Of a stretch of 64,000 nucleotides of DNA, positions 1-64,000 are shown in pieces. Both the position numbers and the translations under genes were made by a program. Source of the stretch: an uncultured bacterium (GTDB lineage Bacteria; Cyanobacteriota; Vampirovibrionia; Gastranaerophilales; JAILCC01); NCBI GenBank assembly GCA_949283935.1, contig CASDUJ010000006.1, positions 1 through 64,000 on the forward strand, in the 5' to 3' direction. Positions within the stretch are counted from its first letter, which is position 1, and every line of letters starts with the position of its first letter. The notes below the pieces were generated by a model, which worked only from the letters and a program-made list of their open reading frames with translations, searched no databases and had not been told where the DNA came from.

Positions 1-242
1 ACTACCCGTACAGACCGAAAAAAGTCCAATTTGGTAGTTTGATTTTTTTGGAAAACATAATTTTCCGACCTGAAAACGCCCTCGCAGAGCGGGCTCTCCA
101 AAATAATCAAAGTATCCGTACAAATCAAACTGGTCGTTTAATTACAGAAATTCTGTTTATTTCTCAACAATAGTTTAAACCAGCAAACAATTTGCTTAAA
201 AACAAATAAATTCGCAACAATTTTAAAAAGTTACTTCATTAT
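1..242. other. Left-edge non-coding stretch upstream of tig
   Basis: No convincing gene is visible. Frame +3 is open from the left edge to a TAG near position 171, so a C-terminal fragment of an upstream gene cannot be excluded, but its translation matches nothing I recognise. A GC-rich patch lies at about 68-100, unlike the AT-rich surroundings. A perfect 10-bp inverted repeat (AGTTTGATTT at 36-45, AAATCAAACT at 122-131) encloses this patch. The 7-mer CCGTACA occurs at 6-12 and 116-122. This could be a structured leader or small RNA. Nothing else is supported. Confidence 0.3.
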
Positions 243-257
243 TTGGTTGGTTTATAT

Positions 258-278
258 TATAATAACTGCAAGTATAAT
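258..278 (+). promoter_or_regulatory. Candidate -10 elements for tig-clpP-clpX
   Basis: Two perfect TATAAT hexamers lie at 258-263 and 273-278, upstream of the tig start at 294. The first would leave a leader of about 24 nt that includes the GGTGA ribosome site at 284-288. The second would start transcription almost on the ribosome site. Neither has a good -35 box at 17 bp, so the assignment is tentative. Confidence 0.35.
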
Positions 279-293
279 ATATTGGTGAAAATT

Positions 294-1592
294 ATGAAAA
301 CAAACATTGAAAAATTAGAAGGTAATTTAATTAAAGTTAACGTAGAAATAGATGAACAAACAGCATCTAATGAATACAACAAAGCATGCCGAAAAATAAG
401 CGAAACAGTAAATATTCATGGATTTAGAAAAGGAAAAGCCCCAAGAAATATAGTTGAAAAATATGTAGGAGTAGAAAGGATTCAAAGAGAAGCACTTAGC
501 GGAATCCTTCCTAAAATTTTTGCAGATGTTATAAGTGAAAATGAATTAAATGTTATAACAGAACCTCAAGTAGATTCATATGAATATGAAATTGGTAAAC
601 CTTTAACAGTTACTGCTACTTTAGAATTAAAACCTGAAATTAAACTTGGAAAATACAAAGAAGTTGAAGTTGAAGTTGAAGAATTTAAAAATACTGAAGA
701 AGCTGTAGAAAAAGAAGTTAATGCAATTGTGGACAGATATTCAACATTTGAACCTGTTATAGACAGACCCAGTACAGAAAAAGATGCAGTAGTAATGGAT
801 TTTGATGGTTCTGTTGATGGCGAACCTATCAAAGGAGGTTCAGCCAAAAATTATCAATTAGATTTAGCTCATAGTAATTTTATCAAAGGCTTTGCCGAAC
901 AACTAATAGGCAAAAACATTGGAGATGAATTTACAATAAACGTTACATTCCCAGCAGATTACCACGATAAATCACTACAATCAAAAGAAGCTCAATTTAA
1001 AATTAAAATTAATGAAATAAAAGAACGTAAAACACCTGAATTAAATGATGAATTTGCCAAAAAGATTGGTAATTTTGAATCAGTAGACGCTTTAAAAAAT
1101 GATATTAAATCATATTTAGAAAAAACAGAAAAAAATGAAAACGAACAAAGAGCCCAAAAGGCTATAATAGAAAAAATAGTAGAATCTTCAGAAGTTGATG
1201 TTCCTGATTCAATGGTAAATAGAGAAGCCAAACAACTTATGAATGAAATGCAACAAAAATTCAAAGCTCAAGGACTTAATTTTGAACAAGTAGTGGATGA
1301 AAAAGGGCATGAAAACTTATGGGCAGAATTACGAACAGAAGCTTCAAAAAGAGTAAAAAATAGTCTAGTTTTAGCTGAAATAGCAGAAAAAGAAAACATA
1401 AGCGTAACAGAAGAACAATTTGAAGAAAAAGTTAAAGAACTTGCCACACTTTACCATACAGAAGAAAAAGATGTGTATACACAATTAGCTAAAAATTTAA
1501 ATATGACAAGCGCTTTGACTCAACAAATACTTGCCCAAAATATAACCAAGTATTTGGTGGATAACAATAAAATCAAATATGTGTCAAAATAA
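294..1592 (+). CDS. tig: Trigger factor, ribosome-associated chaperone and PPIase
   Basis: Trigger factor docks on ribosomal protein L23 and shields nascent chains. The 432-residue product has the usual order: an N-terminal ribosome-binding domain with the signature GFRKGKAP near residue 42, a central FKBP-type PPIase domain around residues 155-245 (DAVVMDFDGSVDG onwards), and a long helical C-terminal chaperone domain. I chose the ATG at 294 over an upstream in-frame TTG at 243. It fits the family N-terminus (MKTNIEKLEGNLIKV) and has GGTGA six bases upstream. It is the first gene of the classical tig-clpP-clpX cluster, which couples folding to regulated proteolysis. Confidence 0.96.
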   Translation: MKTNIEKLEGNLIKVNVEIDEQTASNEYNKACRKISETVNIHGFRKGKAPRNIVEKYVGVERIQREALSGILPKIFADVISENELNVITEPQVDSYEYEIGKPLTVTATLELKPEIKLGKYKEVEVEVEEFKNTEEAVEKEVNAIVDRYSTFEPVIDRPSTEKDAVVMDFDGSVDGEPIKGGSAKNYQLDLAHSNFIKGFAEQLIGKNIGDEFTINVTFPADYHDKSLQSKEAQFKIKINEIKERKTPELNDEFAKKIGNFESVDALKNDIKSYLEKTEKNENEQRAQKAIIEKIVESSEVDVPDSMVNREAKQLMNEMQQKFKAQGLNFEQVVDEKGHENLWAELRTEASKRVKNSLVLAEIAEKENISVTEEQFEEKVKELATLYHTEEKDVYTQLAKNLNMTSALTQQILAQNITKYLVDNNKIKYVSK

Positions 1593-1625
1593 AAATAGAT
1601 AGAACTAAACGAAAGGAAAACAACA

Positions 1626-2231
1626 ATGAGTTTTGTACCCGTAGTAATCGAACAATCAAGCAGAGGTGAACGTTCATTTGATATATTTTCAAGACTTTTG
1701 AGAGAAAGAATAGTATTTTTGGGCACACCCGTAGATGATATGGTGGCCAATCTTATTGTTGCGCAACTTCTTTTGTTAGATAGCGAAAATCCAGAAAAAG
1801 ACATTATGTTATATATCAACAGTCCTGGAGGAAGCGTTACGGCTGGTTTAGCTATTTTTGATACTATGCAGCATATTAGAGCAGATGTATCCACAATTTG
1901 CTTAGGCCAAGCAGCCAGTATGGGAGCATTTCTTTTGGCAGCAGGGGCCAAAGGTAAAAGGATGTGCCTTCCTCACTCAAGAGTGCTTATTCACCAACCC
2001 TTAGGGGGAGCTCAAGGGCAGGCTACAGATATTCAAATTCAAGCTGAAGAAATTATAAGAATTAAAAAGACTTTGAATGAAATACTTGCCGAAAACACAG
2101 GTCAATCTTTAAAGAAAATAGAAAAAGATACAGACAGAGATTATATTATGACACCAGAACAGGCGCTTGAATATGGTATGATTGATAAAATTGTTACAAA
2201 ATTGGACAAAAAACCAAAAGAAGAATACTAG
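1626..2231 (+). CDS. clpP: ATP-dependent Clp protease proteolytic subunit
   Basis: ClpP is the serine peptidase that forms the 14-mer degradation chamber capped by ClpX. The 201-residue length is typical. The catalytic Ser is at about residue 98 in GQAASMGAF, the His at about 123 in HSRVLIHQP, and the Asp lies in [12 protein letters not shown]. The oligomerisation and oxyanion segment [10 protein letters not shown] is intact. The start is supported by AAAGGA about 8 bases upstream. It lies 33 bp after tig and 8 bp before clpX, so the three genes are very likely co-transcribed. Confidence 0.97.
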
Positions 2232-2239
2232 GAGAAAAC

Positions 2240-3550
2240 ATGGCAAAGTCAAGTGACAGTCGTTTAAAATGTTCATTTTGCGGAAAATCGCAAGATCAGG
2301 TAAAAAAATTAATAGCAGGTCCTGAAGTTTACATTTGCGATGAATGCGTTGAATTATGTAATGAAATTCTTGATGAAGAATTCTTCGAAAGTAAAGAAGA
2401 TAAAGAAACAACTGAAGAAGAAGATATAAAAGATACTTTACATAAACCGCAAGAAATTAAAAAATATCTTGATGAACATATAATTGGACAAGATGACGCC
2501 AAAAAAGTACTTTCTGTTGCGGTATATAATCACTACAAAAGAATTAACCATAATGTAAAAGGTTCAAAAGACAAAGTTGAAATTCAGAAAAGTAACATTC
2601 TTTTAGTAGGTCCAACAGGAAGTGGCAAAACTCTTCTAGCACAGACATTAGCAAAATATTTAGACGTTCCCTTTGCTGTAGCTGATGCTACAACATTGAC
2701 AGAAGCTGGATATGTAGGAGATGATGTAGAAAATATTTTACTAAGATTGTACCAAAATGCAGAATATGACGCAGCAAGAGCTGAACGTGGAATTATATAC
2801 GTTGATGAAATAGATAAAATTGCCAGAAAATCTGAAAATCCAAGTATTACAAGAGATGTCTCAGGCGAAGGAGTCCAACAAGCTTTACTAAAAATGATCG
2901 AAGGAACAGTAGCAAATGTTCCTCCACAAGGTGGTAGAAAACATCCTCACCAAGAATTTATTCAAATAGACACAACAAATATTTTATTTATTGTAGGAGG
3001 AGCTTTTGTTGATTTGGATAAAATTATTGAACGAAGAGTAGGAAATTCAAGTAGTGTTGGTTTTGGAGCCAGCACATCACCTTTAACTCAAGCAGAAAAA
3101 GAACTTCAAGCCTCAAAAATGTTAAAACAAATGCAGCCTGAAGATTTATTAAAATTTGGCTTAATTCCTGAATTTATAGGACGTGTACCTGTATATGCAG
3201 TTTTAGACCCACTTGAAGAAGAAACTTTAATACAAATTTTAACTGAACCTAAAAATGCTATACTAAAACAATACAAAGAACTATTAAAAATGGATGGAGT
3301 CGAATTAAACTTTGAACCAGATGCCGTTAAACTTATTGCAAAAGAAGCAATAAAACGCAAAACCGGAGCCAGAGCTTTACGCTCTATAGTTGAAGAAATT
3401 ATGCTAAATATTATGTACGAAGTTCCTTCAAGGGAAGATATAAAATCATTTACTATTACCAAGGAGATGGTTGAAAACCGAGGAAAAAAGTTTGCTGATT
3501 TAATAAAATTACCTGTGAAAAATAATATTCCACAGGATGAAATAGCATAA
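2240..3550 (+). CDS. clpX: ATP-dependent Clp protease ATP-binding subunit ClpX
   Basis: This is the AAA+ unfoldase partner of ClpP. The N-terminal C4 zinc-binding domain is intact (Cys 11, 14, 33, 36). It is followed by the AAA+ module with Walker A GPTGSGKT, Walker [14 protein letters not shown], the pore loop GYVGDD, a ClpP-binding loop IGF-like region (VGFGAS), and sensor 2 in [10 protein letters not shown]. The length of 436 residues is normal. A strong TAGGAG ribosome site precedes the ATG. It is the last gene of the plus-strand operon and ends just before a bidirectional terminator. Confidence 0.97.
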
Positions 3551-3573
3551 ACAAAATGAAATTTTTGTTACTA

Positions 3574-3611
3574 AAAAGGGTATTGTTGAAATTCAACAAT
3601 ACCCTTTTTAT
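3574..3611. terminator. Bidirectional intrinsic terminator between clpX and rplA
   Basis: AAAAGGGTATTGTTGAA is followed, after a very short loop, by its inverted copy TTCAACAATACCCTTTT. This gives a long hairpin with A-runs on one side and T-runs on the other, so it can terminate both the clpX transcript (+) and the rplA transcript (-). The genes converge here. Confidence 0.9.
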
Positions 3612-3623
3612 ATTTTAAAATTT

Positions 3624-4349
3624 CTAGCCTACAAGTCCTTTTACTTCAGCTGCAACGTTTTTATCGTCAACTTTAATAGAAGGTCCCATGGTAGTAGTTA
3701 AATAAACTGATTTAACATAAGTTCCTTTTGTAGCAGAAGGTTTTGCTTTAATTACAGCATCAGCTACAGCTACAAAGTTTTTTATTAAATCTTCTTCGCT
3801 AAAACTCATTTTGCCCAAAGGTACATGCACTATACCTTGTTTATCAGCACGATATTCAACTTTACCTGCTTTAGCATCAGCTATAGCTTTTTTCACATCA
3901 AATGTAACAGTACCAGTTTTTGGATTAGGCATTAATCCTTTAGGTCCTAAAACTTTACCAAGTTTACCTAACATTCCCATTGCATCAGGTGTTGCAATTA
4001 ATGTGTCAAAATCTAACCAACCACCGGAAATTTTTTCAACAATATCTTCTGCACCAACAAAATCAGCTCCAGCTTGAGTTGCTTCAGACATTTTTTCGCC
4101 TTTTGCCACTACACAAATTTTAACTGTTTTTCCTGTTCCTGCAGGCAAAACAGTTGTACCTCTAACTTGTTGTTCTGCATGTTTTACGTTAATACCTAGT
4201 TTCATGTGAAGTTCAAGAGTTTCATCAAATTTAGAGCTCTTTGCTGAAATCTCTTTGAGAAGCTTTATAGCTTCAACTCCAGAAGTAGGTTGATTTACAT
4301 CTTCTAATATCTCTAAAACTTTTTTTGCTCTTTTTGTTAACTTTGTCAT
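3624..4349 (-). CDS. rplA: 50S ribosomal protein L1
   Basis: L1 binds 23S rRNA at the mobile L1 stalk and, in many bacteria, represses translation of its own rplK-rplA mRNA. The 241-residue product has typical L1 blocks: [11 protein letters not shown], the [16 protein letters not shown] signature near residue 135, and [19 protein letters not shown]. It starts 1 bp after rplK on the same transcript. It is the last gene of the unit: a terminator follows, and rplJ, rplL and rpoB, which usually come next, are absent from this place. Confidence 0.97.
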
Positions 4350-4350
4350 T

Positions 4351-4779
4351 TTATTTGCCCTCCACAGTTACGCCCATGCTATTGCAGGTGCCTTTAATCA
4401 TTTCAACAGCTGCTTCTAGTGTAGTTGCGTTTAAATCGGGCATTTTCGTTTTTGCTATTTCTTCTAATTGGGCTTGTGTAATTGTAGCTACTTTAGTTTT
4501 GTTAGGAGTAGCTGAACCTTTTTCGATACCTATAGCCTTTTTGATTAAAACTGCTGCCGGTGGCGTTTTAGTAACAAAACTAAATGATCTGTCTTCATAA
4601 ACTTCAATCTCAACAGGAACAACATAACCTGCCATATGCTCTGTTTGAGCATTGTATTGTTTGCAAAAATCCATAATATTAACACCATGTTGACCTAAAG
4701 CAGGTCCAATTGGAGGTGATGGATTTGCCTTTCCGGCTTGGATTTGAAGTTTAATTTTTCCAATAACTTTCTTTGCCAT
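4351..4779 (-). CDS. rplK: 50S ribosomal protein L11
   Basis: L11 builds the GTPase-associated centre with 23S rRNA and contacts elongation factors and RelA-type stringent factors. The 142-residue sequence begins [18 protein letters not shown], then [19 protein letters not shown], as expected for L11. I chose the ATG at 4779 because it matches the family N-terminus and has AAAGGAG just upstream; an in-frame ATG at 4827 would add an implausible 16-residue extension over the leader. It sits between nusG and rplA in a minus-strand ribosomal operon. Confidence 0.97.
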
Positions 4780-4802
4780 TTTTTCTCCTTTCGTGGTAAT
4801 GT

Positions 4803-4819
4803 CGGGGTCATTCTCCCCC
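4803..4819 (-). promoter_or_regulatory. Candidate hairpin in the rplK-rplA leader
   Basis: The 55-nt gap between nusG and rplK holds a GC hairpin (GGGGAGAATGACCCC on the transcript), the only GC-rich element here. In other bacteria L1 represses this mRNA through a leader structure that mimics its 23S site, so this is a reasonable place for such control. No detailed match to the L1 site was checked. Confidence 0.3.
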
Positions 4820-4834
4820 TTCCACATTTACTAA

Positions 4835-5377
4835 TTAAACTTTTTGAATTTGATTATATTCAAGTTCTACAGGTGTTTCACGTCCAAAAATTGAAACATT
4901 TGCACGAAGTTTTGCTTTGTCAGGATAAACTTCTGTAATTGTACCTACAAAATCTGCAAAAGGACCTGAAATAATTCTTACTTTGTCATCAACTTTTACG
5001 TCAAGTTCAATTTTTGCAGTTTGAACCTGTACTTTGTGAATGATTTTTCTTATTTCACTTTCTCTTGCAGGAATAGGCTTTTTATTAGCTCCAACAAATT
5101 TTGTAACCCCTGCTGTGTTTTGAACAACAAACCAACTGTCATCATCCATAATCATTTCAACAAGAACATATCCTGGAAAAACTTTTTCCTCCTTGTCTTG
5201 TCTACGACCATTTTTTACAACAGTAATTGTTTTTTGCGGTACTTCTACGCGAAAAATTTTTTCGCCTAAACCTAAATATTCGACACGTTTTTCCAAATTA
5301 GCTTTTACTTTATTTTCGTGCCCAGAATATGTGTGAACTACGTACCATCTTTTTTGATTTTTCTTGTTTTCACTCAT
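4835..5377 (-). CDS. nusG: Transcription termination/antitermination factor NusG
   Basis: NusG binds the RNA polymerase clamp and links elongation to Rho and to translation. The 180-residue product contains the NGN domain (RWYVVHTYSGHENKVKANLE near the N-terminus, FPGYVLVEM around residue 85) and a C-terminal KOW domain (VRIISGPFADFVGTITEV). The order secE-nusG-rplK-rplA is the common bacterial one, and the genes lie within short gaps on the same strand. Confidence 0.97.
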   Translation of the reverse strand: MSENKKNQKRWYVVHTYSGHENKVKANLEKRVEYLGLGEKIFRVEVPQKTITVVKNGRRQDKEEKVFPGYVLVEMIMDDDSWFVVQNTAGVTKFVGANKKPIPARESEIRKIIHKVQVQTAKIELDVKVDDKVRIISGPFADFVGTITEVYPDKAKLRANVSIFGRETPVELEYNQIQKV

Positions 5378-5393
5378 TTTTTATTCCCATCAG

Positions 5394-5615
5394 CTATTGT
5401 GATAATTTTAAAAAACTGAACAAACCTTTAAATCCTATATCTATAAGATAAACCAAAACAGTAAAAAAGGTAACAACAACTAAAACTACTATTGTTTCTG
5501 CCCAAGTTTGTTGTTTTGAAGGCCAAGTAATTTTTCCCCATTCAGACTTTACACCTTTGAAATAAGTTGTAATATTTTCTTTTATATTTGGTTGATTGTT
5601 GTTTGTTTTGTTCAT
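5394..5615 (-). CDS. secE: Preprotein translocase subunit SecE
   Basis: SecE is the small clamp subunit of the SecYEG channel. The 73-residue product has the single-TM form: a cytoplasmic segment with the conserved GVKSEWGKITWPSKQQ (SecE amphipathic helix, near residues 20-35), then one membrane helix (TIVVLVVVTFFTVLVYLIDIG). It lies 16 bp upstream of nusG and directly downstream of tRNA-Trp. Confidence 0.95.
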   Translation of the reverse strand: MNKTNNNQPNIKENITTYFKGVKSEWGKITWPSKQQTWAETIVVLVVVTFFTVLVYLIDIGFKGLFSFLKLSQ

Positions 5616-5655
5616 TATTTTCCTTCTTTTTAGCTAAATAGAGGTCTTTTAAAAT

Positions 5656-5728
5656 CGCGCCCTGAAGGACTCGAACCCTCGACATTCGGTTTTGGAGACC
5701 GACGTTCTACCGACTGAACTAAAGGCGC
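5656..5728 (-). tRNA. trnW: tRNA-Trp (CCA anticodon)
   Basis: The reverse strand folds as a full cloverleaf: acceptor GCGCCTT/AGGGCGC with one G-U pair, D arm with AGTTCAGTCGGTAGAAC, anticodon stem TCGGT/ACCGA around the loop CTCCAAA (anticodon CCA), and T arm GAGGGTTCGAGTCCTTC. The discriminator is G, as usual for tRNA-Trp, and the 3' CCA is not encoded. It lies between rpmG and secE, a common bacterial arrangement, and is probably processed from the operon transcript. Confidence 0.95.
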
Positions 5729-5734
5729 AGACCT

Positions 5735-5899
5735 TTATTTCGTTTCTTTGTGAAGAGTATGTTTTTTGTCAAATGGACAGTATTTTTTTAGTTCCATTCT
5801 GTCCGGATTATGCTTTTTATTTTTAGTTGTTGTATAGTTTCTATTTTTGCATTCTTCGCAAGCTAGAACTACCAACTTGTCGCTTTTTTTCAGACCCAT
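5735..5899 (-). CDS. rpmG: 50S ribosomal protein L33
   Basis: This is a 54-residue L33. It begins [17 protein letters not shown] and continues [30 protein letters not shown]. The start at ATG 5899 fits the family and has AAGGACG upstream; an upstream in-frame ATG at 5938 would add 13 residues. L33 comes in zinc-binding C+ and cysteine-free C- forms. Here the first CxxC is intact, but the second pair has one Cys (YCPFD, with Asp in the fourth position), so zinc binding may be altered. It is the first gene of the rpmG-tRNA-Trp-secE-nusG-rplK-rplA run. Confidence 0.93.
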
Positions 5900-6010
5900 G
5901 ACTAACGTCCTTCCATTTTTTACTTCAAGAATTTGCAAATTGCAAATATCTTACATGCCTAACTTTTCAATTTTTGGAATTATACAATTATGCAAAATCC
6001 CTTGTTTAAC

Positions 6011-6039
6011 ATGTTATGTGGAACATTTTTTTATGTCAA
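6011..6039 (-). promoter_or_regulatory. Candidate sigma-70-type promoter for the rpmG-rplA operon
   Basis: On the minus strand a perfect -35 TTGACA (6039-6034) is followed by a 17-bp spacer and a -10-like TAACAT (6016-6011). This lies about 110 bp upstream of rpmG. A second TTGACA lies at 6071-6066 and a TATAAT at 5984-5979, so more than one start is possible. The rest of 5900-6136 shows no gene. Confidence 0.45.
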
Positions 6040-6136
6040 CACAAAACTATAGAATGAGCCTTTTTTGTCAAGTCTTTCATTCTATTTTTTATAATTATCC
6101 ATGCTAAAAACTATATTGCAACAAGTTCAACAGATT

Positions 6137-6598
6137 TTATAAAGGTTTATTTCTGTTTTTCCAAATATTATTAACTGAGTCTATGTATTCTGCAAGTTCT
6201 TTTTTAAAATCATTTTCAGTTTTGATATATGGCTTTTTACTGTACAAATCATACATTTCTTTAATTTTATCTGCTGTTTCTTGCAAAACAGAACTTTTTG
6301 TCTGATTTGGAGCAATTATGTACAAATAATCATCAGAATGTGATTTTCCAAATAATTTCTCTAACCAATTGCTTCCAGTAAATCTTTGCAAAACTACAAC
6401 GTCCGTTCCTGAAAGTCTTCTCAACCTTATGTTTCCGTCAAAACATCTTCCTATTGTATCTATTGAATTCAATGCAGCTTTTAAAGAAAGGGGCGATTCA
6501 TTTGCAGCTTCAATACAAGCTTCTACTGCAAATTTTTTAAAGTTAGGTTTCATAAAAGCCATGCCAAAACTTCTATTATTTACAGATTTTATATTCAT
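6137..6598 (-). CDS. Small hypothetical protein with N-terminal FG motif
   Basis: The function is not recognised. The 153-residue protein starts MNIKSVNNRSFGMAF and is then mostly helical and charged, with no signal peptide or membrane segment. Residues from about 50 (RCFDGNIRLRRLSGTDVVVLQRF) look like a compact beta-rich core. The N-terminus resembles that of the neighbour starting at 7023 (MKINSINNNYKANFGA). The two genes lie 8 bp apart on the same strand and are probably co-transcribed. A lysine/asparagine-rich tail ends the protein. Such short FG-tagged proteins appear, to my knowledge, in gut Melainabacteria, but no role is established. Confidence 0.7.
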   Translation of the reverse strand: MNIKSVNNRSFGMAFMKPNFKKFAVEACIEAANESPLSLKAALNSIDTIGRCFDGNIRLRRLSGTDVVVLQRFTGSNWLEKLFGKSHSDDYLYIIAPNQTKSSVLQETADKIKEMYDLYSKKPYIKTENDFKKELAEYIDSVNNIWKNRNKPL

Positions 6599-6606
6599 TT
6601 TTTCCT

Positions 6607-7023
6607 CTACTTTTTATTAACATTGTTTAAAGATTTTTTTGTTAATGCATTTACTAAATCAAATCTGGCCGTTCTATCATAAGCAGCTTTATTTTTGTAT
6701 TTCAAATACCTCATTCTGCCTCGCATTGCTTCGATAATTTTATCTAGATTTTCAAAAATAGAAACGTTTTTGTCTATTGTAGTCAAAAATGTATCATCTA
6801 AATTTATTGCAGCTATTCTTTTTTCTCCTGATTGCATATTTAAATTTTTCTTGGAAAAAATTGAATTAATGGTGTGAACTTTATCTAAAATTTTCATACT
6901 AATTTCAGAAGCACCTACAGAATTAGCTTTTGGTAAAGATTTTTGTATGTAATCGTACAAAATTCTGTTAGGAGTAGCTCCAAAATTTGCTTTGTAATTA
7001 TTGTTAATCGAATTAATTTTCAT
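6607..7023 (-). CDS. Small hypothetical protein with N-terminal NNxxxxFGA motif
   Basis: The function is not recognised. The 138 residues begin MKINSINNNYKANFGATPN, followed by a basic, helical protein rich in Lys, Asn and Arg (RGRMRYLKYKNKAAYDRTARFD). There are no cysteines, membrane helices or signal peptide, so a cytosolic or nucleic-acid-associated product is possible. It is upstream of, and probably co-transcribed with, the similar 153-residue gene. A GAGGTAA element lies about 12 bases before the ATG. Codon use matches the surroundings. Confidence 0.7.
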   Translation of the reverse strand: MKINSINNNYKANFGATPNRILYDYIQKSLPKANSVGASEISMKILDKVHTINSIFSKKNLNMQSGEKRIAAINLDDTFLTTIDKNVSIFENLDKIIEAMRGRMRYLKYKNKAAYDRTARFDLVNALTKKSLNNVNKK

Positions 7024-7147
7024 AAAATATATTTACCTCATGCTTAGAATCTTTAGCTTTATTATTTAAACGCAAAAATATTAATATGTCTCAACAAAAA
7101 AAATTGCTAGTAAAATTAAATATTTTCACAATAATTTTTTATTTCTG

Positions 7148-7176
7148 TAGACAATAAATCTATTTACTACTATAAT
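7148..7176 (+). promoter_or_regulatory. Promoter of smpB, predicting a leaderless mRNA
   Basis: TAGACA (7148-7153), an exact 17-bp spacer and a perfect TATAAT (7171-7176) form a strong sigma-70-type promoter. The expected start point is about 7183, only one base before the smpB ATG at 7184, and no Shine-Dalgarno sequence lies between. Confidence 0.7.
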
Positions 7177-7183
7177 TCCCTTT

Positions 7184-7651
7184 ATGAGTAACTCTAACAA
7201 AAATAAAATTTTAGCTGATAACCGTAAAGCCTTTCACGATTATGAAATTTTAGAAAAATATTCTGCCGGTATAGTTCTAACAGGAACCGAAATAAAATCA
7301 ATTAGAAAAGGCTTAATTAATCTTAAAGATGGTTTTGCCAGAATTGAAAATGGCGAAATGTGGCTTTATAACGTGCATATAAGTCCATACGAAAATGGAA
7401 ATAGATATAATCATGAACCTTTAAGAATAAGAAAACTTTTACTTACCAAACAAGAACTAAAAAAATTAACAGGAAAAATCAAAGAAACAGGATTAGCATT
7501 AATACCACTAAATATAAATTTGCAAAATGGTTTTGCAAAAATTGAAATCGCTCTTGCAAAAGGTAAAACTTTACACGACAAACGCGAAAGTATAAGTAAA
7601 AAAACTGCTAAACGTGAAATTGAAAAAGCTATAAAATATAATTTGAAATAG
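7184..7651 (+). CDS. smpB: SsrA-binding protein SmpB
   Basis: SmpB escorts tmRNA to stalled ribosomes for trans-translation, which tags products for ClpXP. The 155-residue protein shows the family blocks [41 protein letters not shown] and the basic C-terminal tail ([20 protein letters not shown]). The start is fixed by alignment to the family N-terminus. The ATG sits 7 nt after a perfect -10 box without a ribosome binding site, so the mRNA is probably leaderless. It converges with the downstream kinase gene with no gap. No ssrA gene was found in the window. Confidence 0.96.
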
Positions 7652-8161
7652 TTATAGCTTTTTCGCAATTTCTAAAGCTTTAACTTTTAATTCTTCAAGT
7701 GTACCATCGTTTTGAATAACAAAATCCCATTCCTTTATGTTATCCAAAAGTGTTTCAGTTGGATCATTTTCTTTTACAAGTACACCTCGAGCTGCTCTAT
7801 TATCTCTTGGAGCTTCAACTCTAATAGTAGTTGCGCCATTTGCCTTAAAAACTTCAAGTTCATGAGGCATTCTTATGTCCGGAACAATTACATTATCATT
7901 TTGCTCAATTATTCTTTTTAACCAATAATCAGGATCCTGCATCCTTCCCCAATCACCTAATGCAATTAAATCTCCCCTGTATTGAGATTTATTTGTTTCA
8001 ATTTCTTCAATTGTAAGTCCTTTTCTTCTGCTATATTCTAGTTTTATAGCATCTCCCAGCCCTATTCTTTTGTAATTAGTTAAATATTCTAATAAAAATT
8101 TAGCAACTGTGTCTTTACCAGAAAATTGCTTTCCTGAAAGTATAATAATTTTTTTACTCAT
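7652..8161 (-). CDS. P-loop small-molecule kinase (phosphomevalonate/dNMP kinase-like)
   Basis: The 169-residue protein starts MSKKIIILSGKQFSGKDTVA, a Walker A of the GKxxSGKD type. This form is shared by animal-type phosphomevalonate kinases (PF04275) and phage T4-type deoxynucleoside monophosphate kinases. Further matching blocks are GLGDAIKLEY, YRGDLIALGDWGRMQDPDYW, IVPDIRMPHELEVFKANGA and a final DFVIQNDGTLEELK. I cannot separate the two families by eye. The Dxs-like gene at 58.8 kb points to the MEP rather than the mevalonate pathway, which favours a nucleotide kinase. It is 2 bp downstream of the DUF262 gene, suggesting one operon. Confidence 0.7.
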   Translation of the reverse strand: MSKKIIILSGKQFSGKDTVAKFLLEYLTNYKRIGLGDAIKLEYSRRKGLTIEEIETNKSQYRGDLIALGDWGRMQDPDYWLKRIIEQNDNVIVPDIRMPHELEVFKANGATTIRVEAPRDNRAARGVLVKENDPTETLLDNIKEWDFVIQNDGTLEELKVKALEIAKKL

Positions 8162-8163
8162 AA

Positions 8164-9309
8164 TTAATTCCCTTGTTCATATTTTTGCGCTAACATTCTA
8201 GAAATTGTTTTGCTTAATCCTGAAAAATTTATCTTTTCTTTTTTTTCTTCTGCAAATTTTAAATAGTTATACGTATTAACTAGTATGTCTATATATATTT
8301 TTTGCGGAATTAAGCCACTTTGAAAATCATCTGTTATCTCAAATAAAAATGCATATAATTCAGGTCTATCATATAATGCAGTTATTTTTTCCATTTCAAC
8401 AGAAATTTCCTCAGTAAAATCAGCATTTTTAATTCTTATAAAATATTGGGCAAATTTGAATAATTCGGATATAATTTCATTTGCTTTTTTGTATTTTCTT
8501 TTGTAATTGTAAAATTTGTTAAATGATATATTTAAATTGCTTTCAGATACCCCTTTTTCCGTTTGCATAGAAATGTAACTAATCATAAATTGATTAAATA
8601 AATTTTCATCTAACACAAACAATTGCTCTAAGGGCTTCCAATATTTTTCCCAAAGTTCAAATTGTTCATCATCTTCAAGCCCCATAAATACATAATTTTT
8701 TATTTTTTCAAAATTATCTAATTTTACACCAGTAGAGTTTATACTATCATAAATTAATTGAGCATTATCTCTTTCAGAAAGTTGTACTTCAATTATTTCA
8801 AACTTTTTCAATGCATTAAAATATTCTTCAAGAACATAAGTATTAGATTCAATTTTGTCAAAGAAAAATCTGTACAACTTAGAATATGAAGAATTTTCCA
8901 TATAAGCAAAATCTTCGTTAATTAATATGTTTTGGTATTCATCATTAAATTGATTTAAACAACGTATTTTAGCCAATTTTTGGGGCGTGTGTCCGGTAAA
9001 AAGCAAAGCTTTTTTGTAACCTTCGGCTTGAAAATGATTACACAAAGCACATAGAAAAATACTAACAGCTATTAATCTTTGTTGCCCATCAATAAGCTTC
9101 GTATTTGAAAACATTGTTGGAGAAAGTTGATGAATTATAAAACCAAAAAAATGTGTAGATAAAGTCGGCGTATGCATTACAGATTCAATATCTTCGTACA
9201 ATTGTACAATCTGACTTTCTCCCCATATAAATTCTCTTTGCCAGATTGGAATTTCTATTATATTTTTTTCTGATAAAAAATCAAGAATACTACTTCTTTT
9301 GGTTTCCAT
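8164..9309 (-). CDS. DUF262 (GmrSD/ParB-like nuclease fold) protein
   Basis: The 381-residue protein has the DUF262 N-terminal domain: IPIWQREFIWGESQIVQLYEDI near residues 20-41, HFFGFIIHQL around 53-62, and the signature DGQQRLIAVSIF at 74-85. In type IV restriction enzymes such as GmrSD this ParB/Srx-like fold supplies NTP-binding or cleavage activity. The rest is helical (DNAQLIYDSINSTGVKLDNFEKIKNYVF is the conserved second block). No DUF1524 HNH nuclease domain is visible, so it may be a stand-alone DUF262 protein. It precedes the kinase gene in a probable two-gene unit; a defence role is possible but unproven. Confidence 0.8.
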   Translation of the reverse strand: METKRSSILDFLSEKNIIEIPIWQREFIWGESQIVQLYEDIESVMHTPTLSTHFFGFIIHQLSPTMFSNTKLIDGQQRLIAVSIFLCALCNHFQAEGYKKALLFTGHTPQKLAKIRCLNQFNDEYQNILINEDFAYMENSSYSKLYRFFFDKIESNTYVLEEYFNALKKFEIIEVQLSERDNAQLIYDSINSTGVKLDNFEKIKNYVFMGLEDDEQFELWEKYWKPLEQLFVLDENLFNQFMISYISMQTEKGVSESNLNISFNKFYNYKRKYKKANEIISELFKFAQYFIRIKNADFTEEISVEMEKITALYDRPELYAFLFEITDDFQSGLIPQKIYIDILVNTYNYLKFAEEKKEKINFSGLSKTISRMLAQKYEQGN

Positions 9310-9399
9310 AGGATTAATTATAGTTCATTTTTCGATAAAAATCTAGAAAATTAATAAAAGTATATTTGTAACTAAATTTTAACTATTGTAAAAAAAGCC

Positions 9400-9427
9400 T
9401 TAACAAATGTTTAAAAAATGATAAAAT
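9400..9427 (+). promoter_or_regulatory. Promoter of the large prepilin-like gene
   Basis: TTAACA (9400-9405), a 16-bp spacer and TAAAAT (9422-9427) lie about 45 bp before the start codon, leaving room for the strong AAAGGAG ribosome site at about 9461-9467. Confidence 0.5.
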
Positions 9428-9473
9428 CGGGAATAGAAAATACAAGAATCAAAAAAAATAAAAGGAGTCATGC

Positions 9474-12400
9474 ATGTATAAAAAATATAAATACCAAGGT
9501 TTTACCCTTTCGGAAATACTCACAGCTCTTGGAATTATCGGCATTTTAGTTGTAACAATGCTTTCTTTGAATAATTTTTCAGACAATAATTATAAAGTTG
9601 CCTCAACCAAACTATCTCAAGCAGATTTAGCTCTCAAGTCTTGGGGGAAAGCTGTTACACAATCTAACGAAACTGGTCTTGGAGTTAATTATTTAATTAA
9701 AAACCAAGAGGATTTAAACAAATCTTTGGCAGAATATTTTTATAACCAGTATGATCAAAAATCAAATAAATCTCTAACAACTCATAACGACATTACTTAT
9801 TTAAATTCTCAAGAAATCAAACTTAACAATGGAGTAACTTTAAATGCTGTTTATTCAGCTGATGGTCAAGATATTGAAAATTTTGAAAAAGAAATTTTTT
9901 GTACGGAAACTTCACCATGTGCTGTAGTTGTGGCATCAACTACAGCTAAAGTAAACGGAAAAAGCATTACCCTTTCAGAAGAATACGCTTTATTTTCTAA
10001 TGGAATCAAAAGTGTAGATTCTATGTACGAAGGATGGAACAAAATACCTGTAGAAACAATTACAATAAAAAATCCTGACGGAACAACTTCGACAGAAGAT
10101 GTGTATTGTACTGATTTAAGCATATGTTCAACAAGCAACGGCGGATGCCAAAAACATCCTGAAGCTTGTATTTCTGCTGGTTGTTCTGCCACAGAATGTC
10201 CAAATGTTTTTGTTAATGAAACAAAAACTCAAAATTGCCCAGGAAATAATCAAACTGGAGTTATTGTTATAGAACAAATTGGAACAGGACACGGTGATTA
10301 CACAAAAACAACCGATAAATGCTGCACATACCCAAGAACATACGCAGGTATTTCAGCCAATCAAGAAAAAATTTGTAAATGTCCATCTGACATAAATTTC
10401 TTAAAAGCAGGTAATGTAATATCAGATTTAGAATTAACATGTCAAAAAGCTTGTCCTATGGGAACTTATGCTACAGTAAAAGAATTAAAAGACAAAAAAT
10501 ACATGTACTGCGAATTATGTGACATAGGGCATTACTGTGCAAATACAGAAATGACTGCTCCCACTCAATGTCCGAAAGGATATTATTGTCCTAATTCAAA
10601 GGAAAACAAAATTGACAGTAATTATGCTGAAGAAAAATATTACGAAGTATACGAAAACAATGGAATAGTTATTAGGAATGAAAATAATGAACCGTCTAAA
10701 AAATCAGATAACGTTAAAAATGGCGGATTAATCAACAAGATAATTTGTCCTATAGGATATTATTGTCCTGAAGCTGGAGCAACGGACAAAACAATTTGTC
10801 CCAAAGGTCATTATTGTCCTAACGAAGGATTAAGTACTCCTGTAAAATGTCCTGCAGGAACATATTCCAATACAGAAGGGGCTACAGATATTTCAGCATG
10901 TCTTCTTTGCCCGCCAAATTATTATTGTCCAAATGCAGGAACTATAATTCCGATAGAATGTCCTGCTGGTAGTTGGGCGCAAGAAGGCTCAACATTTTGT
11001 CAAAAATGTCCCGCAGGAAGTTATTATGACAAAACAGCAGGAGAATGCAAATTGTGTCCTGCAGGAACCTACCAAGACAAAGCAGGCACCACAAATTGTA
11101 TTCCTTGTGAAGGAGGTACATATTCAAATAAAGAAGGTTCTACTTCTTGTATAATGTGTTCTGCTGGTAGTTATTCACCTGAACTAAAAGCAAATTCAAC
11201 AATAGGAGCAACAGAATGTACTCTTTGCAAAGCTGGGACATATCAAGACAAAAAAGGTCAAACAAGTTGTTCTGCTTGCGCAGAAGGTTATGCACAATCT
11301 CAAGAAGGTAAAACATCTTGTACAATGTGTTCTTTAGGTACTTTTGCAGCTGACAAAAATTCTAATGGAGTAAAACTTGGAGCTGTTATGTGTGCTAAAT
11401 GTTTAAAAGGCACATATCAGGATGAAAAAGGGAAAACCAGTTGTAAACCTTGCGACACAGGACATTATTGTCCTAATGATGGAATGACTTATCCTTTTGA
11501 ATGTCTCCCAAGAACTTATCAAGACAAAATAGGTCAACTTATTTGTGAACCTTGTTTAAAAGGACATTATTGCCCCAACAAAGGAATGACCTATCCTTTT
11601 GAATGTCAAGAAACAACATATCAAGATGAAACAGCACAATTAATTTGCAAAGATTGTCCTGCAGGTTACGCTTGTCCCAACAAAGCCATGGAAAATCCTA
11701 ACGCTTGCCAAGCAGGCGCATACCAAAATAAAACCAAACAAATATCATGTAATAGTTGTGAATGCGGAACATATCAAGACAAAACGGCTCAAACTTCTTG
11801 TTTAAAAACTGTTGCAGGAAGTTATCCTGCGGACAATTCAAATAAATACACAAATTTAGGAGCAATCAAACAAATTTTGTGCCAACCTGGAAATTATTGT
11901 ACAGGAGGATGCAATGCTCCAATTCAATGTGATGCGGGAACATATCAAAACGAAGCAGGAAAAACTTCTTGCAAAAATTGTCCCTCAGGTACAGCCCAAG
12001 ATCAGAAAGGCAGTACATATTGTTATGATTGCTGGGCTGGAACATATAGTGCAAAATTTGATACAACTCCTGTAAATGAAGCTGCACAAGTATGCAGTGC
12101 TTGTTGGGCAGGGTATTATTGTCCTAATTCAAAACAAACTGAACCTATAGCTTGTAATGCAGGGTACTGGCAAAATTTAACAGGTCAAACTTCTTGTAAA
12201 GCGTGCTCAAAAGGTAATTATTGTCCGAGCAAAGCTATGACAACACAATATCCTTGCGCTCCAGGGCAATATCAAAATGCAACAGCTCAAACAAGTTGTA
12301 AAGGAGTTCCGTGCGGAAATTACCAACCATATTTTGGGCAAGCAAGTTATTATAGTTGCCCTGATGGAACATACAACCCAAATACTAATAGCATAGATAT

Positions 12401-14237
12401 TTCTGCTTGTATCGCAATTCAAGAAAACGAATACAATAAACCATCTGAAGACAAATGTAGTTTTGGATTTATTTGTCCTAACTACGAAAAATTATACGTA
12501 GTAAGGTACAAAGGAATTCAAGCTGAAATTACTAACGGAAAAGGTAATTATTCAACTTTATACCAACAAATGATGGGTAATTCCCTTGATACGGGAGGGA
12601 ATCACAAACTAATAAGTTCTATAGGCAAAATATCACACAATGGAGACTGGAGCAGAAACACATCTACAGGAATGAAAGCTGTAGCTCTAGCTCTCGACAA
12701 TACAGATCGTAACAAGAACTTCACAAAATATTATGGTTATGTTGTTGGTGTAAAATACAATTCAAATCCTGCATTAATGAAACCTGTTTTAAACAACAAA
12801 GGAAAAGAAACTACAAAATACAGATACATATGTGCCAATGGTTCAATAAAAGGAGCCACAACATATGCAATAGCATCAACTAAATGCACCGGAAAAAATG
12901 AAGGTGGACTAATTGAGCCGACCTCAGAACTTTTAAGAACAATTTCATTAAAACCAAATGAAAATTACATAATAGTAAAAGGCGGCATATTATATCTTGG
13001 AAATTTAGTTTCAGAAGCCAAAGTAATAGGATCTTTTACCCCAAGAACTTGGTATTTTAAATTTGCTCAAAATGATGCAATTCAAGAAGATGCAAATTAT
13101 GACAGTACAACACAAATAACAAATCTTGGAGTATTTGATGTTGATTCAAACATTCATACTATAAGTTGTAAATACACTCAACCTCAATACAATAGTGATG
13201 GAAGTTATAAAACAGACAGCAAAGGTAATATTAAATATACAACCAAATCCTCCAAAGATATAGCGACATGCCAAAGTAATTTTGCAACATTAACAAACAC
13301 AGAAATAAAATGCAAATCTCAAAATGCAATAACAAAAATTGCTGGTTACGAAAATTATTATTCAGAAGGTTTTACTTATGATAATAAATTTGCTACCTGC
13401 AGAACTGCCGATCAAAAATCTGCTTTAATAAAAGCAAGTGACTACACAGACAGTAATTCTAGCAATAGTTGTGAAGATTTATGTGCAAAAGATGGTTTGG
13501 CAAATGATATAACTTGCATAAATAGTTGCAATAATATCCATATAAGTTCAAATTTATTTGAAAATTGCCAAGCAATGGGACAATATTCACAAAAAAGTGA
13601 ATTTTGCAGTGGTGGAGAAATTTCTTTATCTAATGGAAAATGCAACATCAGCGTAGCAGAAACTTACAGAAGATATACATCCCCTTTAATTTTAGATTTA
13701 AAAGGTAATGGTTTAAAATTTACCAACGTAGAAGATGGTATATTATTTGACCTTAATGCTGATGGAATAATCGAACAAACAGCTTGGACTCCCAAACAAA
13801 CAGAATTTGATGATGCATTTTTGGTATTAGATAAAAACAAAAACGGGCAAATAGATAACGGTAAAGAACTTTTTGGAGATCAAAATGGAGCTAAAAATGG
13901 CTTTATGGAACTAGCTAAATATGATTTAAACAAAGATAATGTGATAAACAAAAATGACCCAATTTATAACGAATTACTTTTGTGGGTAGATTTTAATTCA
14001 AATGGCAAAATAGAAAAAGGAGAAACAAAAACTTTGCCAGAAGCAAATGTTAGCGAAATTTCAATTAAATACGAAACTCAATACGATGAAAATGGTAATA
14101 TTAAAACAGACAAACATGGTAATATTACAGGATTGGTAGGACAATTCAAACAATTAGTTGAACAAGTAATAGATGGAGTTAAATCTTTTATTGAAAAAAT
14201 AGGAACTATGATAGATGTATTTTTTGCAACAAAATAA
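9474..14237 (+). CDS. Giant prepilin-like protein with Cys-rich repeats and C-terminal EF-hands
   Basis: The 1587-residue protein begins with a class III (type IV prepilin) signal, KYKYQG|FTLSEILTAL, with cleavage before Phe and Glu at +5. It is followed by one hydrophobic helix and a pseudopilin-like head to about residue 200. Residues about 210-985 hold some twenty or more imperfect GCC2/GCC3-like (ephrin-receptor/TNFR-type) cysteine modules of the form CPAGTYQDKAGTTNCIPC or GHYCPNDGMTYPFEC. A C-terminal region (about 1400-1535) has EF-hand calcium loops (DLNADGIIEQ, DKNKNGQIDNGKE, DLNKDNVINKND, DFNSNGKIEKGE). It is likely exported by a type II/IV pilus machine and displayed on the surface; a PilT homologue is at 51.6 kb. 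The substrate or ligand is unknown. Confidence 0.85.
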   Translation: MYKKYKYQGFTLSEILTALGIIGILVVTMLSLNNFSDNNYKVASTKLSQADLALKSWGKAVTQSNETGLGVNYLIKNQEDLNKSLAEYFYNQYDQKSNKSLTTHNDITYLNSQEIKLNNGVTLNAVYSADGQDIENFEKEIFCTETSPCAVVVASTTAKVNGKSITLSEEYALFSNGIKSVDSMYEGWNKIPVETITIKNPDGTTSTEDVYCTDLSICSTSNGGCQKHPEACISAGCSATECPNVFVNETKTQNCPGNNQTGVIVIEQIGTGHGDYTKTTDKCCTYPRTYAGISANQEKICKCPSDINFLKAGNVISDLELTCQKACPMGTYATVKELKDKKYMYCELCDIGHYCANTEMTAPTQCPKGYYCPNSKENKIDSNYAEEKYYEVYENNGIVIRNENNEPSKKSDNVKNGGLINKIICPIGYYCPEAGATDKTICPKGHYCPNEGLSTPVKCPAGTYSNTEGATDISACLLCPPNYYCPNAGTIIPIECPAGSWAQEGSTFCQKCPAGSYYDKTAGECKLCPAGTYQDKAGTTNCIPCEGGTYSNKEGSTSCIMCSAGSYSPELKANSTIGATECTLCKAGTYQDKKGQTSCSACAEGYAQSQEGKTSCTMCSLGTFAADKNSNGVKLGAVMCAKCLKGTYQDEKGKTSCKPCDTGHYCPNDGMTYPFECLPRTYQDKIGQLICEPCLKGHYCPNKGMTYPFECQETTYQDETAQLICKDCPAGYACPNKAMENPNACQAGAYQNKTKQISCNSCECGTYQDKTAQTSCLKTVAGSYPADNSNKYTNLGAIKQILCQPGNYCTGGCNAPIQCDAGTYQNEAGKTSCKNCPSGTAQDQKGSTYCYDCWAGTYSAKFDTTPVNEAAQVCSACWAGYYCPNSKQTEPIACNAGYWQNLTGQTSCKACSKGNYCPSKAMTTQYPCAPGQYQNATAQTSCKGVPCGNYQPYFGQASYYSCPDGTYNPNTNSIDISACIAIQENEYNKPSEDKCSFGFICPNYEKLYVVRYKGIQAEITNGKGNYSTLYQQMMGNSLDTGGNHKLISSIGKISHNGDWSRNTSTGMKAVALALDNTDRNKNFTKYYGYVVGVKYNSNPALMKPVLNNKGKETTKYRYICANGSIKGATTYAIASTKCTGKNEGGLIEPTSELLRTISLKPNENYIIVKGGILYLGNLVSEAKVIGSFTPRTWYFKFAQNDAIQEDANYDSTTQITNLGVFDVDSNIHTISCKYTQPQYNSDGSYKTDSKGNIKYTTKSSKDIATCQSNFATLTNTEIKCKSQNAITKIAGYENYYSEGFTYDNKFATCRTADQKSALIKASDYTDSNSSNSCEDLCAKDGLANDITCINSCNNIHISSNLFENCQAMGQYSQKSEFCSGGEISLSNGKCNISVAETYRRYTSPLILDLKGNGLKFTNVEDGILFDLNADGIIEQTAWTPKQTEFDDAFLVLDKNKNGQIDNGKELFGDQNGAKNGFMELAKYDLNKDNVINKNDPIYNELLLWVDFNSNGKIEKGETKTLPEANVSEISIKYETQYDENGNIKTDKHGNITGLVGQFKQLVEQVIDGVKSFIEKIGTMIDVFFATK

Positions 14238-14259
14238 TTGGTTTAATAAGAAAATACAA

Positions 14260-15156
14260 CTATAGCAAAAGACCTAAACCTATAACAAGTAAATTCATTA
14301 AAATTCCAGCCCATTGAGCACCTTTAGGCATTTGCAAATATCCATTTGTTTTGTTGTTCATAATAACAGAAGCCAGTCTATTTATTCTATATTCTTCGCT
14401 TTGCCCCATTGAAATACTACCGAAATAAAAGTTTTCCAATCTCTCAAGTCTTTTGGAAAGTAATTCATTATCATAAGATTTATTAAAAGTTTCTATTTCA
14501 AGTTCACGCATTACTGCAGAAGTATCAAAAGAATTTTGAAAATTATTGTTAGCCGAAGATACTTTATAATCAGAAGGTACCTTTAAACCAAAATCTTCAA
14601 ATCCTATATTTTGAGGAGCAAAACGACTATAATGTTTTTTAGGTAGTACAGACTTCAAATTTTCAACTCTTTGTTGTAAACTTTCATTAGTTTTCACATT
14701 TCCATATAGCTCTTTTTCAAGTCTAGCAAGTCTTTTGTATATATCTTCACCTTGAAAATTTGTTTTGTAAATACTTTGTTCTATCTGACTTACTATAGGA
14801 TAATTATTGTAGTCAGCTTTTTCTTCTATTTCCGGATAATTTTGCGTGTACCATTTATCATTTTGTAAATTTAAAGTATTAGCATCTTTGGCAATACTAA
14901 TTTTACCTGTTTCAAATTCACTTTTGGGATAAATTTTATCAATTTTAGACAATCTTTCTTCTGGAGTTCCACTATAATTGTTATCGTAAATTTGTTTTTC
15001 TATACGATCAATTCTATTACTCAAAGATTGATTTAAATAAGTTACCCCGAACAATTTTTGTTCAAGAGCAGCAACATATTCATTTGTAGTCATAGCATTT
15101 GCCAAATTAGATACACAAAATGTACAAAATACTATAATAAAGAATATTTTTTGCAT
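14260..15156 (-). CDS. Secreted repeat protein with C-terminal membrane anchor, unknown function
   Basis: Not recognised. From the ATG at 15156 the product is 298 residues with a clear signal peptide (MQKIFFIIVFCTFCVSNLANA). An upstream ATG at 15192 would add 12 residues ahead of it and is less likely. At least three copies of a repeat of about 45 residues follow, each with a RLxRLExxxFG-like core: NRIDRIEKQIYDN, KRLARLEKELYGN, KRLERLENFYFGS. A second RxxxL element follows each core. The C-terminus (GILMNLLVIGLGLLL) is a hydrophobic helix that could anchor it. It converges with the prepilin-like gene. A scaffold or envelope role is plausible but not shown. Confidence 0.7.
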   Translation of the reverse strand: MQKIFFIIVFCTFCVSNLANAMTTNEYVAALEQKLFGVTYLNQSLSNRIDRIEKQIYDNNYSGTPEERLSKIDKIYPKSEFETGKISIAKDANTLNLQNDKWYTQNYPEIEEKADYNNYPIVSQIEQSIYKTNFQGEDIYKRLARLEKELYGNVKTNESLQQRVENLKSVLPKKHYSRFAPQNIGFEDFGLKVPSDYKVSSANNNFQNSFDTSAVMRELEIETFNKSYDNELLSKRLERLENFYFGSISMGQSEEYRINRLASVIMNNKTNGYLQMPKGAQWAGILMNLLVIGLGLLL

Positions 15157-15317
15157 TTTCCACCACACTTTTCGCTTATAATTATTTAGCATATAAAAAA
15201 TTTTTTCATTATCCTGTCAGATATAAATTTTGGAAAAAATATATTTTAGGATTTACATAAATTTTAAATATATAGCTTTCGTGGTACAATTGTTTTAAGC
15301 AGAAGAATGAGGTAGTT

Positions 15318-16631
15318 ATGACAAAACAAAATTACATATATATAGTTGATGTAACTAACAGAGATGGTGTGCAAACATCAAGACTTGGCTTGGCAAAATT
15401 ACAAAAAACCATTATAAATCTTATGCTTGATGATATGGGAATCGCAATTTCAGAATTTGGTTTTCCTATAACAAAACACGAAAGAAATTATTTAAACGGA
15501 AATTTAGAATTAGTAGATATGGGAGCAATAACTAAAACCAAATTAAGTGGATGGATGCGAGGTGTAAAATCTGATGTAATTGAATCATTTACAGAAATTC
15601 CCAGATTAAAATATGCTAATTTATCTGTTTCGACATCTGCTCAAATGATACAAGGCAAATATAGTGGAAAAAAAACATTCAATGACATAATTAAATCTAC
15701 TAACGATGCAGTTGAAACAGCTAAAACATATGGAGCTATAGAACTTGGAGTAAATGCAGAAGATGCATCAAGAACGGATATAGATGATTTAATTAGGTTT
15801 GCTTTAGAAGCTAAAAAGCATGGAGCTAATCGTTTTAGATATTGCGATACTTTAGGTTACGACAACCCTCATAGTGCATATAGTAGAATTTTTCAAATAG
15901 CAAAAGAAGTTCAAATGCCCATAGAACTTCATTTTCATAATGATTTAGGAATGGCGGTAGGAAATTCTGTAATGGGAGCAAAAGCTGCAATAGATGCGGG
16001 AGTAGATGCCTACATAAATACAGCAATCAATGGAATGGGAGAAAGAGCAGGGAATGCAGATTTAGTTTCTTGCATCCTTGCAATATTAAAATCAAGCGAA
16101 TTAGCAGGTACATACAAATTAGATCCAAATATAGACCTAAGTAAAGCTTGGAAATTAGCAAAATACACAGCTTATGCTTTTGATATTTCTATTCCAGTAA
16201 ATCAACCTGCCGTTGGAGACAATGCTTTTGCACATGAATCAGGTATCCACGCAGATGGAGCATTAAAAGATCGTAGAAATTACGAATTATATGATTACGA
16301 AGAACTTGGCAGAGGAGAACCTGAAGTAATTGAAACGGGCAGAATGATTACAACAGGCGAATATGGTGGAATCAAGGGATTTAGAAATGTATACGAAAAT
16401 CTTGAATTAGAATTTCACGATGAAGATGAAGCCAGAAATATTCTTGAACTTGTACGTTGTGCAAATGTTCATACTCAAAAACCTTTAACTGACAGTGAAT
16501 TACGATTTATATATCATTATCCAAGTGTAGCAGCAAAAATTATGACGACAACACCTTATTATATGCCAACAGGAGAATTGAAAAAACGTATAAACGAAAG
16601 ACCTGTAGTAAAATCAGAAGCAATTGTATAA
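15318..16631 (+). CDS. (Re)-citrate synthase / homocitrate synthase family enzyme
   Basis: A DRE-TIM metallolyase of 437 residues that condenses acetyl-CoA with a 2-oxoacid. Landmarks are DVTNRDGVQTSRLG (catalytic RDG, here TNRDGVQ rather than TLRDGEQ), NAEDASRTD around residue 154, the metal-binding HFHND near 212, NGMGERAGNADL near 245, and the flexible loop VGDNAFAHESGIHADGAL. These blocks are typical of homocitrate synthase NifV and of anaerobic (Re)-citrate synthase; the C-terminal LeuA regulatory domain is missing. The aconitase-family gene follows after 14 bp, so the pair could make citrate and isocitrate for glutamate. Homocitrate or isopropylmalate chemistry is not excluded. Confidence 0.8.
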   Translation: MTKQNYIYIVDVTNRDGVQTSRLGLAKLQKTIINLMLDDMGIAISEFGFPITKHERNYLNGNLELVDMGAITKTKLSGWMRGVKSDVIESFTEIPRLKYANLSVSTSAQMIQGKYSGKKTFNDIIKSTNDAVETAKTYGAIELGVNAEDASRTDIDDLIRFALEAKKHGANRFRYCDTLGYDNPHSAYSRIFQIAKEVQMPIELHFHNDLGMAVGNSVMGAKAAIDAGVDAYINTAINGMGERAGNADLVSCILAILKSSELAGTYKLDPNIDLSKAWKLAKYTAYAFDISIPVNQPAVGDNAFAHESGIHADGALKDRRNYELYDYEELGRGEPEVIETGRMITTGEYGGIKGFRNVYENLELEFHDEDEARNILELVRCANVHTQKPLTDSELRFIYHYPSVAAKIMTTTPYYMPTGELKKRINERPVVKSEAIV

Positions 16632-16645
16632 AAAGGAAATATAAA

Positions 16646-17947
16646 ATGGGACAAACTATAGCTGAAAAAATATTAAGTGCACATGCCGGAAAAGAAGTAA
16701 AAGCAGGTGAGTTAATTATAGCAAATGTTGACGTAACAATGGTACAAGATGGAACAGGACCTTTAACTGTTCAAGAATTTAAGAAATTAGGCAAAAACAA
16801 ATTAGCTAACCCTAAAAGAACAATACTTTTTATTGACCATGCAGCACCAAGCCCAAGAAAAGAACTTTCTAATTCACACAAAGTATTAAGAGAATTTGCC
16901 AAAGAATATGGAGCAATTCTTTCTGATGTTGGAGAAGGTGTCTGTCATCAAAGATTAATTGAAGAATATGTATTTCCTGGAGACATACTTGTAGGAGCAG
17001 ATTCGCACACATGTACTTCTGGAGCTTTAGGAGCTTTTGCAACAGGCATGGGCTCAACTGACATAGCAATAGCAATGGCATTAGGCAAAACTTGGATGAA
17101 AGTTCCTTCTACATTTAAAATTGTTGTAGAAGGTGAATTTCAATTAGGAGTGTGTGCCAAAGATTTAATTTTACATTTAATAGGCTTAATAGGAGCAGAC
17201 GGAGCAACTTATAAAGCATTAGAATTTCACGGTTCAACTATCAAAAAGATGTCTATGTCAGAAAGATTTACTTTAGCAAATATGGCAGTTGAAGCAGGAG
17301 CTAAAGCAGGATTATTTGAAACTGACGAAACTACTTTTGAATATTTAGAATCTAAAGGAAATAAAAATAAATTTAAGGAAATTAAAGCTGATAAAGATGC
17401 AATTTACGAAAAGGTTATAAATATTGACGCAACAAGAATAGAACCTACAATATCTTGTCCTCATACTGTTGATAATACAAAAATTGTTTCTGAATTAAAA
17501 GATGTGAAAATTAACCAAGTATTAATAGGAACTTGCACAAATGGAAGAATAGAAGATTTTAGAATTGCTGCTAAGATTTTAAATGGCAACAAAGTTAATC
17601 CTGATGTAAGACTTTTAATTACTCCTTCTTCCAGAGATGTTATGATGAAACTTATAGAAGAAAATTTATTGGATATTTTTGTAAAAGCTGGAGCAGCAAT
17701 AGTTACAGCTGGGTGTGGGGCTTGTGTAGGAGTTCATGCAGGAATTTTAGGAGATGAAGAAATTTGTCTTTCAACACAAAACAGAAATTTTCAAGGCAGA
17801 ATGGGCAATACTTTAGGGAATATATATTTATGTTCTCCAGCAGTAGCTGCATATAGTGCAATTACAGGATACATATCAGATCCTAGAGAAATTTTATATG
17901 GAGAAGAAAATTTACGAATTTATCCGCACGAAAATTACATTAAATAA
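16646..17947 (+). CDS. Aconitase/LeuC-family hydro-lyase, large subunit
   Basis: The 433-residue protein is an iron-sulfur hydro-lyase of the LeuC/HacA type (isopropylmalate, homoaconitate or aconitate isomerisation). It shows HAAPSPRKELSN, GVCHQRLIEE, VGADSHTCTSGALGAFATGMGS, and the [4Fe-4S] ligands in GTCTNGR and CGACVG, plus the substrate-binding NRNFQGRMG. This form needs a separate small (swivel) subunit; none is encoded next to it or recognised in the window. It follows the (Re)-citrate/homocitrate synthase gene by 14 bp with its own AAAGGAA site, which suggests the two act in sequence. Confidence 0.85.
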   Translation: MGQTIAEKILSAHAGKEVKAGELIIANVDVTMVQDGTGPLTVQEFKKLGKNKLANPKRTILFIDHAAPSPRKELSNSHKVLREFAKEYGAILSDVGEGVCHQRLIEEYVFPGDILVGADSHTCTSGALGAFATGMGSTDIAIAMALGKTWMKVPSTFKIVVEGEFQLGVCAKDLILHLIGLIGADGATYKALEFHGSTIKKMSMSERFTLANMAVEAGAKAGLFETDETTFEYLESKGNKNKFKEIKADKDAIYEKVINIDATRIEPTISCPHTVDNTKIVSELKDVKINQVLIGTCTNGRIEDFRIAAKILNGNKVNPDVRLLITPSSRDVMMKLIEENLLDIFVKAGAAIVTAGCGACVGVHAGILGDEEICLSTQNRNFQGRMGNTLGNIYLCSPAVAAYSAITGYISDPREILYGEENLRIYPHENYIK

Positions 17948-17949
17948 AA

Positions 17950-19599
17950 CTATGCTTTTTTAGAAATAATATTTTGTGCATCAATTTTTGCTCCAAAAAT
18001 TTTAGAAAGTCCATATTTTTTGTTAAATAAATTAATAAGACTATCTGTTAAATAAATAGGAAGTTCTGAATTAATTTTAATATTTTTTATACCAAGAGAT
18101 AAAAGCATTAGCAGAGCAGCAATTGTATCAGGGCCACGCAAATTTATTGTAATATTAATATTTGCTTCATTAATATCTTTTCTAAATTTTCCTGCTATGG
18201 CAAAAAGCATTCTAACAAAAGTATAAAGATTGACAAATTGTCCAAGATTTAAAATTTGCGGTACCCCATTTATTGATTTAGGTTTAAAATTGATATCAAT
18301 ACTAAACATACAATCAAGGGTAATAAATACAGTAGTGTCGGGAAGTATTTTTATCATTTTTTTCAGATAATTGTTATCTTGCACAAAATCACTACAACCT
18401 AAAAATACCAAAATATCTTTAACTTTTTCTTCTTTTATTAATTTATAAAATTTATCTATATAGTTTTCCAGTTCTTTTATTCCAAAACCTATTTCCACAT
18501 AACAATTTCCTTTATCCTCATCAAAACCTTGAGCATCATAAGCTGTATTAATAAGAGGTTTCAAATTATTTCTTTCAAGTTTTGTTACCCCTAACATAGA
18601 AATATCTTCAGTCGAAAAAATTCTTCCTCTAAAAATATCGGTTAATTCTTCAATATTTCCCGAAGTTAATACAACAACCCCCGGAAAGCTTTCGATATCT
18701 GCAGCAAAATTATCGTATTTTCCTAGATAAACACCCGCAAGATTTTTGTATTTATTGATTTCAGGGAAAGAATGTGCATAATTTAAAGTTCCATAAGTGT
18801 AAATATTAATTTCTTTTTCTTGTGTTTCCTCAAGAATTTTTTTTAAAAAAGGGAAATCATCACCAACGACTAATATAGCATTTCCTTTTTTAAATCCAGC
18901 AAAAACTTTTTTTCGTTCAATTAAACCATAAGCTTTCTCGTATGCACTTATTAAAGCTTCCAAAACTTGTGTATGTAGTTCTCCTGCTTTTAAGGCATAA
19001 ACATTACAATCGTTCAAAGTAATATTGTCATTTCCTAAAAAATCAAGTAAATTATATATTTGCGAATAAAAACCTTGCGGTATTTTTTCTTCCATTTTTA
19101 TATGTTCAAGATAATTAGCACTAGAACTTAAACTTTGGCGAATAATTGTTTGTATGGCAAAAATATTGAAATTAGAAGTTTTTACGCTTTTTTGCGCATT
19201 AATTACATTTGCTTGAGATACCATTTGAGATAAACTTTCGCCGGGGCGTAAAAGCCCTGAAGCTGGACTACGTTTTGGTTTTTTGCCATTATTTTTACAT
19301 ACAAATTTATACAAATTTTCCACACGATTTTTAAGATTGTATGCTTCATTAATAGCATTCATCATCGTATTTATATTAAAATTTATTCCTTTATTTGTTA
19401 AATATATAAGTCTTGTAATTTTTTTATTCGTTTCGCTGTCTGTTTTTTTGTATTCTAAAGCATTTTTGGCATAAAATCCTATACCAGTAAGCTGATAAAA
19501 CAACAAATCCTGCAAAGCACTAACTGCAGGATTTTTCGATGCAGTTCCTCTGGGTCTTATGTAACCATTTTCACTACTTGATGAACATGCCCTTTCCAT
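17950..19599 (-). CDS. Hybrid cluster protein (Hcp) homologue lacking most metal ligands
   Basis: A 549-residue protein with the Hcp/prismane layout from end to end: NPAVSALQDLLFYQLTGIG near residue 23, AILVVGDDFPFLKKIL at 241, INIYTYGTLNYAHSFPEINKY at 264, FPGVVVLTSGNIEE at 305, VFLGCSDF at 398, VFITLDC at 424, NLGQFVNLYT at 451 and GIKNIKINSELPIYL at 503. By comparison with Hcp, which uses GHDL, GEMLPAH, TTNC, GGC, LAC, GQC and WYEQ residues for its Fe-S-O cluster, His is replaced by Asp247, Glu by Thr271, Cys by Asn315, Cys by Phe455, and the last Glu is gone. Only Cys402 and Cys430 remain. The N-terminal four-Cys motif is reduced to one Cys (RACSSSSEN). It cannot hold a normal hybrid cluster; catalysis by the usual NO/hydroxylamine reductase route is unlikely. 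Confidence 0.75.
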   Translation of the reverse strand: MERACSSSSENGYIRPRGTASKNPAVSALQDLLFYQLTGIGFYAKNALEYKKTDSETNKKITRLIYLTNKGINFNINTMMNAINEAYNLKNRVENLYKFVCKNNGKKPKRSPASGLLRPGESLSQMVSQANVINAQKSVKTSNFNIFAIQTIIRQSLSSSANYLEHIKMEEKIPQGFYSQIYNLLDFLGNDNITLNDCNVYALKAGELHTQVLEALISAYEKAYGLIERKKVFAGFKKGNAILVVGDDFPFLKKILEETQEKEINIYTYGTLNYAHSFPEINKYKNLAGVYLGKYDNFAADIESFPGVVVLTSGNIEELTDIFRGRIFSTEDISMLGVTKLERNNLKPLINTAYDAQGFDEDKGNCYVEIGFGIKELENYIDKFYKLIKEEKVKDILVFLGCSDFVQDNNYLKKMIKILPDTTVFITLDCMFSIDINFKPKSINGVPQILNLGQFVNLYTFVRMLFAIAGKFRKDINEANINITINLRGPDTIAALLMLLSLGIKNIKINSELPIYLTDSLINLFNKKYGLSKIFGAKIDAQNIISKKA

Positions 19600-19681
19600 A
19601 AAAATTCCTCCCTGTAATTTTAGTTTAAAAGTTTAGGGAGAAAATTTTTACACCATTTTTTCTATATCCTATTGGGTACTT

Positions 19682-21232
19682 TTACTTCAACGAAGTATCA
19701 ATTATTTTCTTGTTGTCATCTGAAACAAACCATTTTTTATCAATATCTAATTGAAGTAAATTACCAGATAAATTTCTATATTGTTCTTTTACTGCTGCGA
19801 AAAATTCTTCATTTTTAGAAGCCATTTGTAGAAGTTTAGCTACTCTATCGTCATCAACTCCAAATCCCCAAATTCTATGATTATTAAGAGCTTGATTTAA
19901 AGCATTTGCCATATTATGAGGATTAATCATAGCTGCTTCATCTAATAAATCCATTAACCTATTAAATCTATCTGTATTGTAACCTGTCCAAGCAAAACCA
20001 TACCAGCAACAGCATTCTTTTATGTCTGATCTGAGAGTTCGACCTCCTGTTAGCAAAGGATAATGAGCCTCAATTGCAGCCAATTTTTCTTTTGGAACTG
20101 ACTTTAAATAAGTTTCTACTTGTTCTCTACTATGCGAAGCCAAAATTGTTTGTAATTCTATTATTTCATCTCCGAAAGCATTTCTTTGAACATTACCTTG
20201 TCCATCGAGAATCAAGTCTCCATTTTTGTCAACTTTGTACGGAGAATATTCTCTCATTAATTTTTCAAAAGATGTTTTTAAATTCTTTTCATTTGCATTT
20301 AAAGGTTCTTTCTTTTCAACTTTTAATAAAATTGATTCGTACCATTTGGGCGTAGTTATCTGACCTTTTGCATCCACTGTATAAACCGGCTTACTTGATT
20401 CTGCAGTCTGTGTTTGTTTTGGTGAACCATCTTGATTATATCTTTCGGGATACAAAACCCTATCTACATTTTGTACGTTCATTTTAGGTAACATATTGTC
20501 ATATGACCAATAAGAAGGATAAGAATTATACATATACGGATTATAGATATATGGATTATTATACATCATTGGATCATAAAAACCTGGACCTATAGGAGGA
20601 AATGAATTAAGCATTGCCGTCAACCCAAATCCATATGGACCTAAGCCGCAATAACCTCCAAAACCACCCCATCCCCAACCAAATGGAGAATTATAGTACA
20701 TTCTGGCAGCATTAATATTTGATTGTGCAATGGATGCATAACGCAAAGCATTTCCTGCCTGCATTGCCGAATTACTAAGTACGTTGGAAAGCTCTCCTAT
20801 ACCTCGGAAAGTACCTCTTAATATACTTCCCAAACTGCTCAATCCCCCGGAAAGAGCACTACCACCTTGTCCTGAACTTAAACTTTTTGTTGAATTTGTA
20901 GAAAGATTATTACTCACATTGCCACTGCTACTTTCCAAGCCATTTGAAATACCTTGGAAAAAATTACCTAATAAATTAAATGTTCCATTTATGGTCTGCC
21001 CAGCAAACTTTAATCCTCCAGAAGTAATATCTCCTGCCAAATCAATAGCTCCTGATGCAGTATTGCCAATATATTCCAATCCACCATTAGTCATTTCAGC
21101 TGCAGTATCAAATATACCTTGTGTGGCAGTTGAAGCAACTTTTGTAATACTTTGCGTAGGATTAACCGTGTTTTCGCAATATTTTGGATTGTAGTTTACA
21201 TTTAAATTAACTTCTGCACCCAAACTTGACAT
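19682..21232 (-). CDS. Gly/Tyr/Asn-rich hypothetical protein, possible annexin-like C-terminus
   Basis: Not recognised. About 516 residues from the ATG at 21232; an in-frame TTG five codons upstream (21247) is an alternative. The N-terminal third holds repeated amphipathic blocks (GGLEYIGNTASGAIDLAG, GGLKFAGQTINGTFNLLG), then a Ser/Gly-rich stretch. The middle is very rich in Gly, Tyr, Pro and Asn (GWGWGGFGGYCGLGPYGFG; YNNPYIYNPYMYNSYP). The C-terminal 120 residues are different in character (AWTGYNTDRFNRLMDLL, then GFGVDDDRVAKLLQMA and FFAAVKEQYRNLSGNLL) and weakly recall annexin repeats. There is no signal peptide. It could be a structural or surface-associated protein. Confidence 0.65.
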   Translation of the reverse strand: MSSLGAEVNLNVNYNPKYCENTVNPTQSITKVASTATQGIFDTAAEMTNGGLEYIGNTASGAIDLAGDITSGGLKFAGQTINGTFNLLGNFFQGISNGLESSSGNVSNNLSTNSTKSLSSGQGGSALSGGLSSLGSILRGTFRGIGELSNVLSNSAMQAGNALRYASIAQSNINAARMYYNSPFGWGWGGFGGYCGLGPYGFGLTAMLNSFPPIGPGFYDPMMYNNPYIYNPYMYNSYPSYWSYDNMLPKMNVQNVDRVLYPERYNQDGSPKQTQTAESSKPVYTVDAKGQITTPKWYESILLKVEKKEPLNANEKNLKTSFEKLMREYSPYKVDKNGDLILDGQGNVQRNAFGDEIIELQTILASHSREQVETYLKSVPKEKLAAIEAHYPLLTGGRTLRSDIKECCCWYGFAWTGYNTDRFNRLMDLLDEAAMINPHNMANALNQALNNHRIWGFGVDDDRVAKLLQMASKNEEFFAAVKEQYRNLSGNLLQLDIDKKWFVSDDNKKIIDTSLK

Positions 21233-21352
21233 CCCATGCTTTCCCAAATAATTTACCTACAATAATAAAAAATTTTTTTCGACAAAAATTGCTTGCCAAA
21301 CTTTATAATTTTACTCAAAATTCAATACCAATAACTAAAATCAAAAGAATAC

Positions 21353-21381
21353 TTTACAGAAATGTTTGTCCGCATTATAAT
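21353..21381 (+). promoter_or_regulatory. Promoter of rpsT
   Basis: TTTACA (21353-21358), an exact 17-bp spacer and a perfect TATAAT (21376-21381) precede rpsT by 54 bp. This predicts a leader of about 45 nt that includes a palindrome and an AAAGGAG ribosome site. Confidence 0.75.
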
Positions 21382-21397
21382 CATGCTACATTCTCTC

Positions 21398-21414
21398 AAA
21401 CTACTTAGTAGTTT
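21398..21414. repeat. 17-bp perfect palindrome in the rpsT leader
   Basis: AAACTACT-T-AGTAGTTT is an inverted repeat of 8 bp on each side of a single base. It lies in the predicted 5' leader of rpsT, just before the ribosome site. It may be an operator or, with a 5-nt loop, a small RNA hairpin relevant to S20 autocontrol. Confidence 0.5.
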
Positions 21415-21434
21415 AAGCAAAAAGGAGCAGTAAA

Positions 21435-21701
21435 ATGCCAAATATTAAATCAGCAAAAAAAAGAGTTTTGGTTGCAGAACGTAATCATGCCAGAAATGTA
21501 GCAGTTAAATCAAGAATTAAAACTGCAGTAAAAAGAGTTTTGGAAGCTTTAAAAGAAGACACTAGCAAGGTTCAATCACTTTTAAATATGGCTTATAAAC
21601 TTTTAGATAAATCTGTATCTAAAGGAGTTTTGCATAAAAATACAGCTGCGAGAAAAAAATCTCGCTTAACTAAGTATGTTAACAAAACTTTAGCTCAGTA
21701 A
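21435..21701 (+). CDS. rpsT: 30S ribosomal protein S20
   Basis: The 88-residue basic protein begins MPNIKSAKKRVLVAERNHARN and contains SRIKTAVKRVLEAL and the C-terminal KNTAARKKSRLTKYVNK, all typical of S20, which binds 16S rRNA helices 9 and 44. A strong AAAGGAG site precedes the ATG. It is monocistronic: promoter at 21353 and intrinsic terminator right after the stop codon. Confidence 0.97.
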   Translation: MPNIKSAKKRVLVAERNHARNVAVKSRIKTAVKRVLEALKEDTSKVQSLLNMAYKLLDKSVSKGVLHKNTAARKKSRLTKYVNKTLAQ

Positions 21702-21705
21702 ATTT

Positions 21706-21743
21706 AAAAATCCGCAATTCCCCATTAGTTTTGCGGATTTTTT
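21706..21743 (+). terminator. Intrinsic terminator of rpsT
   Basis: AAAATCCGCAA pairs with TTGCGGATTTTTT across an 11-nt loop, followed by a T-run. It starts 5 bp after the rpsT stop codon. Confidence 0.9.
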
Positions 21744-21773
21744 GTGCCATTTCGTGTTTTATTAGAGGTATAT

Positions 21774-22478
21774 ATGAGTAAAATTCTTGTTACAGACGAT
21801 GATGAATCTATTTTAGAATTAATAAAAATAAATCTTGAACTTTCTGGTCACAATGTTATATGCGCACAAAATGCTATTCGTTCTTATGCACTTTTGCAAC
21901 AAGAACAACCTGATTTGGTGATTATTGACGTAATGATGCCGGAAGTTGACGGCTTTACCTTAGCTCAAAGGATTAGAAATAATCCTGATTTTGATAATAT
22001 ACCTATTTTAATGCTAACAGCTTTAGGAATGTTAGAAGACAAAATCAAAGGTTTTGATGCCGGTGTTGACGATTATTTAGTTAAACCTTTTGAAATTGAA
22101 GAATTAAAACTTCGAGTTAGAGCTCTTTTGAAAAGAGGAAATTCTCTTTTACCATCTTTAGCTAAACCTGAAATTCATACAATTGGAGATTTAACTTTAG
22201 ATCCAGATAACTTAACTCTCACAATAGGCTCAAAAACTGCAAAATTAACTCCAACAGAATTCGATATTATCAATATTCTTATGCAACATTATGGACAAAC
22301 TGTGCAATCAGGAGTATTTTTGAAAGAAATATGGGGTTACAACGAAAATGATGATGTGGAAACAGTCAGAGTTCATATTAGGCATTTACGTAGTAAAATA
22401 GAAAAAATTGCACCAAAATCAAAATATATCCAAACTGTGTATGGAGGAGGATATAAACTAAATCCTACATTAAGTTAA
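21774..22478 (+). CDS. OmpR/PhoB-family response regulator (orphan)
   Basis: A 234-residue two-domain regulator. The receiver domain has the acidic pocket (DDDES at residues 8-12), the phospho-acceptor Asp in IIDVMMPEVDG, the Thr/Ser switch in MLTALG, and Lys in YLVKPFEIEELKLRVRALLKR. The C-terminal winged-helix domain carries LTPTEFDIINILMQHYGQ and VETVRVHIRHLRSKI, ending in YIQTVYGGGYKL. The ATG at 21774 with GAGGTA upstream fits the family; an upstream in-frame ATG would add 10 residues. No histidine kinase is adjacent. It resembles the cyanobacterial RpaA/RpaB group in general form, but I did not establish orthology. Confidence 0.92.
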   Translation: MSKILVTDDDESILELIKINLELSGHNVICAQNAIRSYALLQQEQPDLVIIDVMMPEVDGFTLAQRIRNNPDFDNIPILMLTALGMLEDKIKGFDAGVDDYLVKPFEIEELKLRVRALLKRGNSLLPSLAKPEIHTIGDLTLDPDNLTLTIGSKTAKLTPTEFDIINILMQHYGQTVQSGVFLKEIWGYNENDDVETVRVHIRHLRSKIEKIAPKSKYIQTVYGGGYKLNPTLS

Positions 22479-22484
22479 TTTTTT

Positions 22485-23138
22485 CTACAAAAGAGCTAAA
22501 GCACATTTGTAATCATATTCTGTATCTATATCTAATGCTTGCTTTTGGTTCACAATCATTCTGTAAGCTCTTGGACCAAAATGATAATGCCATTTTTTTA
22601 CACTTTCTTTGGGAGAAAGAATAATACCATTAGTAAAACAATGAAAAACAGGTAAATCTTGAGAATTTTTATGAGCTAACCCCATCCCAAAATTCATTGG
22701 ACCTTTTTCATCTAATAAAAAATGTTGAAAAGGTAAAACTGTTATCAAAGAATCATAATTGTTATTTAAATTTTCAAAATATAAAGAAATCGCTTTTTCG
22801 TACAAATTTTCATCCACTAAAGGAGATGTGCAACAAGACCACATTAAATGTTCAGAATTTATTACAGTACAAATATAATCTAAAAAATCAGCAAATGGTT
22901 TTGTCTCATTGGCTAAATCTTTTGGCCTTTTAATTGCAAGAACATTTTGTTCTTGAGCCATTTCAAGCATTTCATCCGAATCAGAAGAAACTATTATTTC
23001 GTTTAATCCTGAAACTTTTTTTAATTGTTGTATCTTATGTATTAATAAATTAGTACCTGCAAATGGTAAAATATTTTTATTTTTTAATCTTGAACTATTT
23101 GCTTTGACAGGAATTACTGCAGATATTGTTTTCTTCAT
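22485..23138 (-). CDS. CMP-sugar synthetase-like cytidylyltransferase (copy 2)
   Basis: A 217-residue nucleotidyltransferase of the NeuA/KdsB type, which activates acidic sugars as CMP derivatives. It starts MKKTISAVIPVKANSSRLKN, with the nucleotide-binding AVIPVKANSSRLKNKNILPF, then EIIVSSDSDEMLEMA and a C-terminal QALDIDTEYDYKCA; this last block is the usual metal-binding DID(T/D)EYD of the family. The family N-terminal RxGSKxxxxKN motif is changed. It is paralogous over its full length to the gene at 24149-24817, with the aldolase between them. Its start overlaps the end of the aldolase gene by 44 bp. It is the last gene of the operon. Confidence 0.75.
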   Translation of the reverse strand: MKKTISAVIPVKANSSRLKNKNILPFAGTNLLIHKIQQLKKVSGLNEIIVSSDSDEMLEMAQEQNVLAIKRPKDLANETKPFADFLDYICTVINSEHLMWSCCTSPLVDENLYEKAISLYFENLNNNYDSLITVLPFQHFLLDEKGPMNFGMGLAHKNSQDLPVFHCFTNGIILSPKESVKKWHYHFGPRAYRMIVNQKQALDIDTEYDYKCALALL

Positions 23139-24156
23139 ATTTGCCCTCTTTTTGTTTCTTGCTTATTTCTTCAGCTAAATTTTTATCAAAATTATTGTCT
23201 TTAGAATTTTTCTTTACTTCTATTAATAGTTTTTGTATATCTTCTAATTTAATATCGGTTTGACTTACAAAATATTCTGCATAAGAACGATGTAATTTAA
23301 GTTTTGCAGTCCAATAATAAGCAGGTGAATAACCCCAAAAATATTCTTTTCTTATTGGTAAAATATATTCGCCTATGGCTTTTAAAATTTTGGATATATC
23401 ATAATTTAAATTATAACAACTGTTTACATAATCCATTATAGCCTCTATACACAAATTTCCTGGAACTCTTCCCATACCGTACAAAGAAGCATCCAAAAAA
23501 ATTTTCCTTTTATCATTTTTTATTTGTAAAAAATATCTTGCCAAAGCAAAACTTAAATTTAAATTTTCATGTAAATGTAAATCAATAATAATATCATCAT
23601 TTAAAGTTGTATCTAAATATTCATATATTTGGGACAATTCTTTTTCCATAAGAGAACCATATGTGTCAACAATTGTGACAGCATAAGGATTTATTTCCTT
23701 TATATCTTTTACTAATTGCTTCAATTCTTTCGGAGTGTATCCAGGCATATTAACAGGATTTAGAAAAAATTTGTATCCAAGTTCTCTAGCTATTTTGCAA
23801 TATTTTTTAACTAACTCAATATCTTTATAATAAAATGCAAATCTTAAAAAATTAATTTTCCCATTACAAGGCGAAAGTTGTCTTATATCATACCAATCAG
23901 GCCTTATCATAAGCGAATATTCCGAAATAGATTTATTTGGTAAAAAAGAATATACTTCCTCTATTTTGTTATAATTTGATTCATTTTCGTCAAAATTGCC
24001 ATTTTTTAAAAATCCTAGTTCAATTATATTTGTTCCAGCTTCATTTAAATATTTAATAATTCCTTTAATTGTATCTTTACCAAATTTTGCATTGTTTACA
24101 TGACCTCCATCTCTTAAAGTACAATCAAGTATATTTATATTTTTGAAATTACACAT
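23095..24156 (-). CDS. DRE-TIM (HMGL-like) aldolase in a CMP-sugar cassette
   Basis: A 353-residue TIM-barrel protein of the HMG-CoA lyase/4-hydroxy-2-oxovalerate aldolase superfamily. It starts at the ATG at 24156 (MCNFKNINILDCTLRDGGH). The signature is DCTLRDGGHVNN, with catalytic RDG; the metal-binding HLHEN lies near residue 196, and GMGRVPGNLCIEA near 225 matches the conserved GxGRxxGN segment. A likely reaction is aldol condensation or cleavage of a 2-oxoacid, which could build the acidic sugar that the neighbouring cytidylyltransferases activate. The gene lies between the two cytidylyltransferases and overlaps both, which suggests tight coupling. The substrate is unknown. Confidence 0.75.
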   Translation of the reverse strand: MCNFKNINILDCTLRDGGHVNNAKFGKDTIKGIIKYLNEAGTNIIELGFLKNGNFDENESNYNKIEEVYSFLPNKSISEYSLMIRPDWYDIRQLSPCNGKINFLRFAFYYKDIELVKKYCKIARELGYKFFLNPVNMPGYTPKELKQLVKDIKEINPYAVTIVDTYGSLMEKELSQIYEYLDTTLNDDIIIDLHLHENLNLSFALARYFLQIKNDKRKIFLDASLYGMGRVPGNLCIEAIMDYVNSCYNLNYDISKILKAIGEYILPIRKEYFWGYSPAYYWTAKLKLHRSYAEYFVSQTDIKLEDIQKLLIEVKKNSKDNNFDKNLAEEISKKQKEGKYEENNICSNSCQSK

Positions 24157-24817
24157 CTTTTTGTTCCTTATTCTCAACAATTTCAGCCATCTTTAAATCT
24201 TCTAAATTTTTAATTTCTATGGATTCTTTTTTATCAAGAAAAAATTTATAAGGAATGTCCCCCCACAAATAAGACCATTTCAACATATTTTCTTTAGAAG
24301 CTATAGTTATTCCGTTTATCCAAAAATAAAGTTGACTTAATTTAGAAGTTTCTCTATGGGCTAAACCTTTTCTGAAATTTACTGCACCATTATCATCTAT
24401 AACATAACGTTTAAAAGGTAAAACAGTAATCAAAGAGTCATAGCCTTCTTGAATTTTATTGTCGTATACATCAATTGTTTTACTAAATAAATTTTCGTCT
24501 ATAAATGGGGTACAACAACTTGTCCATAATATATCAGAAGCTTCTATCGCAGGTAATATAGTGTTTACGAGATTTGATAATGTATCTTCTTTTTCGTTTA
24601 ATTTGGGCCTTTTAAAAATAGAAACTCCTTCTTGTTCTGCCATAGACAAAATTGTTTCTGACTCAGATGCTACAATAATTTGCTTTAAATTCTTTACTTT
24701 TTTTAATTGCTCTATTTTGTGCATAAGTAAATTTGTGCCTAAAAAAGGAAGAAGATTTTTGTTTTGTAAATTATAATCAAATTCACGAGCCGGTAAAATA
24801 GCAACAATATCTTTCAT
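24149..24817 (-). CDS. CMP-sugar synthetase-like cytidylyltransferase (copy 1)
   Basis: A 222-residue paralogue of the protein at 22485-23138. Matching blocks include NKNLLPFLGTNLLMHKIEQL, QIIVASESETILSMAEQEGV, ILWTSCCTPFIDENL and YDSLITVLPF. The nucleotide-binding loop (AILPAREFDYNLQNKN) and the C-terminal acidic motif (ESIEIKNLEDLKMAE instead of DIDTEYD) are both degraded relative to copy 2, so this copy may have lost catalysis or act as a regulatory partner. I took the ATG at 24817 with AAGGTT upstream. It overlaps the upstream PRTase gene by 4 bp and the aldolase gene by 8 bp. Confidence 0.7.
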   Translation of the reverse strand: MKDIVAILPAREFDYNLQNKNLLPFLGTNLLMHKIEQLKKVKNLKQIIVASESETILSMAEQEGVSIFKRPKLNEKEDTLSNLVNTILPAIEASDILWTSCCTPFIDENLFSKTIDVYDNKIQEGYDSLITVLPFKRYVIDDNGAVNFRKGLAHRETSKLSQLYFWINGITIASKENMLKWSYLWGDIPYKFFLDKKESIEIKNLEDLKMAEIVENKEQKDV

Positions 24818-25518
24818 AAGCAACCTTCTTTCTTGTTTGGGAAACATTCAAAACATCCTTTACATATATCAGGAAAATATTTGTTTATTTTAAAACTAAA
24901 ATTTTCGTAATTTTGAAAAATAACATCATTTACATTGAAATAATCTTTTAACATATCAGGTCTTATATGTTCAAGCAACATATTTTTTTGGGGCATTATT
25001 CCTTGAAAACAAGAATTAAAACACATTGAAGTAGGAATAAGAAGATAAATAGCTTTTGCATTAAAAGTTTGAAGCATTTCGCACAAAATTTTTAATGTTA
25101 ATCCCGTGAAAATAGCTTCATCAACTACTGCTATTTTTTTATTTTCAACTAATTCTTTTATTGGGTATAATTTCGACCAAATAAATTTTTTTCTTTCATC
25201 TGCATCAACAACAGAAAGATATCTCTGTTCAGGAGACATATTTACAATTGCAGGAACATAAGGTTTGTTTAGTCCAAGAGCCAAGCCTATTGCATAATAT
25301 ATGCCTGTTTGAGGACAAGGAGCAACAAAATCAATATCGGATTTTATCTCTTGGGGAATAATTTTTGCTAAATCATGACCAAGCTCTATCCTAAAGTCAG
25401 CAATATTTTTATCTTTATAAATTTCTATTGGATTCTTTTTGTATATTACTTCCAGTACACAATCCTTCTTTGTAATTTCTTCTGTATCTTCAGATCTATT
25501 ATATTGCATATTTATCAT
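24814..25518 (-). CDS. PurF-like phosphoribosyltransferase without glutaminase domain
   Basis: A 234-residue type I PRTase domain resembling the C-terminal half of amidophosphoribosyltransferase. Landmarks are DIDFVAPCPQTGIYYAIGLA, the AIVNMSPEQRYL loop, and the PRPP-binding VVDEAIFTGLT at about residues 131-141 (family consensus VDDSIVRGTT). The N-terminal Ntn glutaminase domain of PurF is absent. C-terminal cysteines (CKGCFECFP) could bind metal. I chose the ATG at 25518, which has GGAG upstream; a TTG at 25539 is in frame. Its place between a GT29-like gene and the cytidylyltransferases suggests a role in making an unusual sugar donor; the true reaction is unknown. Confidence 0.7.
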   Translation of the reverse strand: MINMQYNRSEDTEEITKKDCVLEVIYKKNPIEIYKDKNIADFRIELGHDLAKIIPQEIKSDIDFVAPCPQTGIYYAIGLALGLNKPYVPAIVNMSPEQRYLSVVDADERKKFIWSKLYPIKELVENKKIAVVDEAIFTGLTLKILCEMLQTFNAKAIYLLIPTSMCFNSCFQGIMPQKNMLLEHIRPDMLKDYFNVNDVIFQNYENFSFKINKYFPDICKGCFECFPNKKEGCL

Positions 25519-25535
25519 GTAGACTCCGTTACGAC

Positions 25536-26735
25536 TCAATGTCTTTTATTATTTAATATTTTGTTGATTATCTTTTTTTCTTTATCTAAATCATGATCAA
25601 TTCTATTTTTTATAACAGCAATTTTTTCTTGATCATAATGTACCCATTCTTTGTGTATTTTACTGTCTTTGTATGAAAAACCATAACAATTTTCCATAGA
25701 AAAATTTGAAATATATGTACTTAAATAATATATCATATGAAAACCTCCCGAAGGAGTACCAAGTTTGTATTTCTGATACATTTCTTTTCTCTTTTGAGGA
25801 GAATACAAAAGAATTTTTTTATCATTTTCTATTAATTCTGACAAAAATTTTATAGTTCTTTCATCCGCTAATTCTCCGTACCAATTAACAAATGGACAAA
25901 CAAAATCTATTTCTTTATTCTTTAATATCTCTTGAATATCAAAAAGACAAGTAGCCCATACATTTACTTTACTTCCATAATCCGCTTGATAATCAATAGA
26001 TGTGGAAAATTTATTCATTCTTATTACAATATCATAATTGTTTATTAAATTTCCTAACTTTTTACCTGCTTCTTGAGGACCATTCCCTACCAAAGCAATT
26101 GTTTTATTTTTTATATATCTCCCAAAATCATTGTTTTTTTCAACTAATAAAATGTGCTCCCATATTTTTGCACTTGTTTGAATTATTTCACTTTCAATTC
26201 CGTTCTTTTGAGCAAACCATGCTACAGGTAACAAATTAGCTATCAAGTTGTCACTATGTCTTTTATTATAATCTTTTAGTAATTCTGTAGCTTTTTCGTA
26301 TTTTTTCTCAAATATTAATAAAGATATATAATGCAAATATGTTACACAATGAATTTTTTCTTGCCAATTTTTTTCTTTTTCTATTAATTTAAATATTATA
26401 TTTAGTTTGTTTATTGGATCTCCATGCATTAATAAAAAATAAACAACCCCTTCGTACGAATACCATTTGTTGTCAAAATTTTTATTAATAAGTTTACGCC
26501 AGCATTTATATATGTGTTCTAAACTATAACCTGCTTCAATCCATCTTAAATAATCTAAAGTGTAATTGTATATTTCAGGTAAATTTTCTCCTTTGTTATA
26601 TGAATTTCTATCCAATTTAAAATGTTTATCATGAATAGTATTTATAATTTTATCAATATCTTTAATTGTACAAAAATTAAATTTATCCTTAAAAAAATCA
26701 TTGTTAACTTTAATTTTTAATCCTAGAAATTTCAT
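25536..26735 (-). CDS. GT29 sialyltransferase-like glycosyltransferase
   Basis: A 399-residue protein. The C-terminal half carries sialyltransferase family 29 motifs: motif L as KTIALVGNGPQEAGKKLG then NNYDIVIRMN (residues 211-241), YGSKVNVW (253-260), motif S as GTPSGGFHMIYYL (326-338), and a final HYDQE (366-370) like motif VS. GT29 enzymes use CMP-sialic acid and are best known in eukaryotes; bacterial members occur in glycan loci. The N-terminal half (about 1-200) is helical and unassigned, and begins FLGLKIKVNN, a remnant of the tag seen in neighbours. Two cytidylyltransferase-like genes lie downstream in the same operon, consistent with a CMP-sugar donor. Confidence 0.75.
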   Translation of the reverse strand: MKFLGLKIKVNNDFFKDKFNFCTIKDIDKIINTIHDKHFKLDRNSYNKGENLPEIYNYTLDYLRWIEAGYSLEHIYKCWRKLINKNFDNKWYSYEGVVYFLLMHGDPINKLNIIFKLIEKEKNWQEKIHCVTYLHYISLLIFEKKYEKATELLKDYNKRHSDNLIANLLPVAWFAQKNGIESEIIQTSAKIWEHILLVEKNNDFGRYIKNKTIALVGNGPQEAGKKLGNLINNYDIVIRMNKFSTSIDYQADYGSKVNVWATCLFDIQEILKNKEIDFVCPFVNWYGELADERTIKFLSELIENDKKILLYSPQKRKEMYQKYKLGTPSGGFHMIYYLSTYISNFSMENCYGFSYKDSKIHKEWVHYDQEKIAVIKNRIDHDLDKEKKIINKILNNKRH

Positions 26736-26736
26736 T

Positions 26737-27996
26737 TTATCCCCTCTTTTGAAAACAAATAAAATGAGATTTACCTTTATAACTTTGTTTATCTGCTAAA
26801 TAAGCTTGATAATATTGAATTATATTTTCACTATAAAAATTTGATAATGATTGATTTAATTTATATTCTAAAATGTCTTTGTAATAAACAAAATCTAATT
26901 CTTCAGTCTCATAAGAAATTATTTCAATAGGAAAAATTTTACTTAAATACTCAAAAAATTCTTTGTTGATATCTAAACAATGATGTGGAGGTAATTCTAA
27001 TAATCCAGGAGTCTCTTTAACAAAAATACATTTGGGATTAGGTACTGCTATACATAATAAACCTTTTTCATTCAATAATCTTAGACTATTTTCAATAAAA
27101 TTCCTTATGTCAGCGGCATGTTCAAGAACCTGAAATGCACATATCATATCAAATTTTTCTTCCATATCTTTAATGTCAATAGAACAAACATTAAAAGATT
27201 TCTTTTGGCAAACAGCAAGGGCATCAGGGTTGAATTCAATCCCCATTACATTTGCTACAGCATTGTGAATTTTTTCTATGAAATATCCGTATCCACAACC
27301 TATATCTAAAACAGAATCTGGATTAAATTGCTTTATCAACTCAATGGACCTTTCATATTCCCATTTGTAACGAGTATATGGTTCTGCCAAAGATAAATAT
27401 ATGTGTTCGTATAATTCAGGCAAATCAGGAATTTTGTAGTTGTAATATTGCAAATGACAATTTTTACATTCCCTTTTTTCCAAACTTTTATTCTCATAAC
27501 ATTCATCATAAGGAATAATGTTAAATTCTTTTTCCCATCTTTCTTTCAATGAATTTATTGAAAACTCTTTAAGCAAAAAATATTCTTTGCTTCCACAAAA
27601 AGGACATTCTTTTATGTCTATGGGCATATTTAAACCAGCACTAATTTTTATAGCAGGTATTGTGGAAATAATTTCTTCTTGGGCAATTTCATCTTTTAGT
27701 TCGTTACTTTCGCCAAAACAATTATTTTCATTTAAATCTGTTGACTCTGTATTTATAGCATCTTCAGAAATTATTGTATTATCTGTATTAGATATTTCCT
27801 GATAATCAGCAGTGTCAACATTTTGTTCTGACAATTGCAAATTAGAAATATCAACAGGATTTACTTCTTCTTTGGTATGTAAATTGTTCATTTTAAATTT
27901 TATTTTTATCCCTAAAATAGTTAAAATTTTATGGTTTTCGTAATTCTTAACTGAAAATATTCTTTCTAATAAACTATATTGCATTTTATTTTCCAT
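26737..27996 (-). CDS. SAM-dependent methyltransferase with zinc ribbon and N-terminal tag
   Basis: A 419-residue protein. Residues about 10-35 carry the shared tag (LERIFSVKNYENHKILTILG then IKIKF). An acidic, low-complexity linker (about 40-115) follows. A treble-clef zinc site (CPFCGSKEY and CKNCHLQYY) precedes a class I Rossmann methyltransferase with motif I VLDIGCGYGYFIEKI, GIEFNPDAL, and motif IV FDMICAFQVLEH. This zinc-plus-methyltransferase form is common among sugar methyltransferases in surface-glycan loci. It lies 1 bp upstream of the GT29-like gene in the operon. The methyl acceptor is unknown. Confidence 0.85.
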   Translation of the reverse strand: MENKMQYSLLERIFSVKNYENHKILTILGIKIKFKMNNLHTKEEVNPVDISNLQLSEQNVDTADYQEISNTDNTIISEDAINTESTDLNENNCFGESNELKDEIAQEEIISTIPAIKISAGLNMPIDIKECPFCGSKEYFLLKEFSINSLKERWEKEFNIIPYDECYENKSLEKRECKNCHLQYYNYKIPDLPELYEHIYLSLAEPYTRYKWEYERSIELIKQFNPDSVLDIGCGYGYFIEKIHNAVANVMGIEFNPDALAVCQKKSFNVCSIDIKDMEEKFDMICAFQVLEHAADIRNFIENSLRLLNEKGLLCIAVPNPKCIFVKETPGLLELPPHHCLDINKEFFEYLSKIFPIEIISYETEELDFVYYKDILEYKLNQSLSNFYSENIIQYYQAYLADKQSYKGKSHFICFQKRG

Positions 27997-28025
27997 ATTA
28001 ATTTTACCTACCTATTAATAATTAC

Positions 28026-29339
28026 TTAGCTGCATACTGACTTTTGTCTAAATAATTCTTCTAATTGAGATTCAAATTGTTCTATTTTATAATTGTTTAG
28101 ATAAATTTCTCTGGATCTAAGACCTATCTCAGGTAATTGTTCTCTATTTTCTATAATCCAAATTAACTTTTCACAAAGTTTCGAAATGTTTTCCGTTTCA
28201 ACCACAAAACCATTGTAATTATCTGTAATTAAATCTTTTTGTCCAACATTTGTCGATACAAGACAAGGCTTAGCAAACATCATTCCTTCTGCTACTACTT
28301 TTGGCTCGGGATCATCTCTCGATATGCATACTACTACGTCTGTTTCTTTGTATATTTTATCTTTTTCTTCAAAAGAAACAAATCCATGCCAATTTATATT
28401 GTTATCTTTACTAACTTGTTTCTTTAATTCTTGGGCAAAAGGTTGACTATCATGTCCGACTATATTTAATTCTATTCTGTTTTTATATTCTATTGGTAAA
28501 GTTTTTATTGCTTTTACAATAATATCATATCCTTTACGCTCTTCTATTGTTCCGAACATCGATATGACTATTTTTTCGGTTTGGTTTATGTATTGCTGTT
28601 TATAACTATCTTCAAAACCATATTTAAGTATTTTTACATTTCTGCAAAATTTATCCAAATAAGATTTAGAATAATTACTAACTGTGTATAAACCTGAACA
28701 ATTTTTCAAAATATCCTTTAAAGATCTAATATTTTTTTGAGCCTTGAAAATTTTTATGTGCAAATCTTCTACACATTTCCCTTCATGAACCCACCAAATA
28801 ATTTCTTTATTAGTACCTTGTAACAAATCTATTGCAGCATATGTATCAATAGTATTACAAAATATAGTGCTAAATTTTAATGCTAAATCTAAAAACAAAG
28901 CTTGGTTTTCATGTATATCATTTAATACAAAAGTTGGTATATTTTCTTTTACAAAATTATTTCTTAAAGGACCATCTTTAAATGAAAGTATAGCTATATA
29001 ATATCCTAATTTTTTTAAGTAATTAATTACAGGGATTAGTATAAGAGGAGCTCCAGTTAACGAAAATTCATGAGAAACAAATAAAATACTTTTCTCTTGG
29101 GGAATTTCCTTTTCAATTCGTATTAATTGTAACATAGCTAGTGTAGAAGAATGATTTTGATTTGGAATATTAGAAAATAAATTTTCAATGTAATTTATTC
29201 TTGTCTCTAAATTACATAATTGCCCTATAAATTTTTTGTATTTGTTTACTAATTTTAATTTCATACCAAACAAAGTTAACACTTTATGGTGATTATCATT
29301 TTTTATTGAAAATATCTTTTTTAAAAATTTCATTTTCAA
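28026..29339 (-). CDS. GT4-family glycosyltransferase with N-terminal tag
   Basis: A 437-residue GT-B enzyme. The shared tag is at the N-terminus (FLKKIFSIKNDNHHKVLTLF then GMKLKL). Next comes the acceptor-side Rossmann domain (ILFVSHEFSLTGAPLILIPV), then the donor domain with VISMFGTIEERKGYDIIVKA, NWHGFV and the EX7E-type site DDPEPKVVAEGMMFAKPCL with TNVGQKDLI. These are typical of retaining GT4 transferases that use nucleotide sugars. It overlaps the upstream acyltransferase gene by 4 bp. GDP-heptose from the upstream genes is a possible donor, but this is inferred only from context. Confidence 0.88.
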   Translation of the reverse strand: MKMKFLKKIFSIKNDNHHKVLTLFGMKLKLVNKYKKFIGQLCNLETRINYIENLFSNIPNQNHSSTLAMLQLIRIEKEIPQEKSILFVSHEFSLTGAPLILIPVINYLKKLGYYIAILSFKDGPLRNNFVKENIPTFVLNDIHENQALFLDLALKFSTIFCNTIDTYAAIDLLQGTNKEIIWWVHEGKCVEDLHIKIFKAQKNIRSLKDILKNCSGLYTVSNYSKSYLDKFCRNVKILKYGFEDSYKQQYINQTEKIVISMFGTIEERKGYDIIVKAIKTLPIEYKNRIELNIVGHDSQPFAQELKKQVSKDNNINWHGFVSFEEKDKIYKETDVVVCISRDDPEPKVVAEGMMFAKPCLVSTNVGQKDLITDNYNGFVVETENISKLCEKLIWIIENREQLPEIGLRSREIYLNNYKIEQFESQLEELFRQKSVCS

Positions 29340-30151
29340 ACCTCATTGTATTTTTCTAAAGGATTATCTGTATGTTTATATGAATCATCTAATTCAAAAT
29401 GCCACATAACATTTCTTTTTGCAACTTTTGCAGGAGTTCCTGCAATAATTGAATTTTCTTCATTAAATTCTTTGTTAATAGTACTTCTTGCGGCAACAAT
29501 ACTATTAGAAGGGACCTTAGCTTTATTCAAAAACAATGTATCTTCACCAACCCATATGTTGTTGCCTAATTCTATTCCTTGTTCTTCGTTAACTTGTTTT
29601 TTGGTATTAATATCATAAATCATATGAAAAGAAATTCCATAAAATCTTACATTATAAGCAAATAAATTATTGTTTCCAATAACAACTTTTTTATTTTGAA
29701 CAGTTGTAGGTATTATAAACATAAATCCATTAAAATAATTGTTTGAACCAATTTCTAAATTATATTGTTCTTTTTTACCCAATACTACGTTTACTACAAC
29801 CAAAGCATCTTGAACAATAATATTATTTGTTCCAAAACTAAAATTCATATTACTATGAGCTTTAATTTTTAAACTCCCTCCACCTTTAAATTCATTAAGC
29901 TTAATTATATTGTTAGAACCAAATATTTCAAAAATTACATTACATTCCTTAATTGGTTCGTAAATTCTTTTTCCGTTAAAATATATTTCATTTTTTAAAA
30001 AAATTTTTGAAATATCTTCTTCTTTATTTGCAACAGATTCTACAATAAAAAGCTTTTTTTCCTTATGAAATTTTAGTTTTATTCCTAAAAAACAAACAAT
30101 TTTATGATTACCCTCATTTTTTACAGAGAATATTTTTTCTAAAAAATGCAT
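29336..30151 (-). CDS. Left-handed beta-helix acyltransferase with N-terminal tag
   Basis: A 271-residue protein. The shared tag (FLEKIFSVKNEGNHKIVCFLG then IKLKF) precedes a hexapeptide-repeat region (GSNNIIKLN, IEIGSNN-like turns, VVIGNNNLFAYNVRFYG). The end is typical of LbH acetyltransferases (IELGNNIWVGEDTLFLNKA, SIVAARSTINKEF, IIAGTPAKVAKRN). The catalytic His is probably the one in ISFHMIYD. Such enzymes O- or N-acetylate surface sugars with acetyl-CoA. It follows gmhA by 1 bp and overlaps the GT4 gene by 4 bp. Confidence 0.85.
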   Translation of the reverse strand: MHFLEKIFSVKNEGNHKIVCFLGIKLKFHKEKKLFIVESVANKEEDISKIFLKNEIYFNGKRIYEPIKECNVIFEIFGSNNIIKLNEFKGGGSLKIKAHSNMNFSFGTNNIIVQDALVVVNVVLGKKEQYNLEIGSNNYFNGFMFIIPTTVQNKKVVIGNNNLFAYNVRFYGISFHMIYDINTKKQVNEEQGIELGNNIWVGEDTLFLNKAKVPSNSIVAARSTINKEFNEENSIIAGTPAKVAKRNVMWHFELDDSYKHTDNPLEKYNEV

Positions 30152-30152
30152 T

Positions 30153-30713
30153 TTATTCTCCTTGATTCATAAAAATTTGCATAATCATGTGAGCAAGCAT
30201 CATATGAATATCTTCTGAAATTTGCATGTCATTAATATTAGCATTAACAGAATATTTGGCTATTTTTTTTAAAATACCACCATTATAACCAGTTAAACCA
30301 ACTGTTATTCCACCATTTTCGTTTGCATATTCTATTGCCTTAATTATGTTTTTAGAATTTCCGCTGCCTGAAATGCCTATTACTACATCATCTTTACTCA
30401 AAAAATTCTTCAATTGCTCAACAAAAACATCTTCATATCCTACATCATTTGCATATGCAAGCATTGTTGCAATATTATCGTTTAAGCATATCATCTTAAA
30501 TTTCTTATCTTTTTGATAACTAACTCCTTTATTAAAATCGCAACAAAAATGACTAGCCGTAGCAGCAGAACCGCCATTGCCCATAATATAAATTTGAGTC
30601 CCTTTGTTTTTGGATTCCGTTAAAATTTCAATAAATTTTTCAATTTCATTTCTGTCAAGATTATCTATACAAGTTTTTAGTTTGTTCAAATAATTATTTA
30701 TAGCTTCTTTCAT
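30153..30713 (-). CDS. gmhA: Sedoheptulose-7-phosphate isomerase
   Basis: GmhA converts D-sedoheptulose 7-phosphate to D-glycero-D-manno-heptose 7-phosphate, the first step of nucleotide-heptose synthesis. The 186-residue SIS-domain protein has MGNGGSAATASHFCCDFNKG, the phosphate-binding GISGSGNSKNII, and the C-terminal catalytic ISEDIHMMLAHMI (Glu/His pair). Its neighbours encode the next three activities, which confirms the assignment. Confidence 0.93.
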   Translation of the reverse strand: MKEAINNYLNKLKTCIDNLDRNEIEKFIEILTESKNKGTQIYIMGNGGSAATASHFCCDFNKGVSYQKDKKFKMICLNDNIATMLAYANDVGYEDVFVEQLKNFLSKDDVVIGISGSGNSKNIIKAIEYANENGGITVGLTGYNGGILKKIAKYSVNANINDMQISEDIHMMLAHMIMQIFMNQGE

Positions 30714-31718
30714 TTACACACAACTCCTATATAAATCAACTTTGTTGTAATGAATAACATTTGTACCTTTGTTATCAAATTTAAAATTAATTTCTTTTAA
30801 ATTTTTTAAAGCTCTTCTAACTCGGCTTTTGTGTTGTTCTTCTACATAAAACAACAAGAAACCTCCACCACCTGCACCTAAAAGTTTACCTCCCAATGCC
30901 CCATTTTCTCTTGCCAAATCATAATAGTAATCTATATCTGCATTGCTTATTCCATTAGCGAGTTCTTTTTTGTACATCCAACCAGTATGTAAAATTTCTC
31001 CCATAGCATTTGTATTACCTTTTAAAAGTTCTTCTTTCAAATCTTTTGATAATTGAACCATTTTGTGTAAATTATTAATTTTAGCCTTATCATCTGTAGT
31101 ATTTTTCTTTTGTTCGGCTAATATGCTGCCAGCAGCTCTGGTTTTTCCTGTATAAAACATCAAAAGATTTTTCTCCAAAACATGGTATGCATCTGATTGT
31201 AAATATAATTTTTCTACGTCAACTACTCCATCTTTGTAAAATTCTATAAAATTTAATCCGCCACAAGCACAAGCATATTGATCTTGCTTTCCTATGGGTT
31301 CTTTTAAATCTTCTATTTCTACTTTACAAGCTAATTCCGCTATTTCTTCTCTATTCATATATTTATCTGTATAAGCATTACAAAGATTAATTAGTCCTAC
31401 CGTAAAAGCTGACGAAGAAGCAAGTCCAGTCCCTGAGGGGATATCAGCACTTGAATTAAAATCAACTCCAATTATACCGTATTTTTTGAATACTTCCTTA
31501 ATTATTGGATGTTGAATTTCAGCTAAAGAATTAGCATGTTCCGTTTTGGAATATTTAAGTAAATACGAATTTTCTTCAAAATATGGATGCATGGAAAGAT
31601 AAATATACTTATTTATCGAAACACTTAACACGGAACCACCATATTTTTCATAATAATTTCTTAAATCACTTCCGCCTCCAGCAAAACTTATTCTAAAAGG
31701 TGTTCTAGTTATTATCAT
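30714..31718 (-). CDS. hddA: D-glycero-D-manno-heptose 7-phosphate kinase (HddA-type)
   Basis: A 334-residue GHMP kinase. It begins MIITRTPFRISFAGGGSDL, has the phosphate-binding loop IPSGTGLASSSAFTVGLIN around residues 92-110, and motif 3 LGGKLLGAGGGGFLLFYVE near the C-terminus. HddA phosphorylates the anomeric position to give the 1,7-bisphosphate of the GDP-heptose route. It starts directly before gmhA and overlaps the fused guanylyltransferase-phosphatase gene by 4 bp. Confidence 0.92.
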   Translation of the reverse strand: MIITRTPFRISFAGGGSDLRNYYEKYGGSVLSVSINKYIYLSMHPYFEENSYLLKYSKTEHANSLAEIQHPIIKEVFKKYGIIGVDFNSSADIPSGTGLASSSAFTVGLINLCNAYTDKYMNREEIAELACKVEIEDLKEPIGKQDQYACACGGLNFIEFYKDGVVDVEKLYLQSDAYHVLEKNLLMFYTGKTRAAGSILAEQKKNTTDDKAKINNLHKMVQLSKDLKEELLKGNTNAMGEILHTGWMYKKELANGISNADIDYYYDLARENGALGGKLLGAGGGGFLLFYVEEQHKSRVRRALKNLKEINFKFDNKGTNVIHYNKVDLYRSCV

Positions 31719-32995
31719 TTTTTTGCTCCATTCTTCAGTATTATGTTCGTTGCTTTTAACAAATTTTCTGCATTAAAATCTGCATTATCAGAAATTTCTT
31801 TTGAAATATAAATTGTCTTGCAACCCACATTTTTCCCCGCCAAAAGGTCTCTCTCACTATCTCCTATTATCCAAGAATTCGCTAAATCTATATTTAAATC
31901 TTCAGCAGCTTGCAAAAGCATTCCTGATTTAGGTTTTCTACAGTTACAATCCATTTTTAATTCAGGGATTTCTCCATCAAAACCTTTTTCCGGATGATGT
32001 GGACAATAGTAAATACCATTGAGAAATGCTCCTTCTTTTCCAAGTAATGTTTCCATTTTTTTATGAGTCATTTCCACTTCGTCAAAAGAAACAAAACCTT
32101 TTGCAATCATTGGTTGATTAGTAACAACTACAGAAAGATAGTCACTATTGTTTATAAGTTTTATTGCAGCTGAAACATCTTCTAAAAGTTCAAAGTCTTT
32201 TGCTAAAGGATTAGAATCCATATTTTTATTTATAACACCATCTCTATCTAAAAAGACACAAGGTCTTTTATTTTGCTTGTTTAATCTAGCAACTTTACCT
32301 GAAATAAAATCATTTTTTACTTTTTCAAATCTATCTGCAGTACCCATATCTTTTATATATTCCGGTGTTTTGTAAGCATACAGTAATTTTGAACTGTCAA
32401 CAATTTTTTTCAATATATGTTTGCCAAAATCTTGAGAAATGTCTGCCTCAATAAAATCAAATATCTCTGGTGAAAAAATATAAACAGCAGCATTAACTAA
32501 ATTTTGATAATATTCATTTTCATTATGAGGTTTTGGAATAACTTTAATAACTTTGTTATCTGCATCAACTTCTAACAAATCACTATCATAAGGATGATCG
32601 TTAGGATGAACTAAAGTTGTACCAATAGATTCATGTTTTGCATCAAATTCTATAAAACTTTTTAAGTCGAAATCCATAACAACGTCGCCATAAAAAACCA
32701 TAAATCTATCTTGTAAAATACCTTCCAAAAGTTTAAGACTTCCTGCAGTTCCCAAAGGATAAGGTTCAACAATATGATGAATTTTTACCCCAAATTTTTC
32801 TCCATTACCAAAATAATTTTCTATTACATGAGCTAAATGTCCCGAAAGAATAAAAATTTCTTTTATTCCGTATCGTTTTGCCAAATCTATTTGATGTTCC
32901 AAAAGAGGCTTTCCTGCAATTTCAACCATTGGTTTTGGAATATCTTTTAACCCAAGCCGAGTACCTTTGCCTCCTGCAATAATTACAAGTTGCAT
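31715..32995 (-). CDS. Fused heptose-1-phosphate guanylyltransferase (HddC) and heptose bisphosphate phosphatase (GmhB)
   Basis: A 426-residue two-domain protein. Residues 1 to about 235 are a sugar-nucleotidyltransferase (IIAGGKGTRLGLKDIPKPMV, VFYGDVVMDFD, KPEYIKDMGTADRFEKV-type end) matching HddC. Residues from about 245 are a HAD phosphatase like GmhB (VFLDRDGVINKN with both nucleophilic Asp, VVVTNQPMIAKGF, a zinc site in YYCPHHPEKGF and DCNCRKP, and WIIGDSERDL). GmhB removes the 7-phosphate and HddC then transfers GMP, so one polypeptide does steps three and four of GDP-D-glycero-D-manno-heptose synthesis. It overlaps the epimerase gene by 13 bp. Confidence 0.92.
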   Translation of the reverse strand: MQLVIIAGGKGTRLGLKDIPKPMVEIAGKPLLEHQIDLAKRYGIKEIFILSGHLAHVIENYFGNGEKFGVKIHHIVEPYPLGTAGSLKLLEGILQDRFMVFYGDVVMDFDLKSFIEFDAKHESIGTTLVHPNDHPYDSDLLEVDADNKVIKVIPKPHNENEYYQNLVNAAVYIFSPEIFDFIEADISQDFGKHILKKIVDSSKLLYAYKTPEYIKDMGTADRFEKVKNDFISGKVARLNKQNKRPCVFLDRDGVINKNMDSNPLAKDFELLEDVSAAIKLINNSDYLSVVVTNQPMIAKGFVSFDEVEMTHKKMETLLGKEGAFLNGIYYCPHHPEKGFDGEIPELKMDCNCRKPKSGMLLQAAEDLNIDLANSWIIGDSERDLLAGKNVGCKTIYISKEISDNADFNAENLLKATNIILKNGAKK

Positions 32996-33942
32996 AAATC
33001 TTTCTCCAAAATATAGCGAATAGATTTTCTCACTGCATCGTTAGAAGAAACTTTTGCGCTCCAACCTAATTGATGTATTTTTTCAAGACTATAACTAAAT
33101 TTAGGAACATCACCAATCCAACCTCTTTCGCCTCCAGTATACTTTATTTTTGCATTTAAGCCCATTTCTTCTATTACCATTTGAGCAATTTCTTTAACCT
33201 TTGTACGAGATTCTACTCCGAGATTAAAATAATTAATTTTTTCATTAGTAGTTTTCCAAACCAGTAAAATTGCCTCAACCAAATCTTTTACGTATAAATA
33301 TGGTTTTATTTGCTCGCCATTTCCCAAAACTTCTAATTCATTAGGATTTTTTCTTAATTTATTAATAAAATCAAAAACTGCTCCATGAGTTGCCCTTTCA
33401 CCAACTACATTAGGAAATCGAGTAATCCAAGCTTGAAATCCATAATTTTCGCAAAAACTTGAAATATAAGCTTCTGAAGCAAGTTTAGATGCTCCATAAT
33501 GTGATATAGGAAACAGAGGACCATAATTTTCATCTACAGAAACATTTGTTTCGCCATATATAGCAGACGTAGAAGCAAATACAATATTTTTAACCTTGTA
33601 TTTTTTCATGGCCAAAAGCACGTTGTATGTGGTAGATAAAGTATTATCGAAATCAACATTAGGATTAGCATGACTTTTTGCTATATCAGAATTTGCCGCC
33701 ATGTGAAAAATCACATCAAAATCTACTTGTTCAAAAACAGCAAATAATTCCTCTTTATTTAAAATATCCCCTTTTATAAATTTGCATCTGTTTTCATTTT
33801 TTAAAGCACATTCTAAATTTTCCATTCTTCCTAAAGAAAGATTATCAAAAATTACAATATTATTTCCTTCTTCTAAAAGTTTATCAGCTAAATGACTGCC
33901 AATAAATCCAGCTCCACCAGTAATAAGTATATTTTTAGCCAT
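32983..33942 (-). CDS. NAD-dependent sugar epimerase/dehydratase
   Basis: A 319-residue extended SDR. The NAD site is LITGGAGFIGSHLADKL, followed by DNLSLGRMENL, the catalytic Ser/Thr in VFASTSAIYGE, and YGASKLASE with the Tyr-x3-Lys pair. It is of the GalE/UDP-glucuronate epimerase-like group; the exact substrate cannot be told from sequence. As first gene of an operon that makes GDP-heptose, it may act on that nucleotide sugar, or it may be a UDP-sugar 4-epimerase. Confidence 0.85.
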   Translation of the reverse strand: MAKNILITGGAGFIGSHLADKLLEEGNNIVIFDNLSLGRMENLECALKNENRCKFIKGDILNKEELFAVFEQVDFDVIFHMAANSDIAKSHANPNVDFDNTLSTTYNVLLAMKKYKVKNIVFASTSAIYGETNVSVDENYGPLFPISHYGASKLASEAYISSFCENYGFQAWITRFPNVVGERATHGAVFDFINKLRKNPNELEVLGNGEQIKPYLYVKDLVEAILLVWKTTNEKINYFNLGVESRTKVKEIAQMVIEEMGLNAKIKYTGGERGWIGDVPKFSYSLEKIHQLGWSAKVSSNDAVRKSIRYILEKDLCNL

Positions 33943-33976
33943 TGTGCCCTCTCAAATTTTCATTTTTATGAAAAAG

Positions 33977-34005
33977 ATACTACCACAAAGATAATTTAGA
34001 GTAAA
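33977..34005 (-). promoter_or_regulatory. Candidate promoter of the minus-strand glycan operon
   Basis: TTTACT (34005-34000), a 17-bp spacer and TAGTAT (33982-33977) lie about 35 bp upstream of the epimerase start. Each hexamer matches the sigma-70 consensus at four of six places. Confidence 0.4.
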
Positions 34006-34029
34006 ATTGAATTTAAAATACTTTCTTTG

Positions 34030-34038
34030 TGATAAAAT
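34030..34038 (+). promoter_or_regulatory. Candidate extended -10 promoter of the rhamnose operon
   Basis: TGATAAAAT is an extended -10 element, 68 bp upstream of the RgpF-domain gene; a TTGAAT lies 20 bp further upstream. It faces away from the minus-strand promoter, so 33943-34105 is a divergent control region for the two halves of the glycan locus. Confidence 0.4.
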
Positions 34039-34105
34039 TTTTGTATTGTTAAATGAGTAGAATAAATAGAAAAAACTTTAAATTTCCAAGGATATATAAA
34101 ATAAT

Positions 34106-35950
34106 ATGAAAATATTAGTACATTTACATTTATATTATTTTGAACAATTAGATTTTATGCTGGAAAAACTAAAAAATATTTCAGGATGTAATTGGGATTT
34201 ATATGTTACAATTTGTAAAAATAACAAAGAAATTTCCGAAAAAATTTTGAAATTTAAATCTGATGCCAAAATAATGCAAGTAGAAAATAGAGGATATGAT
34301 ATTTGGCCGTTTTTACAAGTATTAAAAATCGTAAATCCAAAAGAATATGACCTTGTTCTTAAAATTCACACCAAAAAAACTGAACGTTGGAGAAATACAT
34401 TAATCCAAAATCTTTTGGGTACATCAACCATTTTTCAAAACAATTTAAAGATTTTTGAAAAAAATCCTCGGATAGGAATTTTAACGAGCAAAGATTATTG
34501 CTGGGAAATTTATGATGATAATGAAGTTATTTCATCACCAGAAGATAAATACCTACTGGCTAAAATGAAACAAAGACTTAACATAACAAGTAAATACAAG
34601 TATTTTTGTGCAGGTTCAATGTTTCTCGTAAGAACTTCTATATTAAACAAACTTATTTTATCTGATATAAATGAATCTGATTTTCCTTTAAATGCTACTT
34701 CAGGTACTACAGGCACAAATGCTCACACGATAGAAAGAATTATATCTTTGCTTGCAGACCAAAACGGATACAAAATACATAAAATAAATTCTTCTACAAA
34801 TATTAAGCAAGCAATAAACAATTTTATGGAAAATTTATTTTCATTAAAAAATGAATATCGTAATCGAAAACAACAAAAATATAAAACACTAAAAATTTTG
34901 GGAATAAAATTTAAATTCAAGATGAAATATAGTTCCCCATATTCAATTTCGTATCCTGAAAATGAAAAAAGAACAGCAATATTTGCGCATTACGATAAAA
35001 ACAACAAAATTCAAGACTATGTTGTATATTATTTGCAAGAATTAAAAAAAGTTGCAAACAACATTATATTTGTTTCAGACAACAATTTATCTTCAATAGA
35101 ATTAAGCAAAATAAAAAATATTGTTAGTTATTCAATTGCCCAAAAGCATGGAGAATATGATTTTGGCTCATACAAAAGAGGATTTTTGTATGCAAAGGAT
35201 AATGGATATTTAAACAACATTAAAGAACTTATTTTTGCAAATGATAGTTGTTATGGTCCATTATTTCCTTTTGATATTATGTTTGATGATATGTCAATCA
35301 AACCTGTTGATTTCTGGGGAGTAACATTTAATGTACATGGACTTAATCCTAATATTAAAAACCAAGGTCATATTCAATCTTATTTTGTTGTTTTTAAGCC
35401 ACAAATATTTAACTCAGAAATTTTCAATAATTTCATTTGCTCAATAAAAAAAGAAGAAATTAAAGAAAAAATTATAGAAAATTATGAAATTGGCTTATCT
35501 AGAATGTTAATAAAAGCAGGCTTTAATTGCGATGTATATTTTGAAGAAAGCAAAAAAGATAATTTCAAAACCTGTAATCTTTTTGTCGAATATTATGACT
35601 TAGCAATAAAAAATAATGTTCCTTTAATAAAAACAAGTATTCTAAGAGGACTAAATGAAGATTTAGTAAATTCGAAAGAAGCTTTTAGATACGTAAAAAA
35701 GCACACAAGTTACAATATTTCTCTTATAGAAAAAGATTTGTTATACAATAAGAAATACATAAAACCTAAAATTCTAAAATCAATTTTTTCAATAAAAAAC
35801 AGCTACACAAATTTTAAGCAAAGCAAACACAAAGTCATTTCAATCTTAGGATTAAAATTTAAAATTAAAGTAAAAAATAATATTACCCAAAAAGAAAATT
35901 CTTCACAAATAAACCAAAGGAATTTAGAAGCAAAGGAGTTAATTAAATGA
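34106..35950 (+). CDS. Double RgpF (rhamnan synthesis protein F)-domain protein with two tags
   Basis: A 614-residue protein with two RgpF-like (PF05045) regions. The first (about 1-230) has VENRGYDIWPFLQVL, YDLVLKIHTKK and CAGSMFLVR. The second (about 290-540) has KRTAIFAHYDKNNKIQDYVV, EYDFGSYKRGFLY, LIFANDSCYGPLFPFD and FWGVT. RgpF-type proteins help build rhamnose-glucose polysaccharides. The tag seen in neighbours appears twice, between the domains (LKILGIKFKFKMK) and at the C-terminus (IFSIKNSYTNFKQ then HKVISILGLKFKI). It overlaps rfbB by 4 bp, which fits use of dTDP-rhamnose. No membrane helix was seen. Confidence 0.85.
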   Translation: MKILVHLHLYYFEQLDFMLEKLKNISGCNWDLYVTICKNNKEISEKILKFKSDAKIMQVENRGYDIWPFLQVLKIVNPKEYDLVLKIHTKKTERWRNTLIQNLLGTSTIFQNNLKIFEKNPRIGILTSKDYCWEIYDDNEVISSPEDKYLLAKMKQRLNITSKYKYFCAGSMFLVRTSILNKLILSDINESDFPLNATSGTTGTNAHTIERIISLLADQNGYKIHKINSSTNIKQAINNFMENLFSLKNEYRNRKQQKYKTLKILGIKFKFKMKYSSPYSISYPENEKRTAIFAHYDKNNKIQDYVVYYLQELKKVANNIIFVSDNNLSSIELSKIKNIVSYSIAQKHGEYDFGSYKRGFLYAKDNGYLNNIKELIFANDSCYGPLFPFDIMFDDMSIKPVDFWGVTFNVHGLNPNIKNQGHIQSYFVVFKPQIFNSEIFNNFICSIKKEEIKEKIIENYEIGLSRMLIKAGFNCDVYFEESKKDNFKTCNLFVEYYDLAIKNNVPLIKTSILRGLNEDLVNSKEAFRYVKKHTSYNISLIEKDLLYNKKYIKPKILKSIFSIKNSYTNFKQSKHKVISILGLKFKIKVKNNITQKENSSQINQRNLEAKELIK

Positions 35951-36924
35951 AATTATTAGTAACAGGTGGGGCAGGATTTATAGGCAGTTGTTTTGTAAGA
36001 TACATGCTTAAAAAATATCCTGACTACAAAATAATAAATCTTGATGCATTAACTTATGCAGGAAACATAGAAAATTTAAATGATATAAAAGATAACCCGA
36101 ATTATAAATTTGTTAAAGGAAATATTTGCGATAAAAATCTTGTCAGTGAATTAATTTCTCAAGTAAATTGTGTTATAAATTTTGCAGCAGAATCACACGT
36201 TGACAGATCTATTAAAAATCCCGAAATATTTATTGAAACAAATATACAAGGTACATTAAATCTTCTTCAAGTTTCAAAAGAACTTGGAATTGACAGATAT
36301 TTACAAGTTTCAACAGATGAAGTATACGGCACATTAGGGAAAACAGGCTATTTTTATGAAACAACTCCCATAGCTCCAAATAGTCCTTATTCAGCAAGCA
36401 AAGCAAGTGCTGATTTATTGGTAAGAGCTTATTTTGAAACATACAAACTTCCTGTTTTAAACACAAGATGTTCGAACAACTATGGACCTTACCAATATCC
36501 AGAAAAACTTATTCCATTTTTTATTTCACAATTATTAAAAGGAGAGAAAGTGCCAATATACGGAGACGGTCTAAATGTAAGAGATTGGTTATATGTATAC
36601 GATCACTGCGAAGCAATTGATGTTGTGTTACACAAAGGTAAAGTTGGAGAAGTATATAACATTGGAGGGCACAACGAAAAAACAAACTTAGAAATAACTA
36701 AATTAATTTTGGAAGCTATGGGAAAAGATGAAAATTCAATAAAATTTGTAGAAGACAGACTAGGTCATGACAGAAGATATGCAATAGCAAATGATAAAAT
36801 AACAAAAGAACTAGGTTGGAAACCATCTTTAACATTTGAAGAAGGTATTAAAATTACAATAGATTGGTATTTGAACAATCAAAATTGGATTAAATCTATA
36901 GAAGCAAAAAAAGTTTTATGCTAA
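35947..36924 (+). CDS. rfbB: dTDP-glucose 4,6-dehydratase
   Basis: RmlB, second step of dTDP-L-rhamnose synthesis: dTDP-glucose to the 4-keto-6-deoxy sugar with bound NAD. The 325-residue SDR has LLVTGGAGFIGSCFVRY, NFAAESHVDRSI, the catalytic STDEVYG (Asp-Glu) and YSASKASADLLVRAY (Tyr-x3-Lys), and TRCSNNYGPYQYPEKLIP. It overlaps the RgpF-domain gene and is followed by rfbC after 9 bp. Confidence 0.96.
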   Translation: MKLLVTGGAGFIGSCFVRYMLKKYPDYKIINLDALTYAGNIENLNDIKDNPNYKFVKGNICDKNLVSELISQVNCVINFAAESHVDRSIKNPEIFIETNIQGTLNLLQVSKELGIDRYLQVSTDEVYGTLGKTGYFYETTPIAPNSPYSASKASADLLVRAYFETYKLPVLNTRCSNNYGPYQYPEKLIPFFISQLLKGEKVPIYGDGLNVRDWLYVYDHCEAIDVVLHKGKVGEVYNIGGHNEKTNLEITKLILEAMGKDENSIKFVEDRLGHDRRYAIANDKITKELGWKPSLTFEEGIKITIDWYLNNQNWIKSIEAKKVLC

Positions 36925-36933
36925 GGAGACATT

Positions 36934-37491
36934 ATGCCATTTGAATTTGAAAAACAAGAAATAGAAGATGTAATATTGGTGAAGCCTAAGGTATTTGGAG
37001 ATAATCGCGGATTTTTTATGGAAAGTTACAAAAAATCAGATTTTTTCGAAAATGGTATAAAAATAGAATTTAACCAAGATAATCATTCAAAATCCACAAA
37101 AGGTGTATTGAGAGGTTTACATTATCAAGCAAAGCCAAATGGTCAAGCTAAACTTGTTCGTTGTGTAAAAGGTAAAATCTATGATGTAGCTGTTGACATA
37201 AGACCTAATTCAAAGACATATGGTAAATATGTAAAAGTTGAACTTTCAGAAGAAAACAAACAAATGCTTTTTATACCCGAAGGTTTTGCTCATGGATTTG
37301 TTGTACTTTCAGATGAAGCTGAACTTATGTACAAAGCTAGCGGAGAATATGCGCCAAAAGCAGATAGGGGTATTTTGTGGTGTGATAAGGATATAAATAT
37401 TGATTGGGATATTAATTTTGAACCAATTTTATCAGAAAAAGATAAACAACAACCTACTTTTAAAAATATAAATAAAAAGGAGTTAATTTAA
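36934..37491 (+). CDS. rfbC: dTDP-4-dehydrorhamnose 3,5-epimerase
   Basis: RmlC, third step of dTDP-L-rhamnose synthesis. The 185-residue cupin has FGDNRGFFMESYKKSDF, FNQDNHSKSTKGVLRGLHYQ with the catalytic His in LRGLHYQ, RCVKGKIYDVAVDIR with the paired Asp, and IPEGFAHGFVVLSDEAEL. Its stop overlaps the rfbD start (ATGA-type junction), as expected for a coupled operon. Confidence 0.96.
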   Translation: MPFEFEKQEIEDVILVKPKVFGDNRGFFMESYKKSDFFENGIKIEFNQDNHSKSTKGVLRGLHYQAKPNGQAKLVRCVKGKIYDVAVDIRPNSKTYGKYVKVELSEENKQMLFIPEGFAHGFVVLSDEAELMYKASGEYAPKADRGILWCDKDINIDWDINFEPILSEKDKQQPTFKNINKKELI

Positions 37492-38324
37492 TGAAAGTAC
37501 TGGTAACAGGTGCAAATGGAATGTTTGGACAAGATTTATGTCCTATATTAGAAGATGTTGGATGTTTTGTTATAAAAACTGACATTGATAATTTAGACAT
37601 AACAAACCCCCAAATTACAGACGAAGTTGTTGCAAAGACAAAACCTGATTTGCTCATTCATTGTGCAGCATACACAAATGTAGACAAAGCTGAAGAAGAT
37701 TTGCAAAATGCCATTTTAATTAATGAAAAAGGGACAGAAAATATAGCTAAAGCTTGTGCCAAGCAAAATACAACCTTAGTATACATATCTACAGATTACG
37801 TATTTGATGGAACAAAAAATACTCCATATACTAATCAAGACAAGCCAAATCCTATTAACAACTACGGAATAAGCAAACTAAAAGGAGAAGAAGCTGTAAA
37901 AAAACATTGTAAAAAATATTATATAGCCAGAACAAGCTGGTTATACGGACATTTTGGCAAAAATTTTGTAGAAACAATGCTTTCTCTAAAAGACAAACCT
38001 GAACTAAAGGTAGTAGATGATCAAATAGGATGTCCAACTTGGACAATTGAACTAGCTAATGGAATATTAAAAATTTTACAGAAACCATATGGAATTTACC
38101 ATATATGTGGAAGTGGTAGTACCAGTTGGTATGGTTTTGCAAAAGAAATTTTTTCACTACAAAATTTACAAGTAAATTTAAAACCTTGTAACACTACAGA
38201 ATTTCCTCGACCTGCAAAACGTCCTCAATATAGCGTCATGGATAATCTTGAATTATGCAGAGACTGGAAAATTGCATTAAAAGAATATATGGATTTAAGA
38301 CCTAATGAGGTAAAAACAAAATGA
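37491..38324 (+). CDS. rfbD: dTDP-4-dehydrorhamnose reductase
   Basis: RmlD, last step of dTDP-L-rhamnose synthesis, NAD(P)H-dependent. The 277-residue SDR has [28 protein letters not shown], the catalytic region [27 protein letters not shown] with Tyr-x3-Lys, and RTSWLYG. The length is slightly below the usual 290-300. It overlaps rfbC by 1 bp and rfbA by 4 bp. Confidence 0.96.
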
Positions 38325-39187
38325 AAGGAATCGTTTTAGCAGGCGGAAGTGGCACAAGACTTTATCCAAGCACAATTGGAATATCTAAGCAATTATTACC
38401 TATTTATGATAAACCTATGATTTATTACCCTATTTCGGTTTTGATGTTGGCTGGAATCCAAGAAATTTTAATTATATCTACCCCACATGATATTTCTTGC
38501 TTTGAAAAATTACTTGGGAATGGCTCGCAATTTGGGGTAAAATTTTCTTACAAAATACAACCAAATCCCGATGGACTTGCACAAGCTTTTATTATTGGAG
38601 AAGAATTTATAGGAAATGATTGCGTTGCACTTATTTTAGGAGACAACATTTTTTATGGTTCCGGTTTTTCAGGTATGCTAAAAAACGCAGTAAAATCTGC
38701 TGAAAACACTGGAGAAGCAACTATTTTTGGCTATTATGTAAAAGATCCCGAAAGATTTGGAGTAGTAGAATTTAACCAAAATGGCAAAGTTATATCAATA
38801 GAAGAAAAGCCTAAAAATCCTAAATCAAATTATGCAGTAACAGGTTTATATTTTTACGATAATAATGTAATAAAATATGCCAAAGGGCTGAAACCTTCTA
38901 GCAGAGGTGAATTAGAAATAACAGATTTGAATAAAATTTATTTAAGCAAAAATAAACTTAAAATAGATTTATTTGGGAGGGGTTTTGCTTGGCTAGATAC
39001 AGGCACGCACAAATCTTTGCTGCAAGCCGGACAATATGTACAGACAATTGAAGAAAACCAAGGAATTAAAATAGCTTGTTTAGAAGAAATTGCAATAAGA
39101 ATGGGTTTTATCAGCAAAAAAGAAATTTTAGAAACCACCAACAAATACAAAGACAATGAATATTACAGTTACGTAAAAGAAATTTAG
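38321..39187 (+). CDS. rfbA: Glucose-1-phosphate thymidylyltransferase
   Basis: RmlA, first step of dTDP-L-rhamnose synthesis: glucose 1-phosphate plus dTTP to dTDP-glucose. The 288-residue protein has [64 protein letters not shown] and FAWLDTGTH. It is the last gene of the plus-strand glycan operon; its stop lies 16 bp before the 3' end of an oppositely oriented tRNA-Gly. Confidence 0.97.
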
Positions 39188-39203
39188 CTTAAAATTTTTG
39201 TAA

Positions 39204-39278
39204 TGGAGCGGGCGACGAGGCTCGAACTCGCGACATCTTGCTTGGGAAGCAAGCATTCTACCACTGAATTACACCCGC
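39204..39278 (-). tRNA. trnG: tRNA-Gly (CCC anticodon)
   Basis: The reverse strand folds as a cloverleaf: acceptor GCGGGTG/CGCCCGC, D arm ATTCAGTGGTAGAAT, anticodon stem CTTGC/GCAAG around TTCCCAA (anticodon CCC), and T arm GCGAGTTCGAGCCTCGT. The 3' TCCA is encoded. It lies downstream of a second tRNA-Gly from which it is separated by a terminator hairpin. Confidence 0.95.
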
Positions 39279-39290
39279 AAATTAACTTAA

Positions 39291-39314
39291 CAAAAAAAGC
39301 ACCCCTTGGTGCCC
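39291..39314 (-). terminator. Intrinsic terminator between the two tRNA-Gly genes
   Basis: On the minus strand GGCACC-AAGG-GGTGC is followed by TTTTTTT, a typical Rho-independent terminator, 6 bp after the tRNA-Gly(GCC) 3' end and about 13 bp before the tRNA-Gly(CCC) 5' end. Only leak-through or an overlapping promoter could then feed the second gene. Confidence 0.85.
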
Positions 39315-39319
39315 TTAAA

Positions 39320-39394
39320 TGGAGCGGGAGACGAGGCTCGAACTCGCGACATCTTCCTTGGCAAGGAAGCATTCTACCACTGAATTACTCCCGC
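39320..39394 (-). tRNA. trnG: tRNA-Gly (GCC anticodon)
   Basis: The reverse strand gives acceptor GCGGGAG/CTCCCGC, anticodon stem CTTCC/GGAAG around TTGCCAA (anticodon GCC), and the same D and T arms as the neighbouring tRNA-Gly(CCC), to which it is nearly identical outside the anticodon arm and a few acceptor bases. The 3' TCCA is encoded. The two genes look like a tandem duplication followed by anticodon divergence. Confidence 0.95.
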
Positions 39395-39444
39395 ATTTTG
39401 TAAGTAAATTATAATTTGCTCAATTTTTTTTTGCAAGTTTTATT

Positions 39445-40317
39445 TTATTTAAGCGTTGCTAACAAATTTACTGCTTTTTTATATGAATCTTTTTCATCCA
39501 AAATTTTTCGAGCAAAACTTCCCCAAGCAATACCATCAAAATGTAATTTTTTTTCATTTGCTAATTTCGCAGTTTGGGCATTTGTTCCTCCAGAGAGAAT
39601 TAATATTATATTTTCGATACATTGAAAATTTTGAGCTTCTTCTATTGCTTTTTGCGTAGTAGCTACAGAATCATTTAAGCCGCTAATTGGATTACCATCT
39701 GCTTGAACTATTAATTTTTTTGGGAAAATTATATTTTTTACAGTTTCAATAATTTCAATTTTCTCTTTTACATTATTATTTTGAGAAATACAAATGCCCA
39801 AATCACCATTAAATTGTTTTTTCAAATATTTAAATACATCTACCAAATTTTTGTTTTGTCCATTTGTATGGATTTCTATATAATCAGCTTCTTGTGCTTG
39901 ATAAAATTGTTCTTCAAAAATTTGATTAACATAAAACATTTCAATTGCTTTTCTAGGACAAATATTAGCGCAAATTCCGCATCCACTACAACCATCAATA
40001 TTAATTTTAGAAATTTGAGAAACATTAATAACTTTTTGCGAACAAATTTTTTCGCACAAAGAACATTTATTACACAAAGAATCAATAATTTTAGCTTTTC
40101 GGGAATGAATATCATTTTCCAAGGTAATACTTGCACAAATTTTAGGCATTAAAGGCAAATGCATTTCTTTTAAAATAAATCTTACTTCATTTATGAGAAT
40201 TTTATTAGCTGATAAATCAAAAATATTTACCCCTAATTTGGAATAAATTTCAATTGTTTTTTTTATCTGATTTAGTTCTAAGTTTTTGGCACCCAGTATA
40301 ATTTTGGAGATTTTCAT
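39445..40317 (-). CDS. ldpA: LdpA-like iron-sulfur protein
   Basis: A 290-residue protein with the LdpA layout. The N-terminal barrel-like start is IILGAKNLELNQIKKTIEIYSKLGVNIFDL-type, followed by two 4Fe-4S clusters, CNKCSLCEKIC (Cys 82, 85, 88, 92) and CSGCGICANICP (110, 113, 116, 120). The C-terminal domain has LIVQADGNPISG, LSGGTNAQTAKLA and GIAWGSFARKIL. Cyanobacterial LdpA senses cellular redox and feeds the Kai circadian clock; these C-terminal blocks are its hallmark. Here no kai genes are in view, so the ancestral job is probably redox-related and independent of the clock. The identification rests on remembered family blocks, not on a search. Confidence 0.65.
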   Translation of the reverse strand: MKISKIILGAKNLELNQIKKTIEIYSKLGVNIFDLSANKILINEVRFILKEMHLPLMPKICASITLENDIHSRKAKIIDSLCNKCSLCEKICSQKVINVSQISKINIDGCSGCGICANICPRKAIEMFYVNQIFEEQFYQAQEADYIEIHTNGQNKNLVDVFKYLKKQFNGDLGICISQNNNVKEKIEIIETVKNIIFPKKLIVQADGNPISGLNDSVATTQKAIEEAQNFQCIENIILILSGGTNAQTAKLANEKKLHFDGIAWGSFARKILDEKDSYKKAVNLLATLK

Positions 40318-40424
40318 ATTGTTATGTTAGCATAAAAGAAATTTTCTAAATTAATATTGTAAAGTTAATGAAAGATAAAGTTTTTTATGTTAGTATAATC
40401 CGAGAAGGGCTTTTCTAAGATATT

Positions 40425-42683
40425 ATGCGTATTGTTGAATTAAAATCTCAAAATCTAAAAATTATATACAAACCAAAAGAAAACCATTTAAAAGTTGGTG
40501 ATTTTATAAGTTTTGAAGAAAATGACTTAACACTTGTTGCGCAAATATACAAAATAGTTTCTTCCCCTGCTGCAGATGATTTTAACCAAGCAGATTTAAT
40601 ATTTGTATTACGTAACCAATATGGAAAAACTGAACCTTGGAATGGCGAAATTATTTCTATGGAAGCCAACGTATCTGTTACAGATAAAAACATTATTGCT
40701 AATTATATAAAAGATAAAGACGACAAAAAATCTATGGAAATTGGCAATTACATTGAATTTCCTGAAGATACATTAACCCTTAATACAGAAAACTTTTCAA
40801 CTCCAGCTTTTATAGGTTTTGAAAAAGTTTCAGACAATTTTAATTTAGTAAAAACTATTATTGAACAATTTTCGAATTTGGGTGAAAAAATTTTAGTTTT
40901 AGATTTTAAAGGCAATTATCAAATTTCAAATGCAAAAAAAATTATTGCAGGTATTCATTCAAAACTTCCTTTAAATTCAAATTTATTAGAAAATTTGTGT
41001 CCTAAAATTTTAGAAGGAGTATCATTAGAAAGCAAAGCCGTAATTGAAGATATTATTTTAGAAGTTGCCACATATGCTCAGGAAAATACTAACGGTTTTA
41101 TTCCTCTTTCTAATTTTATAAATGTTATAGACGACATTTATAAGAAATCAAAAATTTCCCAACTAATTTTATTGAAAAACAAATTACGCAGATATCAAAA
41201 ACTTAACATTTTTGCTGATACAAAAGAAGAAGTTTACTCAATTTTTAATGCGTTAGAATCTTCAATCCCTATTATTCTTGATTTAAGTAATATTCCAATA
41301 GAATGGCAAAAAGAATTTTTCGCCAACATTATAGAACTTAACAATAAAGTAAAAAAAGAATTTTTGCTTTTTGCTAATGTAGATGAACAAAATTCTGACA
41401 ATAAAATTATTAACAATTTAATGTTTAAAGCTAAAAATAGTGGAATAAAACCAGTTATTAGTTCTAATTACAGGTATTTGTCATTTGAAAACATTTTTGA
41501 TTTTAGCAACAACACTTTTTTATTTAAAACATACAATGTCTTAAAAAAGCGACAAAACATTTGCGATATTTTACAAGCTCTTCCTTCTAAAAGTTTTATA
41601 CTAAATGGTAAACTATCAAAAGATTTAATAATTTGTTGTAAGTTAAAGACAAATGAAACAGAAGAAGAAAATTCAATTGAAAAATCAAACACAATAGAAA
41701 AAAAAGAGACAATAATTAGCTCCCAACAAGAAGAGATTGCTAACAATTTTTCTAATACACCTATTGCTAGTATTGATATGAGTGCATTAAACACAGCTTT
41801 ACAACCTGAACCTTCTATTAAATTAAATATTCCCGATGAAACTAAGGAATCTTATCCAGACACAAATGAAAAAAACGTAAATAATAATTCTCAAAATGAA
41901 ATTACACTCCCAACAGAAGATAAAAAATTTGAAGAAGTTTTAGCAATAGATGAAAAAGAGAGCATAATTCCAGAAATTGAAAGCAGTCAAGAACTAACGG
42001 AAGAAAATTCAAATAAAAATCAACCCGTACAAACTGAAATTTTAGAACCCACAGAAATTGTAGAATTGATTGAACCTGAACACACAGAAGAAAATATTTT
42101 AAAAGACACAGAAAAAAAAGAAGTTATAGCCCCTGTAAATAATCTTTTTGAAGAAGTAGAAACAACAGATTCTTATGAGCAATCAGAATTTGAGGAAATT
42201 TCATCACACTCTTCAGAAACTCAAACCGATAGCAACAACGAAGATAATCTTGAAGATTTAGATTTAGATGATTTAGATTTTTTAAATGAAGTTCAAGATT
42301 ACAATAACTCAACACAAAAATCAGAAGATGAAGATTTACTAGATTTACTAAATGAAAATGACACATTATTGGACGAAGAAACAGAACCGGAAGTTATAGA
42401 AGATATTGATTTTGATGAATTGGAAAATTCAGAGCAAGAAATTTCACAAAAATCAAAAACACCAATGCAAAAACTACCGATATACAATGCCGATTATGAC
42501 CAAAAAGAAAGCAAAGAAAAAATTGAATTTCAAGAAGGAGATTTGGTTAAGCATCAAAAATATGGAATAGGCACAATAAAAAAAATTACTGCACATGGTG
42601 ACAAATTATTATGCCATATTAATTTTGATGATTTTGGAAGAAGACTTTTAGACCCTGACATTTCTCAATTACAAAAAATTTAG
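40425..42683 (+). CDS. HerA-like barrel/ATPase-fold protein without P-loop, with C-terminal tudor-like domain
   Basis: Function unknown. A 752-residue protein. Residues 1-125 look like a HAS-type beta barrel (HLKVGDFISFEENDLTLVAQIYKI). Residues 125-400 follow the HerA/FtsK ATPase order: a strand and loop where Walker A should be (FIGFEKVSDNFNLVKTIIEQF, with no GxxGxGK), then a Walker B-like ILVLDFKGNYQ (156-166) matching the HerA DxxGEY position. Residues about 410-690 are a long acidic, disordered linker. Residues about 701-752 (GDLVKHQKYGIGTIKKI to RRLLDPDISQLQKI) match the C-terminal tudor/RNAP-binding domain of UvrD/PcrA. It may be a non-hydrolysing DNA or polymerase adaptor. Confidence 0.6.
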   Translation: MRIVELKSQNLKIIYKPKENHLKVGDFISFEENDLTLVAQIYKIVSSPAADDFNQADLIFVLRNQYGKTEPWNGEIISMEANVSVTDKNIIANYIKDKDDKKSMEIGNYIEFPEDTLTLNTENFSTPAFIGFEKVSDNFNLVKTIIEQFSNLGEKILVLDFKGNYQISNAKKIIAGIHSKLPLNSNLLENLCPKILEGVSLESKAVIEDIILEVATYAQENTNGFIPLSNFINVIDDIYKKSKISQLILLKNKLRRYQKLNIFADTKEEVYSIFNALESSIPIILDLSNIPIEWQKEFFANIIELNNKVKKEFLLFANVDEQNSDNKIINNLMFKAKNSGIKPVISSNYRYLSFENIFDFSNNTFLFKTYNVLKKRQNICDILQALPSKSFILNGKLSKDLIICCKLKTNETEEENSIEKSNTIEKKETIISSQQEEIANNFSNTPIASIDMSALNTALQPEPSIKLNIPDETKESYPDTNEKNVNNNSQNEITLPTEDKKFEEVLAIDEKESIIPEIESSQELTEENSNKNQPVQTEILEPTEIVELIEPEHTEENILKDTEKKEVIAPVNNLFEEVETTDSYEQSEFEEISSHSSETQTDSNNEDNLEDLDLDDLDFLNEVQDYNNSTQKSEDEDLLDLLNENDTLLDEETEPEVIEDIDFDELENSEQEISQKSKTPMQKLPIYNADYDQKESKEKIEFQEGDLVKHQKYGIGTIKKITAHGDKLLCHINFDDFGRRLLDPDISQLQKI

Positions 42684-42781
42684 ATTACAATTTTGTAAAA
42701 AATATTCTAATTATCATTTAAAATATTTACTTTTCTTTACTTATTTTTTACTTAAAATTACTAGCAAAAAAATAAAATTTG

Positions 42782-42790
42782 TGATATTAT
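42782..42790 (+). promoter_or_regulatory. Extended -10 promoter for a 52-residue small protein
   Basis: TGATATTAT is an extended -10 element. The predicted leader of about 70 nt contains the GGAGG ribosome site at 42855-42859. No good -35 box is seen. Confidence 0.5.
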
Positions 42791-42865
42791 ATATACATCA
42801 AAGTTCTTCCCAATTTTTAATTTTCATATATTATTTACTCTCTCAATTTAAGTGGAGGTTATTCT

Positions 42866-43024
42866 ATGGTAGCTTTATTAAAGAAGGCTCAAGTGAAAAG
42901 AGCAGCACTAAAAGAAGATTCTTTTGGTAAGTATTTAGAGCGTTCTACAGAAAACACTACCGTAAATGGTACTGTAGTAGCGAAAAAGTTTTCTTGGTAT
43001 AAAAGAATTCTTGGACTATTTTAA
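42866..43024 (+). CDS. 52-residue basic small protein
   Basis: Not recognised. An ATG after a strong GGAGG site (6 bp spacing) opens a 52-codon frame starting MVALLKKAQVKRAALKED and ending KKFSWYKRILGLF before TAA. It has its own extended -10 promoter upstream and two tandem intrinsic terminators downstream, so it looks like an independent transcription unit. The product is basic at both ends, and the C-terminal WYKRILGLF could form a short membrane-binding amphipathic helix. It is not a leader peptide for the next gene, since terminators intervene. A peptide, regulator or small membrane protein are all possible. Confidence 0.65.
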   Translation: MVALLKKAQVKRAALKEDSFGKYLERSTENTTVNGTVVAKKFSWYKRILGLF

Positions 43025-43030
43025 TAAACA

Positions 43031-43051
43031 AAGAGCAAACGGCTCTTTTTT
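43031..43051 (+). terminator. Terminator 1 after the 52-residue gene
   Basis: AAGAGC-AAAC-GGCTCTTTTTT: a 5-bp GC-containing stem with a T-run, starting 6 bp after the small gene. Confidence 0.8.
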
Positions 43052-43066
43052 GTTATGTAAAAGTTA

Positions 43067-43101
43067 TAAAAAGCAAGGCAAAAAAAATGTCTTGCTTTTT
43101 G
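43067..43101 (+). terminator. Terminator 2 after the 52-residue gene
   Basis: AAAAAGCAAG and CTTGCTTTTT form a second hairpin with A- and T-runs about 15 bp after the first, so it may work on both strands. It isolates the small gene from the DegT gene at 43174. Confidence 0.75.
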
Positions 43102-43173
43102 CGTTAAGAATATATAAAGGCACAAAAAATTTGTGATAGTATTTAGATATGTAATAGGTAAGGGAGCAAAAAA

Positions 43174-44292
43174 ATGATTCCAATTTTAGATTTAACAAAA
43201 CAATACGAACAAATTCAATCTGAAGTTGAAAGAGCCGTTTTAGAAGTTTTAAAATCAGGACAATATATAGTTGGAAAACACAACAAAGCACTTGAAAAAG
43301 AGATAGCCGCATTCTGTGGAGTAAAAAGAGCTGTAGCACTTAATTCTGGAACAGACGCATTACACTTAGCATTAAGAGCTCTTGATATAGGTGCAGGAGA
43401 TGAAGTTATTACAACAGCTTTTACTTTTGTTGCAACAACTGAAGCTATAGGAATAGTTGGGGCAAAGCCAATTTTTGCTGATATTGATCCAAACACATTT
43501 AATTTAGATCCAAATCAATTAGAAAGTAAAATTACTGCCAAAACAAAAGCAATAATTCCTGTACATTTATACGGACAACCTGCTAATATGGAAGAAATTA
43601 TGAAAATTGCTAAGAAGTACAATCTTTATGTAATAGAAGATTGTTGTCAGGCAATTGGAGCAGAATTAAATGGACAAAAAGTAGGTTCTTTTGGAGATAT
43701 AGGTTGTTTTAGTTTCTTCCCAACCAAGAATTTAGGAGCATTTGGCGATGGCGGAATGGTTACAACAAACAGTGATTATTTGGCTGATAGAATTTTAGCA
43801 CTTAGAAACCATGGTGGAGCTGTAAGATATTACCATGATGAAATAGGAGTAAACAGTCGTTTAGATGAAGTTCAAGCGGCAATTTTAAGAGTTAAATTTC
43901 CATACATAAACGAATGGAATCAAAAGCGCAAAGAAAATGCTTACAAATACAATGAACTTTTAAAAGATGTAAAAGAAGTAGTAACACCTAGAGAACTCAA
44001 AGGTACAAAATGTATTTATCATCAATACACTATTGAAATTCCTAACAGAGATGCCATTCACAAATATTTGCAAGAAAATGGAGTAGGAGCAATGTTATAT
44101 TACCCAGTTCCTTTACATTTACAAAAAGTTCACGCATATCTTGGAGGCAAACTAGGAGATTTGCCTATAACAGAGGAAAAGACTACGAGAGTATTGTCAT
44201 TACCAATGTTTCCTGAAATTACTTATGAGCAACAAAAAACAGTAGTTGAAACTTTAAAAAAGGCATTAATTGAATGTAAAGCAACAGCTTAA
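43174..44292 (+). CDS. DegT/DnrJ/EryC1-family sugar aminotransferase
   Basis: A 372-residue PLP-dependent aminotransferase that aminates keto-sugar nucleotides. It has [61 protein letters not shown], and the PLP-binding Lys in [16 protein letters not shown], then [14 protein letters not shown]. It resembles WbpE/PseC-type enzymes. It lies about 4 kb from the rhamnose operon and probably supplies an amino sugar for the same surface glycans. A GGGAG ribosome site precedes the ATG. Confidence 0.92.
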
Positions 44293-44310
44293 TGAAAATA
44301 TTTTTCAAGC

Positions 44311-44336
44311 GATATAAAAATTTATATCATTTTTTG
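44311..44336 (+). terminator. AT-rich intrinsic terminator after the DegT gene
   Basis: GATATAA-AAAT-TTATATC followed by ATTTTTTG. The stem is AT-only apart from the closing pair, so termination may be partial. Confidence 0.5.
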
Positions 44337-44420
44337 TAATTTACTAAAATCATACAATTGATATATAGTTAAATTATAAATATAGAGTATAATTTAAGTG
44401 GTATAACGAGCTGCGAATTT

Positions 44421-45434
44421 ATGAAGAAAGTATCTGTAGACGAACTTGTAGATTATAAAATATTGCCTTTTAATATATATAATGAATCAGGCGACATAAT
44501 TCTTAATGCAGGAGACAATTTAACCCCTGGCAAACTTTTACAGCTCAGATACATCTCCAAATTATTTTGCGAAGACGATGCCAAAGATATTGATATCTCT
44601 GTCAAAACTACACCCAACATACCTCAACCTTATTATGAATCTATAGAAAGAGACAATGATCCTCTGGAAAATTCTGTAAATCAAAATTCTCCACTTGATG
44701 AGCAATCGCAATTACAGTTAAAATCTATATACAAAAAAGCCTACATGTCAATTAACACAAAAATAGATAGCGACAGTGTAAAGCAAATGAAAGCTATAAG
44801 AGACAAGATTCTTGATAATTTACTACCAATTATTAGCAAAACTTATAAGAAATCTCAACTAAAAATAATAGGAGATTATGAAAAGTATCATGGACTCAAT
44901 GTGGCACTTTTAACGGCAATGCTTGCCAAGAAAATGAATTTTAACGACAACCAATTATCTGATATAACTCTTGCTGCTCTTTTACATGACATAGGAAAAA
45001 CGAGACTTCCAAAAGAATTTCATAATTCATATTCTTCTTCTACTACAACACAAGCAAGTAAAATGTACGAATTACATCCGGAACTAGGATATAAAATACT
45101 AAAAAATGAAATGAGATTAGCAGATGACATATGCGTGGTAGCTTTAGAGCATCACGAAAAAAATGATGGAACAGGTTATCCTTACGGCATATCAAATGAT
45201 CTTATTCATCCATATTCGCAAATGGTAGGTATATGCAATATGTATGACAATTTAATATCAGGAAAGGCTCATGTTATAGTAACTACTCCGCAAGAGGCAG
45301 TAAAAAAAATCATAGAATTTGGAACTAATTGGTTTGCCCCTGGTATATTGTTTTCTTTTGTATATATGACAAGCTATCATGATGATATTTCGGTAGAAGA
45401 ATTAGGCAGAATGGGTAATTTCAATTGGCAGTAA
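44421..45434 (+). CDS. HD-GYP domain protein (probable c-di-GMP phosphodiesterase)
   Basis: A 337-residue protein. The N-terminal 60 residues (DELVDYKILPFNIYNESGDI onwards) are the short domain often preceding HD-GYP. The catalytic domain has HGLNVALLTAMLAKKM, the metal-binding HD at 189-190 in LAALLHDIGKTRLPKEF, HPELGYKIL, and the GYP signature HHEKNDGTGYPYGI at 244-257. It should hydrolyse cyclic di-GMP and so affect pili and surface glycan production. No partner GGDEF protein is in the window. A perfect TATAAT at 44388-44393 lies 28 bp before the start. Confidence 0.9.
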   Translation: MKKVSVDELVDYKILPFNIYNESGDIILNAGDNLTPGKLLQLRYISKLFCEDDAKDIDISVKTTPNIPQPYYESIERDNDPLENSVNQNSPLDEQSQLQLKSIYKKAYMSINTKIDSDSVKQMKAIRDKILDNLLPIISKTYKKSQLKIIGDYEKYHGLNVALLTAMLAKKMNFNDNQLSDITLAALLHDIGKTRLPKEFHNSYSSSTTTQASKMYELHPELGYKILKNEMRLADDICVVALEHHEKNDGTGYPYGISNDLIHPYSQMVGICNMYDNLISGKAHVIVTTPQEAVKKIIEFGTNWFAPGILFSFVYMTSYHDDISVEELGRMGNFNWQ

Positions 45435-46750
45435 AAATAATAGGTGGAGGGCTTGCAGGTTCACAAGCTGCATTAATTACAGCAAAAGCTGGAATAGAAA
45501 CTATTTTATATGAAATGCGCCCAAGCAAACAGACTGGTGCACATAAAACAGGTAATTTTGCTGAAATAGTATGCTCCAACAGTCTTGGTTCAAAAGAACT
45601 AACAGTAGCAAGCGGCCTACTAAAAGAAGAATTAAGAATTTTAGGTTCAGATTTAATTAAAATAGCAGACGAATGCAAAGTTGGAGCAGGGGGGGCACTT
45701 GCAGTAGACAGAGAACTTTTCAGCCAAAAAATTAATAAACTAATTGAACAAAATTCTAAAATAAAAGTAATTAGAGAAGAAGTTTCAGAAATTCCAAAAG
45801 ATTCTCCTTGTATAATAGCCTCAGGTCCTTTAACTTCGAAAAATTTAGCTCAAAACATCAAAGAATTTACCCAAGAAGAAAATTTGCATTTTTACGATGC
45901 AATAGCACCTATATTAGAAAAAGATTCAATAAATCTAGACATAGCATTTTACGCTAACAGATACAACAAAGGAGAAAAAGCAGACTACATAAATTGTCCA
46001 ATGAACAAACAAGAATACGAAAAATTTTACGAATTTTTAATAACTGCACCAACAATTGAACTTAAAGAATTTGAAAAAGACGCAAAATTTTTTGAATCTT
46101 GTTTACCAATAGAAGTCATAGGCAAAAGAGGAGCAAACACATTAAGATTTGGTCCTTTAAAACCGATTGGGCTTATTGATTCAAGAACAAACGAAAAAAA
46201 TTACGCAGTAGTTCAACTAAGACAAGATGACAAAGCAGCTAATTTATATAACATTGTTGGTTTTCAAACAAATCTAAGATGGGGAGCTCAAAAAGAACTA
46301 ATACATTTAATTCCAGGACTTGAAAATGCAAATATATTAAGATACGGTGTTATGCATCGTAACACATATATTTTTTCTCCTAAAATCTTACATCCAACTT
46401 TACAAAGCAAAAAACGTGAAAATTTATTTTTTGCAGGACAAATTACCGGCGTAGAAGGTTACAGCGAATCAATTGCCACAGGACTTTTGGCAGGAATTAA
46501 TATAGTTAAATTGATAAAAGGAGAAACACTCTTACAACTTAGTAAGGACACTATGCTTGGGGCATTATGTAATTATGTAACTTTTGAAGGCCACAAAAAA
46601 CTAAATCCAATAAATGCAAACTGGGGAATTCTTCCTAACTTAGAAATTGAAAAAAAATACAAAAAAGACAAAAAATATAAAGCAGAAATTTATGTAAAAA
46701 AATCTACAGAATATTTAAAAAATCTTGTTAAGGAGCAAATATTATGGTAA
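45425..46750 (+). CDS. trmFO: Methylenetetrahydrofolate-tRNA-(uracil-5-)-methyltransferase TrmFO
   Basis: TrmFO makes ribothymidine at U54 of tRNA using folate and FAD. The 441-residue protein begins with the FAD site (VKIIGGGLAGSQAALITAKAG), then YEMRPSKQTGAHKTGNFAEIVCSNSLGSK, GGALAVDRELFS, KPIGLIDSRTNEKNYAVVQLRQD and FFAGQITGVEGYSESIATGLLAGIN, all diagnostic. The start codon is TTG at 45425, overlapping the HD-GYP gene by 10 bp; the next ATG is far downstream. Its stop overlaps the start of the ROK gene (ATGGTAA). Confidence 0.96.
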   Translation: MAVKIIGGGLAGSQAALITAKAGIETILYEMRPSKQTGAHKTGNFAEIVCSNSLGSKELTVASGLLKEELRILGSDLIKIADECKVGAGGALAVDRELFSQKINKLIEQNSKIKVIREEVSEIPKDSPCIIASGPLTSKNLAQNIKEFTQEENLHFYDAIAPILEKDSINLDIAFYANRYNKGEKADYINCPMNKQEYEKFYEFLITAPTIELKEFEKDAKFFESCLPIEVIGKRGANTLRFGPLKPIGLIDSRTNEKNYAVVQLRQDDKAANLYNIVGFQTNLRWGAQKELIHLIPGLENANILRYGVMHRNTYIFSPKILHPTLQSKKRENLFFAGQITGVEGYSESIATGLLAGINIVKLIKGETLLQLSKDTMLGALCNYVTFEGHKKLNPINANWGILPNLEIEKKYKKDKKYKAEIYVKKSTEYLKNLVKEQILW

Positions 46751-47682
46751 AAATTGCAGGAATAGATATAGGTGGCACAAAAATTTCTGGTGCAATTATA
46801 GAAAATTATAGAATATAAGGAGAGATTATGGTAGAAAAAACTCCATTTAACACTCAAAAAATATTGAAAACTACATACAAAATTATAGAACAGCTAAAAA
46901 CGCAAGCAAATATTTCGGCAATAGCAATAGCAACAGCTGGAGCTGTGGACAATAACAATTCAAAAGTAATAGGTTCTACAGGAAATTTACCCTCAGATTA
47001 TTCTCAAATTGAATTTAAAAAAGTTTTTACCTCTAAATTTAATTTGCCAACTTTAATAGAAAATGATGCAAACGCAGCTGCTTATGCTGAATTTAAAACA
47101 GGAGCTGCAAAAGGAAGTCAAAATTCTATAACAATTACACTTGGCACAGGAATAGGTGGAGGAATAATAATTAACGGAAAACTATTAAAAGGTAAATCAG
47201 GAGCTGCAGGAGAAATAGGTCATATTATGCTCGGGATAGAACCTAAAAGAAAATGTACTTGTGGAGAATATAATTGTTTTGAAGCATATGCATCAGGCAC
47301 AGGTTTTCGCAAAACCATTCAAGAATTATCTCAAAAAATTCCTGAATTTAAATATTCAATTTTAGTAAATAAGCACACCTCTGAACTTAACACATATGAT
47401 GTAATAGAAGGATATAAAAAAGGAGACAATTTTTGCAAAATTGCATACGAAACTTGGGAAAAAGAACTAATAATAGGCTTAACAAGTTTAGCTAACATAT
47501 TTGATCCCGATAACATAGTTATTTCAGGAGGATTATCTAAAGAAGTAAATTATGAAAAAATTGAAAAAATTATCAATGAGAAAATAGTAACGACCCCTCT
47601 AAAAATCCTTGAAGCAAAATCAGGCAATTTTTCGGGCATGATAGGAGCCGCTATTTTAGCTCAAGAAAAATTTAACTTGTAA
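46744..47682 (+). pseudogene. ROK-family sugar kinase interrupted by an in-frame TAA
   Basis: Read in one frame, 46744-47682 encodes a complete ROK kinase except for a TAA at 46816-46818 (codon 25). The first piece, with its own AAGGAG site, is MVKIAGIDIGGTKISGAIIE plus four residues and contains the essential DIGGTK ATP-binding loop. The second piece (284 residues) starts at an in-frame ATG at 46828, which has TAAGGAG ahead of it. It carries ENDANAAAYAE, TLGTGIGGGIIINGKL, the catalytic and zinc region GEIGHIML and CTCGEYNCFEAYASG, and VISGGLS. Without readthrough the kinase lacks its phosphate loop. Nonsense mutation, sequencing error or regulated readthrough all fit. Confidence 0.8.
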
Positions 47683-47685
47683 TTT

Positions 47686-48684
47686 TTATATGGGAATTAC
47701 TTTGACAACAGAATACAAAGCCAAAGCAATAGCAACACATATAGGAATTGTTAATATCCAAGCCGAGAGAATACTTCTCACCAAAGACCATTTTACGGCA
47801 GAAAGTCTCAAAGTACTTCCAACACCCATAATAGCTGTGGAAATAATATGAGTAGTACTAATTGGTATTCCAAAATGTGTACAAGTTAAAATAATACAAG
47901 CTGCAGAAGTTTCTGCCGCAAAACCATGAATTGGTTTTAGCTTAATAACCTTAGTTCCCATTGTACGAATAATTTTCCATCCACCTGACATAACGCCCAA
48001 AGCCATAGTAATTGCACAAGCAATTATAACGTAAGCAGGAACATCATGAGTTTTTACAAGTCCAAAACTAAACAAAGCTAAAGTAATTATACCCATAGTT
48101 TTTTGAGCATCATTTGCTCCATGACTAAATGCCATCATACCTGAAGATAAAAGTTGTAATTTCCTAAACCATTTATTAATTTTGTCAGGGTTTCTTTTAT
48201 GAACAAGCCAAACAAGTAAAAGCATAAAACTAAAACCGACCAAAAAACCTAAAACAGGAGATGTAAACATAGGGATAACTACTTTTTTAACTATACCAAT
48301 ATAATTTACAGCCTCAACTCCTTTGTAAGCTAATCCAGCCCCAATTAAGCCACCAATTAAAGCATGAGAAGAACTAGAAGGAATACCAAAATACCAAGTA
48401 ATCAAATTCCATATTATTGCTGCCAAAAGAGCACACATAATAACTGTTTGCGGAATATCATGAACAGTTAAAATTCCAGAACTAATAGTTTTTGCAACAT
48501 GGGTACCAAAAAAAGCACCAATAAATTCCAGAGAAGCTCCAAAAATTATGGCATGCTGAGGTTGCAAAACTCTGGTAGAAACAACTGTAGCAATAGCATT
48601 AGCACTATCATGAAATCCATTAATAAACTCAAACATCAAAGCACAAGCTACTACTAAAATTAATATTAAAAGCATAATCGACAT
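47686..48684 (-). CDS. pit: Pit-family inorganic phosphate transporter
   Basis: A 332-residue membrane protein of the PiT (PF01384) family, which imports phosphate as a metal-phosphate complex or with protons. It has about ten hydrophobic helices and both duplicated signatures: FINGFHDSANAIATVVSTRVL near residue 21 and MAFSHGANDAQKTMGIITLAL near 190, plus SSSHALIGGLIG and GIPISTTHIISTAIMGVG. The DUF47 partner lies 15 bp upstream, the usual pairing. No signal for phosphate control was seen. Confidence 0.95.
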   Translation of the reverse strand: MSIMLLILILVVACALMFEFINGFHDSANAIATVVSTRVLQPQHAIIFGASLEFIGAFFGTHVAKTISSGILTVHDIPQTVIMCALLAAIIWNLITWYFGIPSSSSHALIGGLIGAGLAYKGVEAVNYIGIVKKVVIPMFTSPVLGFLVGFSFMLLLVWLVHKRNPDKINKWFRKLQLLSSGMMAFSHGANDAQKTMGIITLALFSFGLVKTHDVPAYVIIACAITMALGVMSGGWKIIRTMGTKVIKLKPIHGFAAETSAACIILTCTHFGIPISTTHIISTAIMGVGSTLRLSAVKWSLVRSILSAWILTIPICVAIALALYSVVKVIPI

Positions 48685-48699
48685 AGTTTTTCTCCCAGA

Positions 48700-49338
48700 T
48701 TAATTGTGCTTCAAAACAATTTGAACTACATCTTCAGCTACAACAACACTAGTGTTCAATGCTGTTTCTATGCAATTATGAATATCTCTTAATTTAATTA
48801 CATCTATTGCATCATATCTTCCAGAAAACAAATCTTCAATAACAATAGAAAATATTTCATCACCTTTTGATTCAACATCATCAATTCTTTCCCTTAAAGA
48901 AACAAATTCACTCACTTTTGTATGCTTTTTTAACATTTCCATCATTGCACGCAATCCATCAACAGCTTCTTTGAGAATTTCCGCTTGTTTTACAATTCTT
49001 TCATCAAATTCTTTTATTTGAAAAAGTTTTATATTTACACAAGCTCTGCATATTCTTCTGTTTATTTTATGCATACCATTTGTTATGTGTTGTATATCTT
49101 CGCGATCAATAGGAGTAACAAAAGAATTATTTAGTTTTTCTAAAGTTTCATTAACAATTTTAGCACTAGAACGTTTACATTCTTTTGCTTTTTTTATTTT
49201 ATCATCACTATAACCCGTATTTAAAATATCTAATAGATTTAAAGCAGCACTTTCACATATTTCTATAATCATTTCAAAACTATGGAAAAAATATTGCTCT
49301 TCAGGTGGTAACAATTTCTTAATTAATGTTGCTATCAT
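48700..49338 (-). CDS. DUF47/PhoU-like phosphate transport regulator
   Basis: A 212-residue helical protein of the DUF47 (PF01865) family. It starts MIATLIKKLLPPEEQYFFHSF and has DREDIQHITNGMHKINRRI (metal-binding acidic helix), ESKGDEIFSIVIEDLFSG and IDVIKLRDIHNCIETALNTS. Such proteins resemble PhoU and accompany Pit transporters as accessory or regulatory factors. It lies directly upstream of the Pit gene. Confidence 0.92.
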   Translation of the reverse strand: MIATLIKKLLPPEEQYFFHSFEMIIEICESAALNLLDILNTGYSDDKIKKAKECKRSSAKIVNETLEKLNNSFVTPIDREDIQHITNGMHKINRRICRACVNIKLFQIKEFDERIVKQAEILKEAVDGLRAMMEMLKKHTKVSEFVSLRERIDDVESKGDEIFSIVIEDLFSGRYDAIDVIKLRDIHNCIETALNTSVVVAEDVVQIVLKHN

Positions 49339-49448
49339 TTTTCTATCCTCTTAAATTCCACAAGATAATTATACTATGAAAATGCCTGTTTACATGGTTT
49401 TTGCTTAATCTTTTTTTACATGATCAACTAATAAAGCTTTTACAAAAA

Positions 49449-49478
49449 TAAAAAGACCACATTGTGCGGTCTTTTTAT
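49449..49478. terminator. Intrinsic terminator downstream of malQ
   Basis: AAAAAGACC-ACATTGTGC-GGTCTTTTT, with A- and T-runs on both sides, lies between the malQ stop codon (minus strand) and the start of the DUF47 gene. The rest of 49339-49541 holds no gene. Confidence 0.85.
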
Positions 49479-49541
49479 TTATTTAATTTTATTCCATATA
49501 TTAGCAAAGAAATTCTGTATTCTTTTTAAAAAAACATGCTT

Positions 49542-51461
49542 TCATATGGAAGCATATTTTTCTAATTTTTCCATAAGGTCTAAATTTTCTTTATCTAAAC
49601 CTCTTACTTTTAAAGCATAAGCTAATATTTCTGCAAGATTTAATGCTTTTCCTTTTGCCAATTGATTAAAATAAAACCACTCAAAATTGTTAGGTAATCT
49701 TAAAGACCAATTTTGATCTCCAGATGTACCTGGTTTGTTGTATACATCTTCAATTCCAAACAAATCTGAAAAGAAAATTTGAATATTTTGAGCATTAGCG
49801 GCAAAAAGTTCTACAAACTTAGCTTTAGCTAATTCCATAGGATTCTGTTTCAATATATCCACATACGATCCTATATAATGTTCATCCCAACACAAATCAT
49901 TTGCTAAATTTTTAGCATGTAATTCTATTTCAGGAGTTTTAACAATCTCTTGAGCCCACATCATAATAGGTTCATTATCGTGAGTGCCAAGCATTATCCA
50001 ATCTTTAGCTTTGGTATTTATCCCCCTGTATGGATGTGTCTCATCTTCTGGCTTAACAAATTGAGTAACTCTCATACCATTGAGCCCAAATTCTTCCATA
50101 ACTTTTTCGACTGGATAAGTTAAGGTTCCTAAATCTTCGCAAATAATCGCATCTTTATCTACACCTTCTGTTTTTGCCGCAGCTATAATTATTTTTTCTA
50201 TTAATCTTGCATATCTTGAAATTTGTGCTTTGCAAAGAGTTTTTACTCTGTATTCACTATCAGGTTCAACTTCAAAATTTAAATCTTCCATTGAAGGAAT
50301 TGCATATTTTGAAAGTTCAGGATGTTCAGGAGAAGAATATAATCTGCCAGCTCCTTCTTCAACTTTTGGTTTACATCCTGATTTGTAAACCCAAGGATCT
50401 ACCAAACCTACAAAATGGTCAATTCTTATCCCGCCTGGATTTTCTTTAAACATTTTTCTATAAAGATTAAATAGTAAAATACCTCCTTCACCTAAAGCTC
50501 CGTCGGGAGTAAATAATTTTTCCGGATCCATAACATTAAATCCCCAAGCTTGCCCATCTTTTGAAAAATAATCAGGAGGACAACCTAAACACCAACCTTT
50601 CAAGAACAAAGATTGATTAGCCCAGCAATCTCTATCAGAAAAAGCCACTTGCCTATCTGCAATCATTTTTATACCGTTTTTAAGAGCATAATTTTTCATT
50701 TCTTCTTTTTGTTTTGAAGCAATAAATTGAGTGAAATTATAAAATTCCACTTCGTAACTATAATCTTTTTTAATTTGTTCAATTCTTTCTAATGCTGCCG
50801 TTTTTCCTTCAACAGTTTCCATATTATATAAATTTCTATCAAGTTCATCTTCCCAATGTGGCCAATAATCATTGTTGTGCTTCACAGTTAATGCTTCATA
50901 AATTGCATCTTTTTCTAACCATTGAATATTTTGAGCTTTAAATTTTTCAAATTCTTTATTTAGTGAAATAACTTTTGAATCTTTGTTTTCTAATTTTCTT
51001 AAAAATGTATTAAAAGCTTCTTTTAATGCAAGAGTTTGTTTTTCATAAATATAAGAATACGCTGTTTTGTTTTGTCCTTTGTTTGGATTATTTTGTACAA
51101 TTTGATTAAAAGTATCTAAACTAAGAATGTTTGAATATTCGTCCGCTGTAAGTTGATATAAATCAATAAACAATGGATTATCAGAAAAAACAGTTCCCGT
51201 ATAAGGAGAAGAATCAATTGCTTTTGTTTTTCCTGCTGGTCCAAGTTGAATACTTGAAAATATATCTTTAGTAAAGTTGATTAAATTTTTGGCTCCTTGA
51301 GAAGTAAATGTTCCAAATCCTGTATCTTGTTCATCTATTGAAGGAAAACTTGCTCCGTGAATAATAAGAGAGAGATTTTTTTTACCCAAAAGTCTAAGAG
51401 CTTTTCTCACTGCTAATTTGTATTCTTCTCCAAGTTTTAACATAGTTTGCGTATTAGCCAT
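49542..51461 (-). CDS. malQ: 4-alpha-glucanotransferase (amylomaltase, GH77)
   Basis: MalQ transfers alpha-1,4-glucan segments during maltodextrin and glycogen metabolism. The 639-residue protein has the GH77 landmarks GIKMIADRQVAFSDRDCWANQ, GCPPDYFSKDGQAWG, the nucleophile region GGIRIDHFVGLVDPWVY, CEDLGTLTYPVEKVMEE with the acid/base Glu, and MLGTHDNEPIMMWAQ. It is longer than the usual 500 residues, with an N-terminal region of extra sequence between about 60 and 210. It is transcribed alone; the 51462-51557 gap upstream is AT-rich with no recognisable element. Confidence 0.93.
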   Translation of the reverse strand: MANTQTMLKLGEEYKLAVRKALRLLGKKNLSLIIHGASFPSIDEQDTGFGTFTSQGAKNLINFTKDIFSSIQLGPAGKTKAIDSSPYTGTVFSDNPLFIDLYQLTADEYSNILSLDTFNQIVQNNPNKGQNKTAYSYIYEKQTLALKEAFNTFLRKLENKDSKVISLNKEFEKFKAQNIQWLEKDAIYEALTVKHNNDYWPHWEDELDRNLYNMETVEGKTAALERIEQIKKDYSYEVEFYNFTQFIASKQKEEMKNYALKNGIKMIADRQVAFSDRDCWANQSLFLKGWCLGCPPDYFSKDGQAWGFNVMDPEKLFTPDGALGEGGILLFNLYRKMFKENPGGIRIDHFVGLVDPWVYKSGCKPKVEEGAGRLYSSPEHPELSKYAIPSMEDLNFEVEPDSEYRVKTLCKAQISRYARLIEKIIIAAAKTEGVDKDAIICEDLGTLTYPVEKVMEEFGLNGMRVTQFVKPEDETHPYRGINTKAKDWIMLGTHDNEPIMMWAQEIVKTPEIELHAKNLANDLCWDEHYIGSYVDILKQNPMELAKAKFVELFAANAQNIQIFFSDLFGIEDVYNKPGTSGDQNWSLRLPNNFEWFYFNQLAKGKALNLAEILAYALKVRGLDKENLDLMEKLEKYASI

Positions 51462-51557
51462 GCTTTAACCACCTATACAATCTAACCTAAAAATATTATA
51501 TTATTTAAAAAAAAATCAGTATAGCAATAAAAGCATAAGATTTACATTACTCAATAA

Positions 51558-52655
51558 TTAATGAGCAAGGTTCTTTTTAGCATTACTAGTGTGATATGTC
51601 CCTTTAAATATTTGAGATAATTCATTTTTGTTTTCAGAAGCTTCCATCGCTACTTCTTGGCTAATTAATTTATCTCTTACTAAATTTGCAAGGTACATAT
51701 TAAGCGTAATCATATCAGAATATTTACCTTCTTTAATAAGGGTATATATTTGTTCTAATTCGTCTTTAGCTATATAATCTTTTATTGTAGGAGTTGCAAT
51801 TAAAATCTCAAAAGCAGGAACACGCCCCATGTTGTCTTTTTTGGGTAAAAGTTTTTGCGCAATTGTTGCTCTCAAAACTTCTGCTAATTGACCTCTTACT
51901 AAATCTCTTTCGTATGGTTCGAAAAAATTTACTATTCTGTTAACTGTTTGAACAGCATCTGATGTATGAAGTGTTGTAAAAACCAAATGACCTGTCTCAG
52001 CTGCACTTAAAGCTTCTTTAGCTGTCTTTCGGTCACGAATTTCTCCTATCAAAATAATGTCAGGATCTTGTCTTAAAGAAAATTTAATTCCTGTAGGATA
52101 ATCTTCTGTATCTAAACCTATTTGCCTTTGAGAAAAAATAGATTTGTTATTTTTGTACAAAAATTCTATAGGATCTTCAAGTGTAATAATATGTTTTGAA
52201 AAATTTTCATTAATATATTCCAACATAACGGACAGTGTAGTTGACTTTCCACACCCTGTAGGACCTGTAACAAATATAATTCCATTATTTACTTTGCATA
52301 CTCTTTGCAAAACTGTAGGAATTTTTTTCTCTTCAAACGACGGTATTTTGTATGGAATTATTCTCATAACTAACATTGGATTTTGTAAATTTTTGGCATA
52401 ATTTACTCTAAATCTTGCAACATTAGGTAATTCATATAAAAAATCGTAATTGTAAATCGAATCTATTTTATTTTTCATTTGTAAAGGCAAAATATCTTCA
52501 ACTAGCACATCCATATCTGCTTTTGTTAAAGGTTCTACGTTAGTTTTAATTATTATTCCATTTTTACGAACAACAGGTACTTCATCCACTCGCAAATGAA
52601 TGTCAGATACATCCATTTCAACTATTTGTTTAAGAAAATTTTCAAAATCAAACAT
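51558..52655 (-). CDS. pilT: PilT-type twitching motility/secretion ATPase
   Basis: A 365-residue hexameric ATPase of type IV pilus machines; PilT depolymerises pili. It has FVTGPTGCGKSTTLSVML (Walker A), the Asp box ITLEDPIEFLYKNN, the Walker B region DPDIILIGEIRDRKTAKEAL, the His box TGHLVFTTLHTSDAVQTVNRI, and the C-terminal LIKEGKYSDMITLN in place of the PilT AIRNLIREGK helix. The N-terminal PAS-like domain starts DVSDIHLRVDEVPVVRKNG. A pilus system fits the giant prepilin at 9.5 kb. Its start overlaps the phosphoesterase stop by 1 bp. Confidence 0.92.
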   Translation of the reverse strand: MFDFENFLKQIVEMDVSDIHLRVDEVPVVRKNGIIIKTNVEPLTKADMDVLVEDILPLQMKNKIDSIYNYDFLYELPNVARFRVNYAKNLQNPMLVMRIIPYKIPSFEEKKIPTVLQRVCKVNNGIIFVTGPTGCGKSTTLSVMLEYINENFSKHIITLEDPIEFLYKNNKSIFSQRQIGLDTEDYPTGIKFSLRQDPDIILIGEIRDRKTAKEALSAAETGHLVFTTLHTSDAVQTVNRIVNFFEPYERDLVRGQLAEVLRATIAQKLLPKKDNMGRVPAFEILIATPTIKDYIAKDELEQIYTLIKEGKYSDMITLNMYLANLVRDKLISQEVAMEASENKNELSQIFKGTYHTSNAKKNLAH

Positions 52656-53572
52656 TATTTATCCTCCTCACCAAGTTCTTTGTTGTAAAAAGGCTCATAT
52701 TCTTTTTGAGGAATTTCTGTTTGTTCAATTGTCGGGACCAGTTCTTGGGTAATAGTAAATTCAGCAGGATCAGAAAATAAATATTTCGGGTCATATTCAA
52801 TTGTAATAATTTTATATTCGTGAGGAGGCATTACAAAAGCTGGAGCGCTCATATGATAAATACCTTTTTTGTATATTATATTGTCAAAATGAAAATGTCC
52901 TGACAAAATTGCAATTACATTGTCATGACTATTGATAACCTGAAAATATTTATCAGCATCAACAGTATTATGAGAACGTTTTTTCATAGGTGGAATAAGA
53001 GGGAAATGTTGGACTAAAACAACTTTTTTATTTTTGTATTTGTAAAGTTGTTTATCCAACCATTCAAGAGTTTCAGGTTTAAAATAACCACTTGGTGCAG
53101 GAATTAATTCATTTGCTCCATCTACAACTATAAAAACAAGCTCTCGATTTGGCTTGAATACATAATTGGGTTTTTTAAAAAGCATTTGTGGATGATGCAA
53201 CCAAACTGTGTGCATAAAATTCTTTTTATTAAAATGTTGGTATCTAAAAACTTCATGATTACCTATCAAAACATAATATGGTTTGTTTAATTTGTTAGCA
53301 AGTTTCAAAAAAGCTACTAAGTCATCTCTATCAGCAATATCAATATTATCTCCTGAGAAGATAACAAATTTTATGTTCTTGTTTTTATTTATTTCTTTTA
53401 TTGCTTTTTTCAAACAATCAGCAGATTCTGTAACTTTTCTTCCTCTATAATCTTGACCTGACAAAGACAAATGTGTATCTGAAATTTGCACAAATTGAAG
53501 TTTTTTTGCTTGAACTTGCAAAGGCATAAAAAATGTAGCAATAAATATCCCTATAATTAAAATTTTTCTCAT
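52655..53572 (-). CDS. Exported calcineurin-like metallophosphoesterase
   Basis: A 305-residue protein with a signal peptide (MRKILIIGIFIATFFMPLQVQA). The phosphoesterase fold has all metal motifs: QISDTHLS, FSGDNIDIAD, IGNHE, the Pro-rich VLVQHFPLIP and ILSGHFHFDN. The substrate (a nucleotide, lipid or protein phosphate in the periplasm) cannot be told. It is the first gene of a unit with pilT, though the link between the two functions is unclear. Confidence 0.88.
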   Translation of the reverse strand: MRKILIIGIFIATFFMPLQVQAKKLQFVQISDTHLSLSGQDYRGRKVTESADCLKKAIKEINKNKNIKFVIFSGDNIDIADRDDLVAFLKLANKLNKPYYVLIGNHEVFRYQHFNKKNFMHTVWLHHPQMLFKKPNYVFKPNRELVFIVVDGANELIPAPSGYFKPETLEWLDKQLYKYKNKKVVLVQHFPLIPPMKKRSHNTVDADKYFQVINSHDNVIAILSGHFHFDNIIYKKGIYHMSAPAFVMPPHEYKIITIEYDPKYLFSDPAEFTITQELVPTIEQTEIPQKEYEPFYNKELGEEDK

Positions 53573-53604
53573 ATATCCTTCTCAAAATTCTACCAATAAT
53601 AAAT

Positions 53605-53634
53605 ATTATACAATGAGAAAGCCTAAAAAGTCTA
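53605..53634 (-). promoter_or_regulatory. Promoter of the phosphoesterase-pilT unit
   Basis: TAGACT (53634-53629), an 18-bp spacer and a perfect TATAAT (53610-53605) lie about 33 bp before the start codon on the minus strand. Confidence 0.55.
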
Positions 53635-53711
53635 TTAACCAAATACATTTAAACATAGAAACTAATTGAACACACAAACCAATAAATATAAAATACAAAT
53701 GAGGTGATATT

Positions 53712-54056
53712 ATGCAAGAAATTTTAGCAAAACTGTCAAAATCGAAATTTCGCAACAAATTTAAACTTTCTGACGAAAATAAATTTTACGTAAAGCAAAA
53801 AGGAATTGATACCATTCAAAGACACGCCATAGATTTTGTAAAAAACAGAATAGCGCCGGCAAATATATTAAATGATGGCAAACAAACTCCAACTAAAAAT
53901 CATCCGGTATTTATCGCTCAACATGCAACAGCTTGTTGTTGCCGTAAATGTATAAATAAATGGCATGGATTTGCGCAAAATACTCAGTTATCTACAGAAC
54001 AACAAAATTATTTGGTGTCAATCATTATGCAATGGATTAAAAATCAAATGGAATAA
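53712..54056 (+). CDS. DUF4186 family protein
   Basis: A 114-residue protein that matches the DUF4186 pattern throughout: SKFRNKFKLSDENKFYVKQKG, DTIQRHAIDFVKNRIAPAN, NDGKQTPTKNHPVFIAQHAT, ACCCRKCINKWHGF. The last block has three consecutive cysteines plus a fourth, with nearby His, which suggests a metal site. No function is established. A GAGGTGAT site precedes the ATG. It converges with the CDF exporter gene and ends at its stop codon. Confidence 0.85.
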   Translation: MQEILAKLSKSKFRNKFKLSDENKFYVKQKGIDTIQRHAIDFVKNRIAPANILNDGKQTPTKNHPVFIAQHATACCCRKCINKWHGFAQNTQLSTEQQNYLVSIIMQWIKNQME

Positions 54057-54722
54057 TTATTCTTTTAATAATTTCAAATCCAACAGAATACCTGAAGTAT
54101 TTTTCACAAGCATAATTCCCCATCGAAGAATTAATACAGCTCCAACAATTCCCATAACAGGATCTAAGAAATACAATCCCCAAAATTTACCTAAAACAAG
54201 AGCTAATATAGCAAAAAAAGAAGTCATAGCATCAGTTAAAATATGTAAGTAAGCAGCTTTATAGTTATAGTCTTTTTGAGAATTACAACTTTTATATTCC
54301 ATAATAAAAACAGAAATAAGATTAACACCTAATCCTATAAATGCTACCAAAATAGCTTCGTTAAAAGAAATGTTTAAAGGTATAATAAATTTCTCAAATG
54401 ATTCGAAAAGTATCCAAATTGCTGTAACAGTTAAAAATAAAGAGCTTGTAAATCCGGCCAAAGCTGAAATTTTTTCGGATATTATATTGGAATATCTTTT
54501 CTCAGCAATTTTCCTTATACAAATATAAGCCCCATAAGCAATTCCCAAGGCCAAAGCATGTGTTCCCATATGCCAACCATCAGCTAAAAGAGCCATAGAA
54601 TTAGTTAAATAGCCATAAATTATTTCGGCAATCATAGTAACAAAAGTAAAAATAATAACAATTAATGTTTTCTTTTCGCTGCTATTTTTAATCTCATGAT
54701 GATGTTTATGAATATGTTCCAT
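54057..54722 (-). CDS. Cation diffusion facilitator metal exporter (DmeF-like)
   Basis: A 221-residue CDF transporter. It begins with a His-rich segment (MEHIHKHHHEIKN) and has six hydrophobic helices. The transport site is in LLADGWHMGTHALALG (TM2) and YLHILTDAMTSFFAI (TM5). It lacks the cytosolic C-terminal domain of most CDFs. The GWHMGTHALALG form resembles DmeF, which exports Co or Ni. The repressor gene lies 3 bp upstream, so metal-induced expression of the pair is likely. Confidence 0.87.
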   Translation of the reverse strand: MEHIHKHHHEIKNSSEKKTLIVIIFTFVTMIAEIIYGYLTNSMALLADGWHMGTHALALGIAYGAYICIRKIAEKRYSNIISEKISALAGFTSSLFLTVTAIWILFESFEKFIIPLNISFNEAILVAFIGLGVNLISVFIMEYKSCNSQKDYNYKAAYLHILTDAMTSFFAILALVLGKFWGLYFLDPVMGIVGAVLILRWGIMLVKNTSGILLDLKLLKE

Positions 54723-54725
54723 ATA

Positions 54726-54998
54726 CTACCTCAATTGTTGTAAATGACAAATAATTTGTTCTATTGTTTTGTTGCGTTCGATTTCTCCAGCATGTTCCAA
54801 ACAATTTTCTATATGCCTTGCCGCCATAATTTCCCAAACACCTCGCAAAGCTGAAGTAACTGAACGGATTTGATTTAATATTTCCATACATTCTCTATCC
54901 TCCAGCAGCATATTTTTAATTCCTTTGACCTGACCTTCAATTCTGTTAAGTCTTTTTATTAAAGCATCTGTTTCTTCTTTTGTTCTACAATCAGCCAT
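54726..54998 (-). CDS. CsoR/RcnR-family metal-responsive repressor
   Basis: A 90-residue all-helical repressor (DUF156). It has LIKRLNRIEGQVKGIKNMLLEDRECMEIL and RSVTSALRGVWEIMAARHIENCLEHA-type helices. The metal ligands at X-Y-Z are Cys37, His62 and Cys66, the Cys-His-Cys set of Cu(I)-binding CsoR rather than the Cys-His-His of Ni/Co-binding RcnR; Cys4 could add a ligand. The partner exporter, however, looks Co/Ni/Zn-type. A G-tract palindromic operator overlaps its promoter, so it should repress itself and the exporter. Confidence 0.9.
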   Translation of the reverse strand: MADCRTKEETDALIKRLNRIEGQVKGIKNMLLEDRECMEILNQIRSVTSALRGVWEIMAARHIENCLEHAGEIERNKTIEQIICHLQQLR

Positions 54999-55017
54999 TG
55001 CAATCTCCTTATATAGG

Positions 55018-55062
55018 TATAGCCCCTATAACTATATTAAATTGTTTTTTAATATTTGTCAA
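55018..55062 (-). promoter_or_regulatory. Promoter and CsoR/RcnR-type operator
   Basis: A perfect TTGACA (55062-55057), a 17-bp spacer and TAATAT (55039-55034) form the promoter. Directly downstream lies TATAG-GGG-CTATA (55030-55018), an AT palindrome around a G-tract, the layout of RcnR/CsoR operators. A repressor bound here would block RNA polymerase at the start point. Confidence 0.7.
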
Positions 55063-55117
55063 GTGTCCTTTTCAAAATTTTCATTTAAGTTTATGTTAAA
55101 CTAATCAAGAGGTAATT

Positions 55118-55939
55118 ATGGAAAAAACAATTTTACTAACAGGTGCAAGTTCAGGTATTGGAAATTCTATTGCTAAAATATTGGCTCAAAAGGATTTTTT
55201 TGTTTACGCTATAGTTAGAAAAGTCGAAGATAAAAAAGCATTTGAAAATTTTGATAACATAAAAGTTTTTTTGGCAGACATAACAAAAGAAGAAGACATA
55301 ACAAAACTAAAACAAGAAATATACAGCCAAAACAATAAAATTACCGGAATTATTAACAATGCAGGAGTAGCTTTCACTTCAATTAATGAATATCCTGAAA
55401 TTGATGATTTAAAAGCACAATTTGAAATTAATACATTTGCTCCACTTAGAATTGTAAAAGAATTTTTACCTCTAATGGATGAAGGTAAAATAATAAACAT
55501 TAGTTCCGTAAGTTCAAATGTTGTTTATCCTTTTATTTCCCCATATTGTGCCTCAAAAAAGGCATTAGATATATTTTTTCAAGCTTTGGACATAGAATTA
55601 AATAATCCTAAAATTAAAATTGTATCGATAAAACCTTCAGTGGTCCAAACACCTATTTGGCAAAAATCTTATATGAAAGCTCAACAAAGATTTGAAAAAC
55701 TTCCTTTTAATATTAGGGAAAAATACTCGAAACGTTTTAAAAAATTACTAGAAAAATCTGAAGCAAATATTAAACACGGACTAAAACCTGAAGAAGTAGC
55801 TAAGCTAGTATTAAAAATTTTAAATAGCCAAAAGCCAAAATCTTCGTATTGTATAGGTTTTGGCTCATACATAGGTGTTTTTATTAATAAACTTTCACCT
55901 GAATTACAAATAAAAATAGCAAAAATTTTAAGTAAATAA
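55118..55939 (+). CDS. Short-chain dehydrogenase/reductase
   Basis: A 273-residue classical SDR. The cofactor site is LLTGASSGIGNSIAKIL, followed by DITKEEDI, NNAGVAF, the catalytic Ser in INISSVSS and Tyr-x3-Lys in YCASKKALD. The C-terminal extension suggests a substrate pocket for a hydrophobic compound, but the substrate is unknown. It has a GAGGTAA ribosome site and is followed by the hydrolase gene after 88 bp. Confidence 0.9.
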   Translation: MEKTILLTGASSGIGNSIAKILAQKDFFVYAIVRKVEDKKAFENFDNIKVFLADITKEEDITKLKQEIYSQNNKITGIINNAGVAFTSINEYPEIDDLKAQFEINTFAPLRIVKEFLPLMDEGKIINISSVSSNVVYPFISPYCASKKALDIFFQALDIELNNPKIKIVSIKPSVVQTPIWQKSYMKAQQRFEKLPFNIREKYSKRFKKLLEKSEANIKHGLKPEEVAKLVLKILNSQKPKSSYCIGFGSYIGVFINKLSPELQIKIAKILSK

Positions 55940-56027
55940 ATAAAATAAACATTTGGACAATGATTTATGCCAACCTATAAGTTAAGATTTGATAATATTA
56001 AATCTAACAAAAATTAGGAGAAAATCT

Positions 56028-56999
56028 ATGGCAAACAATTATTCAAAAGGAATACACTTGCACAAAAAAACGGCAGAATTTATAGATAATTTAGCAAAAG
56101 AAAATTCAAAACCAATAAACAAACTTTCTCCCAACCAAGCACGGCAAGTATTAATTGACCTACAAAGTAAATATCCAACACAAACAGAAGCTGATATAAT
56201 TGAAACAAATATTTTTACAAAAATAGCAGATAATGTTTCGATAAGAATAATACGTCCAAAAAACAATACAGATAAACTCCCCGTAATTTTGTATTTTCAC
56301 GGAGGGGGCTGGGTTTTAGGCAACAAACAAACTCACGATGAACTAACCAGAAAACTTGCCAATATCACAAATTCTGTAGTAATTTTTCTTGAATATTCTC
56401 TTTCGCCAGAAGTAATATACCCTGTAGCAATAACTCAAGCTTATGCGGTGTTAGATTATATTTTTGCGAATCCAGATGAATTTAACATAGATGAAAACAA
56501 AATTGCACTGGCAGGAGACAGCGCTGGAGGCAACATAGCTATAGTAACAGCACTACAAACGAAGCATAATAATGGTCCAAAAATATCATTTACAGCTCTT
56601 TTTTACCCTGTTACAGATGCAGATATGAAAACAAAATCATATGAAAAATTTAAAAATGGTCCTTGGCTTACAAAAAAATCAATGGAATGGTTTTGGGATG
56701 CTTACGTTCCTGATAAAAAGCTTAGAAAAGACCCCTATATTTCTCCACTAAAAGCAGAAATTAATGACCTGAAAAATTTTCCTTCTACTTTAATTATTAC
56801 AGCAGAAAATGATGTTTTAAGAGACGAAGGAGAAGCTTTTGCAAGAAAACTTGATAAAGCTGGAGTGAATGTATTAAACATAAGAATAAATGGTACAATT
56901 CACGATTTTATGATGTTAAATGCGCTAAGCCAAACAGAAGAAAGTAAAGGAGCATTTTTGTTAGCCGGCAAAATTATTTCTGAAAATTTGCATTACTAA
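56028..56999 (+). CDS. Alpha/beta hydrolase, hormone-sensitive-lipase family
   Basis: A 323-residue esterase of the HSL (family IV) type. The oxyanion motif is YFHGGGWVLGNKQTHD, the nucleophile lies in ALAGDSAGGNIAI (GDSAGG), the Asp is in ITAENDVLRDEGE, and the His in GTIHDFMML. I used the ATG at 56028 with AGGAGA upstream; an in-frame ATG at 55989 would add 13 residues. There is no signal peptide, so it acts in the cytosol on an unknown ester. Confidence 0.9.
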   Translation: MANNYSKGIHLHKKTAEFIDNLAKENSKPINKLSPNQARQVLIDLQSKYPTQTEADIIETNIFTKIADNVSIRIIRPKNNTDKLPVILYFHGGGWVLGNKQTHDELTRKLANITNSVVIFLEYSLSPEVIYPVAITQAYAVLDYIFANPDEFNIDENKIALAGDSAGGNIAIVTALQTKHNNGPKISFTALFYPVTDADMKTKSYEKFKNGPWLTKKSMEWFWDAYVPDKKLRKDPYISPLKAEINDLKNFPSTLIITAENDVLRDEGEAFARKLDKAGVNVLNIRINGTIHDFMMLNALSQTEESKGAFLLAGKIISENLHY

Positions 57000-57001
57000 T
57001 A

Positions 57002-57784
57002 CTATTCTATTATTTTTTTCAAATTCTTAATTAAATTGTTTAATATGTCTAAAGTATTAGAATTAGGCTGAATTAGCAATAAATTAATATCAGAATCAAA
57101 ATTTTCGGGTAAAATTTTGCAATTTTGTTGAGCATATTCAATCAATCTTTTTTCTCCAGGATGTAATTTTTCATTAATAGCAAAAATAATATCAAAATAA
57201 CTTGCTAAAAATGCTGTAATTCTATGATTTAAACTAACGAAATCTTTTCTCTCAATAGCTTTTTTTATTTGGTCATAATAAGAAGCAAAAGGTTTATCTT
57301 TTAAAAGCATTAAATTTCTGCGAACAATATTTCTTTTAAGCTTTTCTGGGTAATTACTTTCCAATTTTAATTTTAAATTTTGCAACCAATTATTTTTGTC
57401 ATACAAAATTTTCGAATATTTTAATGTATACAAAAAGCAAGTAGTATATCCATTAGCAGCAAAATGTTTTTCCCAAACATTTTCTAGCATATTTTCGAAC
57501 CATTTCATATTAACAAACATTACATCAAATTGTATATTTAAATCATTAACAAAATACTCATCACCCGGTCCAAAATACTCACACCCTATTTCATAAAGAG
57601 AAGATATTTTCTCTACAATTTTTTTGCGAAATTCAACAGGAATATCCGCAGAAACGAAAACATAAATATCAAAATCCGAAATTTTATCTGACATATTTGA
57701 AGCAATTGAACCACCTAAAGAAATAGCTTCAACTTGGGGAAAAATTGTATATTGTTTTATAATAGAATCAAAAATTTTATTCAT
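57002..57784 (-). CDS. Nucleotidyltransferase, DUF4037-like
   Basis: A 260-residue protein of the polymerase-beta nucleotidyltransferase fold. The active site motif is LGGSIASNMSDKISDFDIYVF (GGS and DxD), with a third acid in LNIQFDVMFVN. A helical domain of the DUF4037 kind follows. Proteins of this type may modify antibiotics, proteins or tRNAs, and the target here is unknown. It converges with the hydrolase gene, 2 bp apart. Confidence 0.78.
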   Translation of the reverse strand: MNKIFDSIIKQYTIFPQVEAISLGGSIASNMSDKISDFDIYVFVSADIPVEFRKKIVEKISSLYEIGCEYFGPGDEYFVNDLNIQFDVMFVNMKWFENMLENVWEKHFAANGYTTCFLYTLKYSKILYDKNNWLQNLKLKLESNYPEKLKRNIVRRNLMLLKDKPFASYYDQIKKAIERKDFVSLNHRITAFLASYFDIIFAINEKLHPGEKRLIEYAQQNCKILPENFDSDINLLLIQPNSNTLDILNNLIKNLKKIIE

Positions 57785-57872
57785 AGAAATATTTTATCAC
57801 ATAATACTCAACAACTTGACTGACAGTAGCTATCAAGTTGTATTATATGGTTATGAAATTTCAGGGAAAAAA

Positions 57873-58754
57873 ATGAAACAAAAAACATTAATAGTAATTT
57901 TGATACTAATTATATTTCAAAGCAATTTTGCATTTGCTAAAACTACTAAAATAGAGGATACAAAAATGACAAGAGAAGAAATCTGCCAAAAAAATTTCTA
58001 CAAACTTTTTAAAAGCAAAGCTTTAACCCAAACAGGAAATGATCCTGAAATGATGGAAATATTACAGAAATACATTTTTGGAGAAATTTTTACAATAGGG
58101 GAATTAGATATAAGAACAAGAGAACTTTTAACAATAGTTTCTTTAACAACACAACAAACACTTCCTCAATTAAAAGCTCACATAAATGCTGCATTAAACG
58201 CAGATGTAAAACCTATTGAAATTCGTGAAGCCATATACCAATGCGCACCTTTTATTGGTTTTCCAAAAACTTTAAATGCTTTGGAAATGTTAAACGAAGT
58301 TTTTAAAGAGCGAAATATAAAAACTCCGTTAGAAAATACCCCCAATGTTAAAGAAGCAGAAAGATATAATAAAGGTTTAGCTATACAACAACCTATTTAT
58401 GGAAATGAAATAAAAGAAAATTTATCAGCACTTCCGGAAAATATTGGAGAACAAGTATCAAAATTGTTAACTGAAGTATGTTTTGGAGATTTTTACACAA
58501 GAAAATATTTAGACATAAAAACAAGAGAATTATTAGTAATAGGGATACTAGTAACAAATAACAACTTAAGAGTTTTAAAAAAGCATATAGAAGGCAATTT
58601 AAAAGTAGGAAATGATGGTAGAATTATTGCAGCAGCAATAATTCAATGTATGCCATACACAGGTTTTCCTAATGCCTTAACTGCATTAGAAGCACTAAAA
58701 GATATTTTGCTTGAAAAACAAATGATAGACGAAAGACAGACAAAAAAGGAATAA
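57873..58754 (+). CDS. Exported protein with two carboxymuconolactone decarboxylase-like domains
   Basis: From the ATG at 57873 the product is 293 residues with a signal peptide (MKQKTLIVILILIIFQSNFAFA). I prefer this to the longer reading from 57816, which would place 19 residues before it. Two CMD domains follow: FGEIFTIGELDIRTRELLTI with QLKAHINAALNADVKPIEIREA, and FGDFYTRKYLDIKTRELLVI with VLKKHIEGNLKVGNDGRIIAA. The AhpD-type CxxC redox pair is absent in both; each has a single Cys in a QCxP turn. It lies 5 bp before the Dxs-like gene. The substrate is unknown. Confidence 0.85.
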   Translation: MKQKTLIVILILIIFQSNFAFAKTTKIEDTKMTREEICQKNFYKLFKSKALTQTGNDPEMMEILQKYIFGEIFTIGELDIRTRELLTIVSLTTQQTLPQLKAHINAALNADVKPIEIREAIYQCAPFIGFPKTLNALEMLNEVFKERNIKTPLENTPNVKEAERYNKGLAIQQPIYGNEIKENLSALPENIGEQVSKLLTEVCFGDFYTRKYLDIKTRELLVIGILVTNNNLRVLKKHIEGNLKVGNDGRIIAAAIIQCMPYTGFPNALTALEALKDILLEKQMIDERQTKKE

Positions 58755-58759
58755 TAAAA

Positions 58760-60505
58760 ATGATACTAGAAAAAATTAATTCACCAAAAGATATAAAAAA
58801 TCTCTCCCAAGCTGAAATGGAAATATTATCAGAGGAAATAAGGGAAGGAATTATAAAAAGAGTTAATATAATAGGCGGACATCTTGGGCCTGACTTAGGA
58901 ATTGTAGAAGCAACAATCGCAATGCATTATGTTTTCGATTCCCCGAAAGACAAATTTGTATTTGATGTTTCTCATCAAATATATCCTCATAAAATGATTA
59001 CAGGAAGGAAAGAAGGATTTTTAAACCCGGAATTTTATTCTAAAATTTCAGGATATTCAAATCCAGCAGAAAGTATTCACGATAATTTTATAATAGGACA
59101 CACTTCCACATCAATTAGTTTAGCAACAGGTTTAGCCAAATCAAGAGATTTAAAAAACGAAAAATATAATGTAATTGCATTAATAGGAGATGGTTCCTTA
59201 AGTGGAGGAGAAGCTTATGAAGGTCTGAATAACGCTTCAATTTTGAACAGTAACATAATAATAATAGTAAATGATAATGAAATGTCTATTGCGCAAAATC
59301 AAGGAGGTATATACAAAAATCTTGAACTTTTAAGAAAAACTAAAGGTAAAGCAGAGAACAATGTATTTAGAGCATTAGGTTTTGAATATTTATACGTAGA
59401 AGAAGGTAATAATATTCTTGATTTAATTCAAGCTTTTAAAGAAACAAAAGGGACACAAAAACCAACAATAATACACATACATACACTAAAAGGAAAAGGA
59501 TTTGAAAAAGCTGAAATTGAAAAAGAAAGATATCATTGGACTTTACCGAATTTTTTAGATAACAAACAGCCAAAAGAACAACAAGAAAACTATGATACAA
59601 TAACTACTGATTTTATTTTGAAGAAAAAAGCAAATGATTCAACAATTATAGCAATAACTCCTGCAACTCCAGGCGTAAGTAATTTTTCTTTTGATTTTAG
59701 AGAAAAAATGGGGGCAAATTACACAGATGTAGGTATAGCAGAAGAACACGCAATAGCATACGCTTCTGCACTTGCCAAAAACGGAGCTAAGCCTATTTTA
59801 GCAATAATGAGTTCGTTTGTTCAAAGAACTTATGATCAACTTTCGCAAGATCTTGCTCTTAACAATTCTCCTGCCACCATTCTTATTTACTGGGGAGGTA
59901 TTTCTTCGGCAGATGCAACACATTTATGCACTTTTGACATTCCTTTAATTTCCAATATTCCAAATATTGTCTATTTAGCTCCAACTAACAAAGAAGAATA
60001 TTTAGCAATACTAGAATGGGCAATAGAACAAAATGAATATCCTGTCGCAATCAGAGTACCTTTTGGAGAATACATATCAACAGGTATTAAAGATCAAACA
60101 GATTATTCCAAATTAAACAAATATAAAATTCACCAAAAAGGCAAAGAAATAGCCATTATAGCTTTAGGAAATTTTTTTGAACTTGGAAAACAAACCGCTA
60201 AAGAAATAGAAAAACGTTTAGGTATAATCCCAACAGTTATTAATCCTATTTATATTACAGGTATTGATGAAAAATTACTAAAAGATTTAGAAAAAGACCA
60301 TAAAATAATAATAACTTTAGAAAATGGTGTAATAGATGGAGGTTTTGGAGAAAAAATTACGCGTTTTTATGGAACATCTAACATAAAAGTTTTAAATTTT
60401 GGAGGTAAAAAAGAATTTACAGATAGAATTCCTCTTGAAGTATTGTACAAAAAATACCACCTAACAAAAGAACTTATTGTAGAAGATATTTTAAAATATT
60501 TATAG
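58760..60505 (+). CDS. Divergent 1-deoxy-D-xylulose-5-phosphate synthase-like TPP enzyme
   Basis: A 581-residue transketolase-superfamily protein. It shows GGHLGPDLGIVEATIAMHYVF, DVSHQIYPHKMITGR, IIGHTSTSISLATGLA, the TPP motif GDGSLSGGEAYEGLNN to IIVNDNEMSI, and in the second half DVGIAEEHAIAYASALA and FVQRTYDQLSQDLAL. These are Dxs-type. It is about 40-60 residues shorter than typical Dxs, the usual AEQH is AEEH, and the normal DGPTHHG motif is changed to SADATHLCTFD. So it may be a second-type Dxs or a related enzyme; the canonical reaction is pyruvate plus glyceraldehyde 3-phosphate to DXP, for isoprenoids and thiamine. Confidence 0.75.
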   Translation: MILEKINSPKDIKNLSQAEMEILSEEIREGIIKRVNIIGGHLGPDLGIVEATIAMHYVFDSPKDKFVFDVSHQIYPHKMITGRKEGFLNPEFYSKISGYSNPAESIHDNFIIGHTSTSISLATGLAKSRDLKNEKYNVIALIGDGSLSGGEAYEGLNNASILNSNIIIIVNDNEMSIAQNQGGIYKNLELLRKTKGKAENNVFRALGFEYLYVEEGNNILDLIQAFKETKGTQKPTIIHIHTLKGKGFEKAEIEKERYHWTLPNFLDNKQPKEQQENYDTITTDFILKKKANDSTIIAITPATPGVSNFSFDFREKMGANYTDVGIAEEHAIAYASALAKNGAKPILAIMSSFVQRTYDQLSQDLALNNSPATILIYWGGISSADATHLCTFDIPLISNIPNIVYLAPTNKEEYLAILEWAIEQNEYPVAIRVPFGEYISTGIKDQTDYSKLNKYKIHQKGKEIAIIALGNFFELGKQTAKEIEKRLGIIPTVINPIYITGIDEKLLKDLEKDHKIIITLENGVIDGGFGEKITRFYGTSNIKVLNFGGKKEFTDRIPLEVLYKKYHLTKELIVEDILKYL

Positions 60506-60613
60506 TATAAATTACATAAAATAACTTTTGTTAACGTTTAATTGTTCCAGACTAGTTTGTTTTGTTGTAAAATAATAAAACATTAGTCGAAAGCATGGTA
60601 AGGGTTAAAATAA

Positions 60614-62065
60614 TTGGTGAGCACGGGTTTGGATACACAAGACAATCGTGAAATTAACGCAGATTTACTTTGGTCTTATATATTAAAAGACTTAGAAAAT
60701 TGTATGCCCACACCTTCTTATGAAATGGCAATAAAACCACTAGGAGTTCGTTCATTTTCGGAAGGAAATTTAACTTTAATAACAAACAAAGCTATATGGA
60801 GTAAAGCCATAAAAGAAAAATTTTCAGGAGAAATTTTAAGAGCACTAAGAAAATATTCAAGAAATCCGGAAGCAATTTTTACTGTAATAGTTGATAAATA
60901 TTACACATCCAAATACATAGTTGAATTAGAAAAACCGGAAGATTATTCTAACAAAGTAAAAGCTACCCAAACTCAATTACCTTTAAACGAAATACAAATA
61001 GATGCATTAAAATTTATGTCATCTTATGGAATTAATGTGAAATACAATTTTGAAAATTTTGTAGTATCTCAAAGCAACAAATTAGCTTACGGAGCTGCAA
61101 AAGGAGTAGCTAATGAACCTGGAAAATTATATAATCCATTATTTTTATGGGGAGGAGCAGGACTTGGCAAAACACACTTAGTTAATGCTATAGGCAAACA
61201 TATTTTGATAAAACATCCTGATTTAAAATTAAAATACATAACAATTAATGATTTTACAAATGAATTTACTAAAATTATGTACCAATACAAAGGCAATCCT
61301 CATTTAAAGAATGAATTTATAAACAAATACAGAAATATAGATGTATTATTAATAGATGACGTCCAATTTTTGGAAGGAAGAGATGGAACTCAAAATGAAA
61401 TTTTCACAATTTTTGATTTTCTACACCGAAACGGAAAACAAATTGTAATAACAAGTGATAGACCTCCTAAAGATATTCCTACACTTACAGACAGACTAAG
61501 AAGTCGTTTTGAATGGGGAATGCTTGCCGAAATTAAACCACCTGAATTTGAAACAAGAAAAGAAATATTAAAATTAAAAGCTAAACAAAATGAAATTAAT
61601 CTTTCTCAGGAAGTTATAGATTTAATAGCTAAAGCATTTACACAAAATGTTAGAGAACTTGAGGGAGCTCTTAATCGTCTTGCAGGTTACATAAGTATTG
61701 AAGAAAAACCTGTTAGCTTAGAAGCGGCAAAAGAAATTTTAAATCTTAACACAATTGCCAAAAAACTAACAATTGAAGAAATTATTAAATTTACTGCCGA
61801 ATATTACAAACTGGAACCATCTGAATTAAAAGGAGATTCAAGAGCAAAAGAAATTGTTACGGCACGTTATGTTGCAATATATTTATCTCGTGAATTAACA
61901 AAAGCAAGTTTACCTCAAATAGGAACAATTTTTGGGAACAGAAAGCATGCAACTATTTTATATGCATATGAAAAGACAAAAGAACAAAAAGAATATGATC
62001 AAAATCTTAGAATTGAAATACAAACTTTACGTCAAAAAATAGCAAGAGAATATTTTTGCACATAA
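60614..62065 (+). CDS. dnaA: Chromosomal replication initiator protein DnaA
   Basis: DnaA unwinds the origin. The 483-residue protein has domain I (LLWSYILKDLENCMPTPSYEMA), a linker, the AAA+ domain with LWGGAGLGKTHLVNAIG, IDVLLIDDVQFLEGRD and TDRLRSRFEWGM, and the DNA-binding domain with RYVAIYLSRELTKASLPQIG and GNRKHATILYAYEK. The start is non-ATG: TTG at 60614 or GTG at 60617, both after AAGGG. dnaN does not follow, unlike the common dnaA-dnaN order. Confidence 0.96.
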   Translation: MVSTGLDTQDNREINADLLWSYILKDLENCMPTPSYEMAIKPLGVRSFSEGNLTLITNKAIWSKAIKEKFSGEILRALRKYSRNPEAIFTVIVDKYYTSKYIVELEKPEDYSNKVKATQTQLPLNEIQIDALKFMSSYGINVKYNFENFVVSQSNKLAYGAAKGVANEPGKLYNPLFLWGGAGLGKTHLVNAIGKHILIKHPDLKLKYITINDFTNEFTKIMYQYKGNPHLKNEFINKYRNIDVLLIDDVQFLEGRDGTQNEIFTIFDFLHRNGKQIVITSDRPPKDIPTLTDRLRSRFEWGMLAEIKPPEFETRKEILKLKAKQNEINLSQEVIDLIAKAFTQNVRELEGALNRLAGYISIEEKPVSLEAAKEILNLNTIAKKLTIEEIIKFTAEYYKLEPSELKGDSRAKEIVTARYVAIYLSRELTKASLPQIGTIFGNRKHATILYAYEKTKEQKEYDQNLRIEIQTLRQKIAREYFCT

Positions 62066-62253
62066 TTACATTAAGAATTATTAAAATAATTAATAATTTG
62101 CAAAATATTATTAAGAAATATTAATCTGCTTCTCCGCTCTATTTCTGAACTAAAGAAAATTTAACAAAAAAAAATTATGCAAAAGGTTTAAAATTTTAAA
62201 AATTTGGGTATAAAGCTTTTGTAATTTATCTAGCACAGAAAAAGGAGAAAAAC
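62066..62253. other. AT-rich spacer after dnaA
   Basis: The 188 bp are about 85% AT, with repeated ATTAATAATT-like segments at 62086-62120. One near-match to a DnaA box (TTATGCAAA, one mismatch to TTATNCACA) lies at about 62175. No cluster of DnaA boxes is seen, so an origin is not supported. TATAAA at 62209-62214 may be the -10 for the next gene. Confidence 0.3.
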
Positions 62254-64000
62254 ATGTCAAATGTAGACCCAAATGTAAATGTTAATTCAACAAATACAGT
62301 AACTTCTAATACATCCTCCCAAGCAGGAACAGAGATAAAGAAGAAAGAAAAAGTTTATACTGATGATCAAAAAGCAGGAATGGAAGAACTTCATTATCTT
62401 TTGAAAGATGAATTAGGAGAAGAAGTTTCCCAAACCAAAGAATCAGAAATTATTGACCAACTTGTAACTCAAGAAGGTGAAGAAATTTTAGAAGAACCCG
62501 ACAAATTGTCTTTAAGTGAACTAAAGGCAATGATTTTAAATGCAGACACAACAGATGAAACTACTGCTGCTAAATTGGAATCATTAAAAAATCGTTTAGA
62601 AAGTGATAAAGAAGAAGGTCTTTCAGAACAAGAAATCAAAACTTATCTTTCAGATTTAGGATTAAAATTTGGCGAAGATGATAGTATTTCAATTACAGAA
62701 TTAACAGCACTTTTAGCTTCATTTAAAACAACAAATGATTTAGAAATTGAAAGCCCTGAAACTTCTAAAGAACAAAATGATTTAAAGCCTGAATTAACAA
62801 ACTTAAATTATGTTACAGCAGTTATTGACACCTTAATGGGAATAGAAAATAATCCTGAACTGGATTTAGAAACTGAGGCTACAGGCGTACAATTAGCAGA
62901 AGTAATCTCAGAAGAAATACTCACTAAAGATGAAGATGGAAATCTTACAAATATACTATCAGATTTAGGCGAAGCTCTTTTTGGTTACGGAAAAGACTTA
63001 GCAGGCGAAGATTATTCAGACATTTTAGCAAGAAACAAAAATATATTTTTAGCAATGGCTCTACAAACATTTATTGAAGAAGATGAAGATGGAACAAACA
63101 TTTCTCAAGAAAAGATAGAAGAATTTAAGCAAGAATATGTTATTCAAGGCGCAAAAAATGTTAAATTTGAAAATGGGCAAATATCTTCATACACAAAATT
63201 AAATGCCGAAGGTCTAGAAGAATTTGTTGAAATTACAGGACGAGATGAAAATGGCATTACAAGCATGCTTATTAAAAACTCTCAGGAAAATCCAACTAGT
63301 ATTGTTGAAATGACTATTGATCCGAATAGTAAAGAAATGGTAATTTCAAAACAATTAACTAACATCAAATACAATGATTTCAACCAACAAATTTCTCATA
63401 CTTTAACAACATCTAACGGAATTACATTAGATATTTCTAATATTAAATACGAAAGTAATGATACAAATGCCAAACTAGTATCATTTACTCAAACAGATTC
63501 AAATGGAATAACAAAAAACATGGCAGTTACATACGATCAAAATGGTAATCCTACTGTAACAGAAATCAAATCAAATAATAATGTTACAAACAATAACACT
63601 TCAAATAACACAAACAATATATTAAATAAACTTCCTGATTCAGTTAATTCAAATAATAATTTAGCTAATATTATTGCTTTGTTGTTGGGAGATAACCAAA
63701 ATAACTTATCTGGACAAAACATTTTGGTAGTACTTTTGTTGGGAATTTTATCTGCTTTGCAAAATCTCAATACAACTCAGCAAGAAAACAATGAAACAAA
63801 TGACATATGGCAAAATTTAGAAAATTTAACAGGAATAGGTCCCATGGGACCTAATGGAACAAGATATCCATCAGATCCAATGATGTACCCTCATCATAAC
63901 CATGAACATATGTGCAAGCCAACAACTCCGTGGTGGCAAGCCGAACAAAACATTAGTGACACAGCTTCTGTTTTAGCTTCAAAAATTAATAATTGGGATT
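62254..64000 (+). CDS. Large acidic, Asn-rich protein, N-terminal part (runs off the right edge)
   Basis: An open frame begins at the ATG at 62254, after AAAGGAG, and stays open to the window edge, at least 582 codons. The N-terminus is MSNVDPNVNVNSTNTVTSNT, without signal peptide. Residues 30-350 are acidic and helical with EF-hand-like turns (FGEDDSISITELTAL, EEDEDGTNISQEKIEEF). A beta-rich middle has YDQNGNP-type turns. An Asn-rich stretch (about 430-470) precedes a short hydrophobic segment (ILVVLLLGILSAL), and a Pro/His/Met-rich tail has YPHHNHEHMCKP. It is not recognised; a surface or structural role is possible. Confidence 0.8.
   Translation, partial: MSNVDPNVNVNSTNTVTSNTSSQAGTEIKKKEKVYTDDQKAGMEELHYLLKDELGEEVSQTKESEIIDQLVTQEGEEILEEPDKLSLSELKAMILNADTTDETTAAKLESLKNRLESDKEEGLSEQEIKTYLSDLGLKFGEDDSISITELTALLASFKTTNDLEIESPETSKEQNDLKPELTNLNYVTAVIDTLMGIENNPELDLETEATGVQLAEVISEEILTKDEDGNLTNILSDLGEALFGYGKDLAGEDYSDILARNKNIFLAMALQTFIEEDEDGTNISQEKIEEFKQEYVIQGAKNVKFENGQISSYTKLNAEGLEEFVEITGRDENGITSMLIKNSQENPTSIVEMTIDPNSKEMVISKQLTNIKYNDFNQQISHTLTTSNGITLDISNIKYESNDTNAKLVSFTQTDSNGITKNMAVTYDQNGNPTVTEIKSNNNVTNNNTSNNTNNILNKLPDSVNSNNNLANIIALLLGDNQNNLSGQNILVVLLLGILSALQNLNTTQQENNETNDIWQNLENLTGIGPMGPNGTRYPSDPMMYPHHNHEHMCKPTTPWWQAEQNISDTASVLASKINNWD

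Follow-up and report, generated by a model that had tools for sequence, protein, structure and literature searches.

A cytidylyltransferase–aldolase cassette in a gut-bacterium surface-sugar operon: a candidate route to CMP-activated ulosonic acids

The operon and its five-gene cassette

The stretch of DNA analysed here (the window; 64,000 nucleotides, positions 1 to 64,000 of contig CASDUJ010000006.1 of an uncultured member of the Gastranaerophilales) contains a surface-sugar operon of a gut bacterium, comprising 12 genes on the minus strand with a cassette of five at its end. The cassette encodes, in coordinate order and all on the minus strand, CT1 (22485..23138), a cytidylyltransferase (CTase) of the NeuA/PseF/KdsB superfamily (217 aa; PF02348, E 8.7e-15); ALD (23095..24180), a predicted DRE-TIM pyruvate aldolase of the DmpG type (up to 361 aa, with an ATG at codon 9 as a possible alternative start; PF00682, E 1.5e-20); CT2 (24149..24847), a diverged CTase paralogue (PF02348, E 4.9e-12); PRT (24814..25539), a PurF-type PRTase domain without the glutaminase (PF00156, E 4e-6; TIGR01134 purF, E 1e-15); and a GT29 sialyltransferase-like glycosyltransferase (25536..26735; PF00777, E 4e-13). 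These open reading frames overlap one another by 4–44 bases, and profile searches place the family matches of all five proteins above chance, which bears out the original prediction of five coupled genes of these families at 22485–26735. Upstream of the cassette, the remainder of the operon (26737..33942, same strand, gaps of -13 to 29 bases) is a heptose-type set: a methyltransferase, a GT4 glycosyltransferase, a hexapeptide-repeat protein, GmhA-like and HddA-like proteins, a nucleotidyltransferase–GmhB fusion, and an SDR epimerase, with family matches mostly below equivalog cut-offs.

Family scans of the operon genes revealed no NeuB/KdsA-type PEP-dependent synthase and no dedicated phosphatase, the sole HAD domain there being GmhB-like. 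The claim that NeuB is absent is true for the window and fails for the genome, in which contig C8 encodes a NeuB-family protein (258.7 bits) with a KdsC-like HAD protein after it; contig C10 encodes KdsB-like and PseF-like CTases.

CT1 contains the metal motif DIDTEYD that had been ascribed to it, and in alignment keeps R17, K21, N22, D203, and D205. The last two residues correspond to Asp209 and Asp211 of Neisseria meningitidis CNS, the mutation of which strongly lowers activity (PMC2901514), and the DxD metal site is intact. CT1 is 58–61% identical to CTases of eight genomes of Lachnospiraceae and other Clostridia and 57% identical to a Treponema CTase; its top NCBIfam model is PseF, with a score below the cut-off, and a search of phage records for CT1 returned none. 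CT1 is probably the active CMP-activating enzyme of the cassette. CT2, which is 39% identical to CT1 and sits on a long branch of the 16-row clade that also contains CT1, departs from 95 aligned CTases at S15 (to D), R17 (to N), D203 (to E), and D205 (to K). The predicted alteration of its active-site loops is real (R17 being the catalytic loop arginine, and the DxD pair reading E-I-K), and two working CTases are unsupported because CT2 lacks conserved residues; it is probably inactive or non-catalytic, a decayed duplicate.

The GT29 match (49.8 bits, cut-off 23) covers the C-terminal half of the protein, leaving the N-terminal ~200 aa outside. Sialylmotifs L, S, III, and VS are present, motif III being the least clear, and the L- and S-motif residues, Y367, H381, and E386 are conserved in the alignment; the best PDB match, ST3Gal I, is weak (E 0.003). 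The profile match is above chance. By family membership the protein is a candidate CMP-ulosonate glycosyltransferase, and its originally predicted role as the user of the CMP sugar is supported by gene neighbourhoods in a few genomes (loci L238 and L236, described below).

PRT aligns with TIGR01134 at positions 224–428 only, i.e. the C-terminal half of PurF, the N-terminal glutaminase domain being missing. The PRPP loop is altered (VDEAIFTGLTLK) and nearly identical in Treponema. C27, C177, C226, and C229 align with cysteines of Bacillus subtilis PurF (1gph) and are putative Fe-S ligands of the B. subtilis type. Searches for PRT yielded only the Treponema itself among 200 genomes of its family (others having full-length PurF-sized frames), one relative among 394 genomes of the order of an Oscillospiraceae carrier, PurF-sized frames in the window's order except for the window and one short frame, and none in viral contigs.

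The aldolase and its neighbourhoods in other genomes

The best NCBIfam family of ALD is 4-hydroxy-2-oxovalerate aldolase, at 67.8 bits against an equivalog cut-off of 286. The fold was examined in a model of the Treponema homologue, the closest to the window ALD (pLDDT 77.7); among the structures matched to it, DmpG-type pyruvate aldolases and 3dxi take the first 12 places, ahead of carboxylases and homocitrate-type synthases. R23, D24, H202, and H204 are near-invariant across 110 ALD homologues, the LRDG aspartate being replaced by Glu in four, and the window ALD carries His at the position of DmpG His21. The predicted fold and active site match those of DmpG-type pyruvate aldolases, and aldol activity is predicted from the model and the alignment. 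In the phylogeny, the window ALD belongs to a 4-row clade (SH-aLRT 99) nested in a 37-row clade (100) in which CTase/phosphatase neighbourhoods predominate.

Of 110 related loci, 64 have a CTase gene immediately upstream of ALD, and 75 have one no more than four genes away; as a background, 15 of the 1,803 other genes in these loci are directly downstream of a CTase. The loci share ancestry, and the counts are therefore not independent. Where CTases of the 235–260 aa class directly upstream of ALD were tested, 25 of 27 matched KdsB at E<=1e-40. A KdsC-type HAD gene occupies position +1 in 23 of the 77 GTDB loci (within four genes in 27), a second HAD type is at +1 in 10, and two KdsC-type proteins, when tested, scored above the TIGR01670 cut-off. 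NeuB or KdsA almost never occurs near ALD in the loci scanned (KdsA-type proteins being sought with an AroF query only), NeuB being encoded in the fetched stretch of a single locus (L159).

Such CTase–ALD(–phosphatase) neighbourhoods, often with KdsB-like and KdsC-like partners, are found in several phyla and one archaeon, and related gene sets are common across gut bacteria; carriers include Lachnospiraceae, Gastranaerophilales, Akkermansia, Treponema, Helicobacter, and a haloarchaeon. Among cultured bacteria, Gemmiger formicilis and Mediterraneibacter glycyrrhizinilyticus have ALD. Single-domain ALDs elsewhere in the window's order mostly lack a nearby CTase, and not every ALD homologue can therefore play the same role. 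Many fused ALDs have a C-terminal domain with an MptE-like fold.

The idea of a conserved five-gene set fared less well than that of its CTase–ALD core, which the gene-neighbourhood search found to recur widely. The complete set was found in the window alone, and neither it nor CT2 was found outside the window among the relatives' loci examined; three-gene subsets occur in two genomes. In one Treponema (G383), CT1 (57% identity), a radical SAM frame, ALD (49%), and an RmlD–PRT protein (39%) are encoded on the same strand, spread over two contigs with an exact 81-base overlap; in one relative (L238), GT29, CT1, and ALD are adjacent. A crude motif scan for a phosphonate pathway (CTase, DRE-TIM enzyme, and PepM) gave two matching open reading frames, and this candidate was rejected, the ALD-adjacent match being a YfhO membrane protein. 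The second match lies on contig C23 of the window's own genome.

A proposed pathway and its alternatives

In textbook accounts, the synthesis of CMP-Kdo and of CMP-sialic-type sugars begins with PEP-dependent KdsA or NeuB. The CTase–ALD loci look like a CMP-ulosonate pathway with a pyruvate aldolase in place of these enzymes, and we consider it probable (about 0.68) that the cassette builds a CMP-activated 3-deoxy-2-ulosonic acid and transfers it, with ALD replacing NeuB/KdsA. ALD would bind pyruvate at a divalent metal (D24, H202, H204, and R23) and join the enolate to a sugar aldehyde, yielding a 4-hydroxy-2-keto acid; if the aldehyde is phosphorylated, a phosphatase, encoded beside ALD in relatives and here possibly supplied from elsewhere in the genome, would strip the phosphate; CT1 would form the CMP derivative, GT29 would transfer the sugar, and PRT would be an accessory step. 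We infer that the reaction runs in this direction with pyruvate, not PEP, as the donor, that the steps follow this order, and that GT29 is the user. The replacement of the NeuB/KdsA step by a DRE-TIM aldolase, as originally predicted, is supported by the recurrent neighbourhoods and their KdsB-/KdsC-like partners. No earlier description of the aldolase route was found in the open-licence literature. If true, ulosonic acid synthesis would extend to organisms that neuB- or kdsA-keyed surveys miss, including Gram-positives without LPS, and the CTase–aldolase(–phosphatase) module provides a directly testable gene set with a named enzyme step. The wider proposal that this route is widespread in gut bacteria, that the sugar here is undescribed, and that the PurF-derived PRTase adds or supplies a ribose-derived unit is offered tentatively and is rather doubtful.

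Compatible with the proposed pathway, PRT might act as a glycan phosphoribosyltransferase, using PRPP to add ribose, in which case the operon would add two unusual sugars. PRPP-using glycan PRTases (CriT and gPRT domains) are documented in bacteria (PMC10299916, PMC11127046), and PRT is linked with glycan genes in this operon and with ALD and CT1 in Treponema; its PurF-like sequence, the lack of a recognised PRP-type HAD phosphatase partner in general family scans of the operon, and one PRT relative flanked by split transketolases, where neither a CTase nor an aldolase match was found, all weigh against this role, which we regard as possible at best.

Given a NeuB, a PseF-like CTase, and a KdsC-like HAD protein in the genome, CT1 and GT29 could instead serve a NeuB product: the C8 NeuB and its KdsC-like neighbour would make the sugar, CT1 would activate it, and GT29 would transfer it, with ALD modifying or recycling the sugar or acting otherwise. 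The PseF match of CT1, though below the cut-off, suits this arrangement, as does a relative (L236) in which GT29, NeuB, and NeuA are adjacent with a KdsC-like gene nearby. We nevertheless judge it unlikely: CT1-type CTases accompany ALD, not NeuB, in many genomes, and the neuB gene and the PseF-like CTase gene are on contigs other than that of the operon. The original prediction had been set against neuB elsewhere in the genome together with a lack of co-conservation; neuB was found, and the CTase–ALD pairing nevertheless recurs.

Less probable still is that ALD is a lyase or a Claisen-type synthase (isopropylmalate/homocitrate style) and that its link to CTases reflects shared surface-glycan loci. 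PF00682 includes Claisen synthases, and the four homologues with Glu in LRDG fit such activity, but sequence and fold group ALD with the pyruvate aldolases, and mere co-residence is disfavoured because the excess of CTases directly upstream of ALD and the KdsB-/KdsC-like nature of its partners are too specific.

That PRT is a purine enzyme acting on free ammonia, linked to the cassette by chance, is considered very improbable: although the incomplete assembly yielded no full PurF and has a PurD-like gene at a contig end, it has no PurM match either, and the Treponema with PRT beside ALD also holds a full-length PurF-like frame.

Comparison with known systems

The proposed pathway resembles that of CMP-Kdo (KdsA, KdsC, KdsB) in its expected product, a CMP-activated 3-deoxy-2-ulosonate, and in the KdsB-like CTase and KdsC-like phosphatase that many relatives encode next to ALD, and differs in having a DRE-TIM pyruvate aldolase instead of KdsA, a NeuA/PseF-like rather than KdsB CTase in the window, and GT29 as the transferase. 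With the NeuB/NeuA nonulosonic acid pathways it shares CMP activation by the NeuA superfamily and a sialyltransferase-family user, whereas the cassette lacks NeuB and the aldol condensation would be catalysed by a metal-dependent pyruvate aldolase. ALD has the predicted fold, the metal and arginine residues, and the His of the DmpG/BphI 4-hydroxy-2-oxovalerate aldolases; unlike these, it scores far below the equivalog cut-off, occurs in a glycan context with no DmpF-type acylating aldehyde dehydrogenase partner recognised among the operon genes scanned, and has many relatives with the MptE-like domain. The solved structure closest to ALD by sequence is BVU_2661 (PDB 3dxi), described in its entry as a putative aldolase only. 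PRT is comparable to CriT/gPRT in lying within a glycan operon, but is PurF-type, and no PRP-type phosphatase partner was recognised for it in general family scans of the operon. As in bacterial GT29 enzymes (PMC5811610), sialylmotif residues are kept in the cassette GT29, which differs in sharing its operon with an aldolase-type donor pathway. GT29 also occurs in two plasmid records, in an Escherichia coli capsule region with kdsB and in Paracoccus beside an acylneuraminate CTase.

The aldolase-centred cassette and its operon

We read the five-gene cassette at 22485-26735, on the minus strand, as encoding a CMP-ulosonate pathway in which a pyruvate aldolase stands in for NeuB or KdsA; this is the best reading of the data, and we put its probability at roughly two in three. 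The five overlapping open reading frames lie where the original prediction placed them, and the families proposed for their products were confirmed with Pfam and NCBIfam: a cytidylyltransferase of the NeuA/PseF/KdsB superfamily (CT1), a DRE-TIM aldolase (ALD), a diverged cytidylyltransferase paralogue (CT2), a PurF-type phosphoribosyltransferase without the glutaminase (PRT), and a sialyltransferase-like glycosyltransferase (GT29). No account of a DRE-TIM aldolase taking part in CMP-ulosonate synthesis turned up in the open-licence literature; most subscription journals fall outside that scope, so novelty does not follow from this result.

NeuB had been called absent, which holds for the window but not for the genome, as another contig (C8) carries a gene for a NeuB-family protein and, next to it, one for a KdsC-like protein. 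KdsB-like and PseF-like cytidylyltransferases are encoded on a further contig (C10).

The cassette forms part of a 12-gene minus-strand run (22485-33942), comprising the five cassette genes and seven upstream genes, with intergenic gaps of -44 to 29 bases. Because the upstream part includes GmhA-like, HddA-like, and nucleotidyltransferase-GmhB-like genes, the same operon probably also makes a heptose-type sugar nucleotide. Sequence comparison further revealed a leader of about 30 amino acids (consensus roughly LEKIFSIKN..HKVLTILGIKIKFK) in proteins encoded at 26737-27996, 28026-29339, 29336-30151, and 34106-35950; it forms the N-terminal start of three glycan proteins and occurs twice internally in a fourth. 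The N-terminus of GT29 (MKFLGLKIKV) corresponds to the tail of this leader.

The aldolase and its cytidylyltransferase partners

The best sequence matches of ALD are 3dxi and 4-hydroxy-2-oxovalerate aldolases. Its Treponema homologue was modelled from a three-sequence alignment (pLDDT 77.7), and the 12 best PDB fold matches of that model are DmpG-type aldolases and 3dxi. When 110 ALD homologues, collected from the window's order and from a GTDB scan, were aligned, R23, H202, and H204 proved invariant and D24 nearly so, while position 27 is Tyr in 92 of the 110 and His in 14, the window ALD among them; these are, as established for the family, the pyruvate and metal residues. Most ALDs from the GTDB scan carry a fused C-terminal domain with a predicted MptE-like fold (model pLDDT 93). 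The window ALD clusters with single-domain proteins from Treponema (L113), an Oscillospiraceae genome (L135), and a haloarchaeon (L146), a grouping with an SH-aLRT value of 99 that is nested in a 37-row clade of the ALD tree. Proteins of about 570 amino acids, judged by eye to resemble each other and containing nucleotidyltransferase- and kinase-like sequence, are encoded near ALD in the Oscillospiraceae (L135:1719-3428) and haloarchaeal (L146:7454-9184) loci.

A cytidylyltransferase gene lies directly upstream of ALD in 64 of the 110 loci and within four genes in 75. Of the 1,803 remaining genes at these loci, just 15 are directly preceded by one. Among the scan loci, 25 of the 27 tested cytidylyltransferases of 235-260 amino acids directly upstream of ALD match KdsB models. 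At +1 of ALD, 23 of the 77 scan loci have a gene for a KdsC-type HAD protein, and 10 have one for a HAD protein of a second type. NeuB occurs in a single scan locus (L159); KdsA was looked for through an AroF query alone, which returned AroF-like DAHP synthases in two scan loci (L113 and L126).

Two further ALD neighbourhoods deserve mention. On one Treponema contig (L255:3649-8864), a fused ALD lies together with three cytidylyltransferases and an RraA-like aldolase (PF03737), which hints that a single strain may make several different ulosonic acids. On a Desulfobaculum plasmid (L110:5837-10005), rfbH, a split transketolase, and an ALD homologue are consecutive, perhaps constituting a branched-sugar pathway.

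CT1 is 58-61% identical to cytidylyltransferases of Lachnospiraceae and other Clostridia genomes. CT2 forms a long branch inside the 16-row clade of CT1 and has lost conserved residues, among them the counterparts of the metal aspartates of Neisseria meningitidis CNS, mutation of which strongly reduces activity (PMC2901514).

The phosphoribosyltransferase and its relatives

PRT retains four cysteines that align with those of Bacillus subtilis PurF, and its PRPP loop is altered (VDEA[IV]FTG[LV]TLK). Neither a full PurF nor a PurM match was found in the window's genome, in which a PurD-like open reading frame (L234:5630-6919) reaches the end of a contig (C26).

A Treponema genome carries, on one strand and across two contigs, CT1, a stop-broken radical SAM frame, ALD, and an RmlD-PRT fusion; since the two contigs share an exact 81-base end overlap, we infer that they join into one CT1-ALD-PRT locus. 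A third PRT of the window type is encoded as a standalone gene in an Oscillospirales genome (L261:8520-9176), flanked by split transketolases. Queries with the window proteins, cytidylyltransferases, NeuB, and HAD proteins matched only PRT at this locus, with no hit for the window's cytidylyltransferase, aldolase, or GT29 queries; PRT is therefore not restricted to the cassette.

Occurrence of GT29

GT29 was detected in 12 of 383 genomes of the window's order. It is followed by CT1-ALD at one locus (L238) and by NeuB and NeuA at another (L236), and at a third it adjoins a cytidylyltransferase gene (L239); these three loci are consistent with either route, CT1-ALD or NeuB-NeuA, feeding one transferase family. 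Outside the order, an E. coli plasmid bears a GT29 gene (L262:7062-8597) in a capsule region with kdsB.
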